Shown here one piece after another: positions 1 through 36,725 of a stretch of 36,725 nt of DNA. Under the pieces are notes generated by a model. That model was given only the letters and a program-made list of their open reading frames with translations, did not search any database and had not been told where the DNA came from. Numbering within the stretch: position 1 is the first letter of the stretch; each line of letters opens with the position of its first letter. Source of the DNA: Holophagaceae bacterium (GTDB lineage: Bacteria; Acidobacteriota; Holophagae; Holophagales; Holophagaceae); the NCBI GenBank assembly GCA_025361955.1, contig JANYIU010000253.1:1-36725 (forward strand), in the 5' to 3' direction. The position numbers were made by a program, and so were the translations under genes.

Positions 1-1
1 C

Positions 2-1156
2 CTCTCCGCGATCCTGGTCTCCATCACCATCTGCGCCCTGGCCTTCGGCGCCATCGGCGAGGGCCTATTCGCGGGTCCACTGCAGGCCCTGCTGCAGCAC
101 CTGCCCTGGCCGTGGCTGATTCATCCCATCGCCTCCGCCCTGGCCTTGCTCCTCATGACCACTTTGCACGTGGTGCTTACGGAGATGGTGCCCCGCTCCT
201 TCGCCATCCGGAACGCAGCCCGCTGGGCCTTGATCACTGCCAAGCCCTTGCTCCTTTGGTCCAGGCTGATCCATCCACTGACGGTCGTCCTCTCTTTCCT
301 CAGCCGGAGAGTGGAGCGACTGTTGGGACTCCACCCCACCGAGGAACTGCCCGAGGATATGCTGCCCTCGGAGGACGAGTTCAGGCGCATGCTGGTCCAA
401 AGCCAGGCCCGAGGCGATCTGGAACTCAGTCGCGCGGAACTCATCGAGAACCTGTTCACCTTCTCAAAGCGCACCATCAAGGAAGTCTCCATCCCGCGCG
501 GACAGGTGATCTTCTTCGACCTGAATCACAGCCTTGAGAAAAACCTGGAAGTGGCCCGAAGTTCCCCTCATACGCGCATTCCACTGGTGGAGGGTGATCT
601 GGATCACGTGGTGGGAGTGGTGCATTTGAAGGAAATGCTCTGGGCCCTGAATGATCGAGGACCTTGCCTGGACCTGCGCGCCCTGGCTCGCCCCGCCCTC
701 CTGGTGCCCGAAATGCGCCTGATCCAGGACCTCCTCCTGGACTTCCAGAAACAAAAACAGCACTTGGCGCTGGTGGTCAACGAGCACGGTGGCATCGATG
801 GCTTGGTGACCCTGGAAGATGTGCTGGAAGAGCTGGTCGGCGAGATCCAGGACGAATTTGATCGCGAGGTCATCGACCTGCGCCGAACCCAGGGCGGGGC
901 TTGGCTGGCTCAGGGGACGGTGACGCTCGAGCAGCTGGAGGACCACCTGCACTTGCGCCTGGAAGCCTCGGCAGGCTCCGTGAGTCTGGGCGGCTACCTG
1001 CAGGAACAGCTTGGCCGGATTCTGGAAGCGGGCGACGAACTGCGCATCCAGGGCTGGCGCATTCGGGTGCTCGAGATGCGGGGCATGGCTCCGCGTAAAT
1101 TCCTGCTGCGCCCAGAACACTCCCAAGCCGGAGAAAACCTTGCAACCCCTCCTTGA
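2..1156 (+). CDS. CNNM/CBS-domain transporter of the HlyC/CorC family, 5' end outside window
   Basis: The frame is open from base 2, so the gene begins upstream; the TTG at 146 used by the ORF track is internal. The visible 384 residues start in a hydrophobic CNNM (DUF21) membrane domain with its typical end (PRSFAIRNAARWAL, then a last membrane stretch). Next comes a CBS pair (IPRGQVIFFDL..., HTRIPLVEGDLDHVVGVVHLKE, then LVVNEHGGIDGLVTLEDVLEELVGEI). The C-terminus has the CorC/HlyC-associated domain (GTVTLEQLEDHL...GDELRIQGWRIRVLEM). Members of this family are inner-membrane proteins linked to Mg2+/Co2+ efflux or tolerance; several were named hemolysin C without a haemolytic role. The stop overlaps the next gene by 17 bases, so the two are probably co-translated. 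The family call is firm, the substrate is not. Confidence 0.88.
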   Translation, partial: LSAILVSITICALAFGAIGEGLFAGPLQALLQHLPWPWLIHPIASALALLLMTTLHVVLTEMVPRSFAIRNAARWALITAKPLLLWSRLIHPLTVVLSFLSRRVERLLGLHPTEELPEDMLPSEDEFRRMLVQSQARGDLELSRAELIENLFTFSKRTIKEVSIPRGQVIFFDLNHSLEKNLEVARSSPHTRIPLVEGDLDHVVGVVHLKEMLWALNDRGPCLDLRALARPALLVPEMRLIQDLLLDFQKQKQHLALVVNEHGGIDGLVTLEDVLEELVGEIQDEFDREVIDLRRTQGGAWLAQGTVTLEQLEDHLHLRLEASAGSVSLGGYLQEQLGRILEAGDELRIQGWRIRVLEMRGMAPRKFLLRPEHSQAGENLATPP

Positions 1157-1973
1157 CGGCTTCATTCTTGCCGCCGGTCTGGGGACGCGCATGGGAGCGC
1201 TTTCCAGGGTGCTGCCGAAGCCAGCTTGGACCTTGAACGGCCGCTCGTTGCTGGCGCTGGGCGCCGAATCCATGCGTGGCGCGGGCTTGGAACACATTGC
1301 CTGCAACGCCCATCACCTGCACAAACGACTGGAGCTAGCCGCGGGCATTGGCATCGAAGTGTATTACGAGCCCATGCTCCTGGGCTCAGCGGGGGGACTG
1401 CGCCATATCCTGGGACGGGCGGCGGATCCCCTGGCAGTTTGGAATGGCGATGCCCTAGCGGAGGTACCTTGGCGTCGTTTCATCGCCGAACATCGCCTCC
1501 GTGGAGCGGAGCTAAGCTGGCTGCTGGTGCCCCATCCAGGAGGTCCATGGAACCCCCTCTGGCTGGACTCCATGGGCCGGATTCTTCCCCCCGGTGAACT
1601 GGGCGCAGGCCCCTATCACTTCACGGGCGCATCGCTGTGGAGTCCCTTTGCGCTTGGGCTGCTGCCAGAGGGGCCGGCCGACACCAAGGCGGATATCCTG
1701 CCGCGGATCCGTCACCATGCGGGGATCGTAGTGGAACCGTTTCCATGGCTGGAGATCGGCACCCCAGACCAGCTCATCGCCGCCGCGGAGACCCTCGCAC
1801 CCGAGCATGAGGGCCGGGTCGCGGGCTGCTATAGCCACCCAACTGCCGTGCTCAGTGGCCGGCTGCAGCGCTGCATCCTCGGACCCGGAGCCCAGCTGCA
1901 TCCCGCCATGGAGGATGTCAATGCCTTGTGGTTCAGGGAGAATGACCGTCAGGTCCGCTTGGCGCTGCCCTAG
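1140..1973 (+). CDS. MurU-like sugar-1-phosphate nucleotidyltransferase
   Basis: I start this gene at TTG 1140 (277 aa) because GGAG lies just upstream and the family N-terminus (LDGFILAAGLGTRMG) follows at once; the longer ORF start at 1011 would add a shadow tail. The nucleotide-binding loop AAGLGTRM, the KP of LPKPAW, the metal-binding NGDA and the late EIGTPDQL are those of NTP_transferase enzymes. Its short length and pairing with a downstream AmgK-like kinase suggest the MurNAc-1-phosphate uridylyltransferase MurU, which makes UDP-MurNAc from recycled wall sugar. The usual PLT after the first loop is replaced by ALSRVL, so a mannose-1-phosphate or other sugar-1-phosphate specificity is possible. 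It is translationally coupled to the CNNM gene. No terminator was seen directly after it. Confidence 0.72.
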   Translation: MQPLLDGFILAAGLGTRMGALSRVLPKPAWTLNGRSLLALGAESMRGAGLEHIACNAHHLHKRLELAAGIGIEVYYEPMLLGSAGGLRHILGRAADPLAVWNGDALAEVPWRRFIAEHRLRGAELSWLLVPHPGGPWNPLWLDSMGRILPPGELGAGPYHFTGASLWSPFALGLLPEGPADTKADILPRIRHHAGIVVEPFPWLEIGTPDQLIAAAETLAPEHEGRVAGCYSHPTAVLSGRLQRCILGPGAQLHPAMEDVNALWFRENDRQVRLALP

Positions 1974-2307
1974 CAGCTGGGATTCGCGTCATGCGGTGCC
2001 CGCATTGCCCCTGAAGTGCGGCTCTGATTGAAGAAAAGCTATTAATCACCGATGCGCACGGATAAATGCAGATAAACGAGGACGGATGCCGTCGGCTTTC
2101 GGCGTCCTGGCCGCGATTCCTGGAGGGACAGCGGGTGCGCCGGGATCTGGGGTGTTATAGCTCAGGCTGAATGGAACTCAGCCCAGCTTTCCTTTGGTTC
2201 CGTTCTGGACTCATCTCCTGGCTATCCGGTTGCCGTTTTTGAAGGCATCGCAATGCCCTTCCTGGGGATCTTTTCACCCGTTGCGCGAAGTTGATTAGAC
2301 TGAAGCG
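1974..2307 (+). other. Intergenic stretch between the MurU-like and AmgK-like genes
   Basis: These 334 bases hold no convincing ORF. A tract of GAT-containing units spaced about 10 bases apart sits at 2047-2088 (listed separately). A short imperfect hairpin (GAAGGCAT / ATGCCCTTC) lies at 2241-2261, followed after some ten bases by a run of four T. It could be a weak attenuator or terminator ahead of the kinase gene, but the spacing is poor. No consensus promoter was found before 2308. Confidence 0.5.
2047..2088. repeat. Degenerate ~10-bp periodic tract
   Basis: The run contains four copies of a GAT core at 2051, 2061, 2071 and 2085, within units resembling caccgat, cacggataaat and gcagataaacg. 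The spacing is 10, 10 and 14 bases. It resembles the low-complexity 'cacggataaacacagat' intergenic elements I recall from some Gram-negative genomes, but only this one copy is visible here. It may be a remnant of a dispersed repeat. Confidence 0.35.
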
Positions 2308-3303
2308 ATGGAACCTCGCCTTCAAGCCGTACTCGAACGCTGGGACTGCCGGGATCCCCGACCCATCAAGGGCGATGCGGGCAACCGCCAGTATCTGCGG
2401 GTGGATCACCCCCAACTGGGCACGGCGATGATCGTGCTCTATGCACCCGTGGAGCCCGGGAAGACCGACGACGCCTATTATGACTACAGGGCCCTCCAGG
2501 CTTACCTGGATCCCGTGGTACGGGTGGCCACCATCATCCATTTCAGCGACGAGGAGCGCGCCATGCTGATGGAAGACCTTGGCGATACGACCCTCGAAGA
2601 ACACATGACCCTGCACCCTGAAGAAGAGCTGCGATGGGCCGGGGAAGTGGCTGAGCAGCTGGCAACTTGGCTAGGGCTGCTCACGGAGGGAGCTCCGCCA
2701 AGGGCCTTCTTCATGCTGCGCAAGTTCGACCAAGCCAAGTTCGCCTTCGAATGGGAGTACTGCCGCCAGAATTTCTTCCAGGATTTCCTCCAGAAGGATC
2801 CGCCGCGCTGGCTGGACCGCATGATGGAGGAGGTCCATGCCTCCCTGGACCCCAGGGCGCGTTTCCTGGCTCACCGCGATTACCACGTCCGCAATCTCAT
2901 GGTGCAAGGGGATCGGCTGGTGACCATGGACTTCCAGGATGCACGCAAGGGCGCCGCCACTTACGATCTCGCATCGATCCTGTTCGACGGCTACTGGGAC
3001 TGGTCCCCGGAAGCCGGAGCCATCCTGCTCAACCGGGTGCGCGAGGAACTGGGCTGGTCCGAAACCCTGCTCTGGGAAGAGCTTAGCCTCAGTGCCATCC
3101 AGCGCAATCTCAAGGCCCTGGGCACCTTTGGCCACCAGCTGGTGCACAAGAAGCAAGCCCATTTCGCCTCTGCCATCCCCCGCACCTTGCGCCACCTCAT
3201 CGAGCAATTCCAGCGCGTGAAGCACGGCGAAGGCGTGCTGGCCAGCGAAAACTGGCTGCGACTGACGGAAAACCGGCTACTGAAGTGTTCTGGGATTCTT
3301 TAG
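2308..3303 (+). CDS. AmgK-like anomeric MurNAc/GlcNAc kinase (aminoglycoside phosphotransferase fold)
   Basis: This 331-residue protein has the APH/choline-kinase fold. The N-terminal lobe reads GDAGNRQYLRV (the position of GDASxRxYxR in AmgK). The hinge is MLMEDLGDTTLEEHM, the catalytic loop HRDYHVRNLM (Asp191, Asn196) and the metal-binding motif DFQDA (Asp208). AmgK phosphorylates the anomeric carbon of MurNAc or GlcNAc so that MurU can activate it, bypassing de novo UDP-MurNAc synthesis. The MurU-like gene just upstream on the same strand supports this, although 334 bases separate the two and the order is inverted relative to the common amgK-murU arrangement. Its stop is only two bases from the convergent adenosyltransferase stop, leaving no room for a terminator. 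Another small-molecule kinase remains possible. Confidence 0.68.
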   Translation: MEPRLQAVLERWDCRDPRPIKGDAGNRQYLRVDHPQLGTAMIVLYAPVEPGKTDDAYYDYRALQAYLDPVVRVATIIHFSDEERAMLMEDLGDTTLEEHMTLHPEEELRWAGEVAEQLATWLGLLTEGAPPRAFFMLRKFDQAKFAFEWEYCRQNFFQDFLQKDPPRWLDRMMEEVHASLDPRARFLAHRDYHVRNLMVQGDRLVTMDFQDARKGAATYDLASILFDGYWDWSPEAGAILLNRVREELGWSETLLWEELSLSAIQRNLKALGTFGHQLVHKKQAHFASAIPRTLRHLIEQFQRVKHGEGVLASENWLRLTENRLLKCSGIL

Positions 3304-3305
3304 CG

Positions 3306-3860
3306 CTATAGCTGTTTCCACTCCACGTCCACCACGCCATTGACGGCGTTCTCAGCGCGGGACAGGGCGAAGAGCCAGTCGCTGAGGCGATTGATGTAGA
3401 TCATCAACTCGGGTTTCAGGTCCGTCTCGGTGCCGAGCGTGACGATCTCGCGTTCGGCGCGGCGGCAGACCGTGCGGGCCCAGTGGGCGAAGGCGGAGCC
3501 CTCCCCTCCCCCGGGCAGGACGAAGCTCGTCATGGGGGGCGCCAAGGCGGTCAAGCGATCGATATCCTGCTCCATCTCCGCCACGGACCAGATCGGCTTG
3601 GACATCCGGGCCTCCAGCGCCGAGAGTTGTTCCGCCGGGGTGGCCAGAACCGCGCCCAGAGCGAAGAGGTCTCGCTGGATCTGCTTGAGGGTCTCGCCCA
3701 CCACGGTGGGTGCCGAGACCTTCGAACGGAGGATCCCGATGACGCTGTTGAGTTCGTCCAGGGTGCCATAGGCCTGCAGGCGCAGATGCGCCTTGGAGAC
3801 CCGGTTGCCGCCAAAGAGTCCGGTCTCGCCCTGGTCACCTGTTCGGGTGTAGATGCGCAT
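3306..3860 (-). CDS. Cob(I)alamin adenosyltransferase, PduO/MMAB type
   Basis: This enzyme transfers the adenosyl group of ATP to cob(I)alamin to give coenzyme B12. I start at ATG 3860 (184 aa), preceded by AGGAG at good distance; the ORF track's longer start (3911) adds residues that overlap pyrE. The family N-terminus MRIYTRTGDQGETGLFGG is the ATP-binding TRxGDxGxT motif, with GTLDELNS following. The C-terminal helix VCRRAEREIVTL...LIYINRLSDWLFALSR (I read it as YINRLSDWLF) is diagnostic. It is the last gene of the leuS-pyrE operon, 8 bases after pyrE. The link to those two genes is probably only positional. Confidence 0.92.
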   Translation of the reverse strand: MRIYTRTGDQGETGLFGGNRVSKAHLRLQAYGTLDELNSVIGILRSKVSAPTVVGETLKQIQRDLFALGAVLATPAEQLSALEARMSKPIWSVAEMEQDIDRLTALAPPMTSFVLPGGGEGSAFAHWARTVCRRAEREIVTLGTETDLKPELMIYINRLSDWLFALSRAENAVNGVVDVEWKQL

Positions 3861-3868
3861 GTTTGCTC

Positions 3869-4498
3869 CTATTCGTGCCGCTTGCTCCAGGCCACGGAGT
3901 CCAGGCGCCACTCGGCCAGAGAAGCCTGATCTCGGGCATCCAGCAGGCCTTTCTCCTGGGCGCGTCGCGCTAGATCATCGAAGGTGGCGAGTACCCGAAG
4001 CCTCACGCCCGAGGCACGGAAGGCCGCGTCTGCCTGGGGAAGCCCATAGCTGAACAGGGCCAGGACTTCCAGCACCTCCGCGTCTTCATGACGCAGGGCC
4101 GCCACGCATTTGATGCTGGAGCCGCCAGTGCTGATGAGATCCTCCAGGAGCACCACCTTGTGACCATCCACCTGGGGACCTTCCACTTGACGGCCCATGC
4201 CGTGTTTCTTGGGCTCGGGACGGACGTAAGCCATGGGCAGTTCCAGCAGATCGGCCACCAGCGCAGCCCAAGGGATACCAGCCGTGCTGGTGCCAGCCAC
4301 CAGGGTCGGCTGCGATTCGGCCGCCCGTTCCGCCAGAATGGCCTTGATCTGCGATCGCAGCGCGGGCGAGCCCAGGAGCTGGCGATTGTCACAGTAGATG
4401 GGCGATTTCAGGCCCGAAGCCCAGGTGAACGGCGACTTGGGCGAGAGTCGCACGGCACCAGCCTCGAGCAGACCGGATGCGAGATCAAAGACGGTCAT
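3869..4498 (-). CDS. pyrE: Orotate phosphoribosyltransferase
   Basis: PyrE joins orotate to PRPP to form OMP in pyrimidine synthesis. The start is ATG 4498 (209 aa), with AGAGGT upstream; the ORF track's 294-residue version runs back into leuS. The N-terminus FTWASGLKSPIYCDNRQL is the orotate-binding region, and PEPKKHGMGRQVEG is the flexible catalytic loop. VVLLEDLISTGGSS is the PRPP-binding motif; the usual DD pair reads ED here, which is seen in many PyrE proteins. It lies 32 bases after the leuS stop and 8 bases before the adenosyltransferase, so it is almost certainly in one transcript with them. Confidence 0.93.
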   Translation of the reverse strand: MTVFDLASGLLEAGAVRLSPKSPFTWASGLKSPIYCDNRQLLGSPALRSQIKAILAERAAESQPTLVAGTSTAGIPWAALVADLLELPMAYVRPEPKKHGMGRQVEGPQVDGHKVVLLEDLISTGGSSIKCVAALRHEDAEVLEVLALFSYGLPQADAAFRASGVRLRVLATFDDLARRAQEKGLLDARDQASLAEWRLDSVAWSKRHE

Positions 4499-4530
4499 GA
4501 GAGTACCTCTTACGTTCAGCGATGACCGGT

Positions 4531-6984
4531 TCAGCCCTTCACGACGATGCTTACCAGCTTGCCGCCGGGGGGTACCACCACCTTGACGACTGCTTTGCCG
4601 TCCAGGTGCTGCTGGGCCTCGGGACAGGCAAGCGCGGCGGCCTTGCGCTCTTCCTCGGTAGCGGAGCTGGGCAGGAGCACGCGGCCACGGACCTTGCCAT
4701 TCACCTGCACGACCACGATCATCTCGTCCGCCTGGAGCCAGGCGGGGTCGCACTCGGGCCAGGAGGCGTGCATGCAGAAACCGGAACCCTCCAGTTGCTC
4801 CCAGAGCTGCTCCGCGATGTGCGGCGCGGCCGGGGAGAGCATCTTCACAAAGATCTCCAGGCAGTGCTGCATGATCGGGCCGCGGCTGGGGGAGTCCGAG
4901 GGCAGGTCGTGGAGCGCGTTGGCAAATTCCATGAGGCTCGAGACCAGGGTGTTGAACTGGTAGCGGTGGCTCAGATCTTCCGTCACCTTGTGGAGGGTCT
5001 GGTGGACCTTCACCAATAGGGATTTTTCACCGATGGTCAACTGCTCCTTGGGGGGCACCGGCAGGTCAGTCACCGTGTGCTCATCCACCATGCGGCAGAC
5101 ACGCCGCAGGAAGCGCGTGGCCCCTTCGATACCTTCGAAACCCGTCCAGTCGATCTCTTTCTCAATGGGTGCCGCGAAGATCATGAAGAGCCGCAACGCA
5201 TCCGCACCGTACTCCGCGATGACCTCGTCGGGGTCCACAATGTTGCCTCGGGACTTGGACATCTTGAACCCGTCCTTCAGCACCATGCCTTGGCAGATGA
5301 GCTTGGCGAAGGGTTCGTCGTTGTGGGTGAAGCCCAGATCGCGCAGCACCTTATGGAAGTAGCGGGCGTAGATGAGGTGCATGGTGGCGTGTTCGATGCC
5401 ACCGATGTAGAGATCCACCGGGCCATAGGCGTCCCACTCGGCGCTGTTGAAGGGCTTGCGATCGTTCTTCGGATCCAGGTAGCGGTACCAATACCAGCTG
5501 GAATCCACAAAGGTGTCCATGGTATCGGTTTCGCGCCTCGCGGGCTTGCCGCATTGGGGACACGCGCAGTTCAGGAAGCTTTTCGAGGTCAACAGGGGCG
5601 AGGGTCCCTGGCCATGGAACTCCACGTCCTCGGGCAACGCCACGGGCAGATTCTCCGCCTTCTCGGGCACCACCCCGCAGTCCAGACAGTGCACGGTGGG
5701 GATGGGCGTGCCCCAGTAGCGCTGGCGGGAGAGGCCCCAGTCCCGGAGCTTGAAGGTGATGGCCTTTTCGGCCTTGCCGGCCAACTGAGTGACCATCAGG
5801 TCGATGGCGGCCTCGCTGGTCATGCCGGTGTATTCGCCGCTGTTGACCAATACGCCGAAATCGTTGAAGAACTCGCCTGCCTTGAGGGCCCGGCCATCCA
5901 TAGGGGCGATGACCGTGGGGATCTCCAGGTCGTATTTCTTGGCAAATTCAAAGTCCCGCTCATCGTGGGCGGGCACGCCCATGACCGCACCGGTGCCGTA
6001 GTCCATGAGGACGTAGTTGGCAGCGAAGACCGGGATCTTCTCGCCGGTGAAGGGATGGACGGCTTCAAGCCGCGACTTATAGCCCAGTTTGATGTCGGAC
6101 ATCAGGCGGTCTTCGCGGCTCATGTGGGCCACCTGATCGCAGAAAGACTGCAAGCCTGGATCGGTTTTGGCGGCCTTCTCGATGAACGGATGTTCCGTGG
6201 AGAGCACCATGAAGGTGACGCCGAAAAGGGTATCCAGGCGGGTGGTGAAAACCTGCACCCGCTCGCCATTGGTGAAGTCGAACCAGAGCTTGGCCCCCTC
6301 GCTGCGGCCGATCCAGTGGCGCTGCATGGCTTTCACATTCTCAGGCCAGTCGATCTGGTCGAGACCGCTGAGCAGCTCATCGGCGTACTTGGTGATGTGG
6401 AAGAAGTACTGCTCCATGGGCCTCTGCACCACAGGATGGCCGGTCCGCTCGTCCTTGCCGTCCACCACCTGCTCGTTGGCCAGCACCGTGCCCAGGGCCT
6501 CGCACCAGTTCACGTTGCGCATGGCGCGAAAGACATCGCCACGCTTCCACATTTGGAGGAAGAGCCACTGGTTCCACTTGTAGTACTCGGGGGTGAAGGT
6601 GGCGATCTCGCGATGCCAATCGTACGAAATGCCCATCTTCATGATCTGGCCCTTCATCTCCTCGATGTTCGAACGGGTCCAAAGGGCTGGGTGGATCTTG
6701 TTCTTGATGGCGGCGTTTTCGGCAGGCAAACCAAAACTGTCCCAGCCGATGGGATGCATGACCTTGTCGCCCCGCATGCGCCGGAAGCGCGCGACCACAT
6801 CGCCCAGGGTGTAGTTGCGCACATGGCCCATATGGATCCGCCCCGAGGGGTAGGGCAGCATCACCAGCATGTAGAAGGTCTTGTCACCAGGTTTCAGCTC
6901 ATCGGCCCGAAGCGCCCGGAAAGCCTTCTCCTGCGCCCAGCGCAGCTGCATCTTCGGTTCCTGGTTCAGGGGGTCGAACGCCAT
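4531..6984 (-). CDS. leuS: Leucyl-tRNA synthetase
   Basis: This class I synthetase charges tRNA-Leu and hydrolyses mischarged products. The ribosome binding site decides the start: GAGG directly abuts ATG 6990 but is spaced six bases from ATG 6984, so I use the latter (817 aa, normal for bacterial LeuRS). The HIGH motif appears as YPSGRIHMGH near residue 50 and KMSKS as FKMSKSRGN near 575. The editing domain shows FTTRLDTLFG and YGTGAVMGVPAHDERD. Paired CxxC motifs (CLDCG, CPQCGK) suggest a zinc-binding insertion. The C-terminal tRNA-binding domains are complete. It is the first gene of leuS-pyrE-adenosyltransferase and sits behind a candidate terminator of the upstream regulator, so it probably has its own promoter in 6985-7025. 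The 641-aa ORF on the opposite strand is a shadow. Confidence 0.97.
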   Translation of the reverse strand: MAFDPLNQEPKMQLRWAQEKAFRALRADELKPGDKTFYMLVMLPYPSGRIHMGHVRNYTLGDVVARFRRMRGDKVMHPIGWDSFGLPAENAAIKNKIHPALWTRSNIEEMKGQIMKMGISYDWHREIATFTPEYYKWNQWLFLQMWKRGDVFRAMRNVNWCEALGTVLANEQVVDGKDERTGHPVVQRPMEQYFFHITKYADELLSGLDQIDWPENVKAMQRHWIGRSEGAKLWFDFTNGERVQVFTTRLDTLFGVTFMVLSTEHPFIEKAAKTDPGLQSFCDQVAHMSREDRLMSDIKLGYKSRLEAVHPFTGEKIPVFAANYVLMDYGTGAVMGVPAHDERDFEFAKKYDLEIPTVIAPMDGRALKAGEFFNDFGVLVNSGEYTGMTSEAAIDLMVTQLAGKAEKAITFKLRDWGLSRQRYWGTPIPTVHCLDCGVVPEKAENLPVALPEDVEFHGQGPSPLLTSKSFLNCACPQCGKPARRETDTMDTFVDSSWYWYRYLDPKNDRKPFNSAEWDAYGPVDLYIGGIEHATMHLIYARYFHKVLRDLGFTHNDEPFAKLICQGMVLKDGFKMSKSRGNIVDPDEVIAEYGADALRLFMIFAAPIEKEIDWTGFEGIEGATRFLRRVCRMVDEHTVTDLPVPPKEQLTIGEKSLLVKVHQTLHKVTEDLSHRYQFNTLVSSLMEFANALHDLPSDSPSRGPIMQHCLEIFVKMLSPAAPHIAEQLWEQLEGSGFCMHASWPECDPAWLQADEMIVVVQVNGKVRGRVLLPSSATEEERKAAALACPEAQQHLDGKAVVKVVVPPGGKLVSIVVKG

Positions 6985-6996
6985 GGACATCCTCGA

Positions 6997-7017
6997 CGGT
7001 AAAGGGTCAGTTTACCG
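6997..7017. promoter_or_regulatory. Inverted repeat in the leuS leader
   Basis: CGGTAAA and TTTACCG form a perfect 7-bp dyad with a 7-base loop, ending about 12 bases upstream of the leuS start codon and just outside the GAGG site. It could be an operator or a leader hairpin affecting initiation. No T-box or other known leader was recognised. Confidence 0.35.
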
Positions 7018-7025
7018 GATCGGAT

Positions 7026-7065
7026 GGAAAATCCCAGGCGCGGCAACAACCCTTGCGCCCCCTGG
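7026..7065 (-). terminator. Candidate intrinsic terminator after the LytTR regulator
   Basis: Read on the minus strand, a GC-rich hairpin (CCAGGGGGCGC pairing with GCGCCTGG, with a small bulge) begins a few bases after the regulator stop and is followed by GATTTTCC. The four-T tract is short, so termination may be partial. It would separate the sensor operon from leuS. Confidence 0.5.
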
Positions 7066-7067
7066 CG

Positions 7068-7799
7068 TCAGGCCTTCTCCCGCAGGCCCAGACGCTCCTT
7101 CAATCCCGGGGCGGCCCCTCGGCTCACTTCCAGGGTGACGTTCCCCTGGAGACGGACGATGAGACGACCGAACTCACCGACCTTGATGCCGACCACGGCC
7201 TCCGGTCGGATCAACAGGTGCCGGTGCCCCCTGGCCAGGGAGGGAAAGGCGGCTTCCACTTCCGTCAGTGACTTCCAGGTGGTCCGGAAGCGTTCCCCGT
7301 TGACGAAGGACCAGACGGCGTCGTCCTCGAAGACGAAGTGGCTCGTCCGGCTCAGGTCCAGGAGCACCAGCCCATCCCCGGCCCGCACGGGATAGCGCTG
7401 CGGAGAGGCGCCCTTGGCGGTCGGGGCGGAACCTCGCTCGAGGCGCTCCCGGACCCTCTGGAGGCTCACTGCCAACCGTTCGGCAGTGGCCGGCTTCAAT
7501 AGGTAGTCCAAGGCAGCGGTTTCAAAGGCCTTGACTGCATGTTCCGCGTACGCCGTCACGAACACCACCGGCAAGTGCTTCGGAAGGTCCAAGGCCACCT
7601 CCAACCCCGAAGCGCCTGGCATCTCGATATCGAGGAAGAGGGCATCGGTCTGACCGCCCGCCTCGAGCCATTCCAGGACCGCCGGCCCGTCCGGCAGTTC
7701 CGCCACCACCTCGCAGCCAGCTTCACGCAGCAGGCGCGACAACCGCTTGCGGTTGAAGGGCTCGTCCTCGGCCACGACAATCTTGAGGGGCTCAGACAT
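7068..7799 (-). CDS. LytTR-family response regulator
   Basis: This is the cytoplasmic DNA-binding partner of the adjacent LytS-type kinase. From ATG 7799 it has 243 residues. The receiver domain has the acidic pair in VVAEDEPFNR, the phosphoacceptor Asp57 in ALFLDIEMPG, a Thr in VFVTAYAEHAVKAFE and the Lys in YLLKPATAERL. The C-terminal half (about 140-240) is LytTR-like: DGLVLLDLSRTSHFVFEDDAV, FRTTWKSLTEVEAAF, and HRHLLIRPEAVVGIKVGEFGRLIVRL. Its start overlaps the kinase stop by 8 bases (ATGTCTGA), so translation is coupled. LytTR regulators bind direct repeats near their targets; the likely target is the promoter of its own operon, upstream of the Spy-like gene. Confidence 0.9.
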   Translation of the reverse strand: MSEPLKIVVAEDEPFNRKRLSRLLREAGCEVVAELPDGPAVLEWLEAGGQTDALFLDIEMPGASGLEVALDLPKHLPVVFVTAYAEHAVKAFETAALDYLLKPATAERLAVSLQRVRERLERGSAPTAKGASPQRYPVRAGDGLVLLDLSRTSHFVFEDDAVWSFVNGERFRTTWKSLTEVEAAFPSLARGHRHLLIRPEAVVGIKVGEFGRLIVRLQGNVTLEVSRGAAPGLKERLGLREKA

Positions 7800-8895
7800 G
7801 ACCACCCTCGACCGGCTTGAACCGGAGTTCAGCCAAGGTTCGCCCATCCACAGCGCGGATCTCCAGCTGCCCAGGCGCACGGTGCATCAGGGCCAGTCGC
7901 TGCCGGAGATTGGACAACCCCATCCCCTCGGGACTGCCCACCCTGAAGGGCAGACCTGTATTGGCGACCCAAATCCTTACGGCGTCCGGAGTTCCCGCAA
8001 GACCGATCTCCATATCACCGCCCACACGACTGGGGGCGATGCCATGCTTGATGGCGTTCTCCACCAGGGGCTGCAGGAGCAGAGGCGGCGCAAGGAGTTG
8101 CTCCAGCGAGGCATCCCACACCCAGCTCACCCGCAGGCGATCCCCGAGGCGGAATTGTTCCAAGGCCAGCAGTCCCTCCACCAGACTGCGTTCCTGGGCC
8201 AGCGACGCAGCTGTTCTCCCGGCATGATCCAGCAGGCGGCGCAGCATCTCTGCCAGTTTCACGAGGGCGGTCTCCGTGGAGGCGGAATCCTCCCGGGCCA
8301 ATTCCGCGAGACCGCTGATGGCATTGAAGAGGACATGGGGATTCATCTGCGCCTGGAGGGCTCGCGTCTGGGCTTCCCGGGCGTGCAACTCGGCCTCATC
8401 GGCGCGGATCCGCTCCCGGTCGTGGTCCGCCAGGATCCGTCCCAAGAGCACCCCGAAGACGACTGTGGCCAGCCCCAGGATGAGGAGCCGCAACTGCCAG
8501 GGTGGCAGCAGGACCGGGCTGTGCATGGGCGCACCCATCCTCATGCCGCGGCCCATCATCATACCGTCCATCATCATGTCGTGGTCGGGCGGCCAGGGAA
8601 GCAGGTAAAGCACCGCCCAGACCACCAGGAGGTTGCCGACCGTCGCCTGAAGCAAACCCCTCAAAAAAGGCGCCATCGGACACTCGTCCCGCGTCCACTG
8701 CCAGGGGAGCGGCGCCAGGATCAGGAGCACAGTCCCCAGCAGGAAGGGAAGCACCAGCCCGTCTGCAGTCCATCCGCCGGGCCCGCTCCCCCAGCGCAGA
8801 AGGTTCCAGACACCACCAAACAGGAACGCGGCGCCCCAAGTGCCGGGGCGCCGGATCCGTTCCTGCGCGTGCGCGAAGGCGGCGGGAAATAGCAT
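7792..8895 (-). CDS. LytS-type sensor histidine kinase with a Met-rich external loop
   Basis: This 367-residue membrane kinase has about four membrane helices (roughly 21-34, 47-62, 80-100, 131-152). A His_kinase domain of the LytS/YehU type follows, with MNPHVLFNAI (His187), the N-box PLVENAIKHG and the G-box GMGLSNLRQRL. Between helices 3 and 4, residues about 104-125 hold nine methionines and two histidines (DHDMMMDGMMMGRGMRMG...). With the N-terminus inside, this loop faces the periplasm. Met clusters of this kind bind Cu(I)/Ag(I) in known copper proteins, so I infer metal sensing; the sequence does not prove it. The kinase lies 37 bases after the Spy-like gene and overlaps its regulator. 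The ribosome binding site is weak. Confidence 0.88.
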   Translation of the reverse strand: MLFPAAFAHAQERIRRPGTWGAAFLFGGVWNLLRWGSGPGGWTADGLVLPFLLGTVLLILAPLPWQWTRDECPMAPFLRGLLQATVGNLLVVWAVLYLLPWPPDHDMMMDGMMMGRGMRMGAPMHSPVLLPPWQLRLLILGLATVVFGVLLGRILADHDRERIRADEAELHAREAQTRALQAQMNPHVLFNAISGLAELAREDSASTETALVKLAEMLRRLLDHAGRTAASLAQERSLVEGLLALEQFRLGDRLRVSWVWDASLEQLLAPPLLLQPLVENAIKHGIAPSRVGGDMEIGLAGTPDAVRIWVANTGLPFRVGSPEGMGLSNLRQRLALMHRAPGQLEIRAVDGRTLAELRFKPVEGGHV

Positions 8896-8932
8896 GGCGC
8901 AAGTCTACTTTACAAAGGGCTGCTCACTGGGA

Positions 8933-9427
8933 TCAGAAACATCCACCGGCGCCGCCATGGCCCATACCCATGCCTTGGCCCATGCCCTGGCCAGGCCCAC
9001 CCTGAGCGCGCTGCTTGTCCAGAGTGGCTTTCTGGTCCGGGGTCAGGTAGGCTTCGAATTCCCGCATCATAGCCCGGCGTTCCAGCATGACCGCCGTCAT
9101 GGCGTTGGCGGCATTGGCATGCAGTTCCTTCACCTTGGCATCGCTCACGGCGGGATCCTGCATGGCCTTTCGCATCGCTTCCCGAGCCTCGTTCGCGACC
9201 TTCTGCTCGGCGTCCAGGGCAGCCTGGTGACGCTCCGTGAGGGTCTTGAGATTCGCCTGTTGGGCTTCGGTGAGGTTGAGGGCTTGGGTCATGGGTCCGC
9301 AGTTCGCGGCTTGGCCCTTCCTATGGCCACCACCCAGCATCGGGCCGAACCCCTGAGCAGCCAGCACGGTGGCGGTTAGAGCCAGGGCGAGACCCGCGCT
9401 CCAGCCAATGATCTTCGAGATGTTCAT
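8933..9427 (-). CDS. Spy/CpxP-like periplasmic LTXXQ-motif protein with Met/Gly/His-rich tail
   Basis: The start is ATG 9427 (164 aa) with AAGGAG upstream; the longer ORF has no support. A signal peptide (KIIGWSAGLALALTATVLAAQ) sends it to the periplasm. Two LTxxQ motifs (LNLTEAQQ near 51 and LTPDQKATL near 136) flank a long charged helix, the Spy/CpxP/CnrX-type fold, which acts as chaperone or sensor accessory under envelope or metal stress. Cysteines occur near residue 43 and in the last three residues, and the C-terminus GQGMGQGMGMGHGG is a potential soft-metal ligand. As first gene of an operon with a Met-rich kinase and its regulator, it may be the effector or accessory sensor. Confidence 0.82.
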   Translation of the reverse strand: MNISKIIGWSAGLALALTATVLAAQGFGPMLGGGHRKGQAANCGPMTQALNLTEAQQANLKTLTERHQAALDAEQKVANEAREAMRKAMQDPAVSDAKVKELHANAANAMTAVMLERRAMMREFEAYLTPDQKATLDKQRAQGGPGQGMGQGMGMGHGGAGGCF

Positions 9428-9445
9428 GATCGTCTCCTTCAGAAA

Positions 9446-9469
9446 TGGAGCGTGGTTTCGATCGCTCCA
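9446..9469. promoter_or_regulatory. Inverted repeat upstream of the Spy-like gene
   Basis: TGGAGCG and CGCTCCA form a perfect 7-bp dyad around a 10-base spacer, starting 19 bases upstream of the Spy-like start codon in the divergent region with the Lgt-like gene. It could be an operator or a 5' leader hairpin. It does not look like the direct repeats usual for LytTR regulators. Confidence 0.4.
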
Positions 9470-9622
9470 CAACCATGGAACCACTGGGACGGACGCCCGC
9501 TGTCGCCAAACCACGGAATGCAGGTGAACAGGGCCGAATGACAGATCCCACCCCCTGGACTGCAGCAGCTCGACGCGTCTAAGCTGGCAATGGGGGCCTA
9601 CCCCTAGCCTTGGATTGAACGC

Positions 9623-10477
9623 ATGTTTCCCATCCATTTGAATCTGGGTTTCAGGGTCTTCTACTACTACGAAGGCTTCTATTTCTTCGTAGCGATCCTG
9701 GTCGCCTCATTCGTCGCTTACCGGCGCCTGCAGCGGGCAGGTCTCGATGCCAACGTTTTCCTCGACAGCCTTCCTTGGATCCTCCTGGGTGCCCTCCTGG
9801 GTGCGAGAATCTCCCACTTCGCCTTCTGGGAGCTTGGCGAACTCCTGAAGGACCCGCTCACCTTCTTTCGTTTCTGGGAGGGAGGGCTGTCGATCACCGG
9901 CGGGTTGGCTGGGGGTGTCCTGGGGGCATGGTTCTGTTTCCGAAGGGGGAACTTCTGGCATATCTTCGCCGTTACCAGCCCAGCGGTGCTCCTGGGCCAG
10001 GCCATCGGCAGGGTGGGCTGCTTCTTGAACGGCGATGCCTGGGGCATTCCCACGAGTTTACCCTGGGGGATCTCTGAGCCCCGGTTTGGCACCCTGATTC
10101 CGAGCTTTGTGACGGATCATCAATTCCCCAGCGATGCCTGGAGCTGGAGCGTGGTCCAAGGCTTTACCGATCCATCGGCCATGAGCACCGCACCCCTTCA
10201 CCCCACGCAACTCTACGAGGCTTTCGGCGACCTGGTCCTGGCGGGGCTGGTGATCCTGCTGGTGCGGTCTCTTACGACCAGGAGGGGTCCCTGGCAGAGG
10301 GCCGGCTGGCTCCACATTGGCGGTTATTCCCTCCTGCGCTTCGGTCTGGAGTTCCTCCACGGAGACCGGGATATCCCGCTCTGGGCCGGGATGACGGCGC
10401 TGCAGATAAGTCTCCTGGCCGTTGTCGCGTTAAGCGCGATGCTATACCTTCACGCTGCCCCAGAACCTGCGCGTTGA
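9623..10477 (+). CDS. Lgt-like (prolipoprotein diacylglyceryl transferase family) membrane protein
   Basis: This 284-residue multi-helix protein has Lgt family landmarks: an N-terminal YEGFYFFVAIL helix, GARISHFAFW, the signature GRVGCFLNGDAWG (Arg130), HPTQLYEAF and the C-terminal RFGLEFLHGD. Lgt attaches diacylglycerol to the lipobox cysteine of prolipoproteins. Two positions differ from the E. coli enzyme: the GG-x-x-F-H-GG histidine is Thr here (GGLSITGG), and the Asn after GRIG is Cys. The Cys is common in family members; loss of the His is rarer. It may therefore be an accessory paralogue, with the housekeeping lgt elsewhere. It precedes two polyferredoxin genes on the same strand, 148 bases away. 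Its ribosome binding site is poor. Confidence 0.82.
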   Translation: MFPIHLNLGFRVFYYYEGFYFFVAILVASFVAYRRLQRAGLDANVFLDSLPWILLGALLGARISHFAFWELGELLKDPLTFFRFWEGGLSITGGLAGGVLGAWFCFRRGNFWHIFAVTSPAVLLGQAIGRVGCFLNGDAWGIPTSLPWGISEPRFGTLIPSFVTDHQFPSDAWSWSVVQGFTDPSAMSTAPLHPTQLYEAFGDLVLAGLVILLVRSLTTRRGPWQRAGWLHIGGYSLLRFGLEFLHGDRDIPLWAGMTALQISLLAVVALSAMLYLHAAPEPAR

Positions 10478-10625
10478 GGGTACTAACAAAGTCCGTGGCT
10501 AAACGCGATCCCCTGCGATCCAGGGCATCCGGTTTGCGATTCAGCCCCTTGTTCCTGCATCCCGTTGAAGGAAGTGCACACGGCGAATGTTCAGTGGTCC
10601 CATGACTTCATAACGGGAGCTGAAT

Positions 10626-10802
10626 ATGGCCATAGAAAAGAATGACGCGAAGACGACGTCCACGGCAAAAAGCGTCCGGCTGACCATTCTCATGATGGTC
10701 CTGGCGATCTCGACCGGTGTGGGCCTCCTGCACCAGTTCTCGGATTTGAAGCCTGTCAGCGTGGACGCACTCTGTCCCTTCGGTGGCATCGAATCTTTCT
10801 AG
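10626..10802 (+). pseudogene. N-terminal 58 codons of a NapH/NosR-like polyferredoxin, ending in an in-frame TAG
   Basis: From ATG 10626, with GGGAG at good spacing, the frame encodes a short charged start, one membrane helix (VRLTILMMVLAISTGVGLL) and VDALCPFGGIESF, then TAG at 10800-10802. The next codons continue the same family in the same frame (SVLASGTLLAKIGW). Related proteins normally have an aromatic residue at this position (CPFGGIExLYSxL, from memory), so a Tyr TAC/TAT to TAG change would explain it. The good ribosome binding site belongs to this fragment, which argues that the original gene was 10626-11786. It is a true nonsense mutation, a sequencing error or a read-through stop. 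Confidence 0.75.
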
Positions 10803-10805
10803 AGC

Positions 10806-11786
10806 GTGCTCGCCTCTGGCACTCTGCTGGCCAAGATCGGCTGGTCCAGTTTCATCCTACTGCTAGCTACCCTGGTAGCCGCCATACTCTTCCGACGGAG
10901 CTTCTGCGGCAACGTATGCCCCTTGGTTACCCTGCAGGAACTGTTCGCCCGGGCCGGCAAGAAGGTGCTTGGGAAGCGCTCCACCGTCCCCGCAGCCGCA
11001 GACTACTGGGCCAGATACCTCAAATATGTGGTGCTCGCCGTCTTCACTCTTCTTTCCGCGGCGCTCGGCACTCTCGTGATCCGTCCCTACGATCCCTGGG
11101 TCACCTATCACCACCTGTTCTCGCCGGAACTGCTCGATGGGTTCCTCATCGGCCTCACTGTGCTGCTCCTTACCGTGGTCGGCTCCTTTTTCTATGACCG
11201 CGTCTTCTGCAAGTATCTGTGCCCCATGGGTGCCGCCCTCACCCCCTTCGCAAAGCTCGGGCTCTTCAAGATCAAGCGCAACGCCCACACCTGCATCAAC
11301 TGCAGCCTCTGCGACAAGGCCTGCCCCGTGAACCTGCCGGTATCGCGCCTGGAGAAGATCACGGATCCCGAATGCCTGGACTGCGATCAGTGCGTGAACG
11401 CCTGCCCCGTGAAGAACACTCTCGTCATCGAGGGCCCGGGCGGCAAGCGCATCGGCTCGACCTTCCGGGTGGTGGCGACCTTCGCGATCTTCCTGCTGGT
11501 CGTCGGCAGCACCTCCCTATCGGGTGTGTTCGGCTGGACCATGCCGCCCCTGACCGGCGGCACCAGCGAGGGTGGAAAACCCGCCTTCACCTTCGAAGCC
11601 ATCAAGGGCACAGACACCTGGCTGGCGGTGAGCGAGGCTTCGGGGATTCCCAAGGAAGCCTTCGTGGCGCGCTTCCAGCTCACCGAGGCCGACCTGGCCC
11701 AGCCGATCAAGACGAAGGCCCACGCCCCGGGCTCCACCTTCGACACCGAAGCGGTCCGCGAGTGGGTCAAGGAAAAGCTGCACTAG
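10806..11786 (+). CDS. Membrane polyferredoxin, NapH/NosR-like, main part after the TAG
   Basis: The remaining 326 codons are intact. Two membrane CxxxCP motifs (FCGNVCP at 34-38, FCKYLCP at 135-139) are each tied to helices. Two cytoplasmic-type [4Fe-4S] sites follow: C163-x2-C-x2-C-x3-CP and C190-x2-C-x2-C-x3-CP. A last helix (VVATFAIFLLVVGSTSLSG) leads to a soluble C-terminal domain (TWLAVSEASGIPKEAFVARF...). Such proteins pass electrons between quinol and periplasmic or membrane redox partners. If translated alone it would need GTG 10806, which has no ribosome binding site, so expression probably depends on read-through or is lost. The following polyferredoxin starts 11 bases later with a perfect Shine-Dalgarno. 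The partner enzyme is not in the window. Confidence 0.8.
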   Translation: MLASGTLLAKIGWSSFILLLATLVAAILFRRSFCGNVCPLVTLQELFARAGKKVLGKRSTVPAAADYWARYLKYVVLAVFTLLSAALGTLVIRPYDPWVTYHHLFSPELLDGFLIGLTVLLLTVVGSFFYDRVFCKYLCPMGAALTPFAKLGLFKIKRNAHTCINCSLCDKACPVNLPVSRLEKITDPECLDCDQCVNACPVKNTLVIEGPGGKRIGSTFRVVATFAIFLLVVGSTSLSGVFGWTMPPLTGGTSEGGKPAFTFEAIKGTDTWLAVSEASGIPKEAFVARFQLTEADLAQPIKTKAHAPGSTFDTEAVREWVKEKLH

Positions 11787-11796
11787 GAGGTGCCCC

Positions 11797-12930
11797 GTGA
11801 AAAAAGTCTGGTCGACCTTCATCACCCTCGTGATCCTGGTGGTTGCATCGTCCTGGTTCGTGTCGGGCCTCTGGAGCAGAAAAGAGGAGAAGCTCGTCCT
11901 TCCGCAGCAGCTGGTCTTCACCCCCGGGGAGTCGCTCGACACCTTCATGGCGGGCAACATGATTCCCGATGCGGTCATGGCGAAGGTCCTGGGCAAGACC
12001 GCCGTTGCGGACAAAGGGGTGCCGCTGGCCAGCCTCTTGGCGAACCCCCCGCTTTCCAGCGCAGAGCTGCAGACGAAGCTGCTGAAGGCGGCCGCGCTGG
12101 CCTCAGAGGATGCCGGGAAGGACTGGCAGAAGATCCTCCCCAAGTTCGCCCTGTGGGCCATCTTCTTGTTCGTCTCCTTCAGGGCGCTCACGCAGGGCCG
12201 GTTCAACCGCAAGACCCGGAAGGGGTACTACCTGGGCGCCGTGGTGCTCTTTGGGGTGGCCTTCGGCTCCGATCCCAGCCCCATGGGCACGGTGAAGGAC
12301 GCCATCGTCCTGCTCGCCAGGGAAGGCGTCGTCTTCCCACCGCGCCTCATCGCCCTCACGGTATTCCTCCTGACCGTGGTGCTCGCCAACAAGGCCATCT
12401 GTGCCTGGGGCTGTCAGTTAGGCGTACTGCAGGATCTGGTCTTCCGGCTGAACCGGAACCAGGCTGACACCAAGGGAATCCTCAAGCAGTACAAGGTGCC
12501 CTTCGTCATCTCCAATGGTGTGAGAGTGGTCTTCTTCCTCGCGTTCACGGCCGTTGCCATCGTCGTTGGCATGGACTTCATCGAATCCGTGGATCCCTTC
12601 AAGACCTTCAACCCCACCCATCTCGGCCTCACTGGCGCCATCGCCGCGGGCAGCCTGCTCGTGGCCTCCCTGTTCATCTACCGGCCCTGGTGTCACTTCT
12701 TCTGCCCCTTCGGACTGGTCAGTTGGTTGCTGGAGCGCTTCAGCCTCAACAAGATCCGGGTGGACGAAAATGTGTGCACCCTATGCGGTTCCTGTGAGCG
12801 GGCCTGCCCTTCGGACGTCATGGGCGCCATCCTGCATAAGAAGAAGGTGATCCCCGACTGTTTCTCCTGTGGCACTTGCACAGAGGTCTGCCCCACGAAG
12901 GCCATTTCCTTCGGACGAAAGCAGCCTTGA
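11797..12930 (+). CDS. Second membrane polyferredoxin (4Fe-4S binding protein)
   Basis: GTG 11797 is preceded by AGGAGGTG at ideal spacing, overlapping the end of the upstream gene's stop region. The 377-residue protein has an N-terminal helix, a soluble segment (about 40-110), then several helices carrying CAWGCQLGVLQDL (202-206) and WCHFFCPFGLVSWLLE (299-303). Two C-terminal [4Fe-4S] motifs follow: C327-x2-C-x2-C-x3-CP and C355-x2-C-x2-C-x3-CP. The soluble segment (DTFMAGNMIPDAVMAKVLG) resembles the C-terminal domain of the upstream polyferredoxin, as if the pair share a docking module. It is a likely electron carrier through the membrane. It ends 25 bases from the convergent GGGtGRT gene. 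Confidence 0.85.
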   Translation: MKKVWSTFITLVILVVASSWFVSGLWSRKEEKLVLPQQLVFTPGESLDTFMAGNMIPDAVMAKVLGKTAVADKGVPLASLLANPPLSSAELQTKLLKAAALASEDAGKDWQKILPKFALWAIFLFVSFRALTQGRFNRKTRKGYYLGAVVLFGVAFGSDPSPMGTVKDAIVLLAREGVVFPPRLIALTVFLLTVVLANKAICAWGCQLGVLQDLVFRLNRNQADTKGILKQYKVPFVISNGVRVVFFLAFTAVAIVVGMDFIESVDPFKTFNPTHLGLTGAIAAGSLLVASLFIYRPWCHFFCPFGLVSWLLERFSLNKIRVDENVCTLCGSCERACPSDVMGAILHKKKVIPDCFSCGTCTEVCPTKAISFGRKQP

Positions 12931-12955
12931 GCGATTGAGCCATTGAAATCTTTAT

Positions 12956-13957
12956 TCAGTTCGCCAGGGCCTGTTCAAGAGCTACGGCCACGGCCACGCT
13001 GGCGCCGACCATGGGGTTGTTGCCCATACCCAGGAAGCCCATCATCTCGACGTGCGCGGGCACAGAGGAGGAGCCCGCGAACTGGGCGTCGGAGTGCATG
13101 CGGCCCATGGTGTCGGTCATGCCGTACGAGGCGGGTCCGGCGGCCATGTTATCGGGGTGCAGGGTCCGGCCCGTGCCGCCGCCTGAGGCTACTGAGAAGT
13201 ATTTCTTGCCCTGCTCCAGGCGCTCCTTCTTGTAGGTGCCTGCCACAGGGTGCTGGAAGCGGGTGGGGTTGGTGGAATTGCCCGTGATGGAGACATCCAC
13301 GCCCTCGTGATGGTTGATGGCCACGCCCTCGCGCACGTCGTCGGCGCCGTAGCAACGGACCTTGGCCTTCTCGCCCTTGGAATAGGCGATCTCCCTCACG
13401 ATGGCCAGTTTCCCGCTGGCATAATCGAACTTCGTCTGCACATAGGTGAAGCCGTTGATGCGGGAGATGATCTGAGCGGCGTCCTTGCCCAGGCCGTTGA
13501 GGATCACCTGCAGGGGCTCCTTGCGAGCCTTGTTGGCGGAGCGTGCGAGCCCGATGGCGCCCTCGGCGGCGGCGAAGGATTCGTGGCCCGCCAGAAAGGC
13601 GAAGCACTTGGTTTCCTCTTTGAGCAACATGGAGGCTAGATTGCCGTGGCCAATGCCCACCTTGCGGTCGTCTGCCACAGAGCCAGGGATGCAGAAGGCT
13701 TGCATACCTTCGCCCAGGGAGATGGCAATGTCCACGGCCTTGGTCTGGCCCTTTTTGAGGGCGATGGCGGCGCCGAGGATGTAGGCCCAGCAGGCGTTCT
13801 CAAAGGCGAGATTCTGGATGCCCTTGACGATGCCATAGACATCGACGCCCTTGGCCTCACTGAGCTTCCTGGCCTCTTCCAGGGAAGCGATGCCGTACTT
13901 GGCCAGCACGGGATTGATTTGGCCGATTCTGCGTTCATAGGATTCAAACAAAGCCAT
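12956..13957 (-). CDS. GGGtGRT protein
   Basis: This 333-residue protein carries the family-naming motif SGGGTGRTLHPDNMAAG, followed by the highly conserved GMTDTMGRMHSDAQFAG and the C-terminal EMMGFLGMGNNPMVGAS. The family is widespread in anaerobes and, to my knowledge, has no assigned biochemical function. The protein is soluble, with no signal peptide or membrane helices, and is rich in glycine and small residues (GHGNLASMLL, FAFLAGHESFAAAEGAIG). AAGGAG precedes ATG 13957. It is the second gene of a two-gene operon with a NifU-like scaffold 18 bases upstream; this pairing recurs in the family, which suggests a role linked to an iron-sulfur cluster or to a cluster-dependent substrate. Confidence 0.88.
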   Translation of the reverse strand: MALFESYERRIGQINPVLAKYGIASLEEARKLSEAKGVDVYGIVKGIQNLAFENACWAYILGAAIALKKGQTKAVDIAISLGEGMQAFCIPGSVADDRKVGIGHGNLASMLLKEETKCFAFLAGHESFAAAEGAIGLARSANKARKEPLQVILNGLGKDAAQIISRINGFTYVQTKFDYASGKLAIVREIAYSKGEKAKVRCYGADDVREGVAINHHEGVDVSITGNSTNPTRFQHPVAGTYKKERLEQGKKYFSVASGGGTGRTLHPDNMAAGPASYGMTDTMGRMHSDAQFAGSSSVPAHVEMMGFLGMGNNPMVGASVAVAVALEQALAN

Positions 13958-13975
13958 GGAGTTTCTCCTTCGCGC

Positions 13976-14668
13976 TTACTGATGACGGGGGTTGATGGTG
14001 CGAGTGGCCTCGCTGAAGCGGCCGTAATTCGAGGTGGCCTTCTTCAGTGCCTCCGCGGGTGCCATGCCCTTCTCGATGGATTCCATCATCTTGCCCAAGT
14101 GCACGAACTCGTATCCGATCACTTCGTCATTCTCATCGAGGGCCATGCGGGTCACGTAACCCTCGGCCATTTCCAGGTAGCGTACACCCTTGGCCACGGT
14201 GCCGTACATGGTCCCGATCTGGCTGCGCAACCCCTTGCCCAGGTCCTCGAGCCCGGCGCCGATGGGCAGGCCCCCCTCGGAGAAGGCTGTCTGAGTGCGG
14301 CCGTAGATGATCTGCAGGAACAGTTCCCGCATGGCCGTGTTGATGGCATCACAGACCAGGTCCGTGTTCATGGCTTCCAGGATGGTCTTGCCGGAAAGGA
14401 TCTCGGCGGCCATGGCCGCGGAGTGGGTCATGCCCGAGCAGCCGATGACCTCCACCAGGGCTTCCTGGATGATGCCGTCTTTCACATTAAGGGTCAGCTT
14501 GCAGGCGCCCTGTTGCGGCGCGCACCAGCCCACGCCATGCGTGAGGCCGGAGATATCCTTGATCTCCTTAGCCTGCACCCAACGGCCCTCCTGAGGAATG
14601 GGCGCTGGGCCATGGTTGGGCCCCTTCGCCACGCACGTCATCTGTTCCACTTCCGTCGAATACAGCAT
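13976..14668 (-). CDS. NifU/IscU-like iron-sulfur cluster scaffold protein
   Basis: The 230-residue protein begins at ATG 14668 behind AGGAGG. Its core reads VEVIGCSGMTHSAAMAAEILSGKT, matching the GCxxxxAS...L.GKT segment of NifU-N/IscU scaffolds, with other cysteines at GWCAPQQGACKL and LVCDA. In classic scaffolds three cysteines hold the nascent cluster; the third usual position is not obvious here, so cluster binding may differ. The C-terminal extension (about 140-230) is not in IscU and seems specific to the form paired with GGGtGRT proteins. It is the first gene of that pair. I infer a specialised assembly or carrier role rather than general Isc function, since no iscS or iscA lies nearby. 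Confidence 0.82.
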   Translation of the reverse strand: MLYSTEVEQMTCVAKGPNHGPAPIPQEGRWVQAKEIKDISGLTHGVGWCAPQQGACKLTLNVKDGIIQEALVEVIGCSGMTHSAAMAAEILSGKTILEAMNTDLVCDAINTAMRELFLQIIYGRTQTAFSEGGLPIGAGLEDLGKGLRSQIGTMYGTVAKGVRYLEMAEGYVTRMALDENDEVIGYEFVHLGKMMESIEKGMAPAEALKKATSNYGRFSEATRTINPRHQ

Positions 14669-15046
14669 TCGTCGGCCTCCTTCCTGAACTTGGGTTTACA
14701 GTTCCCGGTGGCCTTCACTGGGGATCAGGCATCCAACGCCTGGGTACAGCGAGGCAGTCCGATGGATGCCTGCTGCTAGACCATTCTAGCGGATTCCTGG
14801 AGCACACGCCCCCATCAATCTCGCGCAGGTGAAACCAGTGGGGGATTGATGAAGCCCCAGCCCCAAGAGAAATCCTGGATCCGTGCAACTTGGGGTGAGA
14901 ACTGAGTGCTGGAGGCTCCGTTCATGCTCCAGGCACCCTGAGCCGATAACAAACTTGTTGGGTACTCCAATCGTTCAATCGTCCCTGGCCTCCATCTTCG
15001 CTCCCTGTTTATCCAAGATCTCGTGAAAGCAAGCTAAAAGGCGTAT
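14669..15046. other. Divergent intergenic region between the scaffold gene and the hybrid kinase
   Basis: These 378 bases contain no gene I can support. They must hold the promoters of both flanking genes, but no clear -35/-10 pair stands out. Two dyads are visible: CAGGCATCCA/TGGATGCCTG at 14726-14772 (listed separately) and a weaker CATCAATC/GATTGATG pair around 14813-14855. Base composition shifts toward A+T from about 14945 onward, merging into the AT-rich start of the kinase gene. Confidence 0.5.
14726..14772. promoter_or_regulatory. 10-bp perfect inverted repeat upstream of the scaffold/GGGtGRT operon
   Basis: CAGGCATCCA (14726-14735) and TGGATGCCTG (14763-14772) are exact reverse complements with 27 bases between them. 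The nearest arm is 57 bases upstream of the scaffold start codon. It is a candidate two-site operator or leader hairpin for the operon. Confidence 0.4.
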
Positions 15047-17629
15047 ATGAAACTTGATATCCCAACGCTTGCCTTTGTTCTGGGTTTGACCATATTTACT
15101 CAAGTTATTGCTATTTTTATTCAATATAGATTAAATAAAACCCATCACGGCATTGGATGGTGGCTACTTGGTTCTATCTTCATGGCCATGGGCTTTTTAT
15201 TCCTCACCTTTGGCGCAGTTAAATATTTATGGATTCTTTCAAGAATTGCAAATCCGCTGCTTGTATTTGGACGTATTTGTTTTTTTATTGGCACACTACG
15301 TTTTATAGATAAAAAAGAAAATTTAATGAGTATTTGTTTTGTGTTCATTTCATTCGCTGTTTTTTACTATTATTACATGTATGGCCATGATGATATTTCA
15401 AAACGCACAGTGATTGTATCCTCTGCCATCGCCCTATTTTCATTGCTGACGGCGCATAATCTGATATTTAATCACAAGAAGACCATTACCGAGTCTGCCA
15501 TTTTCACGGGTACCGTTTTTCTTGTACACGGATGCTATTTGATAATTATTATTTTCTACACATTATTATCGAAACCTATCCATTCATACCTGGATTACAG
15601 TCCAATACAGATTGCTGGATTCATTGTTCCAACCATCACCAGCACGCTCTGGACATTCGGTTTCATCCTTATGGTTAACCAGCGTCTGAATGCAGAGAAT
15701 GGGGAAGAACAAGAGAATCTGCGCAAGATCTTCAACACCAGCCCTGACGCGGCGTTGATCACACGTTTGGCCGATGGTCAGATCGTTGCAGCCAATTTGG
15801 GATTCTTGGCGATCAGTGGGTACTCCCGCTCGGAGATCATTGGAAACTCCATCCGCGAGTTGAAGATCTGGGATGATCCAGCGGACCAAGCGCGTTTCAC
15901 AACCGAGATCAAGCACAGCCACCATTGTGAAAACGTGGAGTCTGTTTTCCAGCGCAAGGATGGCAAGTCAGTGGTCGGCATGACCTCCGCCAAGATCCTC
16001 ACGATCAACGACCAACCCCATGTCGTCAGCGTGACGCGCGATATCACGGAACAAAAGCACGCTGAGGAAGCGCTTAAAGAAAGTGAAGCAACCTATCGGT
16101 CTATCCTCAAAGCCTCTCCTGATGACATCACCATCACGGACCTGGAGGGTCGCATCCTCATGGTCTCGCCTGCGGCCAACCGGATGTTCGGTTACGAACA
16201 GGGGGAGGAAGTCGGCCGGCAGCTCCTGGATTTCGTCGTGCCCGAGGATCTGGAGCGAGCCCGAGCCAACATCACGCTCATGTACCACGGGGGTCATCAA
16301 AGACCCAATGAATACCGCGGCATCCGGAAGGATCGAACTGTTGTCGACATTGAAGTGAACAGTGGCCTGATCAGTGGCGTCCACGGGCAGCCGATCAAAA
16401 TGGTGTTCGTCGTCCGCGACAACACCGAACGCAAGCAGGCAGAGCTGGAGAAGCAGGCACTGGAGTCCAAGAACCGGCAGCTCCAGAAGGCGGAAAGCCT
16501 GGGCCGCATGGCTGGAGCCATCGCCCATCACTTCAACAACCAGCTGCAGTCAGTGCTGGCAAATCTGGAACTGCTGAGCGGGCTCCCCAAGGGTGTTGAC
16601 CCATCCAAATGGTTGACGGGTGCCAAGCAGGCCACCGAACGCGCAGCTGAGGTGAGCAGATTGATGCTGGCCTACCTTGGGCAAGCCTCTCGCGAACAGG
16701 AGCCGAGCTTCCTTGCTGAACTCTGCCGTGGCAGCATGTCGACCATTCAGGGCACCCTGCCAAAAAGGGCGGCGGTGGAAACGGACTTTCCCTCGCCCGG
16801 TCCCGTCATCAGAGCGAACGCCAATCAGATCCAACAGGTCCTGACCAACCTCATTGCCAACGCCTGGGAGGCCATGGGCGACACCCGGGGCAGCATCCGC
16901 CTGAGCCTTAGGACAGGCCGGGCGGCCGATATCCCCACCGTGCACCGCTTCCCCATCAATTGGCAACCTCAGGGGACAGAGTATGCCTGCCTGGAGGTGG
17001 TGGACACCGGAGGCGGGATTGCTGAGGCGGATATCGAAAAGCTATTTGATCCCTTTTTCTCCACCAAGTTCACCGGACGGGGATTGGGCCTGTCCGTAGT
17101 CCTTGGAATCGTCCAGGCCCATGGCGGGGCTGTAACGGTAGCAAGCGAGCAGGGCCTGGGCAGTGTCTTCAGGATCCATTTCCCGTTATGTACCGAGGCA
17201 GTGCCCACCCTTCCCGAGAGGATTACTCCTACTCCAGAACCTGTGGCCAGTGGCACGGTCCTGCTGGTGGATGATGACGAATTCTTGCTCATGTCGACCG
17301 GTGGCGTGATCGAGATGATGGGTTTTTCGCTGCTTACGGCGAAAGACGGGGTCGAGGCCCTGGAGGTGTTCCGGCAGCACAAGGACAGAATCTGCTGTGT
17401 GATCACCGATTTGACCATGCCACGCATGGATGGCTGGGAGACCCTGGCGGCTCTGCGTCAGCTCGAGCCCACCCTGCCCGTGATCCTGGCAAGCGGCTAT
17501 GACAAGGCCCAGGTCATGTCAGGTGCGCACCCGGTCCGCCCTTCCGTATTCCTGGGCAAGCCATTCGGCCTACAGGGCCTTCGTGACGCACTGAACCAGG
17601 CCCTGGCCAGCGGAAGAGTGGAACCCTGA
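15047..17629 (+). CDS. Hybrid sensor histidine kinase: membrane sensor, two PAS, kinase, receiver
   Basis: This 860-residue protein has about seven membrane helices in residues 1-215. Then come PAS1 (about 222-345: IFNTSPDAALITRL...ISGYSRSEIIG), PAS2 (about 350-470: ILKASPDDITITDLEG...MFGYEQGEEVGR), a HisKA domain with AGAIAHHFNN (His494), a HATPase (NLIANAWEAM, DTGGGI, FSTKFTGRGLGLSVV) and a C-terminal receiver (LLVDDDEF, Asp788 in VITDLTMPRMDG, Lys in FLGKPFG). It autophosphorylates and passes phosphate to its own receiver; no output domain or partner regulator is adjacent. The first ~650 bases are markedly AT-rich (about 35-40% GC by eye) with different codon use, while the rest matches the window, suggesting a chimera. 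The start has no strong Shine-Dalgarno. Confidence 0.92.
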   Translation: MKLDIPTLAFVLGLTIFTQVIAIFIQYRLNKTHHGIGWWLLGSIFMAMGFLFLTFGAVKYLWILSRIANPLLVFGRICFFIGTLRFIDKKENLMSICFVFISFAVFYYYYMYGHDDISKRTVIVSSAIALFSLLTAHNLIFNHKKTITESAIFTGTVFLVHGCYLIIIIFYTLLSKPIHSYLDYSPIQIAGFIVPTITSTLWTFGFILMVNQRLNAENGEEQENLRKIFNTSPDAALITRLADGQIVAANLGFLAISGYSRSEIIGNSIRELKIWDDPADQARFTTEIKHSHHCENVESVFQRKDGKSVVGMTSAKILTINDQPHVVSVTRDITEQKHAEEALKESEATYRSILKASPDDITITDLEGRILMVSPAANRMFGYEQGEEVGRQLLDFVVPEDLERARANITLMYHGGHQRPNEYRGIRKDRTVVDIEVNSGLISGVHGQPIKMVFVVRDNTERKQAELEKQALESKNRQLQKAESLGRMAGAIAHHFNNQLQSVLANLELLSGLPKGVDPSKWLTGAKQATERAAEVSRLMLAYLGQASREQEPSFLAELCRGSMSTIQGTLPKRAAVETDFPSPGPVIRANANQIQQVLTNLIANAWEAMGDTRGSIRLSLRTGRAADIPTVHRFPINWQPQGTEYACLEVVDTGGGIAEADIEKLFDPFFSTKFTGRGLGLSVVLGIVQAHGGAVTVASEQGLGSVFRIHFPLCTEAVPTLPERITPTPEPVASGTVLLVDDDEFLLMSTGGVIEMMGFSLLTAKDGVEALEVFRQHKDRICCVITDLTMPRMDGWETLAALRQLEPTLPVILASGYDKAQVMSGAHPVRPSVFLGKPFGLQGLRDALNQALASGRVEP

Positions 17630-17632
17630 AGT

Positions 17633-17657
17633 CCCTCCATACCGTTCCGATGGAGGG
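17633..17657 (+). terminator. Hairpin after the hybrid kinase
   Basis: CCCTCCAT and ATGGAGGG form a perfect 8-bp stem with a 9-base loop, beginning four bases after the kinase stop. No T-run follows, so it is either a Rho-assisted or mRNA 3'-end stabilising structure. Confidence 0.5.
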
Positions 17658-17686
17658 CCATTCCCTGACGCTAGCACCGCTATCCT

Positions 17687-18000
17687 TCAACTGCGCTGGA
17701 TGGCGGTGCGAACCGTTTCAGCGCTGGCTGACTTGCCCTGCAGGTAACGCTCCGCTAGACCGGTGACCGCCTTAACCGGGACTTCCTTGACGCTTTGGGC
17801 CGTGGTCACGGCGCGCATCATGTCTTATCGTGAAACGCCCAGCTTGCGAGCCGTGTCGCAGTGGGCCTTGCAACAAGGTTCGCAATCAGACAGACAGGTG
17901 GCCAAGGAGCGGTGAGGGATGTGGAAAACGGTCGGCACGGCAAAGGCCTTCATCTCCACCAGGTCATCCGAGCGGAGAGCCAGCTGGATCCATCGTTTAC
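17687..18000 (-). pseudogene. Broken carboxymuconolactone decarboxylase/AhpD-like gene
   Basis: On the minus strand the frame reads LALRSDDLVEMKAF...LSDCEPCCKAHCDTARKLGVS, then TAA (17825-17827). It continues in the same frame as DMMRAVTTAQSVKEVPVKAVTGLAERYL to a stop at 17687. CEPCCKAH fits the AhpD CxxCxxxH-type redox site. The expected residue at the stop is probably Glu (GAA to TAA). The 5' end is unclear: no good start codon precedes the conserved part, and the ORF upstream runs into the transporter gene. An intact form would be a small peroxidase-like or decarboxylase-fold enzyme. It follows arsR and the CDF gene on the same strand and was probably the operon's last gene. Confidence 0.62.
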
Positions 18001-18036
18001 TTCCGGTTGTCACCGGAAAGCCAATCCATCTCTTTA

Positions 18037-18747
18037 CTAATGGCAACCACAGCCGCCGGAAAAATCCGGGTTCATTGCCGCACGAAGGCCAGAGATGCCC
18101 TCCCTCGCGATGAAGGCCGACAGCACCAACGCGGCCATGGCATCTGCCCACCACAGGGCCGGAATCAGAAGAAACACAAGACTGCCCACAAACAGCACCG
18201 CGGAGAGCTGGATGCAGGCAAAACTGCAGGCGGCGTCCCCTTCCAGACTCCGGCTGTCCAGGGCCTTGGCTGTGCGTTGCTTGGACTTCCAGAGCCAGAA
18301 CATGAAAATCAGACTGAGGGTGCTCACCAGCAGCCCTGGAACTGTCGTGCCCGGGTGATGGCGTGATGCCAACTGGAACACCGCACCCATTCCTATCCCC
18401 AGCGCGAGCAGGACGAAGAGGATCCCGATGCCCATGGCGGCGCGGCGCTCCCGATGCAGACGGGAAGCAGCACAGCCTTCCTCGTCGCCCCGGAGTCGCC
18501 AGAGCACGAGCAGGGCCGACCCCACTTCAATGAAACTGTCAGCACCGAAACCGAAGAGGACCATGGACCCATCCGCCCACCCAAAACCCATGGACACAAG
18601 ACCTTCCAGCAGGTTGTAGAAGATGGTGAACACGGCCAGGAAACGGGCATAAGCCAACCACTGGGGACGGGAAGCATTGGCGGGCGGGACCTTCAGTAGG
18701 CTCATGGAAACGCGACCAGGGTGAGTCGATGGATAAGCTTTAGACAT
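18037..18747 (-). CDS. CDF-like cation transporter
   Basis: This 236-residue protein has about six membrane helices. Key stretches are FTIFYNLLEGLVSMGFG, FGADSFIEVGSALLVLWRL and, later, SRSLEGDAACSFACIQLSAVLFVGSLV followed by WWADAMAALVLSAFIAREG. The DSFIE and DAA...C motifs sit where cation diffusion facilitators bind metal, so it is probably a divalent-metal effluxer, though the canonical HxxxD is altered. It ends in GGCGCH, a short possible metal-binding tail. I use ATG 18747 because it overlaps the regulator's stop by 8 bases (ATGTCTAA), giving coupling; ATG 18705 has no better ribosome binding site. The upstream ArsR-type gene probably controls it. Confidence 0.8.
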   Translation of the reverse strand: MSKAYPSTHPGRVSMSLLKVPPANASRPQWLAYARFLAVFTIFYNLLEGLVSMGFGWADGSMVLFGFGADSFIEVGSALLVLWRLRGDEEGCAASRLHRERRAAMGIGILFVLLALGIGMGAVFQLASRHHPGTTVPGLLVSTLSLIFMFWLWKSKQRTAKALDSRSLEGDAACSFACIQLSAVLFVGSLVFLLIPALWWADAMAALVLSAFIAREGISGLRAAMNPDFSGGCGCH

Positions 18748-19129
18748 TTACAGAAAGGCGCCGAGGCTTCTCCCAGTTACCGATGGCGCTGAGGGGCGCC
18801 TTCCGCACGAGGCAAGCCTCCTTGAAGTCAGCCTTCACCTGCTGGACTTCATCCAGATGGGGCCAGAGCACCTCCACAAGATCCTGGAGACCGGCCTTGG
18901 GCTTCAGCTCGTAGTAGACCCAGCGTCCGTCCTTGCGTTCCGCAAGAAGCCCCGCGCGCCGCAATTCCGTTAAATGTTCCGAAACGGTCGAGGCAGCCAG
19001 TCCAATGACTGAATTGATCTGGCAGACACACATCTCGCCACCTCGCAATAGGGCAAGGATTCTCAGGCGGGCTGGATGTCCCAGTGTTTTCAGAAGGTCC
19101 ACCAAGGGCTCGATCGGTTGTATCGCCAT
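18740..19129 (-). CDS. ArsR-family metal-responsive transcriptional repressor
   Basis: From ATG 19129 (129 aa), with GGAGA upstream; the ORF track's start at 19180 adds 17 unsupported residues. The winged helix-turn-helix is clear: LLKTLGHPARLRILALLRGGEMCVCQIN, then LAASTVSEHLTELRRAGLLAERKDGRWVYYEL. MCVC matches the ELCVCDL-type thiolate site of ArsR/SmtB repressors that sense As(III), Sb(III) or soft metals. Later cysteine (EACLV) may complete it. Such repressors leave the promoter when metal binds. The overlap with the transporter gene makes that gene its obvious target. The radical SAM remnant lies upstream on the same strand. Confidence 0.9.
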   Translation of the reverse strand: MAIQPIEPLVDLLKTLGHPARLRILALLRGGEMCVCQINSVIGLAASTVSEHLTELRRAGLLAERKDGRWVYYELKPKAGLQDLVEVLWPHLDEVQQVKADFKEACLVRKAPLSAIGNWEKPRRLSVNV

Positions 19130-19250
19130 TTCTCTAATCTCCGATATTAAAACCGTAGGCTTCTCCTTCCTGAGATTCAAGGCGAATTTTTCGCTTCAGG
19201 TATCAAGTGAAAATGCTCACAGCTATTCTTGAACGCTCCAGTAATGCACC

Positions 19251-19969
19251 TCACGGACACTGGATCACCCCTGGGACCAGAGGCAGCCCCGCAAGTCGGC
19301 GCGATGTTCCCGAAGCAGTCTTCCTGATTCGAATCAGCCAGGTTACAGCTGTTGCAGGCAGTGCAGAAGGAAAAGTCGAAGGACAACAGCCGTTCGCGCA
19401 AGGCGACGTAGTTCAGATCGTCCCAGATCTCCAGCAGCCCTGCCTGATTCACGTTGCCCATGGAATGCGCGAAGGATTTGCGTTTGCGGAGGCCCAGGAG
19501 GTTCTCGTGGTTATGCAGGAGCGCCAGGCAAGGGGATACCGCGCCATCCCAGCGGATTGACAGGCTCCCCTTCTCAGCGAAGGGACAGCGGTTGGCGCCC
19601 AGTTTCAGGCCCTGGCTGGAAACCAGGATTGACCCGCCCTTTTTCAGGGACTCTACGAGCATCTTCTCGGTCTGGTCGTTGATCTCCATCTTGGGGAACA
19701 GCGGCTGCGGAGAAGAGCGCCTTGTGGTAAGCCAGGACCTCCGCATCTGGATCGCTGACGATCACCTCCTTCAGGTCGATGCCGCCACCCTTCCAGGCCG
19801 AAAGGAAGATGACGACCCTCACGACCTTCCGCATGAAGGCAGTGGCGGAACACCACCCTAAGACGGAGGTGCAGCAGCGGTTCTTCTCCTCCTCCAGAAG
19901 GCCCAGGCCCGGCTTCTGGAACGGGGCGTCCGAAGGGCCGGAAACAAGGGCACAGCTATCGAAATCGTC
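19251..19969 (-). pseudogene. Frameshifted remnant of a radical SAM/SPASM protein
   Basis: The C-terminal part is readable as NRCPFAEKGSLSIRWDGAVSPCLALL...FCTACNSCNLADSNQEDCFGNIAPTCG, a SPASM-type auxiliary cluster region. Restoring one G in each of two G runs near 19280-19300 gives a sensible ending, CGGCLWSQGVIQCP-stop at 19251. Upstream, WKGGGIDLKEVIVSDPDAEVLAYHKALF is in another frame, and one more base near 19710 would join it to PQPLFPKMEIN. The radical SAM CxxxCxxC core is not visible, so the N-terminal half is missing or unrecognisable. The 5' boundary is where a stop closes the frame. All shifts look like single-base losses in C/G runs, compatible with decay or sequencing error. Confidence 0.65.
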
Positions 19970-20153
19970 CTAGCGGAATGGTTGGAGAGGATTCCGGGGT
20001 GAATCGTACGAATCGGTGAGGGGCCTGGAGGGTTCCATGGCTCCCCCAGGGGATTCAAGCAAGTGTTTCCCCTGGCAGGATGTAGCATTCACTCAGGTTC
20101 AACCTTCACGTCAACCGGGGACTGATTCATTACGCGGGAGTGGAAATCAAGTC

Positions 20154-21179
20154 ATGAACAAGGATAGGAAGGTCCAGATCCGCAACAGCATGGCCGAGTT
20201 CCTGGTCTTCACCACCCAGACGGGCGAGGGTGGCATTGAAGTCCGCATCGAAGACGAAACCGTCTGGTTGACCCAGAAGCTCATTGCCACGTTGTTCGAC
20301 GTGGATATCCGAACCATCAGCGAGCATCTCAAGAACATCTTTGCCAGCGGTGAGCTGAAGGAGGATTCAGCTCTCCGGAATTTCCGGAATACTGCCGCCG
20401 ATGGCAAGCAGTACCTGACCAACTTCTATAATCTCGACGCCATCATCTCCGTGGGTTACCGGGTGAACTCCGTGCGGGCAACCCAGTTCCGACAGTGGGC
20501 CACGAGCATCCTGCGGGATTTCGCCATTCGCGGGTATGTGCTGGACAAGGAACGTTTGAAGAACGGTGCGCTCTTCACGAAAGACTACTTCAATGACCTC
20601 CTGGAGGAAATCCGGGAGATCCGCGCCAGCGAACGCCGGTTCTACCAGAAGATCACCGATATCTATGCCACGGCCATGGACTACCAGGCCGATGCCGAGC
20701 TCACGAAAGCCTTCTTTGCCACCGTACAGAACAAACTCCACTTCGCTATCCATGGCCACACCGCCGCCGAGTTGATCCGCGAGCGGGCGGAAAGCGAAAA
20801 GCCGCATATGGGGCTCAGCACTTGGAAGAACGCGCCCGATGGCAAGATCCGCAAATCCGATGTCTCCGTGGCCAAAAACTACCTTACCGAAAAGGAAATG
20901 AAGGCCCTGGACCGCATCGTCACCATGTACCTGGACTACGCAGAAGACCAGGCCGAGCGCCGCATCCCCATGACCATGGAGGATTGGGCCAAGAAGCTGA
21001 ATGCTTTCCTGCACTTCAACGAGCGCGACATCCTGGATCATTCCGGCAAAGTGGCCGCCGAGATCGCCAAGGCGTTCGCTGAAAGCGAGTTCGAGAGGTA
21101 CCGCATCGTGCAGGACCGGCTTTTCGAATCCGACTTCGACCGCATCCTGAAACAGTTGTCGGGCGAGAAGAAAGCCTAG
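20154..21179 (+). CDS. RhuM-family protein
   Basis: The 341-residue protein is full length for the family. The N-terminal module reads VRIEDETVWLTQKLIATLFDVDIRTISEHLKNIF, a DNA-binding-like region resembling KilA-N/Bro types. Then come NFYNLDAIISVGYRVNSVRATQFRQWA and a helical C-terminal half (FYQKITDIYATAMDY...TVQNKLHFAIHGHTAAELI). RhuM was named from a Salmonella pathogenicity island and homologues travel on mobile islands; the molecular role is not established, though links to toxin or defence systems have been suggested. I start at ATG 20154; ATG 20190 is an alternative. It lies alone on the plus strand between two minus-strand pseudogenes, and its stop touches the break point of the PAS gene, so it probably arrived by insertion. 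Confidence 0.88.
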   Translation: MNKDRKVQIRNSMAEFLVFTTQTGEGGIEVRIEDETVWLTQKLIATLFDVDIRTISEHLKNIFASGELKEDSALRNFRNTAADGKQYLTNFYNLDAIISVGYRVNSVRATQFRQWATSILRDFAIRGYVLDKERLKNGALFTKDYFNDLLEEIREIRASERRFYQKITDIYATAMDYQADAELTKAFFATVQNKLHFAIHGHTAAELIRERAESEKPHMGLSTWKNAPDGKIRKSDVSVAKNYLTEKEMKALDRIVTMYLDYAEDQAERRIPMTMEDWAKKLNAFLHFNERDILDHSGKVAAEIAKAFAESEFERYRIVQDRLFESDFDRILKQLSGEKKA

Positions 21180-22225
21180 CCATGCGTTCCGGCAGTCGCC
21201 TACGGTTCGCCCGCAGTTCCTCCACTGCCAGCTTGCGCGCGGATACATCCACAAAGCATTCCAGCAGCTTCTCGTGACCATTCAAGTGGATCCGCTTCAC
21301 CGTTTTCATGACGGACAGGTGGCTGCCGTCCGCCCGCACCAGCTCCTGGTCCGAGGTATCCACGAGGTGGCCCAAGTCGCACACTGGGCAAGCCCCTCCG
21401 GAGGCCGGGCACAGGAATGAGTGACAGCGCTGGCCCACCAATTGCCCCACCGGTGCGCCAAACAGGGTGCCCACATGTTCATTCACCCGCTCGATGACCC
21501 GCGTCACCGGGTCCATGATGACCACTCCAGCGAGAAGAGTGTCCAGCAGCTGACGTTGCAGGGATTCACTCTCCAGCAAGGCCTCCTCGGCCTTCTTGCG
21601 CTTGGTGATATCCGTAACGAAGCCCTCTACGAACAGGAGACGCCCTGCCCTGTCATAGGTCCCCCGACCTCGCTCCCATAGCCACCGGGTCTCCTGCGAC
21701 GGGGTTGTGATGGGGTATTCCTCTTCGAAAACGGAACGATCCCGCAAGACTTGCTGCCACTTCAACTGGAAGGCCTCCCGGTACTGCGACAGGATCAGGT
21801 CGGTGTAAGGAGAGCTGTCGGTCTCCGAGGAACTCCTCCGGCCTGTAACTGGTGAGCTCCCGGATGCCTTCACTCAAGTACTCCAGATTCCAGCCCGCCC
21901 CTTTGACGCTCCGGGACACGAAGCCAGGCAGGTTTTCGATCAGGTGGCTGAGCCTCCGCTCGCTCTCGCCGAGGGGGCTCTCTGCGTGCTTCCGCTCAGT
22001 GGTTTGGTGCAGCTTCCAGCGACCAGACATCAGCATGACGCTTAGGCCCAGGACCCATAGCAGACCCATACCCAGGATGAGGGCCGGAGCGTGAGAGCCG
22101 CCGAGCTGGGTGCAGTGGGCCGCAAGCCCAAGGATGACGGCCAGCAGGGTCCAAAGAAGCCCTTGGCGGAATGTGTGTTTCCGAAAGGTGCGATCAAAAA
22201 ACAGTTGCTTGAATGACTCGAGCAT
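21175..22225 (-). pseudogene. PAS-domain membrane sensor, frameshifted and truncated
   Basis: From ATG 22225 the protein has two membrane helices (QGLLWTLLAVILGLAAH and ALILGMGLLWVLGLSVMLM) and a first PAS domain (LIENLPGFVSRS...YRPEEFLGD). The frame is then lost near 21820 and resumes as PYTDLILSQYREAFQLKWQQVL...GFVTDITKRKKAEEAL. A second PAS (LLAGVVIMDPVTRVIERVNEHVGTLFGAPVGQLVG) has a Cys cluster CHSFLCP...CPVCDLG, possibly a metal or redox site. After ELRANRRRLPERMARL the reading runs into the antisense of RhuM, so any kinase or GGDEF output domain is missing. The break near 21175 coincides with the RhuM stop codon. Confidence 0.72.
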
Positions 22226-22352
22226 CGGGTGTCTCTGAGTCGGTAGGGAAGGCGGGTACTGCTGGTGCTCGTGGCATCATCAGGACGTGGATTGCCGTGG
22301 GGACAAAAGGCTTCCCGCGATCGACCTGGAGGCTTTCCTGCGAACCGGTCCC

Positions 22353-23012
22353 CTACCGGACGAATTCCGAGATGGAATTGATCTTGGTGGACATGGAGAG
22401 GATGTTGGCGTTGATGGTTTCCATCTTCTGGGTGAGGATCCGCACCTGGTCCGCCACTTTGTTCATGTGCTCGGCGATGACGTGAAAACCCTTGCCTTGC
22501 TGCCCAACCTTGGCCGATTCGATGCCAGCATTCAGGGAAAGCATCTGGAGCTGAGACATGATGGCCCGGACCTGGAGCAGGGTCGCCTCCATCTCATGGG
22601 TGCCCTTGGTGATCTCGCCTTCCACCTCCACGATCTTCTCCATGACGTGGCTCCGGACGCCCCCTGCCTTGCGCTCCACCGCCTGCATCATGAGCCTGGC
22701 CACCCGGCTGGGGATCAGGGTCGCTCCCAGAGTGGCAGCCTCGGGAGTGATTGCATCCGTGACGGACTGGACGCCGGTAACCTCGAAGATCAAATTCGGC
22801 TTCACCGTCCGGACCGCATCCGCGGCATCGGTGAAAATGGGGATCTGCAGTTCCCTGGCGAGCTTGCACCCAGGCGCGTCCAGGTTGGGATCGGCGATGC
22901 CCACCACAAGACCTGGCGACTGGCTGAAAAGGCGCAAGGCAGCGTCGCCCGCGGCACCTGCCCCGATGATGACCATCCGCTGCCCGCTCGACTTGATCTC
23001 GATCTCACCCAT
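22353..23012 (-). CDS. Rossmann-domain / mini chemoreceptor-signalling fusion
   Basis: This 219-residue soluble protein joins two unlike parts. Residues 12-110 are a Rossmann fold: MVIIGAGAAGDAALRLF (GxGxxG-type dinucleotide loop), VVGIADPN (acid at the end of strand 2, favouring NAD), then DAADAVRTVKPNLIFEVTG. Residues 115-219 are a short methyl-accepting-chemotaxis hairpin whose tip reads LSLNAGIESAKVGQQGKGFHVIAEHMNKVADQV, the CheA/CheW contact region. There is no membrane helix and the hairpin is far shorter than in ordinary MCPs. I infer a cytosolic sensor of redox state or nucleotide. GAGGGA precedes ATG 23012. The PAS pseudogene follows on the same strand. No cheA or cheW is in the window. 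Confidence 0.8.
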   Translation of the reverse strand: MGEIEIKSSGQRMVIIGAGAAGDAALRLFSQSPGLVVGIADPNLDAPGCKLARELQIPIFTDAADAVRTVKPNLIFEVTGVQSVTDAITPEAATLGATLIPSRVARLMMQAVERKAGGVRSHVMEKIVEVEGEITKGTHEMEATLLQVRAIMSQLQMLSLNAGIESAKVGQQGKGFHVIAEHMNKVADQVRILTQKMETINANILSMSTKINSISEFVR

Positions 23013-23446
23013 GATGTGGTCCCTCGCGCCCGCCGGAACAGCGTGTGTGGCTCTGCTTCCATCCTAAGCCATCGTGCAAAAATACACACTGCGCCCGCTT
23101 GGCAGGGCTGGCATTCGGGGCGGTAAGGAATGCCATGAATGGGGAAGATTATTCCGACCTAAGGCAATCGGCCCCCGGCGGGATCGTCGGCTTTCTGGAG
23201 CTCGGAAGCATCAGCGGTCATGCCTGAATCCAGTCAGCAGCTTCGGCCACCAGCAGCTGACGCTCCTTGCCGGTAAAGATTTGGCCTTGCTTTCGTCTGC
23301 ACCTTTTGGCCAGGCCCAGGATTCCCCCATCCATGAAGTCCATTGCTTACCGTTCACAAGCTGTTTCGAGTCGTTCAGCGGGAGGTGCGGCGCTCTATCC
23401 AAACCGGGACTATGCTGTAACTGGATTCTTTGGAGGCACTGTGGGC
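23013..23446. other. Intergenic stretch with possible gene remnants
   Basis: These 434 bases lie between the divergent Rossmann-MCP gene and lemA. On the minus strand a protein-like tail, GQIFTGKERQLLVAEAADWIQA, ends at 23218 and overlaps (ATGA) a 20-codon frame, MTADASELQKADDPAGGRLP, ending at 23159. These look like the leftovers of an operon whose genes have been deleted; I cannot assign a family. No promoter of either flanking gene is convincing. Confidence 0.35.
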
Positions 23447-24049
23447 ATGGGGAGCAAGATTGCGCTTGGGTGCGGTGGACTGCTGCTGGTGGCCTTGGCC
23501 ATACTGGGCATCACCGTCATGGGTTCGTACAATTCCCTCAATAGCCTGAATCAGGCTGTGGAGGCTCAGTGGGGGCAGGTGGAGAATGTCTACCAGCGAC
23601 GCGCGGATCTGGTGCCCAACCTGGTGGCGACAGTCAAGGGCGCGGCTGCCTTCGAAAAAGAGACCTTCACCGCCGTCACGGAGGCCCGGGCCAAGGTAGG
23701 CCAGATCTCCACCGGCAAGGCTCCCAGCGATCCAGCCTCACTGGCGCGCTTTCAGCAGGCCCAGGAAGGCCTGGGATCGGCCCTCTCCCGGCTCATGGTG
23801 GTGGTGGAAAAATACCCCGATTTGAAGGCAACCCAGAATTTCCGGGATCTCCAGGCTCAGCTTGAGGGCACGGAGAACCGCATCGCCGTGGAGCGTATGC
23901 GCTTCAACCAGGCGGCACAGGCCTTCAACACCCGGCGTAACAGCTTCCCCACCGTGCTCATCGCGGGTTTCTTCGGCGATCGCTTCAGGGACAAAGTCTA
24001 TTTCAAGTCACAGGCCGGCGCGGAACAGGCACCCAAGGTCACTTTCTAG
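23447..24049 (+). CDS. lemA: LemA family protein
   Basis: The 200-residue protein has one N-terminal membrane helix (IALGCGGLLLVALAILGITVMG). The LemA core follows: YNSLNSLNQAVEAQWGQVENVYQRRADLVPNLVATVKGAAAFEKETF, and ENRIAVERMRFNQAAQAFNTRRNSFPTVLIAGFFG near the end. LemA proteins are anchored with a helical bundle outside or in the periplasm; their function is uncertain. The start could also be GTG 23441, four bases from GGAGG; ATG 23447 is ten bases away. It is followed after three bases by a YgcG-type TPM gene, a common partnership thought to act at the envelope. Confidence 0.9.
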   Translation: MGSKIALGCGGLLLVALAILGITVMGSYNSLNSLNQAVEAQWGQVENVYQRRADLVPNLVATVKGAAAFEKETFTAVTEARAKVGQISTGKAPSDPASLARFQQAQEGLGSALSRLMVVVEKYPDLKATQNFRDLQAQLEGTENRIAVERMRFNQAAQAFNTRRNSFPTVLIAGFFGDRFRDKVYFKSQAGAEQAPKVTF

Positions 24050-24052
24050 TCC

Positions 24053-24796
24053 ATGCGCAGAGTTCTCGGGGTCCTCCTGGTACTTCTGGCGTGGTGGGGA
24101 GCACTGGGTTTGAGCGCTCAGACGCCCCTGCCCCCGCCACCCCAGCGGTGGGTGACGGATACCCAGAACCACCTCTCCGCCGGTAGCAAAGAGGCTCTCG
24201 ACCACCGCCTTGCCGCCTACCAAAATGCAACGGGGCACCAGGTTCTGGTGTGGATTGGAGCTAGCACGGGCGAGCTCCCCTTGGAGGATTGGACCCTGCG
24301 TACCTTCGCGTCCTGGAAGGTGGGCCGGAAGGGCATGGATGACGGCTTGGTGCTCTTCATCCTCGCCCAGGACCGCAAGCTGCGAATCGAAGTAGGCTAT
24401 GGCCTGGAAGGGCAGATGCCGGACGCCATCGCCAGTCGGATCATTCGGGAGGCCATCACCCCCAAGCTCGGCAGCGGGGACTGGGATGGCGCCGTCAGCG
24501 CAGGGGTCGAGCAAATCCTGACGACCTTGGGCGGCGAGGCCCAGGGAGCTTCAGAACAACACCCAGCGCCCGTTCGGCACGCCGCCGGCTCCCTGGGACT
24601 CGGACAAATCATTCTTTTTATCATCCTGGGTCTGGGTTTCCTCCTTCTGCTGATCACCAATCCGGGCCTCGCGACCTGGCTCCTCTTCAGCCTCCTTTCC
24701 GGCGGCCGGGGCGGCGGTGGGGGCGGCAGCAGTGGCGGCGGCTGGTCAGGAGGCGGAGGCAGATCGGGCGGCGGCGGCGCGTCGGGTTCATGGTAA
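24053..24796 (+). CDS. YgcG-type TPM-domain protein with Gly-rich tail
   Basis: The 247-residue protein has a signal peptide (LGVLLVLLAWWGALGLSAQ). A TPM domain follows (about 33-155: VTDTQNHLSAGSKEALDHRLAAYQNATGHQVLVWI, RKGMDDGLVLFILAQDRKLRIEVGYGLEGQMPD), then a C-terminal membrane helix (IILFIILGLGFLLLLI) and a tail of about 35 residues that is nearly all glycine and serine with a final GASGSW. This is the standard YgcG/Psb32 layout. TPM proteins may act as phosphatases or photosystem/envelope repair factors; no activity can be read here. It is translated together with lemA. Confidence 0.9.
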   Translation: MRRVLGVLLVLLAWWGALGLSAQTPLPPPPQRWVTDTQNHLSAGSKEALDHRLAAYQNATGHQVLVWIGASTGELPLEDWTLRTFASWKVGRKGMDDGLVLFILAQDRKLRIEVGYGLEGQMPDAIASRIIREAITPKLGSGDWDGAVSAGVEQILTTLGGEAQGASEQHPAPVRHAAGSLGLGQIILFIILGLGFLLLLITNPGLATWLLFSLLSGGRGGGGGGSSGGGWSGGGGRSGGGGASGSW

Positions 24797-24914
24797 GCCG
24801 TTGCGGCAAGATAACTTGGTCGTGCACGGAGTGGACCGGCATACAGGGCCGTAGCAAAACAACCAAAACGGCACAGGTTTTTTTGCAACTGCCGCTAACG
24901 GAAAGGGGGCTCGG

Positions 24915-25364
24915 ATGGCAGGGATGAGTCGCAGGAGCCTGAAGCGGTGTGTGGATGAGGCTCGGGTGGTGCAGGCGATTGAAGCTGCGGAGCGGGCCAG
25001 TTCCGGGGAGATCCGGGTTTCCATGGCCACCTTCTTCTGGGGCGATGTGGAGAAAGTCGCCCAGAAGGCCTTCGTCCGTCTGGGCATGGACAAGACGGCC
25101 AAGCGCAATGGCGTTCTGATCTTCCTCGTCCCTAGTCGCAAGCGGTTCACGATTTTGGGCGATGAGGGCATCCACGCCAAGGTGGGGCAGGACTTCTGGG
25201 AGGACGTGGCAAGCGATCTCTCAGAGCATTTCAAGCGTTCGGAATTCACCGAGGGCTTGGTGCAAGGGATCGCCAAGGTGGGCGAGCGGCTGGCAGAACA
25301 TTTCCCCTGGGAAGGGGGCGCGGACCGGAACGAACTGCCCGATGACGTGGACTACGGTGCCTAG
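24915..25364 (+). CDS. Second TPM-domain protein, cytosolic or peripheral
   Basis: This 149-residue protein has no signal peptide. It contains a TPM-like domain: VVQAIEAAERASSGEIRVSM, then DVEKVAQKAFVRLGMDKTAKRNGVLIFLVPSRKRFTILGDEGIHAKVGQDFWEDVASDL. It matches the short TPM proteins that often follow lemA and ygcG. A polypurine AAAGGGGG before ATG 24915 fits a start there; ATG 24924 is an alternative. The 118 bases after the first TPM gene contain no terminator I can see, so the three genes probably form an operon. Confidence 0.85.
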   Translation: MAGMSRRSLKRCVDEARVVQAIEAAERASSGEIRVSMATFFWGDVEKVAQKAFVRLGMDKTAKRNGVLIFLVPSRKRFTILGDEGIHAKVGQDFWEDVASDLSEHFKRSEFTEGLVQGIAKVGERLAEHFPWEGGADRNELPDDVDYGA

Positions 25365-25496
25365 ATGATCAAGTCCACCTGGGCTGCTTGCAGATGATCC
25401 TCGCCACACAGCAATCCAGCGTAAGGTTTCACCTTTTCGGTCGGTCGGTAGCACTATAAAAGTGCAGGCCCAGTGTTTTTTTGGAATGGAGTGGGG

Positions 25497-26690
25497 ATGA
25501 AGCGGAACATGTGGATTCTGATCGCGGCTGGAGTGGTGGCAGCCGGAACCGCAGGCTTCTACTCCCTCCGTACCGGGACTACCGAGGTGAAGTGGCGCAC
25601 GGCCGCCATCGAGCGGGGTGATATCCGGCAGCGCATCAGCGCCACCGGAACCCTTTCCGCCCTGGTCCAAGTCAGCGTGGGAACCCAAGTGAGCGGGACC
25701 CTTTCGGCTCTGTTCGTGGACTACAACTCCAAGGTCACCAAGGGCCAGCCCATCGCCCAGATCGAGCCGACCCTCTTTCAGGCCGCCGTGGCGGATGCCC
25801 AGGCGAATGTGGCCAAGGCGCAGGCGGCTGCGGGCGAAGCGAAGCGCCAGTTCGCAAGGGCCCAGCGCCTGCACCAGGAGAAACTCATCGCCGACCAGGA
25901 TCTGGATTCCGCCCAGGTGGTCGCCGAGAAGGCGGATGGGGACTTGCTGTCGGCCCGGGCCGCCCTCTCCAAAGCCAAGGCCAACCTAAGCTATTGCACC
26001 ATCAAGGCCCCTGTCAGTGGGGTCGTGGTGAGCCGCGCCGTGGACGTGGGCCAGACCGTGGCCGCTTCCTTCAGCACGCCCACTCTCTTCGTCATCGCCC
26101 AGGACCTGACCAAGATGAAGATGCTCGCCGCCATCGACGAGGCGGACATCGGTCAAGTCCAGCCGGACCAGAAGGGCCAGTTCACCGTGGACTCCTTCCC
26201 CGACGAACAGTTCAAGGGCACTGTGAGCCAGGTGCGCCTGGAGCCCATCGTCACCCAGAACGTGGTCACTTATAATGTGCAGATCGATGTGGACAACGCC
26301 GACCTCAAACTGCGACCTGGCATGACCGCCAGTGTCTCCATCCTCACCAAGCTGCAGAACAACGCCCTGAAGGCGCCCTCCGCCGCCCTCCGCTTCAACC
26401 CCATGGCCTTCATGCCCAGCAAGGAGAAACCCAACGGCACGAGCGGGCCGGCAGTCATGACCAAGCCGAGCCTCAAAGGCGCGGTGTCCAAGCGCGAGGA
26501 TCACCTCTGGGTGCTGAAGCAAAAGCAACCGGAAGCTCTCCACGTGCAAGTAGGCATCACCGATGGCCAATTCACCGAAGTCTCGGGCGCCGACCTTAGT
26601 GAGGGCCTCCAGGTCCTGGTGGGTGTGGAGGAAGCCAAAAAGCCTGCCAGCGCTTCCACCCCCTTGAGAGTCCCGGGCGGACGGCCCTAG
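25497..26690 (+). CDS. MacA/HlyD-type periplasmic adaptor of an ABC exporter
   Basis: The start is ATG 25497 (397 aa), with GGAG close upstream. An N-terminal anchor (MWILIAAGVVAAGTAGF) is followed by the split biotinyl-lipoyl domain (VQVSVGTQVSGTLSALFVDYNSKVTKGQPIAQIEP...LSYCTIKAPVSGVVVSRAVDVGQTV). Between them is a coiled-coil hairpin (about 95-165, AQANVAKAQAAAGEAKRQF...). A beta-barrel region (MLAAIDEADIGQVQPDQKGQFTVDSFP) and a membrane-proximal domain complete it. Such adaptors bridge an inner-membrane pump and a TolC-like outer channel. The following MacB-type permease is its partner, 14 bases away. A TATAAA at 25455 within the dyad GCACT/AGTGC could be a promoter -10, but its -35 is poor. 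Confidence 0.9.
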   Translation: MKRNMWILIAAGVVAAGTAGFYSLRTGTTEVKWRTAAIERGDIRQRISATGTLSALVQVSVGTQVSGTLSALFVDYNSKVTKGQPIAQIEPTLFQAAVADAQANVAKAQAAAGEAKRQFARAQRLHQEKLIADQDLDSAQVVAEKADGDLLSARAALSKAKANLSYCTIKAPVSGVVVSRAVDVGQTVAASFSTPTLFVIAQDLTKMKMLAAIDEADIGQVQPDQKGQFTVDSFPDEQFKGTVSQVRLEPIVTQNVVTYNVQIDVDNADLKLRPGMTASVSILTKLQNNALKAPSAALRFNPMAFMPSKEKPNGTSGPAVMTKPSLKGAVSKREDHLWVLKQKQPEALHVQVGITDGQFTEVSGADLSEGLQVLVGVEEAKKPASASTPLRVPGGRP

Positions 26691-26704
26691 AAAAGAAACC
26701 AACC

Positions 26705-27928
26705 ATGGCAATCCTGGAATTCCTCAAATTGGCTTATTTCGCGATCACGCGAAACAAGACCCGGGCCGTCCTGACGATGCTGGGCATCATCATCGGCGTG
26801 GGCTCGGTCATCGCCATGATCGGCATCGGCAGCGGTTCTCAGCAGGCCTCCAAGGCCATCATTGAGAGCATGGGCACCAACATGATCATGATCTTCCCGA
26901 GCTCCATCTCCCATGGGGGCGGGGGACCCGTGGGCCTTGGCGGCGTGGAGAATCTCACCGACGAGGACGCCTTCGCCCTCCAGCGCGAGTTGCCCAACTC
27001 GGTGGCGGCGGCCACGCCCCACATGCAGACCAGCCGGCCCTTGGTATTCGGCAACCAGAACTGGCTTTGCAGCAGCGTCACCGGGGTGTCCCCCGATTAC
27101 CTCACCATTAAATCCTGGAATCTGGAGAGGGGACGCTACTTCAATGAGCAGGAGGTGCGCAGCCAGGCCAAGGTCTGCGTGATCGGCAAGACCGTCCAGG
27201 AGAACCTCTTCCCGGGCGGCGAGGATCCGGTCGGCCAGACCATCCGGGTGGGCAAGCTCCCCTTCGAGATCATCGGCATCCTGGAACGCAAGGGCGGCGG
27301 TCCCATGGGTGACCAGGACGACACCCTGCACGCGCCCTACACCACCATCATGCGCAAGGTCATGGGCCGGGACCACATCGGTCGCATCATCGCCAGTTCC
27401 CTGGCGGACAAGGCGGATCAAGCGGAAGCCGAGATCACCGCCCTGCTGCGTCAGCGGCACAAGCTCACGCCGGCCGCGGACAACGACTTCACCATCCGCA
27501 AGCAGAACGACTGGATCGAGGCCAGCGCCGCCCAGAGCAAGGTGCTCACCCTGTTCCTGGCGATGGCCGCCAGCATCTCCCTCATCGTGGGCGGTATCGG
27601 CATTTCCAACATCATGCTGGTGAGTGTCACCGAGCGGACCCGGGAGATCGGCATCCGGCGTGCGCTGGGAGCCACCCGGCGCAGTGTGCTCTGGCAGTTC
27701 CTCATCGAGGCCGTGGTCCTCGCCCTGTTGGGTGGCATCCTGGGGGTGGCCTTGGCCATGCTCACCACGTGGATTCTCACCACCTTCACCTCTCTACCGG
27801 CCATCACCGAACCCTGGGCCGTGGCCCTGGGCATGGGTTTCAGCGGAGTGGTCGGGGTCACCGCCGGTTTCCTCCCCGCGCTGAAAGCTGCGAAGCTGAA
27901 TGTGATCGACGCACTGAGATATGAATGA
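26705..27928 (+). CDS. MacB-type ABC transporter permease (FtsX fold)
   Basis: This 407-residue protein has the four-helix MacB/LolC pattern. The N-terminal helix is NKTRAVLTMLGIIIGVGSVIAMIGIG, followed by a large periplasmic domain (about 50-270). Three C-terminal helices come last, with the family motif GGIGISNIMLVSVTERTREIGIRRALGATRRSVLWQFLIEAVVL. The nucleotide-binding domain of full MacB is absent, so an ATPase must be supplied elsewhere; none lies in this window. With the adaptor upstream it would export a drug, peptide or siderophore-like substrate. It overlaps the MFS gene by 4 bases (ATGA). Confidence 0.92.
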   Translation: MAILEFLKLAYFAITRNKTRAVLTMLGIIIGVGSVIAMIGIGSGSQQASKAIIESMGTNMIMIFPSSISHGGGGPVGLGGVENLTDEDAFALQRELPNSVAAATPHMQTSRPLVFGNQNWLCSSVTGVSPDYLTIKSWNLERGRYFNEQEVRSQAKVCVIGKTVQENLFPGGEDPVGQTIRVGKLPFEIIGILERKGGGPMGDQDDTLHAPYTTIMRKVMGRDHIGRIIASSLADKADQAEAEITALLRQRHKLTPAADNDFTIRKQNDWIEASAAQSKVLTLFLAMAASISLIVGGIGISNIMLVSVTERTREIGIRRALGATRRSVLWQFLIEAVVLALLGGILGVALAMLTTWILTTFTSLPAITEPWAVALGMGFSGVVGVTAGFLPALKAAKLNVIDALRYE

Positions 27929-29169
27929 CGCAGGCAGCTTCCGGACCCCATGACCCTTACCACGCCTTGCGTTTCGCGGAGTACCGCCGGTACCTCCTCG
28001 GCACCTGCGCCATGGCCATCGCTTCGCTCATCCAATCCGTGGTCATGGGCTGGCAGGTCTATGAGATCACCCATTCCGCGCTGAGCCTGGGCTTGGTGGG
28101 ACTGGCGGAGGCCCTGCCCTGCCTGGGGCTCACCTTGGTCGGGGGCTACGCAGCGGATCGCATGGATCGCCGCAGCCTGGCGCTCCTGTCCCTCTCCGTG
28201 CTGCTGGCGGGGGCCGTCCTGTTGTTCCTCATGAACCGCAACGGCCCGCCGACCGTCGCCTGGCCCTTCTACGCCATCCAGGCCATGGCGGGCGTGGGCC
28301 GGGCCTTCAACCGTCCCGCCACCCAGGCCCTGCGCACGGAACTGGTCCCGCGCGAAGCCTTCGCCAACGCCGCCACCTGGAACAGTTCCGTATTCCAGAC
28401 CGCCATGGTGTTGGGCCCTGCGGCGGGCGGCCTCCTCTACGGATTCGGCGGCGCGCCCAGCGCCTACGGGGTCGAGGTGGCCCTGTTACTGCTCGGGGGG
28501 GTGGCCATCTTCACGCTCAGCCCGCACCCTCGGTTGACCCCGGTCCAAGGCGGCATCAGCAAGAGCCTCAAGGAGGGCATTGCCTTTGTCTTCAGCCAGC
28601 AAGTGCTGATGGGGGCCATGTCCCTGGATCTCTTTGCGGTGCTGTTCGGGGGCGCGCCTGCCCTGCTGCCCATGTTTGCCGCGGACTTACTGAGGGTTGG
28701 CCCCCAGGGCCTTGGCCTGCTCCGTGCAGCCCCCGCCGTGGGTTCCATTCTCATATCCCTGACCCTGGCCCATCGTAAGCCCATGGCGAGTGCCGGGCGC
28801 ACCCTGCTGGTGAGCGTGGCCCTCTTTGGCCTCTGCTGGATCGCCTTCGCGTTCTCCACGAACCTCATCTTGTCACTGTTCCTTCTGGCCATCAGCGGCG
28901 CCCTGGACAGCGTGAGCGTCGTGCTCCGGCAGACCCTGCTGCAGATCCGCACCCCCGCAGCCCTGATGGGCCGCGTCTCCGCCGTGAGCTCCTTCTTCAT
29001 CACTTCCAGCAACGAGATCGGCGCCTTTGAATCCGGTGTCGCCGCACGCCTCCTGGGACTCATCCCCAGCGTCGTATTCGGCGGGCTCATGACCCTGGGC
29101 GTCGTGGCCATGACCACTTGGAAGGCGCCGGAGCTGCGAAAACTCAAATACCTGCATCCAGTAGAGTAA
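27925..29169 (+). CDS. MFS transporter, EntS-like (MFS_3)
   Basis: The 414-residue protein has twelve hydrophobic helices and the MFS_3 landmarks: FAEYRRYLLGTCAMAIASLIQSVVMGWQVYEIT, the loop 2-3 motif GGYAADRMDRRS, and RPATQALRTELVPREAFANAATWNSSVFQTAMVLGPAAGG. In the second half, RTPAALMGRVSAVSSFFITSSNEIGAFESGV is also typical. EntS exports enterobactin in E. coli; this subfamily is broad and the substrate is unknown. The 4-base overlap with the permease gene places it in an export operon with the MacA/MacB pair, suggesting that the pumps share or hand over a substrate. Confidence 0.88.
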   Translation: MTQAASGPHDPYHALRFAEYRRYLLGTCAMAIASLIQSVVMGWQVYEITHSALSLGLVGLAEALPCLGLTLVGGYAADRMDRRSLALLSLSVLLAGAVLLFLMNRNGPPTVAWPFYAIQAMAGVGRAFNRPATQALRTELVPREAFANAATWNSSVFQTAMVLGPAAGGLLYGFGGAPSAYGVEVALLLLGGVAIFTLSPHPRLTPVQGGISKSLKEGIAFVFSQQVLMGAMSLDLFAVLFGGAPALLPMFAADLLRVGPQGLGLLRAAPAVGSILISLTLAHRKPMASAGRTLLVSVALFGLCWIAFAFSTNLILSLFLLAISGALDSVSVVLRQTLLQIRTPAALMGRVSAVSSFFITSSNEIGAFESGVAARLLGLIPSVVFGGLMTLGVVAMTTWKAPELRKLKYLHPVE

Positions 29170-29376
29170 ATCCTTGCAGGCTCGCTAAGCACCCCAGCGC
29201 GATCAGCGGGCAGACATAGCCATGGCCGGTACGGCTTGACGCGCCGGAGAAGGGTGCAATCCTGATTCAATCAACCTGATCTTTGCCCTTCTGACTCGAT
29301 TCAAGATCTTCGCCCCACAGGCACCGACAGCTTCTGGCCCAAAGTAACCCAGGTTCACCCATAAGGAGAAGATCAC

Positions 29377-30519
29377 ATGATCGAACAGATCCTTACCATG
29401 ATTCCAGGCCCCACTCCGGTCCACCCCAATATCCTCCTCGCGCTGGCAAAACCGACGGTTTCCCACGTCTTCCCCGCCTTCGTGGCAGAGTTCAAGGCCG
29501 CCCTGAAGGACTTCCGAGCCCTCTGCAAGACGACCACGGGCCAACCCTTCATCGTGGCTGGCGGCGGCACCCTGTCCATGGAAATGGGCGTCGTCAACCT
29601 GGTGGGCCCTGGAGAGAAGCTCCTGGTGATCTCCCACGGCTACTTCGGCGACCGCTTTGTGGACCTGGCGAACTCCTTCGGCATCCAGGTCGATGTGCTG
29701 CGCTCCGAGTGGGGCAAGGCGATTCCTCCCCAGGAGCTGGCCAAGAAGCTGGCGGCGAACACCTATGCCGCCGTCACCGTCACCCATGTGGACACATCCA
29801 CGGGGACGATCTCTCCGGTGCCGGCCTACGCGGAGCTCCTTCGGGGTCGAGGCGAGATGTTCATCCTCGACGGAGTCTGTGCCACCGGTGGCATCGACGA
29901 ACGCTTCGACGAATGGGGTCTGGACGTGCTCCTCACCGCCCCCCAAAAGGCCATCGGAGCCCCGCCGGGGGTGGCCCTCTGCCTCTTCTCGGAGCGCGCC
30001 ATGGAGCGCCGCCGCGCCCGCGCCTCGGTACCGGCGTACTACGCCGACATCCTGCGCTGGCTACCCATCATGCAGGATCCCGGAAAATATTATTCCACCC
30101 CCTGCGTCAATGAAATCATGGCCTTGGCCGAAGCCTTCCGCATGATCAATACGGAAGGGCTGGACGCCCGTTTCTCGCGTCACGCCAAGATCGCCCTGGC
30201 CGTGCGGGCCGGCCTGGGAGCCCTGGGCCTCACCGTCTTCACCGCCGCAGAAAGCCGCGCGGATACCCTCTCTGTCATCCTGCTGCCGGTGGGGGTCGAG
30301 GACCTGCCTTTCCGCACAGGCATGGCCTCCCGCGGCATCATCGTGGCAGGCGGGCTCGGTCCCATCGCCGGCAAGGCTTTCCGTCTGGGCCACATGGGCA
30401 ACATCGCCGCCGGCGAATTGGTGACCATCCTGGGCGCCCTCGAAGGCACCCTGTGTTCCCTCGGCGTAGCTGTGACCCCGGGCGCGGCAGTGGCTGCGGC
30501 TGCAAGCTTCCTCCCCTAA
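29377..30519 (+). CDS. Class V aminotransferase, alanine/serine-glyoxylate type
   Basis: The 380-residue PLP enzyme starts at ATG 29377, behind AAGGAG. MIPGPTPVHPNILLAL, AGGGTLSMEMGVVNLVGPGEKLLVISHGYFGDRF and TVTHVDTSTGTISPV are the class V (AGT/SPT) pattern. Asp in FILDGVCATGG and the Schiff-base lysine in LLTAPQKAIGAPPG are present, and GGLGPIAGKAFRLGHMG ends the small domain. Such enzymes convert glyoxylate to glycine with alanine or serine as donor. The glycolate oxidase genes after it produce glyoxylate, which fits, although 303 bases and a hairpin separate them. Purine-associated (ureidoglycine) or phosphonate relatives are alternatives. Confidence 0.88.
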   Translation: MIEQILTMIPGPTPVHPNILLALAKPTVSHVFPAFVAEFKAALKDFRALCKTTTGQPFIVAGGGTLSMEMGVVNLVGPGEKLLVISHGYFGDRFVDLANSFGIQVDVLRSEWGKAIPPQELAKKLAANTYAAVTVTHVDTSTGTISPVPAYAELLRGRGEMFILDGVCATGGIDERFDEWGLDVLLTAPQKAIGAPPGVALCLFSERAMERRRARASVPAYYADILRWLPIMQDPGKYYSTPCVNEIMALAEAFRMINTEGLDARFSRHAKIALAVRAGLGALGLTVFTAAESRADTLSVILLPVGVEDLPFRTGMASRGIIVAGGLGPIAGKAFRLGHMGNIAAGELVTILGALEGTLCSLGVAVTPGAAVAAAASFLP

Positions 30520-30822
30520 GTTAAAATCCGTTCATTTAGTCTGTTGTTTTCGAGGGAGCCCGTCTTGGCAAGACTCCCTCACATGGGCTAGGCCTGCTGC
30601 GGAACCGAGATCTCACCTGGACTATTTCTCAACTCCGGATGGTCCTATGGACTGTATTAAACAATAAATTGATTATCTTATCCAGAATCTTAGCTAGACA
30701 TTTAAGACCCTTGGGGTGAGAATCGGCCCGTCAATTCCCCCACCAGGCTTCCGAGCCATGGCAATTCAGCTCAATAGTGGTCAGTCAAAGACAATATGGT
30801 CCTGCGAAGAGGAGCGTGAGCG
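30520..30822. other. Intergenic region upstream of glcD
   Basis: These 303 bases carry the hairpin at 30552-30580, followed by an AT-rich patch at 30650-30705 (attaaacaataaattgat) that could be an UP element or promoter core for glcDEF. I could not find a -35/-10 pair close to consensus. A clear ribosome binding site, GAGGAG, precedes the glcD start. No ORF is supported. Confidence 0.5.
30552..30580 (+). terminator. Hairpin after the aminotransferase gene
   Basis: GAGGGA pairs with TCCCTC and GTCTT with AAGAC around GGC, with a four-base bulge in the left arm. No T-run follows on this strand, so it is a weak or Rho-dependent terminator candidate. Confidence 0.4.
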
Positions 30823-32223
30823 ATGGCAAATAAGGCGCTCGTACTGGAACTCCGACAGATCGTCGGCAGGGCCAACGTGCTGGACAACATGGTGAATCTT
30901 CAGCTCTACCAGTACGATGCCTATCTGGAAGAACACCGACCCGACGCGGTGGTCTTCGTCCACTCCACCGAGGAAGTGGCGCAGGTGGTCCAGGCCTGCA
31001 ACCGGCACGGTCTCCCCTTCGTGCCCCGGGGCGGGGGTACGAACTTGAGCGGTGGCACCATCCCCTTCGAGGGTGGCGTGGTCATCGAGATGATCCACAT
31101 GAACCAGCTCCTGGAAGTGGATTGTTCCAACCTGCGGGCCCGGGTGCAACCGGGCCTGTTCAACCTGGAATTGGGAAATGCCCTGGCCCCCCTGGGCTAT
31201 CAATTTCTCCCCGACCCGGCCAGCCAGAAGGCGGCGACCTTGGGAGGCAACGTGGCCGAGAATTCCGGCGGCCCGCACTGCTTCAAATATGGCGTCACCA
31301 CCAACCATGTCCTGGGGCTGACAGTGGTCCTGCCCGACGGCCAGGTGGTGAAGTTGGGCGGGAAGGCCGCGGACCCACCGGGCTACGACCTCACTGGGCT
31401 GTTCGTGGGGAGCGAAGGGACCTTCGGAATCTGCACGGAAGTGGTGGTGAAGATCGTGCGCCTGGCCGAGGGCGTCAAAACCCTCTTGGCCATCTACGAC
31501 AGCATCGAGGCGGGCAGCGAATCCGTTTCCGCCATCGTGGCCGCGGGCATGGTCCCGGCCACCCTGGAGATGATGGATCAGCTCGTCATCCAGGCAGTGG
31601 AGGCCTCCCTCCACTGCGGCCTGCCCTTGGACTGCGCCACGGTCCTGCTCATCGAGGTGGACGGGCTGAAGGACGATCTCGAGCTCCAAGCCAAGGCCAT
31701 CGAGGATCTGTGCATGGCGCACGGCGCGCGGGAGGTCCGGGTGGCCAAGGACGACGCCGAGCGGGCCCTGCTCTGGGCCGGGCGGCGGGGTGCCTTCGGC
31801 GCCGTGGCCCGGTTGGCCCCCAGCTTCCTGGTCTGTGACGGGACAGTGCCTCGCACCACCTTGCCCCAGGTGCTCCGTAAAGTAGCCGAAGTGGGCCGGA
31901 AGTACGACCTACGCATTCCCAATGTCTTCCATGCCGGGGACGGGAATCTGCACCCCTTGATCCTGTTCGATTGGAGAGACGCGGACCAGAAGGCCCGGGT
32001 CCTGAAAGCCGGGATGGAGATTCTGGAACTCTGTGTAGCGGTGGGCGGCACCATCAGCGGCGAACATGGCGTGGGGCTCGAGAAGATGGAGGCCATGCGG
32101 CTGGTGCTGAGTGAAGCTGATCTCCGCAGCCAGCGGCGGGTCAAACAGGTCTTCGACCCCAGGAACCTGGCCAACCCCGGGAAAATCTTCCCGGTCCCCG
32201 AGGAGGTGCTCTGTGCACGCTGA
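30823..32223 (+). CDS. glcD: Glycolate oxidase FAD subunit GlcD (FAD-linked 2-hydroxyacid dehydrogenase)
   Basis: The 466-residue flavoprotein oxidises glycolate or a D-2-hydroxy acid. The FAD_binding_4 part has FVPRGGGTNLSGGTIPF, DPASQKAATLGGNVAENSGGPHCFKYGVTTNHVLG and LFVGSEGTFGI. The C-terminal FAD-oxidase domain ends with VFHAGDGNLHPLILFD and ISGEHGVGLEKMEAM, then VKQVFDPRNLANPGKIFP. All catalytic landmarks are present. GAGGAG precedes ATG 30823. It is the first of three genes; the next start overlaps its end by 11 bases. D-lactate is an alternative substrate, since GlcD and D-lactate dehydrogenases are related; the GlcE/GlcF companions favour glycolate. Confidence 0.92.
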   Translation: MANKALVLELRQIVGRANVLDNMVNLQLYQYDAYLEEHRPDAVVFVHSTEEVAQVVQACNRHGLPFVPRGGGTNLSGGTIPFEGGVVIEMIHMNQLLEVDCSNLRARVQPGLFNLELGNALAPLGYQFLPDPASQKAATLGGNVAENSGGPHCFKYGVTTNHVLGLTVVLPDGQVVKLGGKAADPPGYDLTGLFVGSEGTFGICTEVVVKIVRLAEGVKTLLAIYDSIEAGSESVSAIVAAGMVPATLEMMDQLVIQAVEASLHCGLPLDCATVLLIEVDGLKDDLELQAKAIEDLCMAHGAREVRVAKDDAERALLWAGRRGAFGAVARLAPSFLVCDGTVPRTTLPQVLRKVAEVGRKYDLRIPNVFHAGDGNLHPLILFDWRDADQKARVLKAGMEILELCVAVGGTISGEHGVGLEKMEAMRLVLSEADLRSQRRVKQVFDPRNLANPGKIFPVPEEVLCAR

Positions 32224-33577
32224 TCTGGGCATCCTGCGCGGGCAGTTGGAAGCGATCGTAGGCGGCGCCCAGGTGGCTGCCGGGATTGACCAGACGGCAC
32301 TGTTCGCTGTGGACGGGGTCATACCAGAGCTGGTGGTGCGGCCAGGGACCCAGGAAGAGGTGGCCCAGGTGGTGGCCACATGCTATGCGGCCGGGGCGGC
32401 CATGCTGCCCTGGGGCGGTGGCACGGCCATGGGACTGGGCAATCCCCCACCCCGAGTGGAGGTGATGATCCACCTCGACCGGCTGGATCGCATCGTCGAA
32501 TGGGACCCCGCCAATCTCTGCGTGACTGCGGAGGCGGGGCTGCGGCTCGGCGCGCTGCAGGAGATTCTCGCCCGGGACAAGGCGATCCTGCCCCTGGATC
32601 CCCCCGCCAGTCACCGGCTCACCTTGGGAGGCTTGGTGGCGGCCAATCAGAGCGGCCCTGGCCGCTTGTTATACGGCACGGTGCGGGACTGGCTGCTAGG
32701 GATGCGGGTGGTGCTTCCAGATGGGGAGCGAATCCACTGCGGTGGCCGAGTCATCAAGAATGTGTCGGGCTATGATATGAACAAATTATTCATTCGGAGC
32801 CTGGGGACCCTGGGCATCGTGACGGAGGTGACCTTCAAGCTTTTGCCCATGCCCACCGTGCGGGCCGGTGTGATGGGTCTGTTCCCGGAGCTCACCCAGG
32901 CCTGGACCGCGGTCAAGCAGGCGCTGGAATCCTTCCTCCTCCCGGAAGCCCTCGATTTCCTGAATCCGGCAGCGGTGACCCTGCTGGCTCCGGCTCTGGG
33001 CTTCCAGGCGACCGCAGGATCCTGCGGTCTGGCCGTGGCCCTGGCAGGCAGCCCCGAGACGGTGGAGCGGCAAGTTCACGACTTCACCGCCCTGTTCAGA
33101 GATGGGGGCGGGACGGTCATACCCCTGCCAACCGAACGGACTAGTCAGGCTTGGGAGGCCATCCGTAATCTGTTGGAGAGGGCGTCGGCTTCCAATCCAG
33201 CTCGGATTCTCTGTAAGATCGCGGTGCCCATCGGCCGGACCGGCGACCTGGTCGCGGCCGCTGGCAGGGTGGGCCAGAACTGCGGCCTGCAAGCCACAGT
33301 CGTGGCCCACGCAGGTAGCGGCGTGATCTGGGCTTTGTATCTGCCCGGCTCGGAGGTTGTTCCGGAGGAACGGGTGGTGCAGGCCCTGGAAGGGTTGCGC
33401 GGGAAGGCGGTGGTCGCAGAAGGCACCTTGGTGCTCCAAAACGCCCCGCCAGCCCTGAAAAGGAGAGTGGACGCCTGGGGCGCGCCAGGGGATGGGTTCG
33501 ACGTGATGCGGCGACTCAAGCTGGAATTTGACCCCCGGGGACTCTGCAACCCGGGACGTTTCGTGGGCGGAATCTGA
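32213..33577 (+). CDS. glcE: Glycolate oxidase FAD-binding subunit GlcE
   Basis: I use GTG 32213 (454 aa), behind GAGGAGG inside the glcD end; the ORF track's start at 32111 reads through a shadow. The FAD-binding half has MLPWGGGTAMGLGNPP, LGGLVAANQSGPGRLLYGTVRDWLLGMRVVLPDGERIHCGGRVIKNVSGYDMNKLF. The rest resembles the FAD-oxidase C-terminal domain without the His-rich GlcD ending, as in E. coli GlcE, and closes with LKLEFDPRGLCNPGRF. It is longer than E. coli GlcE (about 350 aa), the extra part lying mainly in the C-terminal domain. It forms the complex with GlcD and GlcF. Confidence 0.88.
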   Translation: MHADLGILRGQLEAIVGGAQVAAGIDQTALFAVDGVIPELVVRPGTQEEVAQVVATCYAAGAAMLPWGGGTAMGLGNPPPRVEVMIHLDRLDRIVEWDPANLCVTAEAGLRLGALQEILARDKAILPLDPPASHRLTLGGLVAANQSGPGRLLYGTVRDWLLGMRVVLPDGERIHCGGRVIKNVSGYDMNKLFIRSLGTLGIVTEVTFKLLPMPTVRAGVMGLFPELTQAWTAVKQALESFLLPEALDFLNPAAVTLLAPALGFQATAGSCGLAVALAGSPETVERQVHDFTALFRDGGGTVIPLPTERTSQAWEAIRNLLERASASNPARILCKIAVPIGRTGDLVAAAGRVGQNCGLQATVVAHAGSGVIWALYLPGSEVVPEERVVQALEGLRGKAVVAEGTLVLQNAPPALKRRVDAWGAPGDGFDVMRRLKLEFDPRGLCNPGRFVGGI

Positions 33578-33591
33578 GGCGAGGGCCAACC

Positions 33592-34872
33592 ATGTCAACC
33601 AACGAACTCCTTCCCCTGTTCGACACCATCGCCCAGTGCAACCGCTGCGGCTTCTGCCAGGCTGGCTGTCCCGTCTACCGGACCACCGGCTCCGAACACT
33701 CCCTGGGCCGCGGTCGCCAGGCCATCGCTCGAGCCCTGATCCTCGGGGAAATGGAGTTGACCGCCGAGGTCTTCCAGGCCCTGGAGGACTGCCTGCTGTG
33801 CCGCGGCTGCACGGCCCATTGCTTCCCGGCCATCAAGACCGACGAGACCGTGCTGGCAGTGCGCCACGCCTACATCACCCGGCATGGACAGCCCGCGTGG
33901 CAGCGCTTCCTGTTCCGGGAGATCCTGGCCAATAGCAAGCGGCTCGAATCCGCGGGCCGCATGGCCCTCTGGGCCAAACGCCATGGCCTGACCAAGGTGG
34001 TGGAGCAGTCCGGCCTGCTGCGGCTGGTGGACAAGCGTTTCCAGGCGGTCGATCAGGTGCTGCCTCCCATGGCAGCCAAAGCCTTCCTGCGCGGAGATCA
34101 GGCCCGGGTACCCGTGCCCCGAGAGGTCAAGCACCGCATCGGCTACTTCGCCTCCTGTGGGCTCAGCTTCCAGTTTCCGGAAGTGGTGGCGGCCACCCTG
34201 CGCGTCTTGGCACGCAACGGTTGCGCCATCACCATCATGGACAACACCTGCTGCGGTCGGCCGGCGCACTCGTACGGCGACCTGGATGCCGCCCGGGCGA
34301 TCGCCCGGAAGAACGTGGAGCACATGGCGGCAGAAGCCCAGGGACTGGACGCCATCGTCTCGGACTGCGGCAGTTGCAGCACCCACCTCAAGGAATATGG
34401 CGCCCTGCTCAAGGACGACCCCGCCTACCGGGAGAAAGCTGCGGCCCTGTCCCTGAAGATCCGGAGCTTCAGTGAGTTCCTCGCTGCGAACGGCCTGGAA
34501 GGGAAGCTCGGCGCCCTCGCCGGGACGGTCACCTACCATGATCCGTGCCACCTCTCCAACCGCTTCGCCAAGATCACCGCCCAGCCCCGCAAGCTGCTGA
34601 AAGCCATCCCTGGCCTGACCTACAAGGAGCTTCCGGAAGCCGACTGGTGCTGTGGGGCGGCGGGAAGCTACACCTTCCTGCACCATCAGGAGGCCACCGG
34701 GGTCCTGGAACGGAAAATGAAGAATGTGGAGAAGACCGGCGCCGAGATGCTGGTCACCGAGTGCCCGGCCTGCATGATGCACTTGAGCTATGGGGCCCGC
34801 AAAAAGGGGCTTGCGGTGAAGGTGCGGCACGTGAGCCAGGTGCTGGACGACGCCTACGAAGCGCGGAAGTAG
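33592..34872 (+). CDS. glcF: Glycolate oxidase iron-sulfur subunit GlcF
   Basis: The 426-residue protein has two N-terminal [4Fe-4S] motifs (CNRCGFCQAGCPVY and CLLCRGCTAHCFPAIKTD). Two CCG domains follow: FASCGLSFQFPE...DNTCCGRPAHSYGD and TYHDPCHLSNRF...ADWCCGAAGSYTFLH...CPACMMHLSYG. It passes electrons from the flavin subunits to the quinone pool at the inner face of the membrane. It starts 15 bases after glcE and completes the operon. Its product glyoxylate would feed the aminotransferase upstream. Confidence 0.92.
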   Translation: MSTNELLPLFDTIAQCNRCGFCQAGCPVYRTTGSEHSLGRGRQAIARALILGEMELTAEVFQALEDCLLCRGCTAHCFPAIKTDETVLAVRHAYITRHGQPAWQRFLFREILANSKRLESAGRMALWAKRHGLTKVVEQSGLLRLVDKRFQAVDQVLPPMAAKAFLRGDQARVPVPREVKHRIGYFASCGLSFQFPEVVAATLRVLARNGCAITIMDNTCCGRPAHSYGDLDAARAIARKNVEHMAAEAQGLDAIVSDCGSCSTHLKEYGALLKDDPAYREKAAALSLKIRSFSEFLAANGLEGKLGALAGTVTYHDPCHLSNRFAKITAQPRKLLKAIPGLTYKELPEADWCCGAAGSYTFLHHQEATGVLERKMKNVEKTGAEMLVTECPACMMHLSYGARKKGLAVKVRHVSQVLDDAYEARK

Positions 34873-34896
34873 TTGGGTCTTTCGGCTATCCTGCGC

Positions 34897-34911
34897 GCCC
34901 CCCTGTGGGGC
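34897..34911. terminator. Small GC-rich hairpin between convergent genes
   Basis: GCCCC and GGGGC flank a CCTGT loop in the 42-base gap between glcF and the convergent cytochrome-PBP gene. It lacks a T-run on either strand. It may act as a bidirectional weak terminator. Confidence 0.35.
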
Positions 34912-34914
34912 CCA

Positions 34915-36639
34915 TCAATGGATCACCCAGCTGCTCTTCTTGACGAGTTCAGGCTTTTCTCCCGTGGATAACTGCATGATATAACACCCTTTCGAGGCGT
35001 ACCGCTGGCCGGGACCAAAACTGAGGCGTTCGTAGTCCGGCAGGATCAAGTCATTCAGTCCCCCGACAACATCAAGTAAAGTGTCTCGGTAGTAATTGCG
35101 ATCCAGGTCGCCCAGGGCCTGCCTCAGGAGCTGGATCAGGGTGTAGCTGCGGGTATAGATCTTTGAATCGTTATTGGTGTTTTTCAACCCGACAATCAAG
35201 GAGTTGGCGAATTGGGCGTACTTCGGTTCGTCGTTAGGATGACGGTAGGGATAGGTGAAATAGGTGAAGGCTCGAGCTGATTCGGGCAGGTTCCACAATT
35301 CTTTCTTCAAGTAGCTCGAGGACATGTACACGGCGCTCTTGGATCCTTCGCCCTTTGCGATCGCCTTTAACGCCGGATAGGCATCGGCCCCGGTCCAAAG
35401 CAGGACCGCCGAAGGGCTCTTCGGTTGGAAGGTTTTCCGGAGGAAGTCCGGCGTGATTTTCACCTGCTTCTTGAGGGTGACCATCCGCACCGGTTCGCGT
35501 CCCAGTTCACTCCAGGTTTCCCGGAACCCATCCGACAGGGCTCTCCCTTCGGGCGTATCGCGGGCGATCTGGACTACCTCAGGGTCACCTGAGGGGTCCA
35601 GCTGGCTCGCAAGATAACGAGCTGTGGCCTGACCCTCCTGGTAATAGCCCTTCGAAAAATACAACGTATACCAATCCTTCTCCGAGATCACCGGCAAGCC
35701 GGTGATCGGGAACAGACAGGGGAGCTGCTGGGCCTCACAGAAGGCATGGATTGGTTGCCAGGATCCGTAGGAAATCCCTCCCAGCAAAGCGAACACCGGC
35801 TCCTTGCGCTGATAGGCCTCGAGCTGGCGAGTCCAGGTAGCCGGAGGCCCTTTCAGGGTCCATCGAGCCAAGGATAACTTACGGTAGCCGAGGGTCATCG
35901 CCATCCCGCCAGACGTCTTGTACATCCGGTTCCCGAACCCTCCGGAAAGCGTATTGTGGTAGGCAACGTAATTATCGAGAGGGGCCAGCATCGCCGCCCG
36001 ATCTTCCGGACTGACTTCATCCGTGATGACCGCGGCGAAGCGCAAGTCAGTGGCTGTGACTCCTGGCGAGAATTCGGAAGACAGGACTTTCAAATAGGCG
36101 ATGAGGACCGCCATCTCCTGGTCCGCGAGGATATACCGGGGCATGACATTGATCTGCTCCCGACCATTGGGATCAATCCCGGTGCGCAGCACCTTGGCCA
36201 AGGTCTCGTCCGTGTAGGCGGGACGGCGGACGATGGACCGGACCCCCAGTTCGATTCGTTCGGTCGGAGTCAAATTGGGAAAGTGCCAATACTGGAGTTC
36301 ATAGAGCTTCGGCCCATTGATGGGGGGCGTCTTCACGTCCCCATCGATGGAACCCAGCCCGCCTCGAAGGTGGCAACTCAGGCAGGTGAACACCGTCCCC
36401 AATATCGGCGCCTCCCCCTTGACGAGGGACTGCATGGGTTCACCGGAGGGCGCCAGGCCTTCCCGGTACATGCGCTGACCCAGCAAAAAGGCGGTCTCTG
36501 CAGGCATGCCGGCGATGAGACTCGGAGGATTCGCCCGAAGCGCGGGCGCCACTCCCAGAGAGACTATTAAAGCCAGCACCCAAAAGCGCCACCGAAGGCC
36601 GCCGCTGCGCCGACCGGGCTCGACTTCAGGACACCTCAC
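34915..36639 (-). CDS. Cytochrome c / branched-chain-amino-acid-type periplasmic binding protein fusion
   Basis: The 574-residue protein starts at GTG 36639 with a signal peptide (FWVLALIVSLGVAPALRA) for the periplasm. Residues about 45-190 form a monohaem cytochrome c domain: TCLSCH (haem at C86, C89, His90) and a likely Met166 ligand in INVMPRYILADQEMAVLIAYL. Residues about 198-560 are a Peripla_BP_6 (LivJ-like) ligand-binding domain (FAAVITDEVSPEDRAAMLAPLDNYVAYHN, KEPVFALLGGISYGS, VVQIARDTPEGRALSDGF). No ABC permease or ATPase is nearby, so it is probably a sensor or electron-transfer receptor, not an uptake protein. The ribosome binding site is weak. I have no ligand assignment. Confidence 0.88.
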   Translation of the reverse strand: MRCPEVEPGRRSGGLRWRFWVLALIVSLGVAPALRANPPSLIAGMPAETAFLLGQRMYREGLAPSGEPMQSLVKGEAPILGTVFTCLSCHLRGGLGSIDGDVKTPPINGPKLYELQYWHFPNLTPTERIELGVRSIVRRPAYTDETLAKVLRTGIDPNGREQINVMPRYILADQEMAVLIAYLKVLSSEFSPGVTATDLRFAAVITDEVSPEDRAAMLAPLDNYVAYHNTLSGGFGNRMYKTSGGMAMTLGYRKLSLARWTLKGPPATWTRQLEAYQRKEPVFALLGGISYGSWQPIHAFCEAQQLPCLFPITGLPVISEKDWYTLYFSKGYYQEGQATARYLASQLDPSGDPEVVQIARDTPEGRALSDGFRETWSELGREPVRMVTLKKQVKITPDFLRKTFQPKSPSAVLLWTGADAYPALKAIAKGEGSKSAVYMSSSYLKKELWNLPESARAFTYFTYPYRHPNDEPKYAQFANSLIVGLKNTNNDSKIYTRSYTLIQLLRQALGDLDRNYYRDTLLDVVGGLNDLILPDYERLSFGPGQRYASKGCYIMQLSTGEKPELVKKSSWVIH

Positions 36640-36725
36640 TGAACACCCGCCCTTCGAGACTCTGCCATGAATTTAGAAGGGGTCATCCAGCCGAACTTCC
36701 GCCGCCGCTTCCCGTTTTCGGGAGT

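Follow-up and report, generated by a model that had tools for sequence, protein, structure and literature searches.

The window, a stretch of 36,725 nucleotides from a Holophagaceae genome, carries on its minus strand three open reading frames that encode a Spy-like periplasmic protein, a LytS-type sensor histidine kinase and a LytTR response regulator (Table 1). A sequence-only reading had proposed that they form a soft-metal sensing system; open reading frame checks and profile searches found all three genes where that reading placed them and in the families it named. The kinase matches PF06580 (His_kinase, 59.4 bits against a cut-off of 25.2), and the same search returned only a weak HATPase match besides, with neither HAMP nor HisKA. 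In the regulator, the receiver domain PF00072 (73.8 bits, cut-off 30.2) and the LytTR domain PF04397 (26.0 bits, cut-off 22.6) were both detected; its best NCBIfam model is PRK11697 BtsR (2.8e-34), but the match lies under the cut-off of that model. The kinase stop codon (7794-7792) and the regulator start codon both fall within ATGTCTGA, which bears out the overlap reported earlier and sets it at 8 nt.

The Spy-like protein scores above the gathering thresholds of PF07813 (LTXXQ, 45 bits against 24.3) and PF13801 (Metal_resist, 36.6 bits against 29.2), and stays below the cut-offs of the NCBIfam Spy equivalog PRK10455 (28.2 bits against 174) and of the NCBIfam CpxP models. Its AlphaFold model has helices at residues 54-142 and two tails with pLDDT below 50. 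The top Foldseek matches are CpxP, Spy and CnrX (probability 1.00, TM (target) 0.67-0.73, E 0.02-0.1), and the predicted fold is the helical hairpin of CpxP, Spy, CnrX and ZraP. Its two cysteines, Cys43 and Cys163, lie near both ends of the protein, as described before. The Met/Gly/His tail is present and disordered (residues 144-164); the earlier quotation of it omitted the last five residues, AGGCF, and the full C-terminus reads GQGMGQGMGMGHGGAGGCF. Because a conserved site lies upstream of the spy-like gene and only 38 bp separate it from the kinase gene, we agree with the earlier placement of this gene at the head of the operon.

Table 1. Coordinates, strand and supporting evidence of the features discussed; positions refer to the window unless stated otherwise.
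Feature	Position	Strand	Evidence or remark
LytTR response regulator (BtsR-like)	7068..7799 (ATG at 7799)	-	PF00072, PF04397
LytS-type sensor histidine kinase, 367 aa, four TM helices then DHp/ATPase	7792..8895	-	PF06580; AF2; family tree
TM3-TM4 periplasmic loop (predicted), residues ~100-131, with 9 Met and 2 His in H105-H125	8503..8598	-	sequence, hydropathy, AF2
Spy/CpxP-like periplasmic protein, 164 aa	8933..9427	-	PF07813, PF13801 above gathering; AF2; Foldseek
Triple direct repeat, 21-bp period, CTGCAGTCC / CTGTCATTCG / CTGCATTCC, predicted regulator site	9512..9567	-	conserved; PWM
Second triple repeat, predicted second regulator site	10511..10566	+	leave-window-out PWM 19.2
NapH/MauN-like membrane 4Fe-4S protein, predicted second target	10626..11786	+
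Second NapH/MauN-like membrane 4Fe-4S protein	11797..12930	+	frame intact
Secreted EF-hand protein gene, locus L165	~-493..-16 from kinase start		PF13202

We searched 77 genomes, taken as Holophagaceae by their named records and including Geothrix and UBA1801, fetched the loci and called neighbouring genes by a simple codon score. The Spy-kinase-regulator cassette is present in 39 of the 77, in which 40 distinct kinases of one clade are preceded, on the same strand and at 12-60 bp, by a Spy-like open reading frame. The clade had no member in 16 genomes from other families of the class, and in the named genome scan, loci L070-L140 showed no Spy beside their more distant LytS kinases. This retention of the cassette, together with a shared regulator site, supports the proposal that the three genes are one system. 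In a kinase tree built without the loop described below, the Spy-upstream kinases group with nine Spy-less kinases and one row truncated upstream (SH-aLRT 99). The sister group of the window kinase (support 100) consists of seven Spy-less kinases with Met-free loops of 22-24 aa; in five of these, a gene for a YaiO-like outer-membrane barrel precedes the kinase in place of Spy; the closest kinases (L002, L003, L004 and four more) are 49-57% identical to it. A second Spy-less pair is formed by L013 (loop of 25 aa) and L160 (24 aa). Details of the tree are unsure, L001 and several other members lying on long branches.

Two further arrangements were noted in the course of this comparison. The window's genome holds a second LytS/LytTR pair with a Spy-like open reading frame upstream (L188, G000:C135), whose kinase has a 24 aa loop without Met and belongs to a different clade by the tree. 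In the Spy-less, barrel-containing cassettes L153 and L156, the first gene encodes a small secreted protein (76 aa, RKQDGTGTGTP..., ~-1213..-982 from the kinase start) and has a weaker regulator site upstream.

The feature that first drew attention to the kinase is its TM3-TM4 loop. AlphaFold, run on a 21-row alignment, places helices at residues 17-36, 44-60, 77-98 and 132-202. Hydropathy profiles of six relatives put the loop between the final two membrane helices ahead of the kinase domain; it is therefore predicted to face the periplasm irrespective of the weak first helix. The earlier interpretation depended on this placement, and both the profiles and the modelled helices agree with it. 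The segment H105-H125 holds nine Met and two His in 21 residues (previously given as about 22). At the Met frequency of 1.8% found in the rest of such kinases, at least nine Met in a 35-aa loop has p ~1e-8, before allowing for ~330 windows. The loop (residues 99-131) is disordered in the model, with pLDDT below 50 at residues 104-110 and 112-122.

Conservation of these methionines among close orthologues had been named beforehand as a test of the soft-metal proposal, and it largely did not hold: the nearest kinases have no loop Met, and Spy-linked loops have from 0 to 10 (median 4, n = 40). What stays constant in the Spy-linked loops is length and low complexity. All 40 Spy-linked loops are low-complexity segments of 33-67 aa, and all nine full-length Spy-less members of the clade have loops of 22-25 aa. 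This co-occurrence of long loop and Spy reflects three to four independent changes, too few pairs for a sign test to reach significance. Mean Met shares are 10.5% in the loops, 10.7% in the Spy C-tails and 1.8% in the rest of the kinase. Phylogenetic contrasts gave a correlation between loop and tail Met of r 0.45 (p 0.03 without correction for the seven residue classes) and a borderline one for Arg (p 0.04); Pro, His, Gly, acidic residues and Cys showed no significant correlation. The borders of Spy segments and loops were defined by a pattern that mis-split a few Spy N-terminal segments, and the contrasts used C-tails only.

Some individual loci show a similar match between the loop and a neighbouring product. 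Pro-rich loops pair with Pro-rich Spy ends in L015, L016, L024 and L029, and a Gly/Arg-rich loop pairs with an outer-membrane barrel bearing a Gly/Arg-rich insert. In L165, which belongs to a sister clade, a LytS kinase with a 68 aa Pro/Asp/Glu/Arg-rich loop has a secreted EF-hand protein (PF13202) encoded directly upstream. In L253 (genome G017, positions 1-427), the kinase has a long His/Asp-rich loop, GKERFDTSGAHGHGHDDHAAAHGHDDHG, at a contig end and no adjacent Spy; the kinase is split between the ends of two unjoined contigs, and one strong site for the regulator (score 34.9) is common to the kinase gene and a divergent DUF4405 gene. Such mirroring of loop and partner chemistry is suggestive only. 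It could mean that the loop is an exchangeable sensing cassette, whose chemistry co-evolves with that of the secreted protein it controls and which would imitate that product's disordered segment or compete with it for the same ligand. The pairs would then be Met with Met-tailed Spy, Gly/Arg with the barrel, Pro with Pro-tailed Spy, His/Asp with DUF4405 and Asp/Glu/Pro with the EF-hand protein. We regard this reading as distinctly improbable.

Upstream of Spy, 37 cassettes share a triple direct repeat with a 21-bp period, whose middle box lies at about -110 and has the consensus CTGYCATTCG; in the window, the central box lies 117 bp before the Spy start. In most genomes, a site model built from sequence only has a single strong match, which lies at the Spy operon, and the match in the window has an E of 2.9e-6 in the 3.06-Mb genome. 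With a position weight matrix trained without the window, the two best window sites score 31.3 (9512-9567) and 19.2 (10511-10566), against a per-window maximum in 60 first-order shuffles that averages 1.5 +/- 3.1 and reaches 10.4 at most. Autoregulated LytTR operons carry direct repeats separated by 11-13 bp (PMC6193735), and the 21-bp period matches this two-turn geometry. Since most genomes have no other strong site than the conserved repeat before Spy, autoregulation of the operon is probable, and the predicted regulon is small for the same reason. In the Spy-less cassettes L003, L148, L153 and L156, the site precedes the first gene.

The second repeat of the window lies between lgt (which ends at 10477) and a pair of NapH/MauN-like genes, with its central box 92 bp ahead of the ATG at 10626. 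Taken alone, it has an E of only 0.5 across the genome, and its case therefore rests on its position and on the relatives. There, sites precede DUF4405 genes in L244, L253, L160, L262, L265, L266 and L267, and in most cases the locus has no better site; in L262 and L266 the site starts 114-115 bp before the DUF4405 start codon. The DUF4405 loci L263 and L264 have weak sites, and L261 is a DUF4405 locus without one. DUF4405 proteins bind heme b and structurally resemble MsrQ (PMC11334425). We dismissed the secondary sites of L242, L243, L245, L246, L248, L249, L259 and L260 (E 0.001-0.1) as chance matches, mostly in coding sequence or poor without gaps. The two Cu-type P-ATPase loci of the window's genome showed no regulator site, the inspected second sites no metal-efflux gene, and the annotated genes of the cassette and of 10626-12930 no MsrP.

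Several observations accompany these loci. The first NapH/MauN-like gene has an in-frame TAG (10800-10802, codon 59) in a conserved-looking stretch, owing to a sequencing error or a broken gene. The second has no homologue at E<=1e-30 in the 76 other family genomes. In L262-L266, the kinase-linked DUF4405 gene is followed by one for a ferritin-like protein (DUF2202-type, by eye), and a RhuM-like protein, likewise recognized by eye, is encoded at 20016-21179 of the window.

We give an even chance to the reading that the operon is an autoregulated envelope-stress two-component system, in which the loop works together with Spy and which induces the chaperone and inner-membrane electron-transfer proteins. 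What the members have in common suggests an envelope-stress module: along with the autoregulated LytS/LytTR pair, they combine an envelope protein, such as a periplasmic chaperone, with an electron-transfer protein of the inner membrane. A joint role of loop and Spy is preferred because long loop and Spy come and go together, although the long His/Asp-rich loop of G017, with no adjacent Spy, counts against it. The kinase would read periplasmic conditions through its long disordered loop and phosphorylate the regulator, which would bind the three 21-bp-spaced repeats and raise expression of its own operon, above all of Spy in first position. It would also raise the NapH-type pair in the window's genome and DUF4405 cytochromes in relatives. 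Besides being the product, Spy would most likely be the loop's partner, a contact that we propose by analogy with CpxP and ZraP: free Spy would damp the kinase, and clients or ligands occupying Spy or the loop would release it. The Met-rich loop and tail may tune the signal towards thioether-reactive agents, either Cu(I)/Ag(I) or oxidants.

The original proposal, in which Cu(I) or Ag(I) bound by the Met/His loop activates the kinase and is sequestered by the Met-tailed Spy, could draw on the enrichment of the loop in Met and His beyond chance, on the Spy tail and its two cysteines, on the weak covariation of loop and tail Met and on the metal sensor CnrX among the top structural matches of Spy. 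The His/Asp-rich loop of a relative and the Asp/Glu/Pro-rich loop beside the EF-hand protein of the sister clade would also fit metal-specialised loops. However, the nearest kinases have no loop Met and some Spy-linked loops have none or one, the Cu P-ATPases have no regulator site, and the second target is a NapH-like polyferredoxin operon, with no metal-efflux gene at any inspected second site. The view that the system is specifically a soft-metal one is therefore not supported; we see Cu(I)/Ag(I) as a possible signal but prefer it neither to oxidants nor to protein-folding stress, and as a full account it seems unlikely to us.

It is also conceivable, but quite unlikely in our judgement, that loop Met are oxidised by HOCl, chloramines or peroxide, so that the kinase fires, Met-rich Spy doubles as chaperone and sink, and a periplasmic repair reaction is supplied by the membrane electron-transfer proteins. 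There is precedent for such an input in HprS, which senses HOCl through two periplasmic-loop Met, and for such an output in Met-rich peptides encoded with MsrPQ-like proteins (both reviewed in PMC10151825). The second targets, a NapH pair or the MsrQ-like heme-b cytochrome DUF4405 (PMC11334425), would suit it as well. Loop Met is not conserved, however, the DUF4405-linked kinases are mostly those without it, and the cassette and second target operon showed no MsrP gene. A last alternative gives the loop no sensing role at all: it would be low-complexity sequence that expanded neutrally in a GC-rich genome, and the membrane helices would read the signal. The great variation of loop sequence and length among close relatives and the regulator site retained by Spy-less members with 22-25 aa loops are what one would expect from it, but neither the strict division between long Spy-linked and short Spy-less loops nor a Met share that GC pressure leaves unexplained is, and we consider it very unlikely.

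If the envelope-stress reading holds, it describes a new wiring in the family of the iron reducer Geothrix, with a LytS/LytTR pair that is dedicated to a Spy chaperone, a defined site and a link to inner-membrane electron transfer. Through the site and the variable loops, the signal is open to direct testing; and as Met, His, Gly/Arg and Pro forms of the loop occur on a single kinase scaffold, the clade is a natural set of loop swaps for the study of disordered-loop sensing.

The sequence-only reading called this layout unfamiliar, and our literature search for a Met-rich LytS kinase or a LytTR regulator with Spy likewise found nothing relevant. The parts nevertheless have known counterparts. 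CpxP-CpxA/CpxR and ZraP-ZraS/ZraR also place a Spy-fold periplasmic protein, matching ours in fold, under two-component control of envelope or metal stress, whereas here a LytS-type kinase with four TM helices, and no HAMP or HisKA found, shares one operon with its LytTR regulator and Spy. CusRS and CopRS resemble the system in having Met and His as possible ligands in a periplasmic sensing region; CusS and CopS, however, have folded periplasmic domains, HAMP/HisKA and Cu-handling regulons, in contrast to a disordered loop, a LytS kinase and a predicted regulon in which no Cu gene was found. HprRS-MsrPQ and BcrS/BcrXQP combine input through periplasmic-loop Met with output of a Met-rich product and a membrane cytochrome (PMC10151825), but their kinase, regulator or sigma classes differ, and here NapH or DUF4405 takes the place of MsrQ, with no MsrP seen. 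BtsSR and other LytS-LytTR systems share the kinase and regulator types, direct repeats spaced by two helical turns and autoregulation (PMC6193735), the repeats being predicted sites in our case; the Holophagaceae system differs from them in having Spy as its first gene, a triple rather than a double repeat, and a long low-complexity TM3-TM4 loop.

Follow-up and report, generated by a model that had tools for sequence, protein, structure and literature searches.

A gene of a Holophagaceae bacterium raises the question of whether a Rossmann domain joined directly to a miniature chemoreceptor hairpin constitutes a genuine receptor, and of what such a receptor might report. The gene lies on contig JANYIU010000253.1, in a stretch of 36,725 nucleotides that we refer to as the window. 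A preliminary description, made from the sequence, had proposed a 219-amino acid cytosolic protein in which a dinucleotide loop with an acidic strand-2 end is coupled to a shortened MCP signalling hairpin, and which could report NADH/NAD+ or a nucleotide-linked metabolite directly to a CheA array. The open reading frame, the GAGAAG loop at residues 17–22 and the acidic residue D41 agreed exactly with that description (Table 1). The Pfam model MCPsignal (PF00015) covered residues 121–205 with a score above its cut-off (E 2.6e-11; 44.1 bits vs. 34.6), and the tip LSLNAGIESAKVGQQGKGF occupies residues 158–176 of the 219-amino acid protein, confirming that the hairpin is shortened with its tip retained. 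The Rossmann half of the window protein alone was sub-threshold in Pfam (GFO_IDH_MocA, E 0.029). No linker separates the Rossmann domain from the hairpin, and the protein has no membrane segment, HAMP or adaptation helices, in line with the proposed cytosolic Rossmann domain and tip-only hairpin.

Table 1 Features of the Rossmann-mini-MCP gene in the window.
Feature	Position	Strand	Remarks
Rossmann-mini-MCP gene	22353..23012	-	219 aa, ATG start
N-terminal Rossmann domain, residues 1-105	22698..23012	-	closest match: NAD-binding domains of acylating acetaldehyde dehydrogenase and of Gfo/Idh/MocA oxidoreductases
GAGAAG dinucleotide loop, residues 17-22	22947..22964	-	all 19 members have G17, G19 and G22
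D41, strand-2 end	22890..22892	-	invariant in 19 members, kept in three distant relatives
Shortened MCP signalling hairpin, residues 106-219 with the stop codon	22353..22697	-	both arms short; lacks HAMP and a methylation region
Receptor tip, residues 157-185	22458..22544	-	most conserved stretch of the family
GAGGGA, ribosome-binding-like motif	23020..23025	-	7 nt upstream of the ATG, read by eye

Two other features of the window lie close by. A 279-amino acid open reading frame on the plus strand (22287–23126) is antisense to the Rossmann-mini-MCP gene and is probably a shadow frame. At 21016–22225 on the minus strand, two frames overlap, one of which encodes PAS domains; together they resemble a single sensor protein split by a frameshift or an assembly error.

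We searched 77 Holophagaceae genomes with a profile of the family and identified 19 members in 15 of them, distributed over 7 of 11 genera. All 19 were 215–226 amino acids in length and could be aligned end to end. The preliminary description had named two ways in which the architecture could mislead: the halves might be separate genes joined here by a deletion, or the gene might merely have lost a longer MCP domain. A Rossmann-only profile, applied to the same 77 genomes, returned the same 19 loci and, among them, no Rossmann domain without a hairpin. All 19 Rossmann loci have the hairpin in frame, and their lengths barely vary, which rules out an artefact of gene fusion or deletion. A truncated longer MCP is likewise ruled out for the Holophagaceae, as no relative in the family carries a longer MCP domain. 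Because the short fusion recurs across the Holophagaceae and also occurs in a distant bacterium, we conclude that it is a genuine receptor type.

Positive Holophagaceae genomes carry one to three copies of the gene, beside 6 to about 30 MCPs. In the window's genome, a second copy on another contig shares 34% identity with the window protein. A 79% identical orthologue (L009) is encoded in a Holophagaceae MAG that also belongs to the genus UBA1801, and forms with the window copy a separate, long-branched pair among the members. Comparison of these two genes gave a dN of 0.145 and a dS of 2.2, with a dN/dS of about 0.07 that is approximate owing to the saturated dS; their products are 85% identical in the hairpin and 71% in the Rossmann domain. 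This ratio and the retention of the fusion in 19 Holophagaceae proteins mark the architecture as no chance occurrence. In a genome of the same genus (L041, G342:C56), two different Rossmann-mini-MCP genes are arranged in tandem on the plus strand (3957–4637 and 4711–5370), 73 bases apart.

Beyond the 77 Holophagaceae genomes, a wider draw of 397 genomes was searched. It yielded two extra members from another Acidobacteriota family, L117 (1390–2403, minus strand) and L118 (1516–2196, plus strand), both of which keep the fusion with a much altered receptor tip. These two relatives retain LNAxIExARAG and have lost GxGFxVVA, the altered tip of L117 being LNAKIESARAGDAGNAFAIVVDRM, and the third Gly of their dinucleotide loop is replaced by Ala (GGGNAA, GGGRAA). 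A third distant member, at the locus L032 (NZ_CP154629.1, 298587–307183), belongs to Acetoanaerobium noterae (Bacillota); it has a standard tip and, at 260 amino acids, is the only somewhat longer relative. The strand-2 Asp is kept in L032, L117 and L118. The scan of genome contigs reached close relatives only, and L032 came from a plasmid set, which returned only this gene when queried with the Rossmann halves of the distant members. No Rossmann-mini-MCP relatives were found among viral contigs. The 2.6-Mb NZ_CP154629.1 is labelled as an Acetoanaerobium noterae plasmid and contains tyrS-like and feoB-like genes; it may be a mislabelled chromosome.

The Rossmann half was then compared with known families and structures. 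GFO_IDH_MocA was matched by 16 of the 19 Holophagaceae members at E ≤ 0.1 (best 1.5e-7), and family members also matched NAD_binding_3. Against the PDB, the Rossmann-only profile matched the NAD domain of an acylating acetaldehyde dehydrogenase (4lrs, E 2e-8) as well as Gfo/Idh/MocA enzymes. The NAD domains of these oxidoreductases are thus sequence relatives of the Rossmann half, but the mini-MCP protein lacks their catalytic domain, its Rossmann domain of ~105 residues leading directly into the hairpin. Given this homology to NAD domains in the PDB and the invariance of GxGxxG and D41 in 19 of 19 members, binding of an adenine dinucleotide by the Rossmann domain seems likely, and D41 would represent an NAD-type rather than an NADP-type acid.

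Acylating acetaldehyde dehydrogenases use both NAD and CoA. Their position as the closest PDB relatives raises an alternative in which the ligand sensed is not NAD(H) but CoA, an acyl-CoA metabolite or another nucleotide, with an unchanged output to CheA. In several genera, a gene of the AMP-binding acyl-CoA synthetase type lies close to the family gene and points in the same direction. However, this neighbour is neither co-transcribed nor in an operon with the family gene, and NAD-type Rossmann folds typically have an acid like D41; we consider such a ligand in place of NAD(H) quite unlikely.

We next consider the hairpin, which was recognized by PF00015 in all 19 members. In the 19-member alignment, mean column entropy was 0.35–0.84 bits around the tip (residues 151–195), with 0.35–0.54 bits for the tip itself, and 1.2–2.0 bits over most other columns. 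Residues M157, L160, N161, I164, E165, K168, G170, G173, G175, F176, V178 and A180 were invariant in all 19. Aligned by eye, those between positions 160 and 180 correspond to Tsr L380, N381, V384, E385, R388, G390, G393, G395, F396, V398 and A400, with I at the V384 position and K at the R388 position, and M157 replaces Tsr I377 throughout. We take Tsr residues 377, 380, 381, 384, 385, 388, 396 and 398 to be trimer or CheW contacts. Lysine at the Tsr R388 position was also found in all 26 extractable host MCP tips, in which residue 391 is variable; the tip of the mini-hairpin therefore resembles those of host MCPs at 388 and 391, and the loss of Glu391 or Arg388 is no sign of a dead tip. Nevertheless, the family tip is not a plain copy of the host MCP tip, because both flanks differ: SMQML precedes it in the family vs. 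QTNLL in host MCPs, and [HQN]-[ML]-x-K-[SV] lies beyond it vs. E-V-R-K-L-A.

The arms of the hairpin end about 48 residues from the tip on the C-terminal side and about 70 residues from it on the N-terminal side, whereas about 132 residues separate the tip from the C-terminus in most host MCPs. The canonical methylation sites of Tsr are about 80–100 residues from the tip; at this distance, the mini-MCP protein has its Rossmann domain on one side and has already ended on the other. With arms too short for Tsr methylation positions, the family is not methyl-accepting in the strict sense.

A protein without a methylation region, and hence without adaptation, might be a modulator of the array rather than a sensor. 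Its mini hairpin would insert into or cap receptor trimers, compete for CheW/CheA sites and tune array size or kinase activity, while the Rossmann domain would serve mainly as a dimer platform with a slowly changing ligand. The low copy number relative to the MCPs of the same genomes is consistent with this role, as is the much stronger conservation of the tip compared with the Rossmann half, expected if tip contacts were the main function. On the other hand, the persistence of GxGxxG and D41 in 19 divergent members suggests that ligand binding has been selected, and we consider a modulatory role unlikely.

Contact between the hairpin and the chemotaxis kinase complex has a structural precedent. 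Over profile positions 133–210, the family profile matched chains of the Tm14 fragment in 3ur1 (3ur1_C, E 2.1e-12) and 4jpb (4jpb_B, E 2.6e-12), fragments of 85–90 amino acids. In the structure 4JPB, the Tm14 fragment forms a complex with CheA P4/P5 and CheW (PMC6746300). Because that complex uses a fragment of similar size, the hairpin span is able in principle to contact CheW and CheA. Judged from the tip residues and from this analogy, the protein probably docks into the CheA/CheW baseplate.

We utilized AlphaFold2 to predict the structure from an alignment of two sequences, the window protein and L009. The resulting model was of low confidence (mean pLDDT 60.9, pTM = 0.33) and contained strands at residues 12–17 and 35–40 and helices at residues 102–169 and 175–218. 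These predicted elements agree, weakly, with a hairpin that continues from a Rossmann domain. A Foldseek search with the model gave no match at E ≤ 0.001, and the top ones, at E about 1e-3, include dehydrogenase Rossmann domains.

As for chemotaxis partners, CheW was encoded in all 17 positive genomes, and one CheW-less Holophagaceae genome (G182) was also without the family. This co-occurrence is weak evidence, because nearly every motile genome has CheW. No CheW gene was found near any family member: CheW genes were on other contigs or, in single-contig genomes, at a distance of about 100 kb or more. The case for a link to the array is thus made by the tip residues rather than by gene order. 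Single MCP genes were located a few kb from the family gene in L009 and G326 only. The tex gene adjoins the family gene in divergent orientation in seven loci, including that of the second copy in the window's genome. Nothing was operonic at the family loci, and no operon context that would name a ligand was found there.

In the window's genome (G000), CheW domains were confined to one contig (C152), on which a CheA-like frame of 720 amino acids carries a CheW domain. The same contig contains, beside CheA and a CheY-like gene, a 508-amino acid frame with three tandem CheW domains (L056, 8213–9739, minus strand). Triple-CheW open frames of 503–549 amino acids were present in most Holophagaceae genomes examined.

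The separation of all members from CheW genes would also suit a hairpin that has no input to CheA and acts as a receptor-derived oligomerisation module of a regulator working elsewhere, for example in metabolism or on another signalling protein. Such a role would fit the motif beyond the tip, which departs from the usual MCP form, and the relatives in another Acidobacteriota family, where the fusion is kept on a much altered tip (LNAKIESARAGDAGNAFAIVVDRM). Yet the Holophagaceae members show no variation at the trimer- and CheW-contact positions, a constraint beyond what a generic coiled coil would need, and we regard an output away from CheA as distinctly unlikely for the family. Caution over CheA coupling is advisable in view of the altered tips of L117 and L118.

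The explanation we favor, with a probability of roughly 0.5, is a soluble, non-adapting miniature chemoreceptor that passes a dinucleotide-linked metabolic state to the CheA baseplate. The ligand of the Rossmann domain would be an adenine dinucleotide, with NAD(H) the most likely one, or a related metabolite, and the last helix of the domain would continue straight into the MCP four-helix bundle of the dimer. A change of bound ligand would shift the hairpin, the shift would be read by CheW/CheA at the tip, and the output of CheA would bias the flagellar motor in response to the redox or carbon state inside the cell. The assignment of NAD(H) or redox as the signal is tentative, and we place it somewhat below an even chance. 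We also suggest, as a possibility that falls a little short of probable, that these proteins form a distinct and unnamed class of tip-only, methylation-independent chemoreceptors with dinucleotide input, present in at least two phyla, which would convey NAD(H) or a related metabolic state straight to the CheA baseplate while lacking membrane, HAMP and adaptation modules. We found no description of a Rossmann-MCP architecture in the open-access papers searched, a set outside which the main reviews of cytoplasmic chemoreceptors lie.

If the favored explanation is true, the protein would be about the smallest natural coupler of a receptor to a kinase, in effect the crystallographers' tip fragment occurring in nature and equipped with a sensor. 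It would provide a direct test of whether methylation helices are needed for receptor control of CheA. It would also test whether bacteria use a dedicated Rossmann receptor to steer by their internal NAD-linked state, and not only flavin-PAS receptors such as Aer.

Among known systems, the family shares the hairpin tip LNAxIExAKxGxxGxGFxVxA with the MCP signalling domain PF00015, and differs from host MCPs in having no HAMP, transmembrane helices or methylation region. Like the cytoplasmic chemoreceptors TlpD, Tm14 and FrzCD, it is soluble with an intracellular input, but their signalling bundles are longer than that of the family, whose hairpin is similar in size to the Tm14 fragment in 4JPB. 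To our knowledge, no Rossmann input is known among cytoplasmic chemoreceptors such as these. The Aer-type (PAS-FAD) energy-taxis receptors offer a parallel in function if the NAD(H) reading is true, since both would then convey internal redox to CheA. Aer, according to PMC9668731, senses redox via FAD in a PAS domain, whereas the family differs from it in both fold and cofactor.
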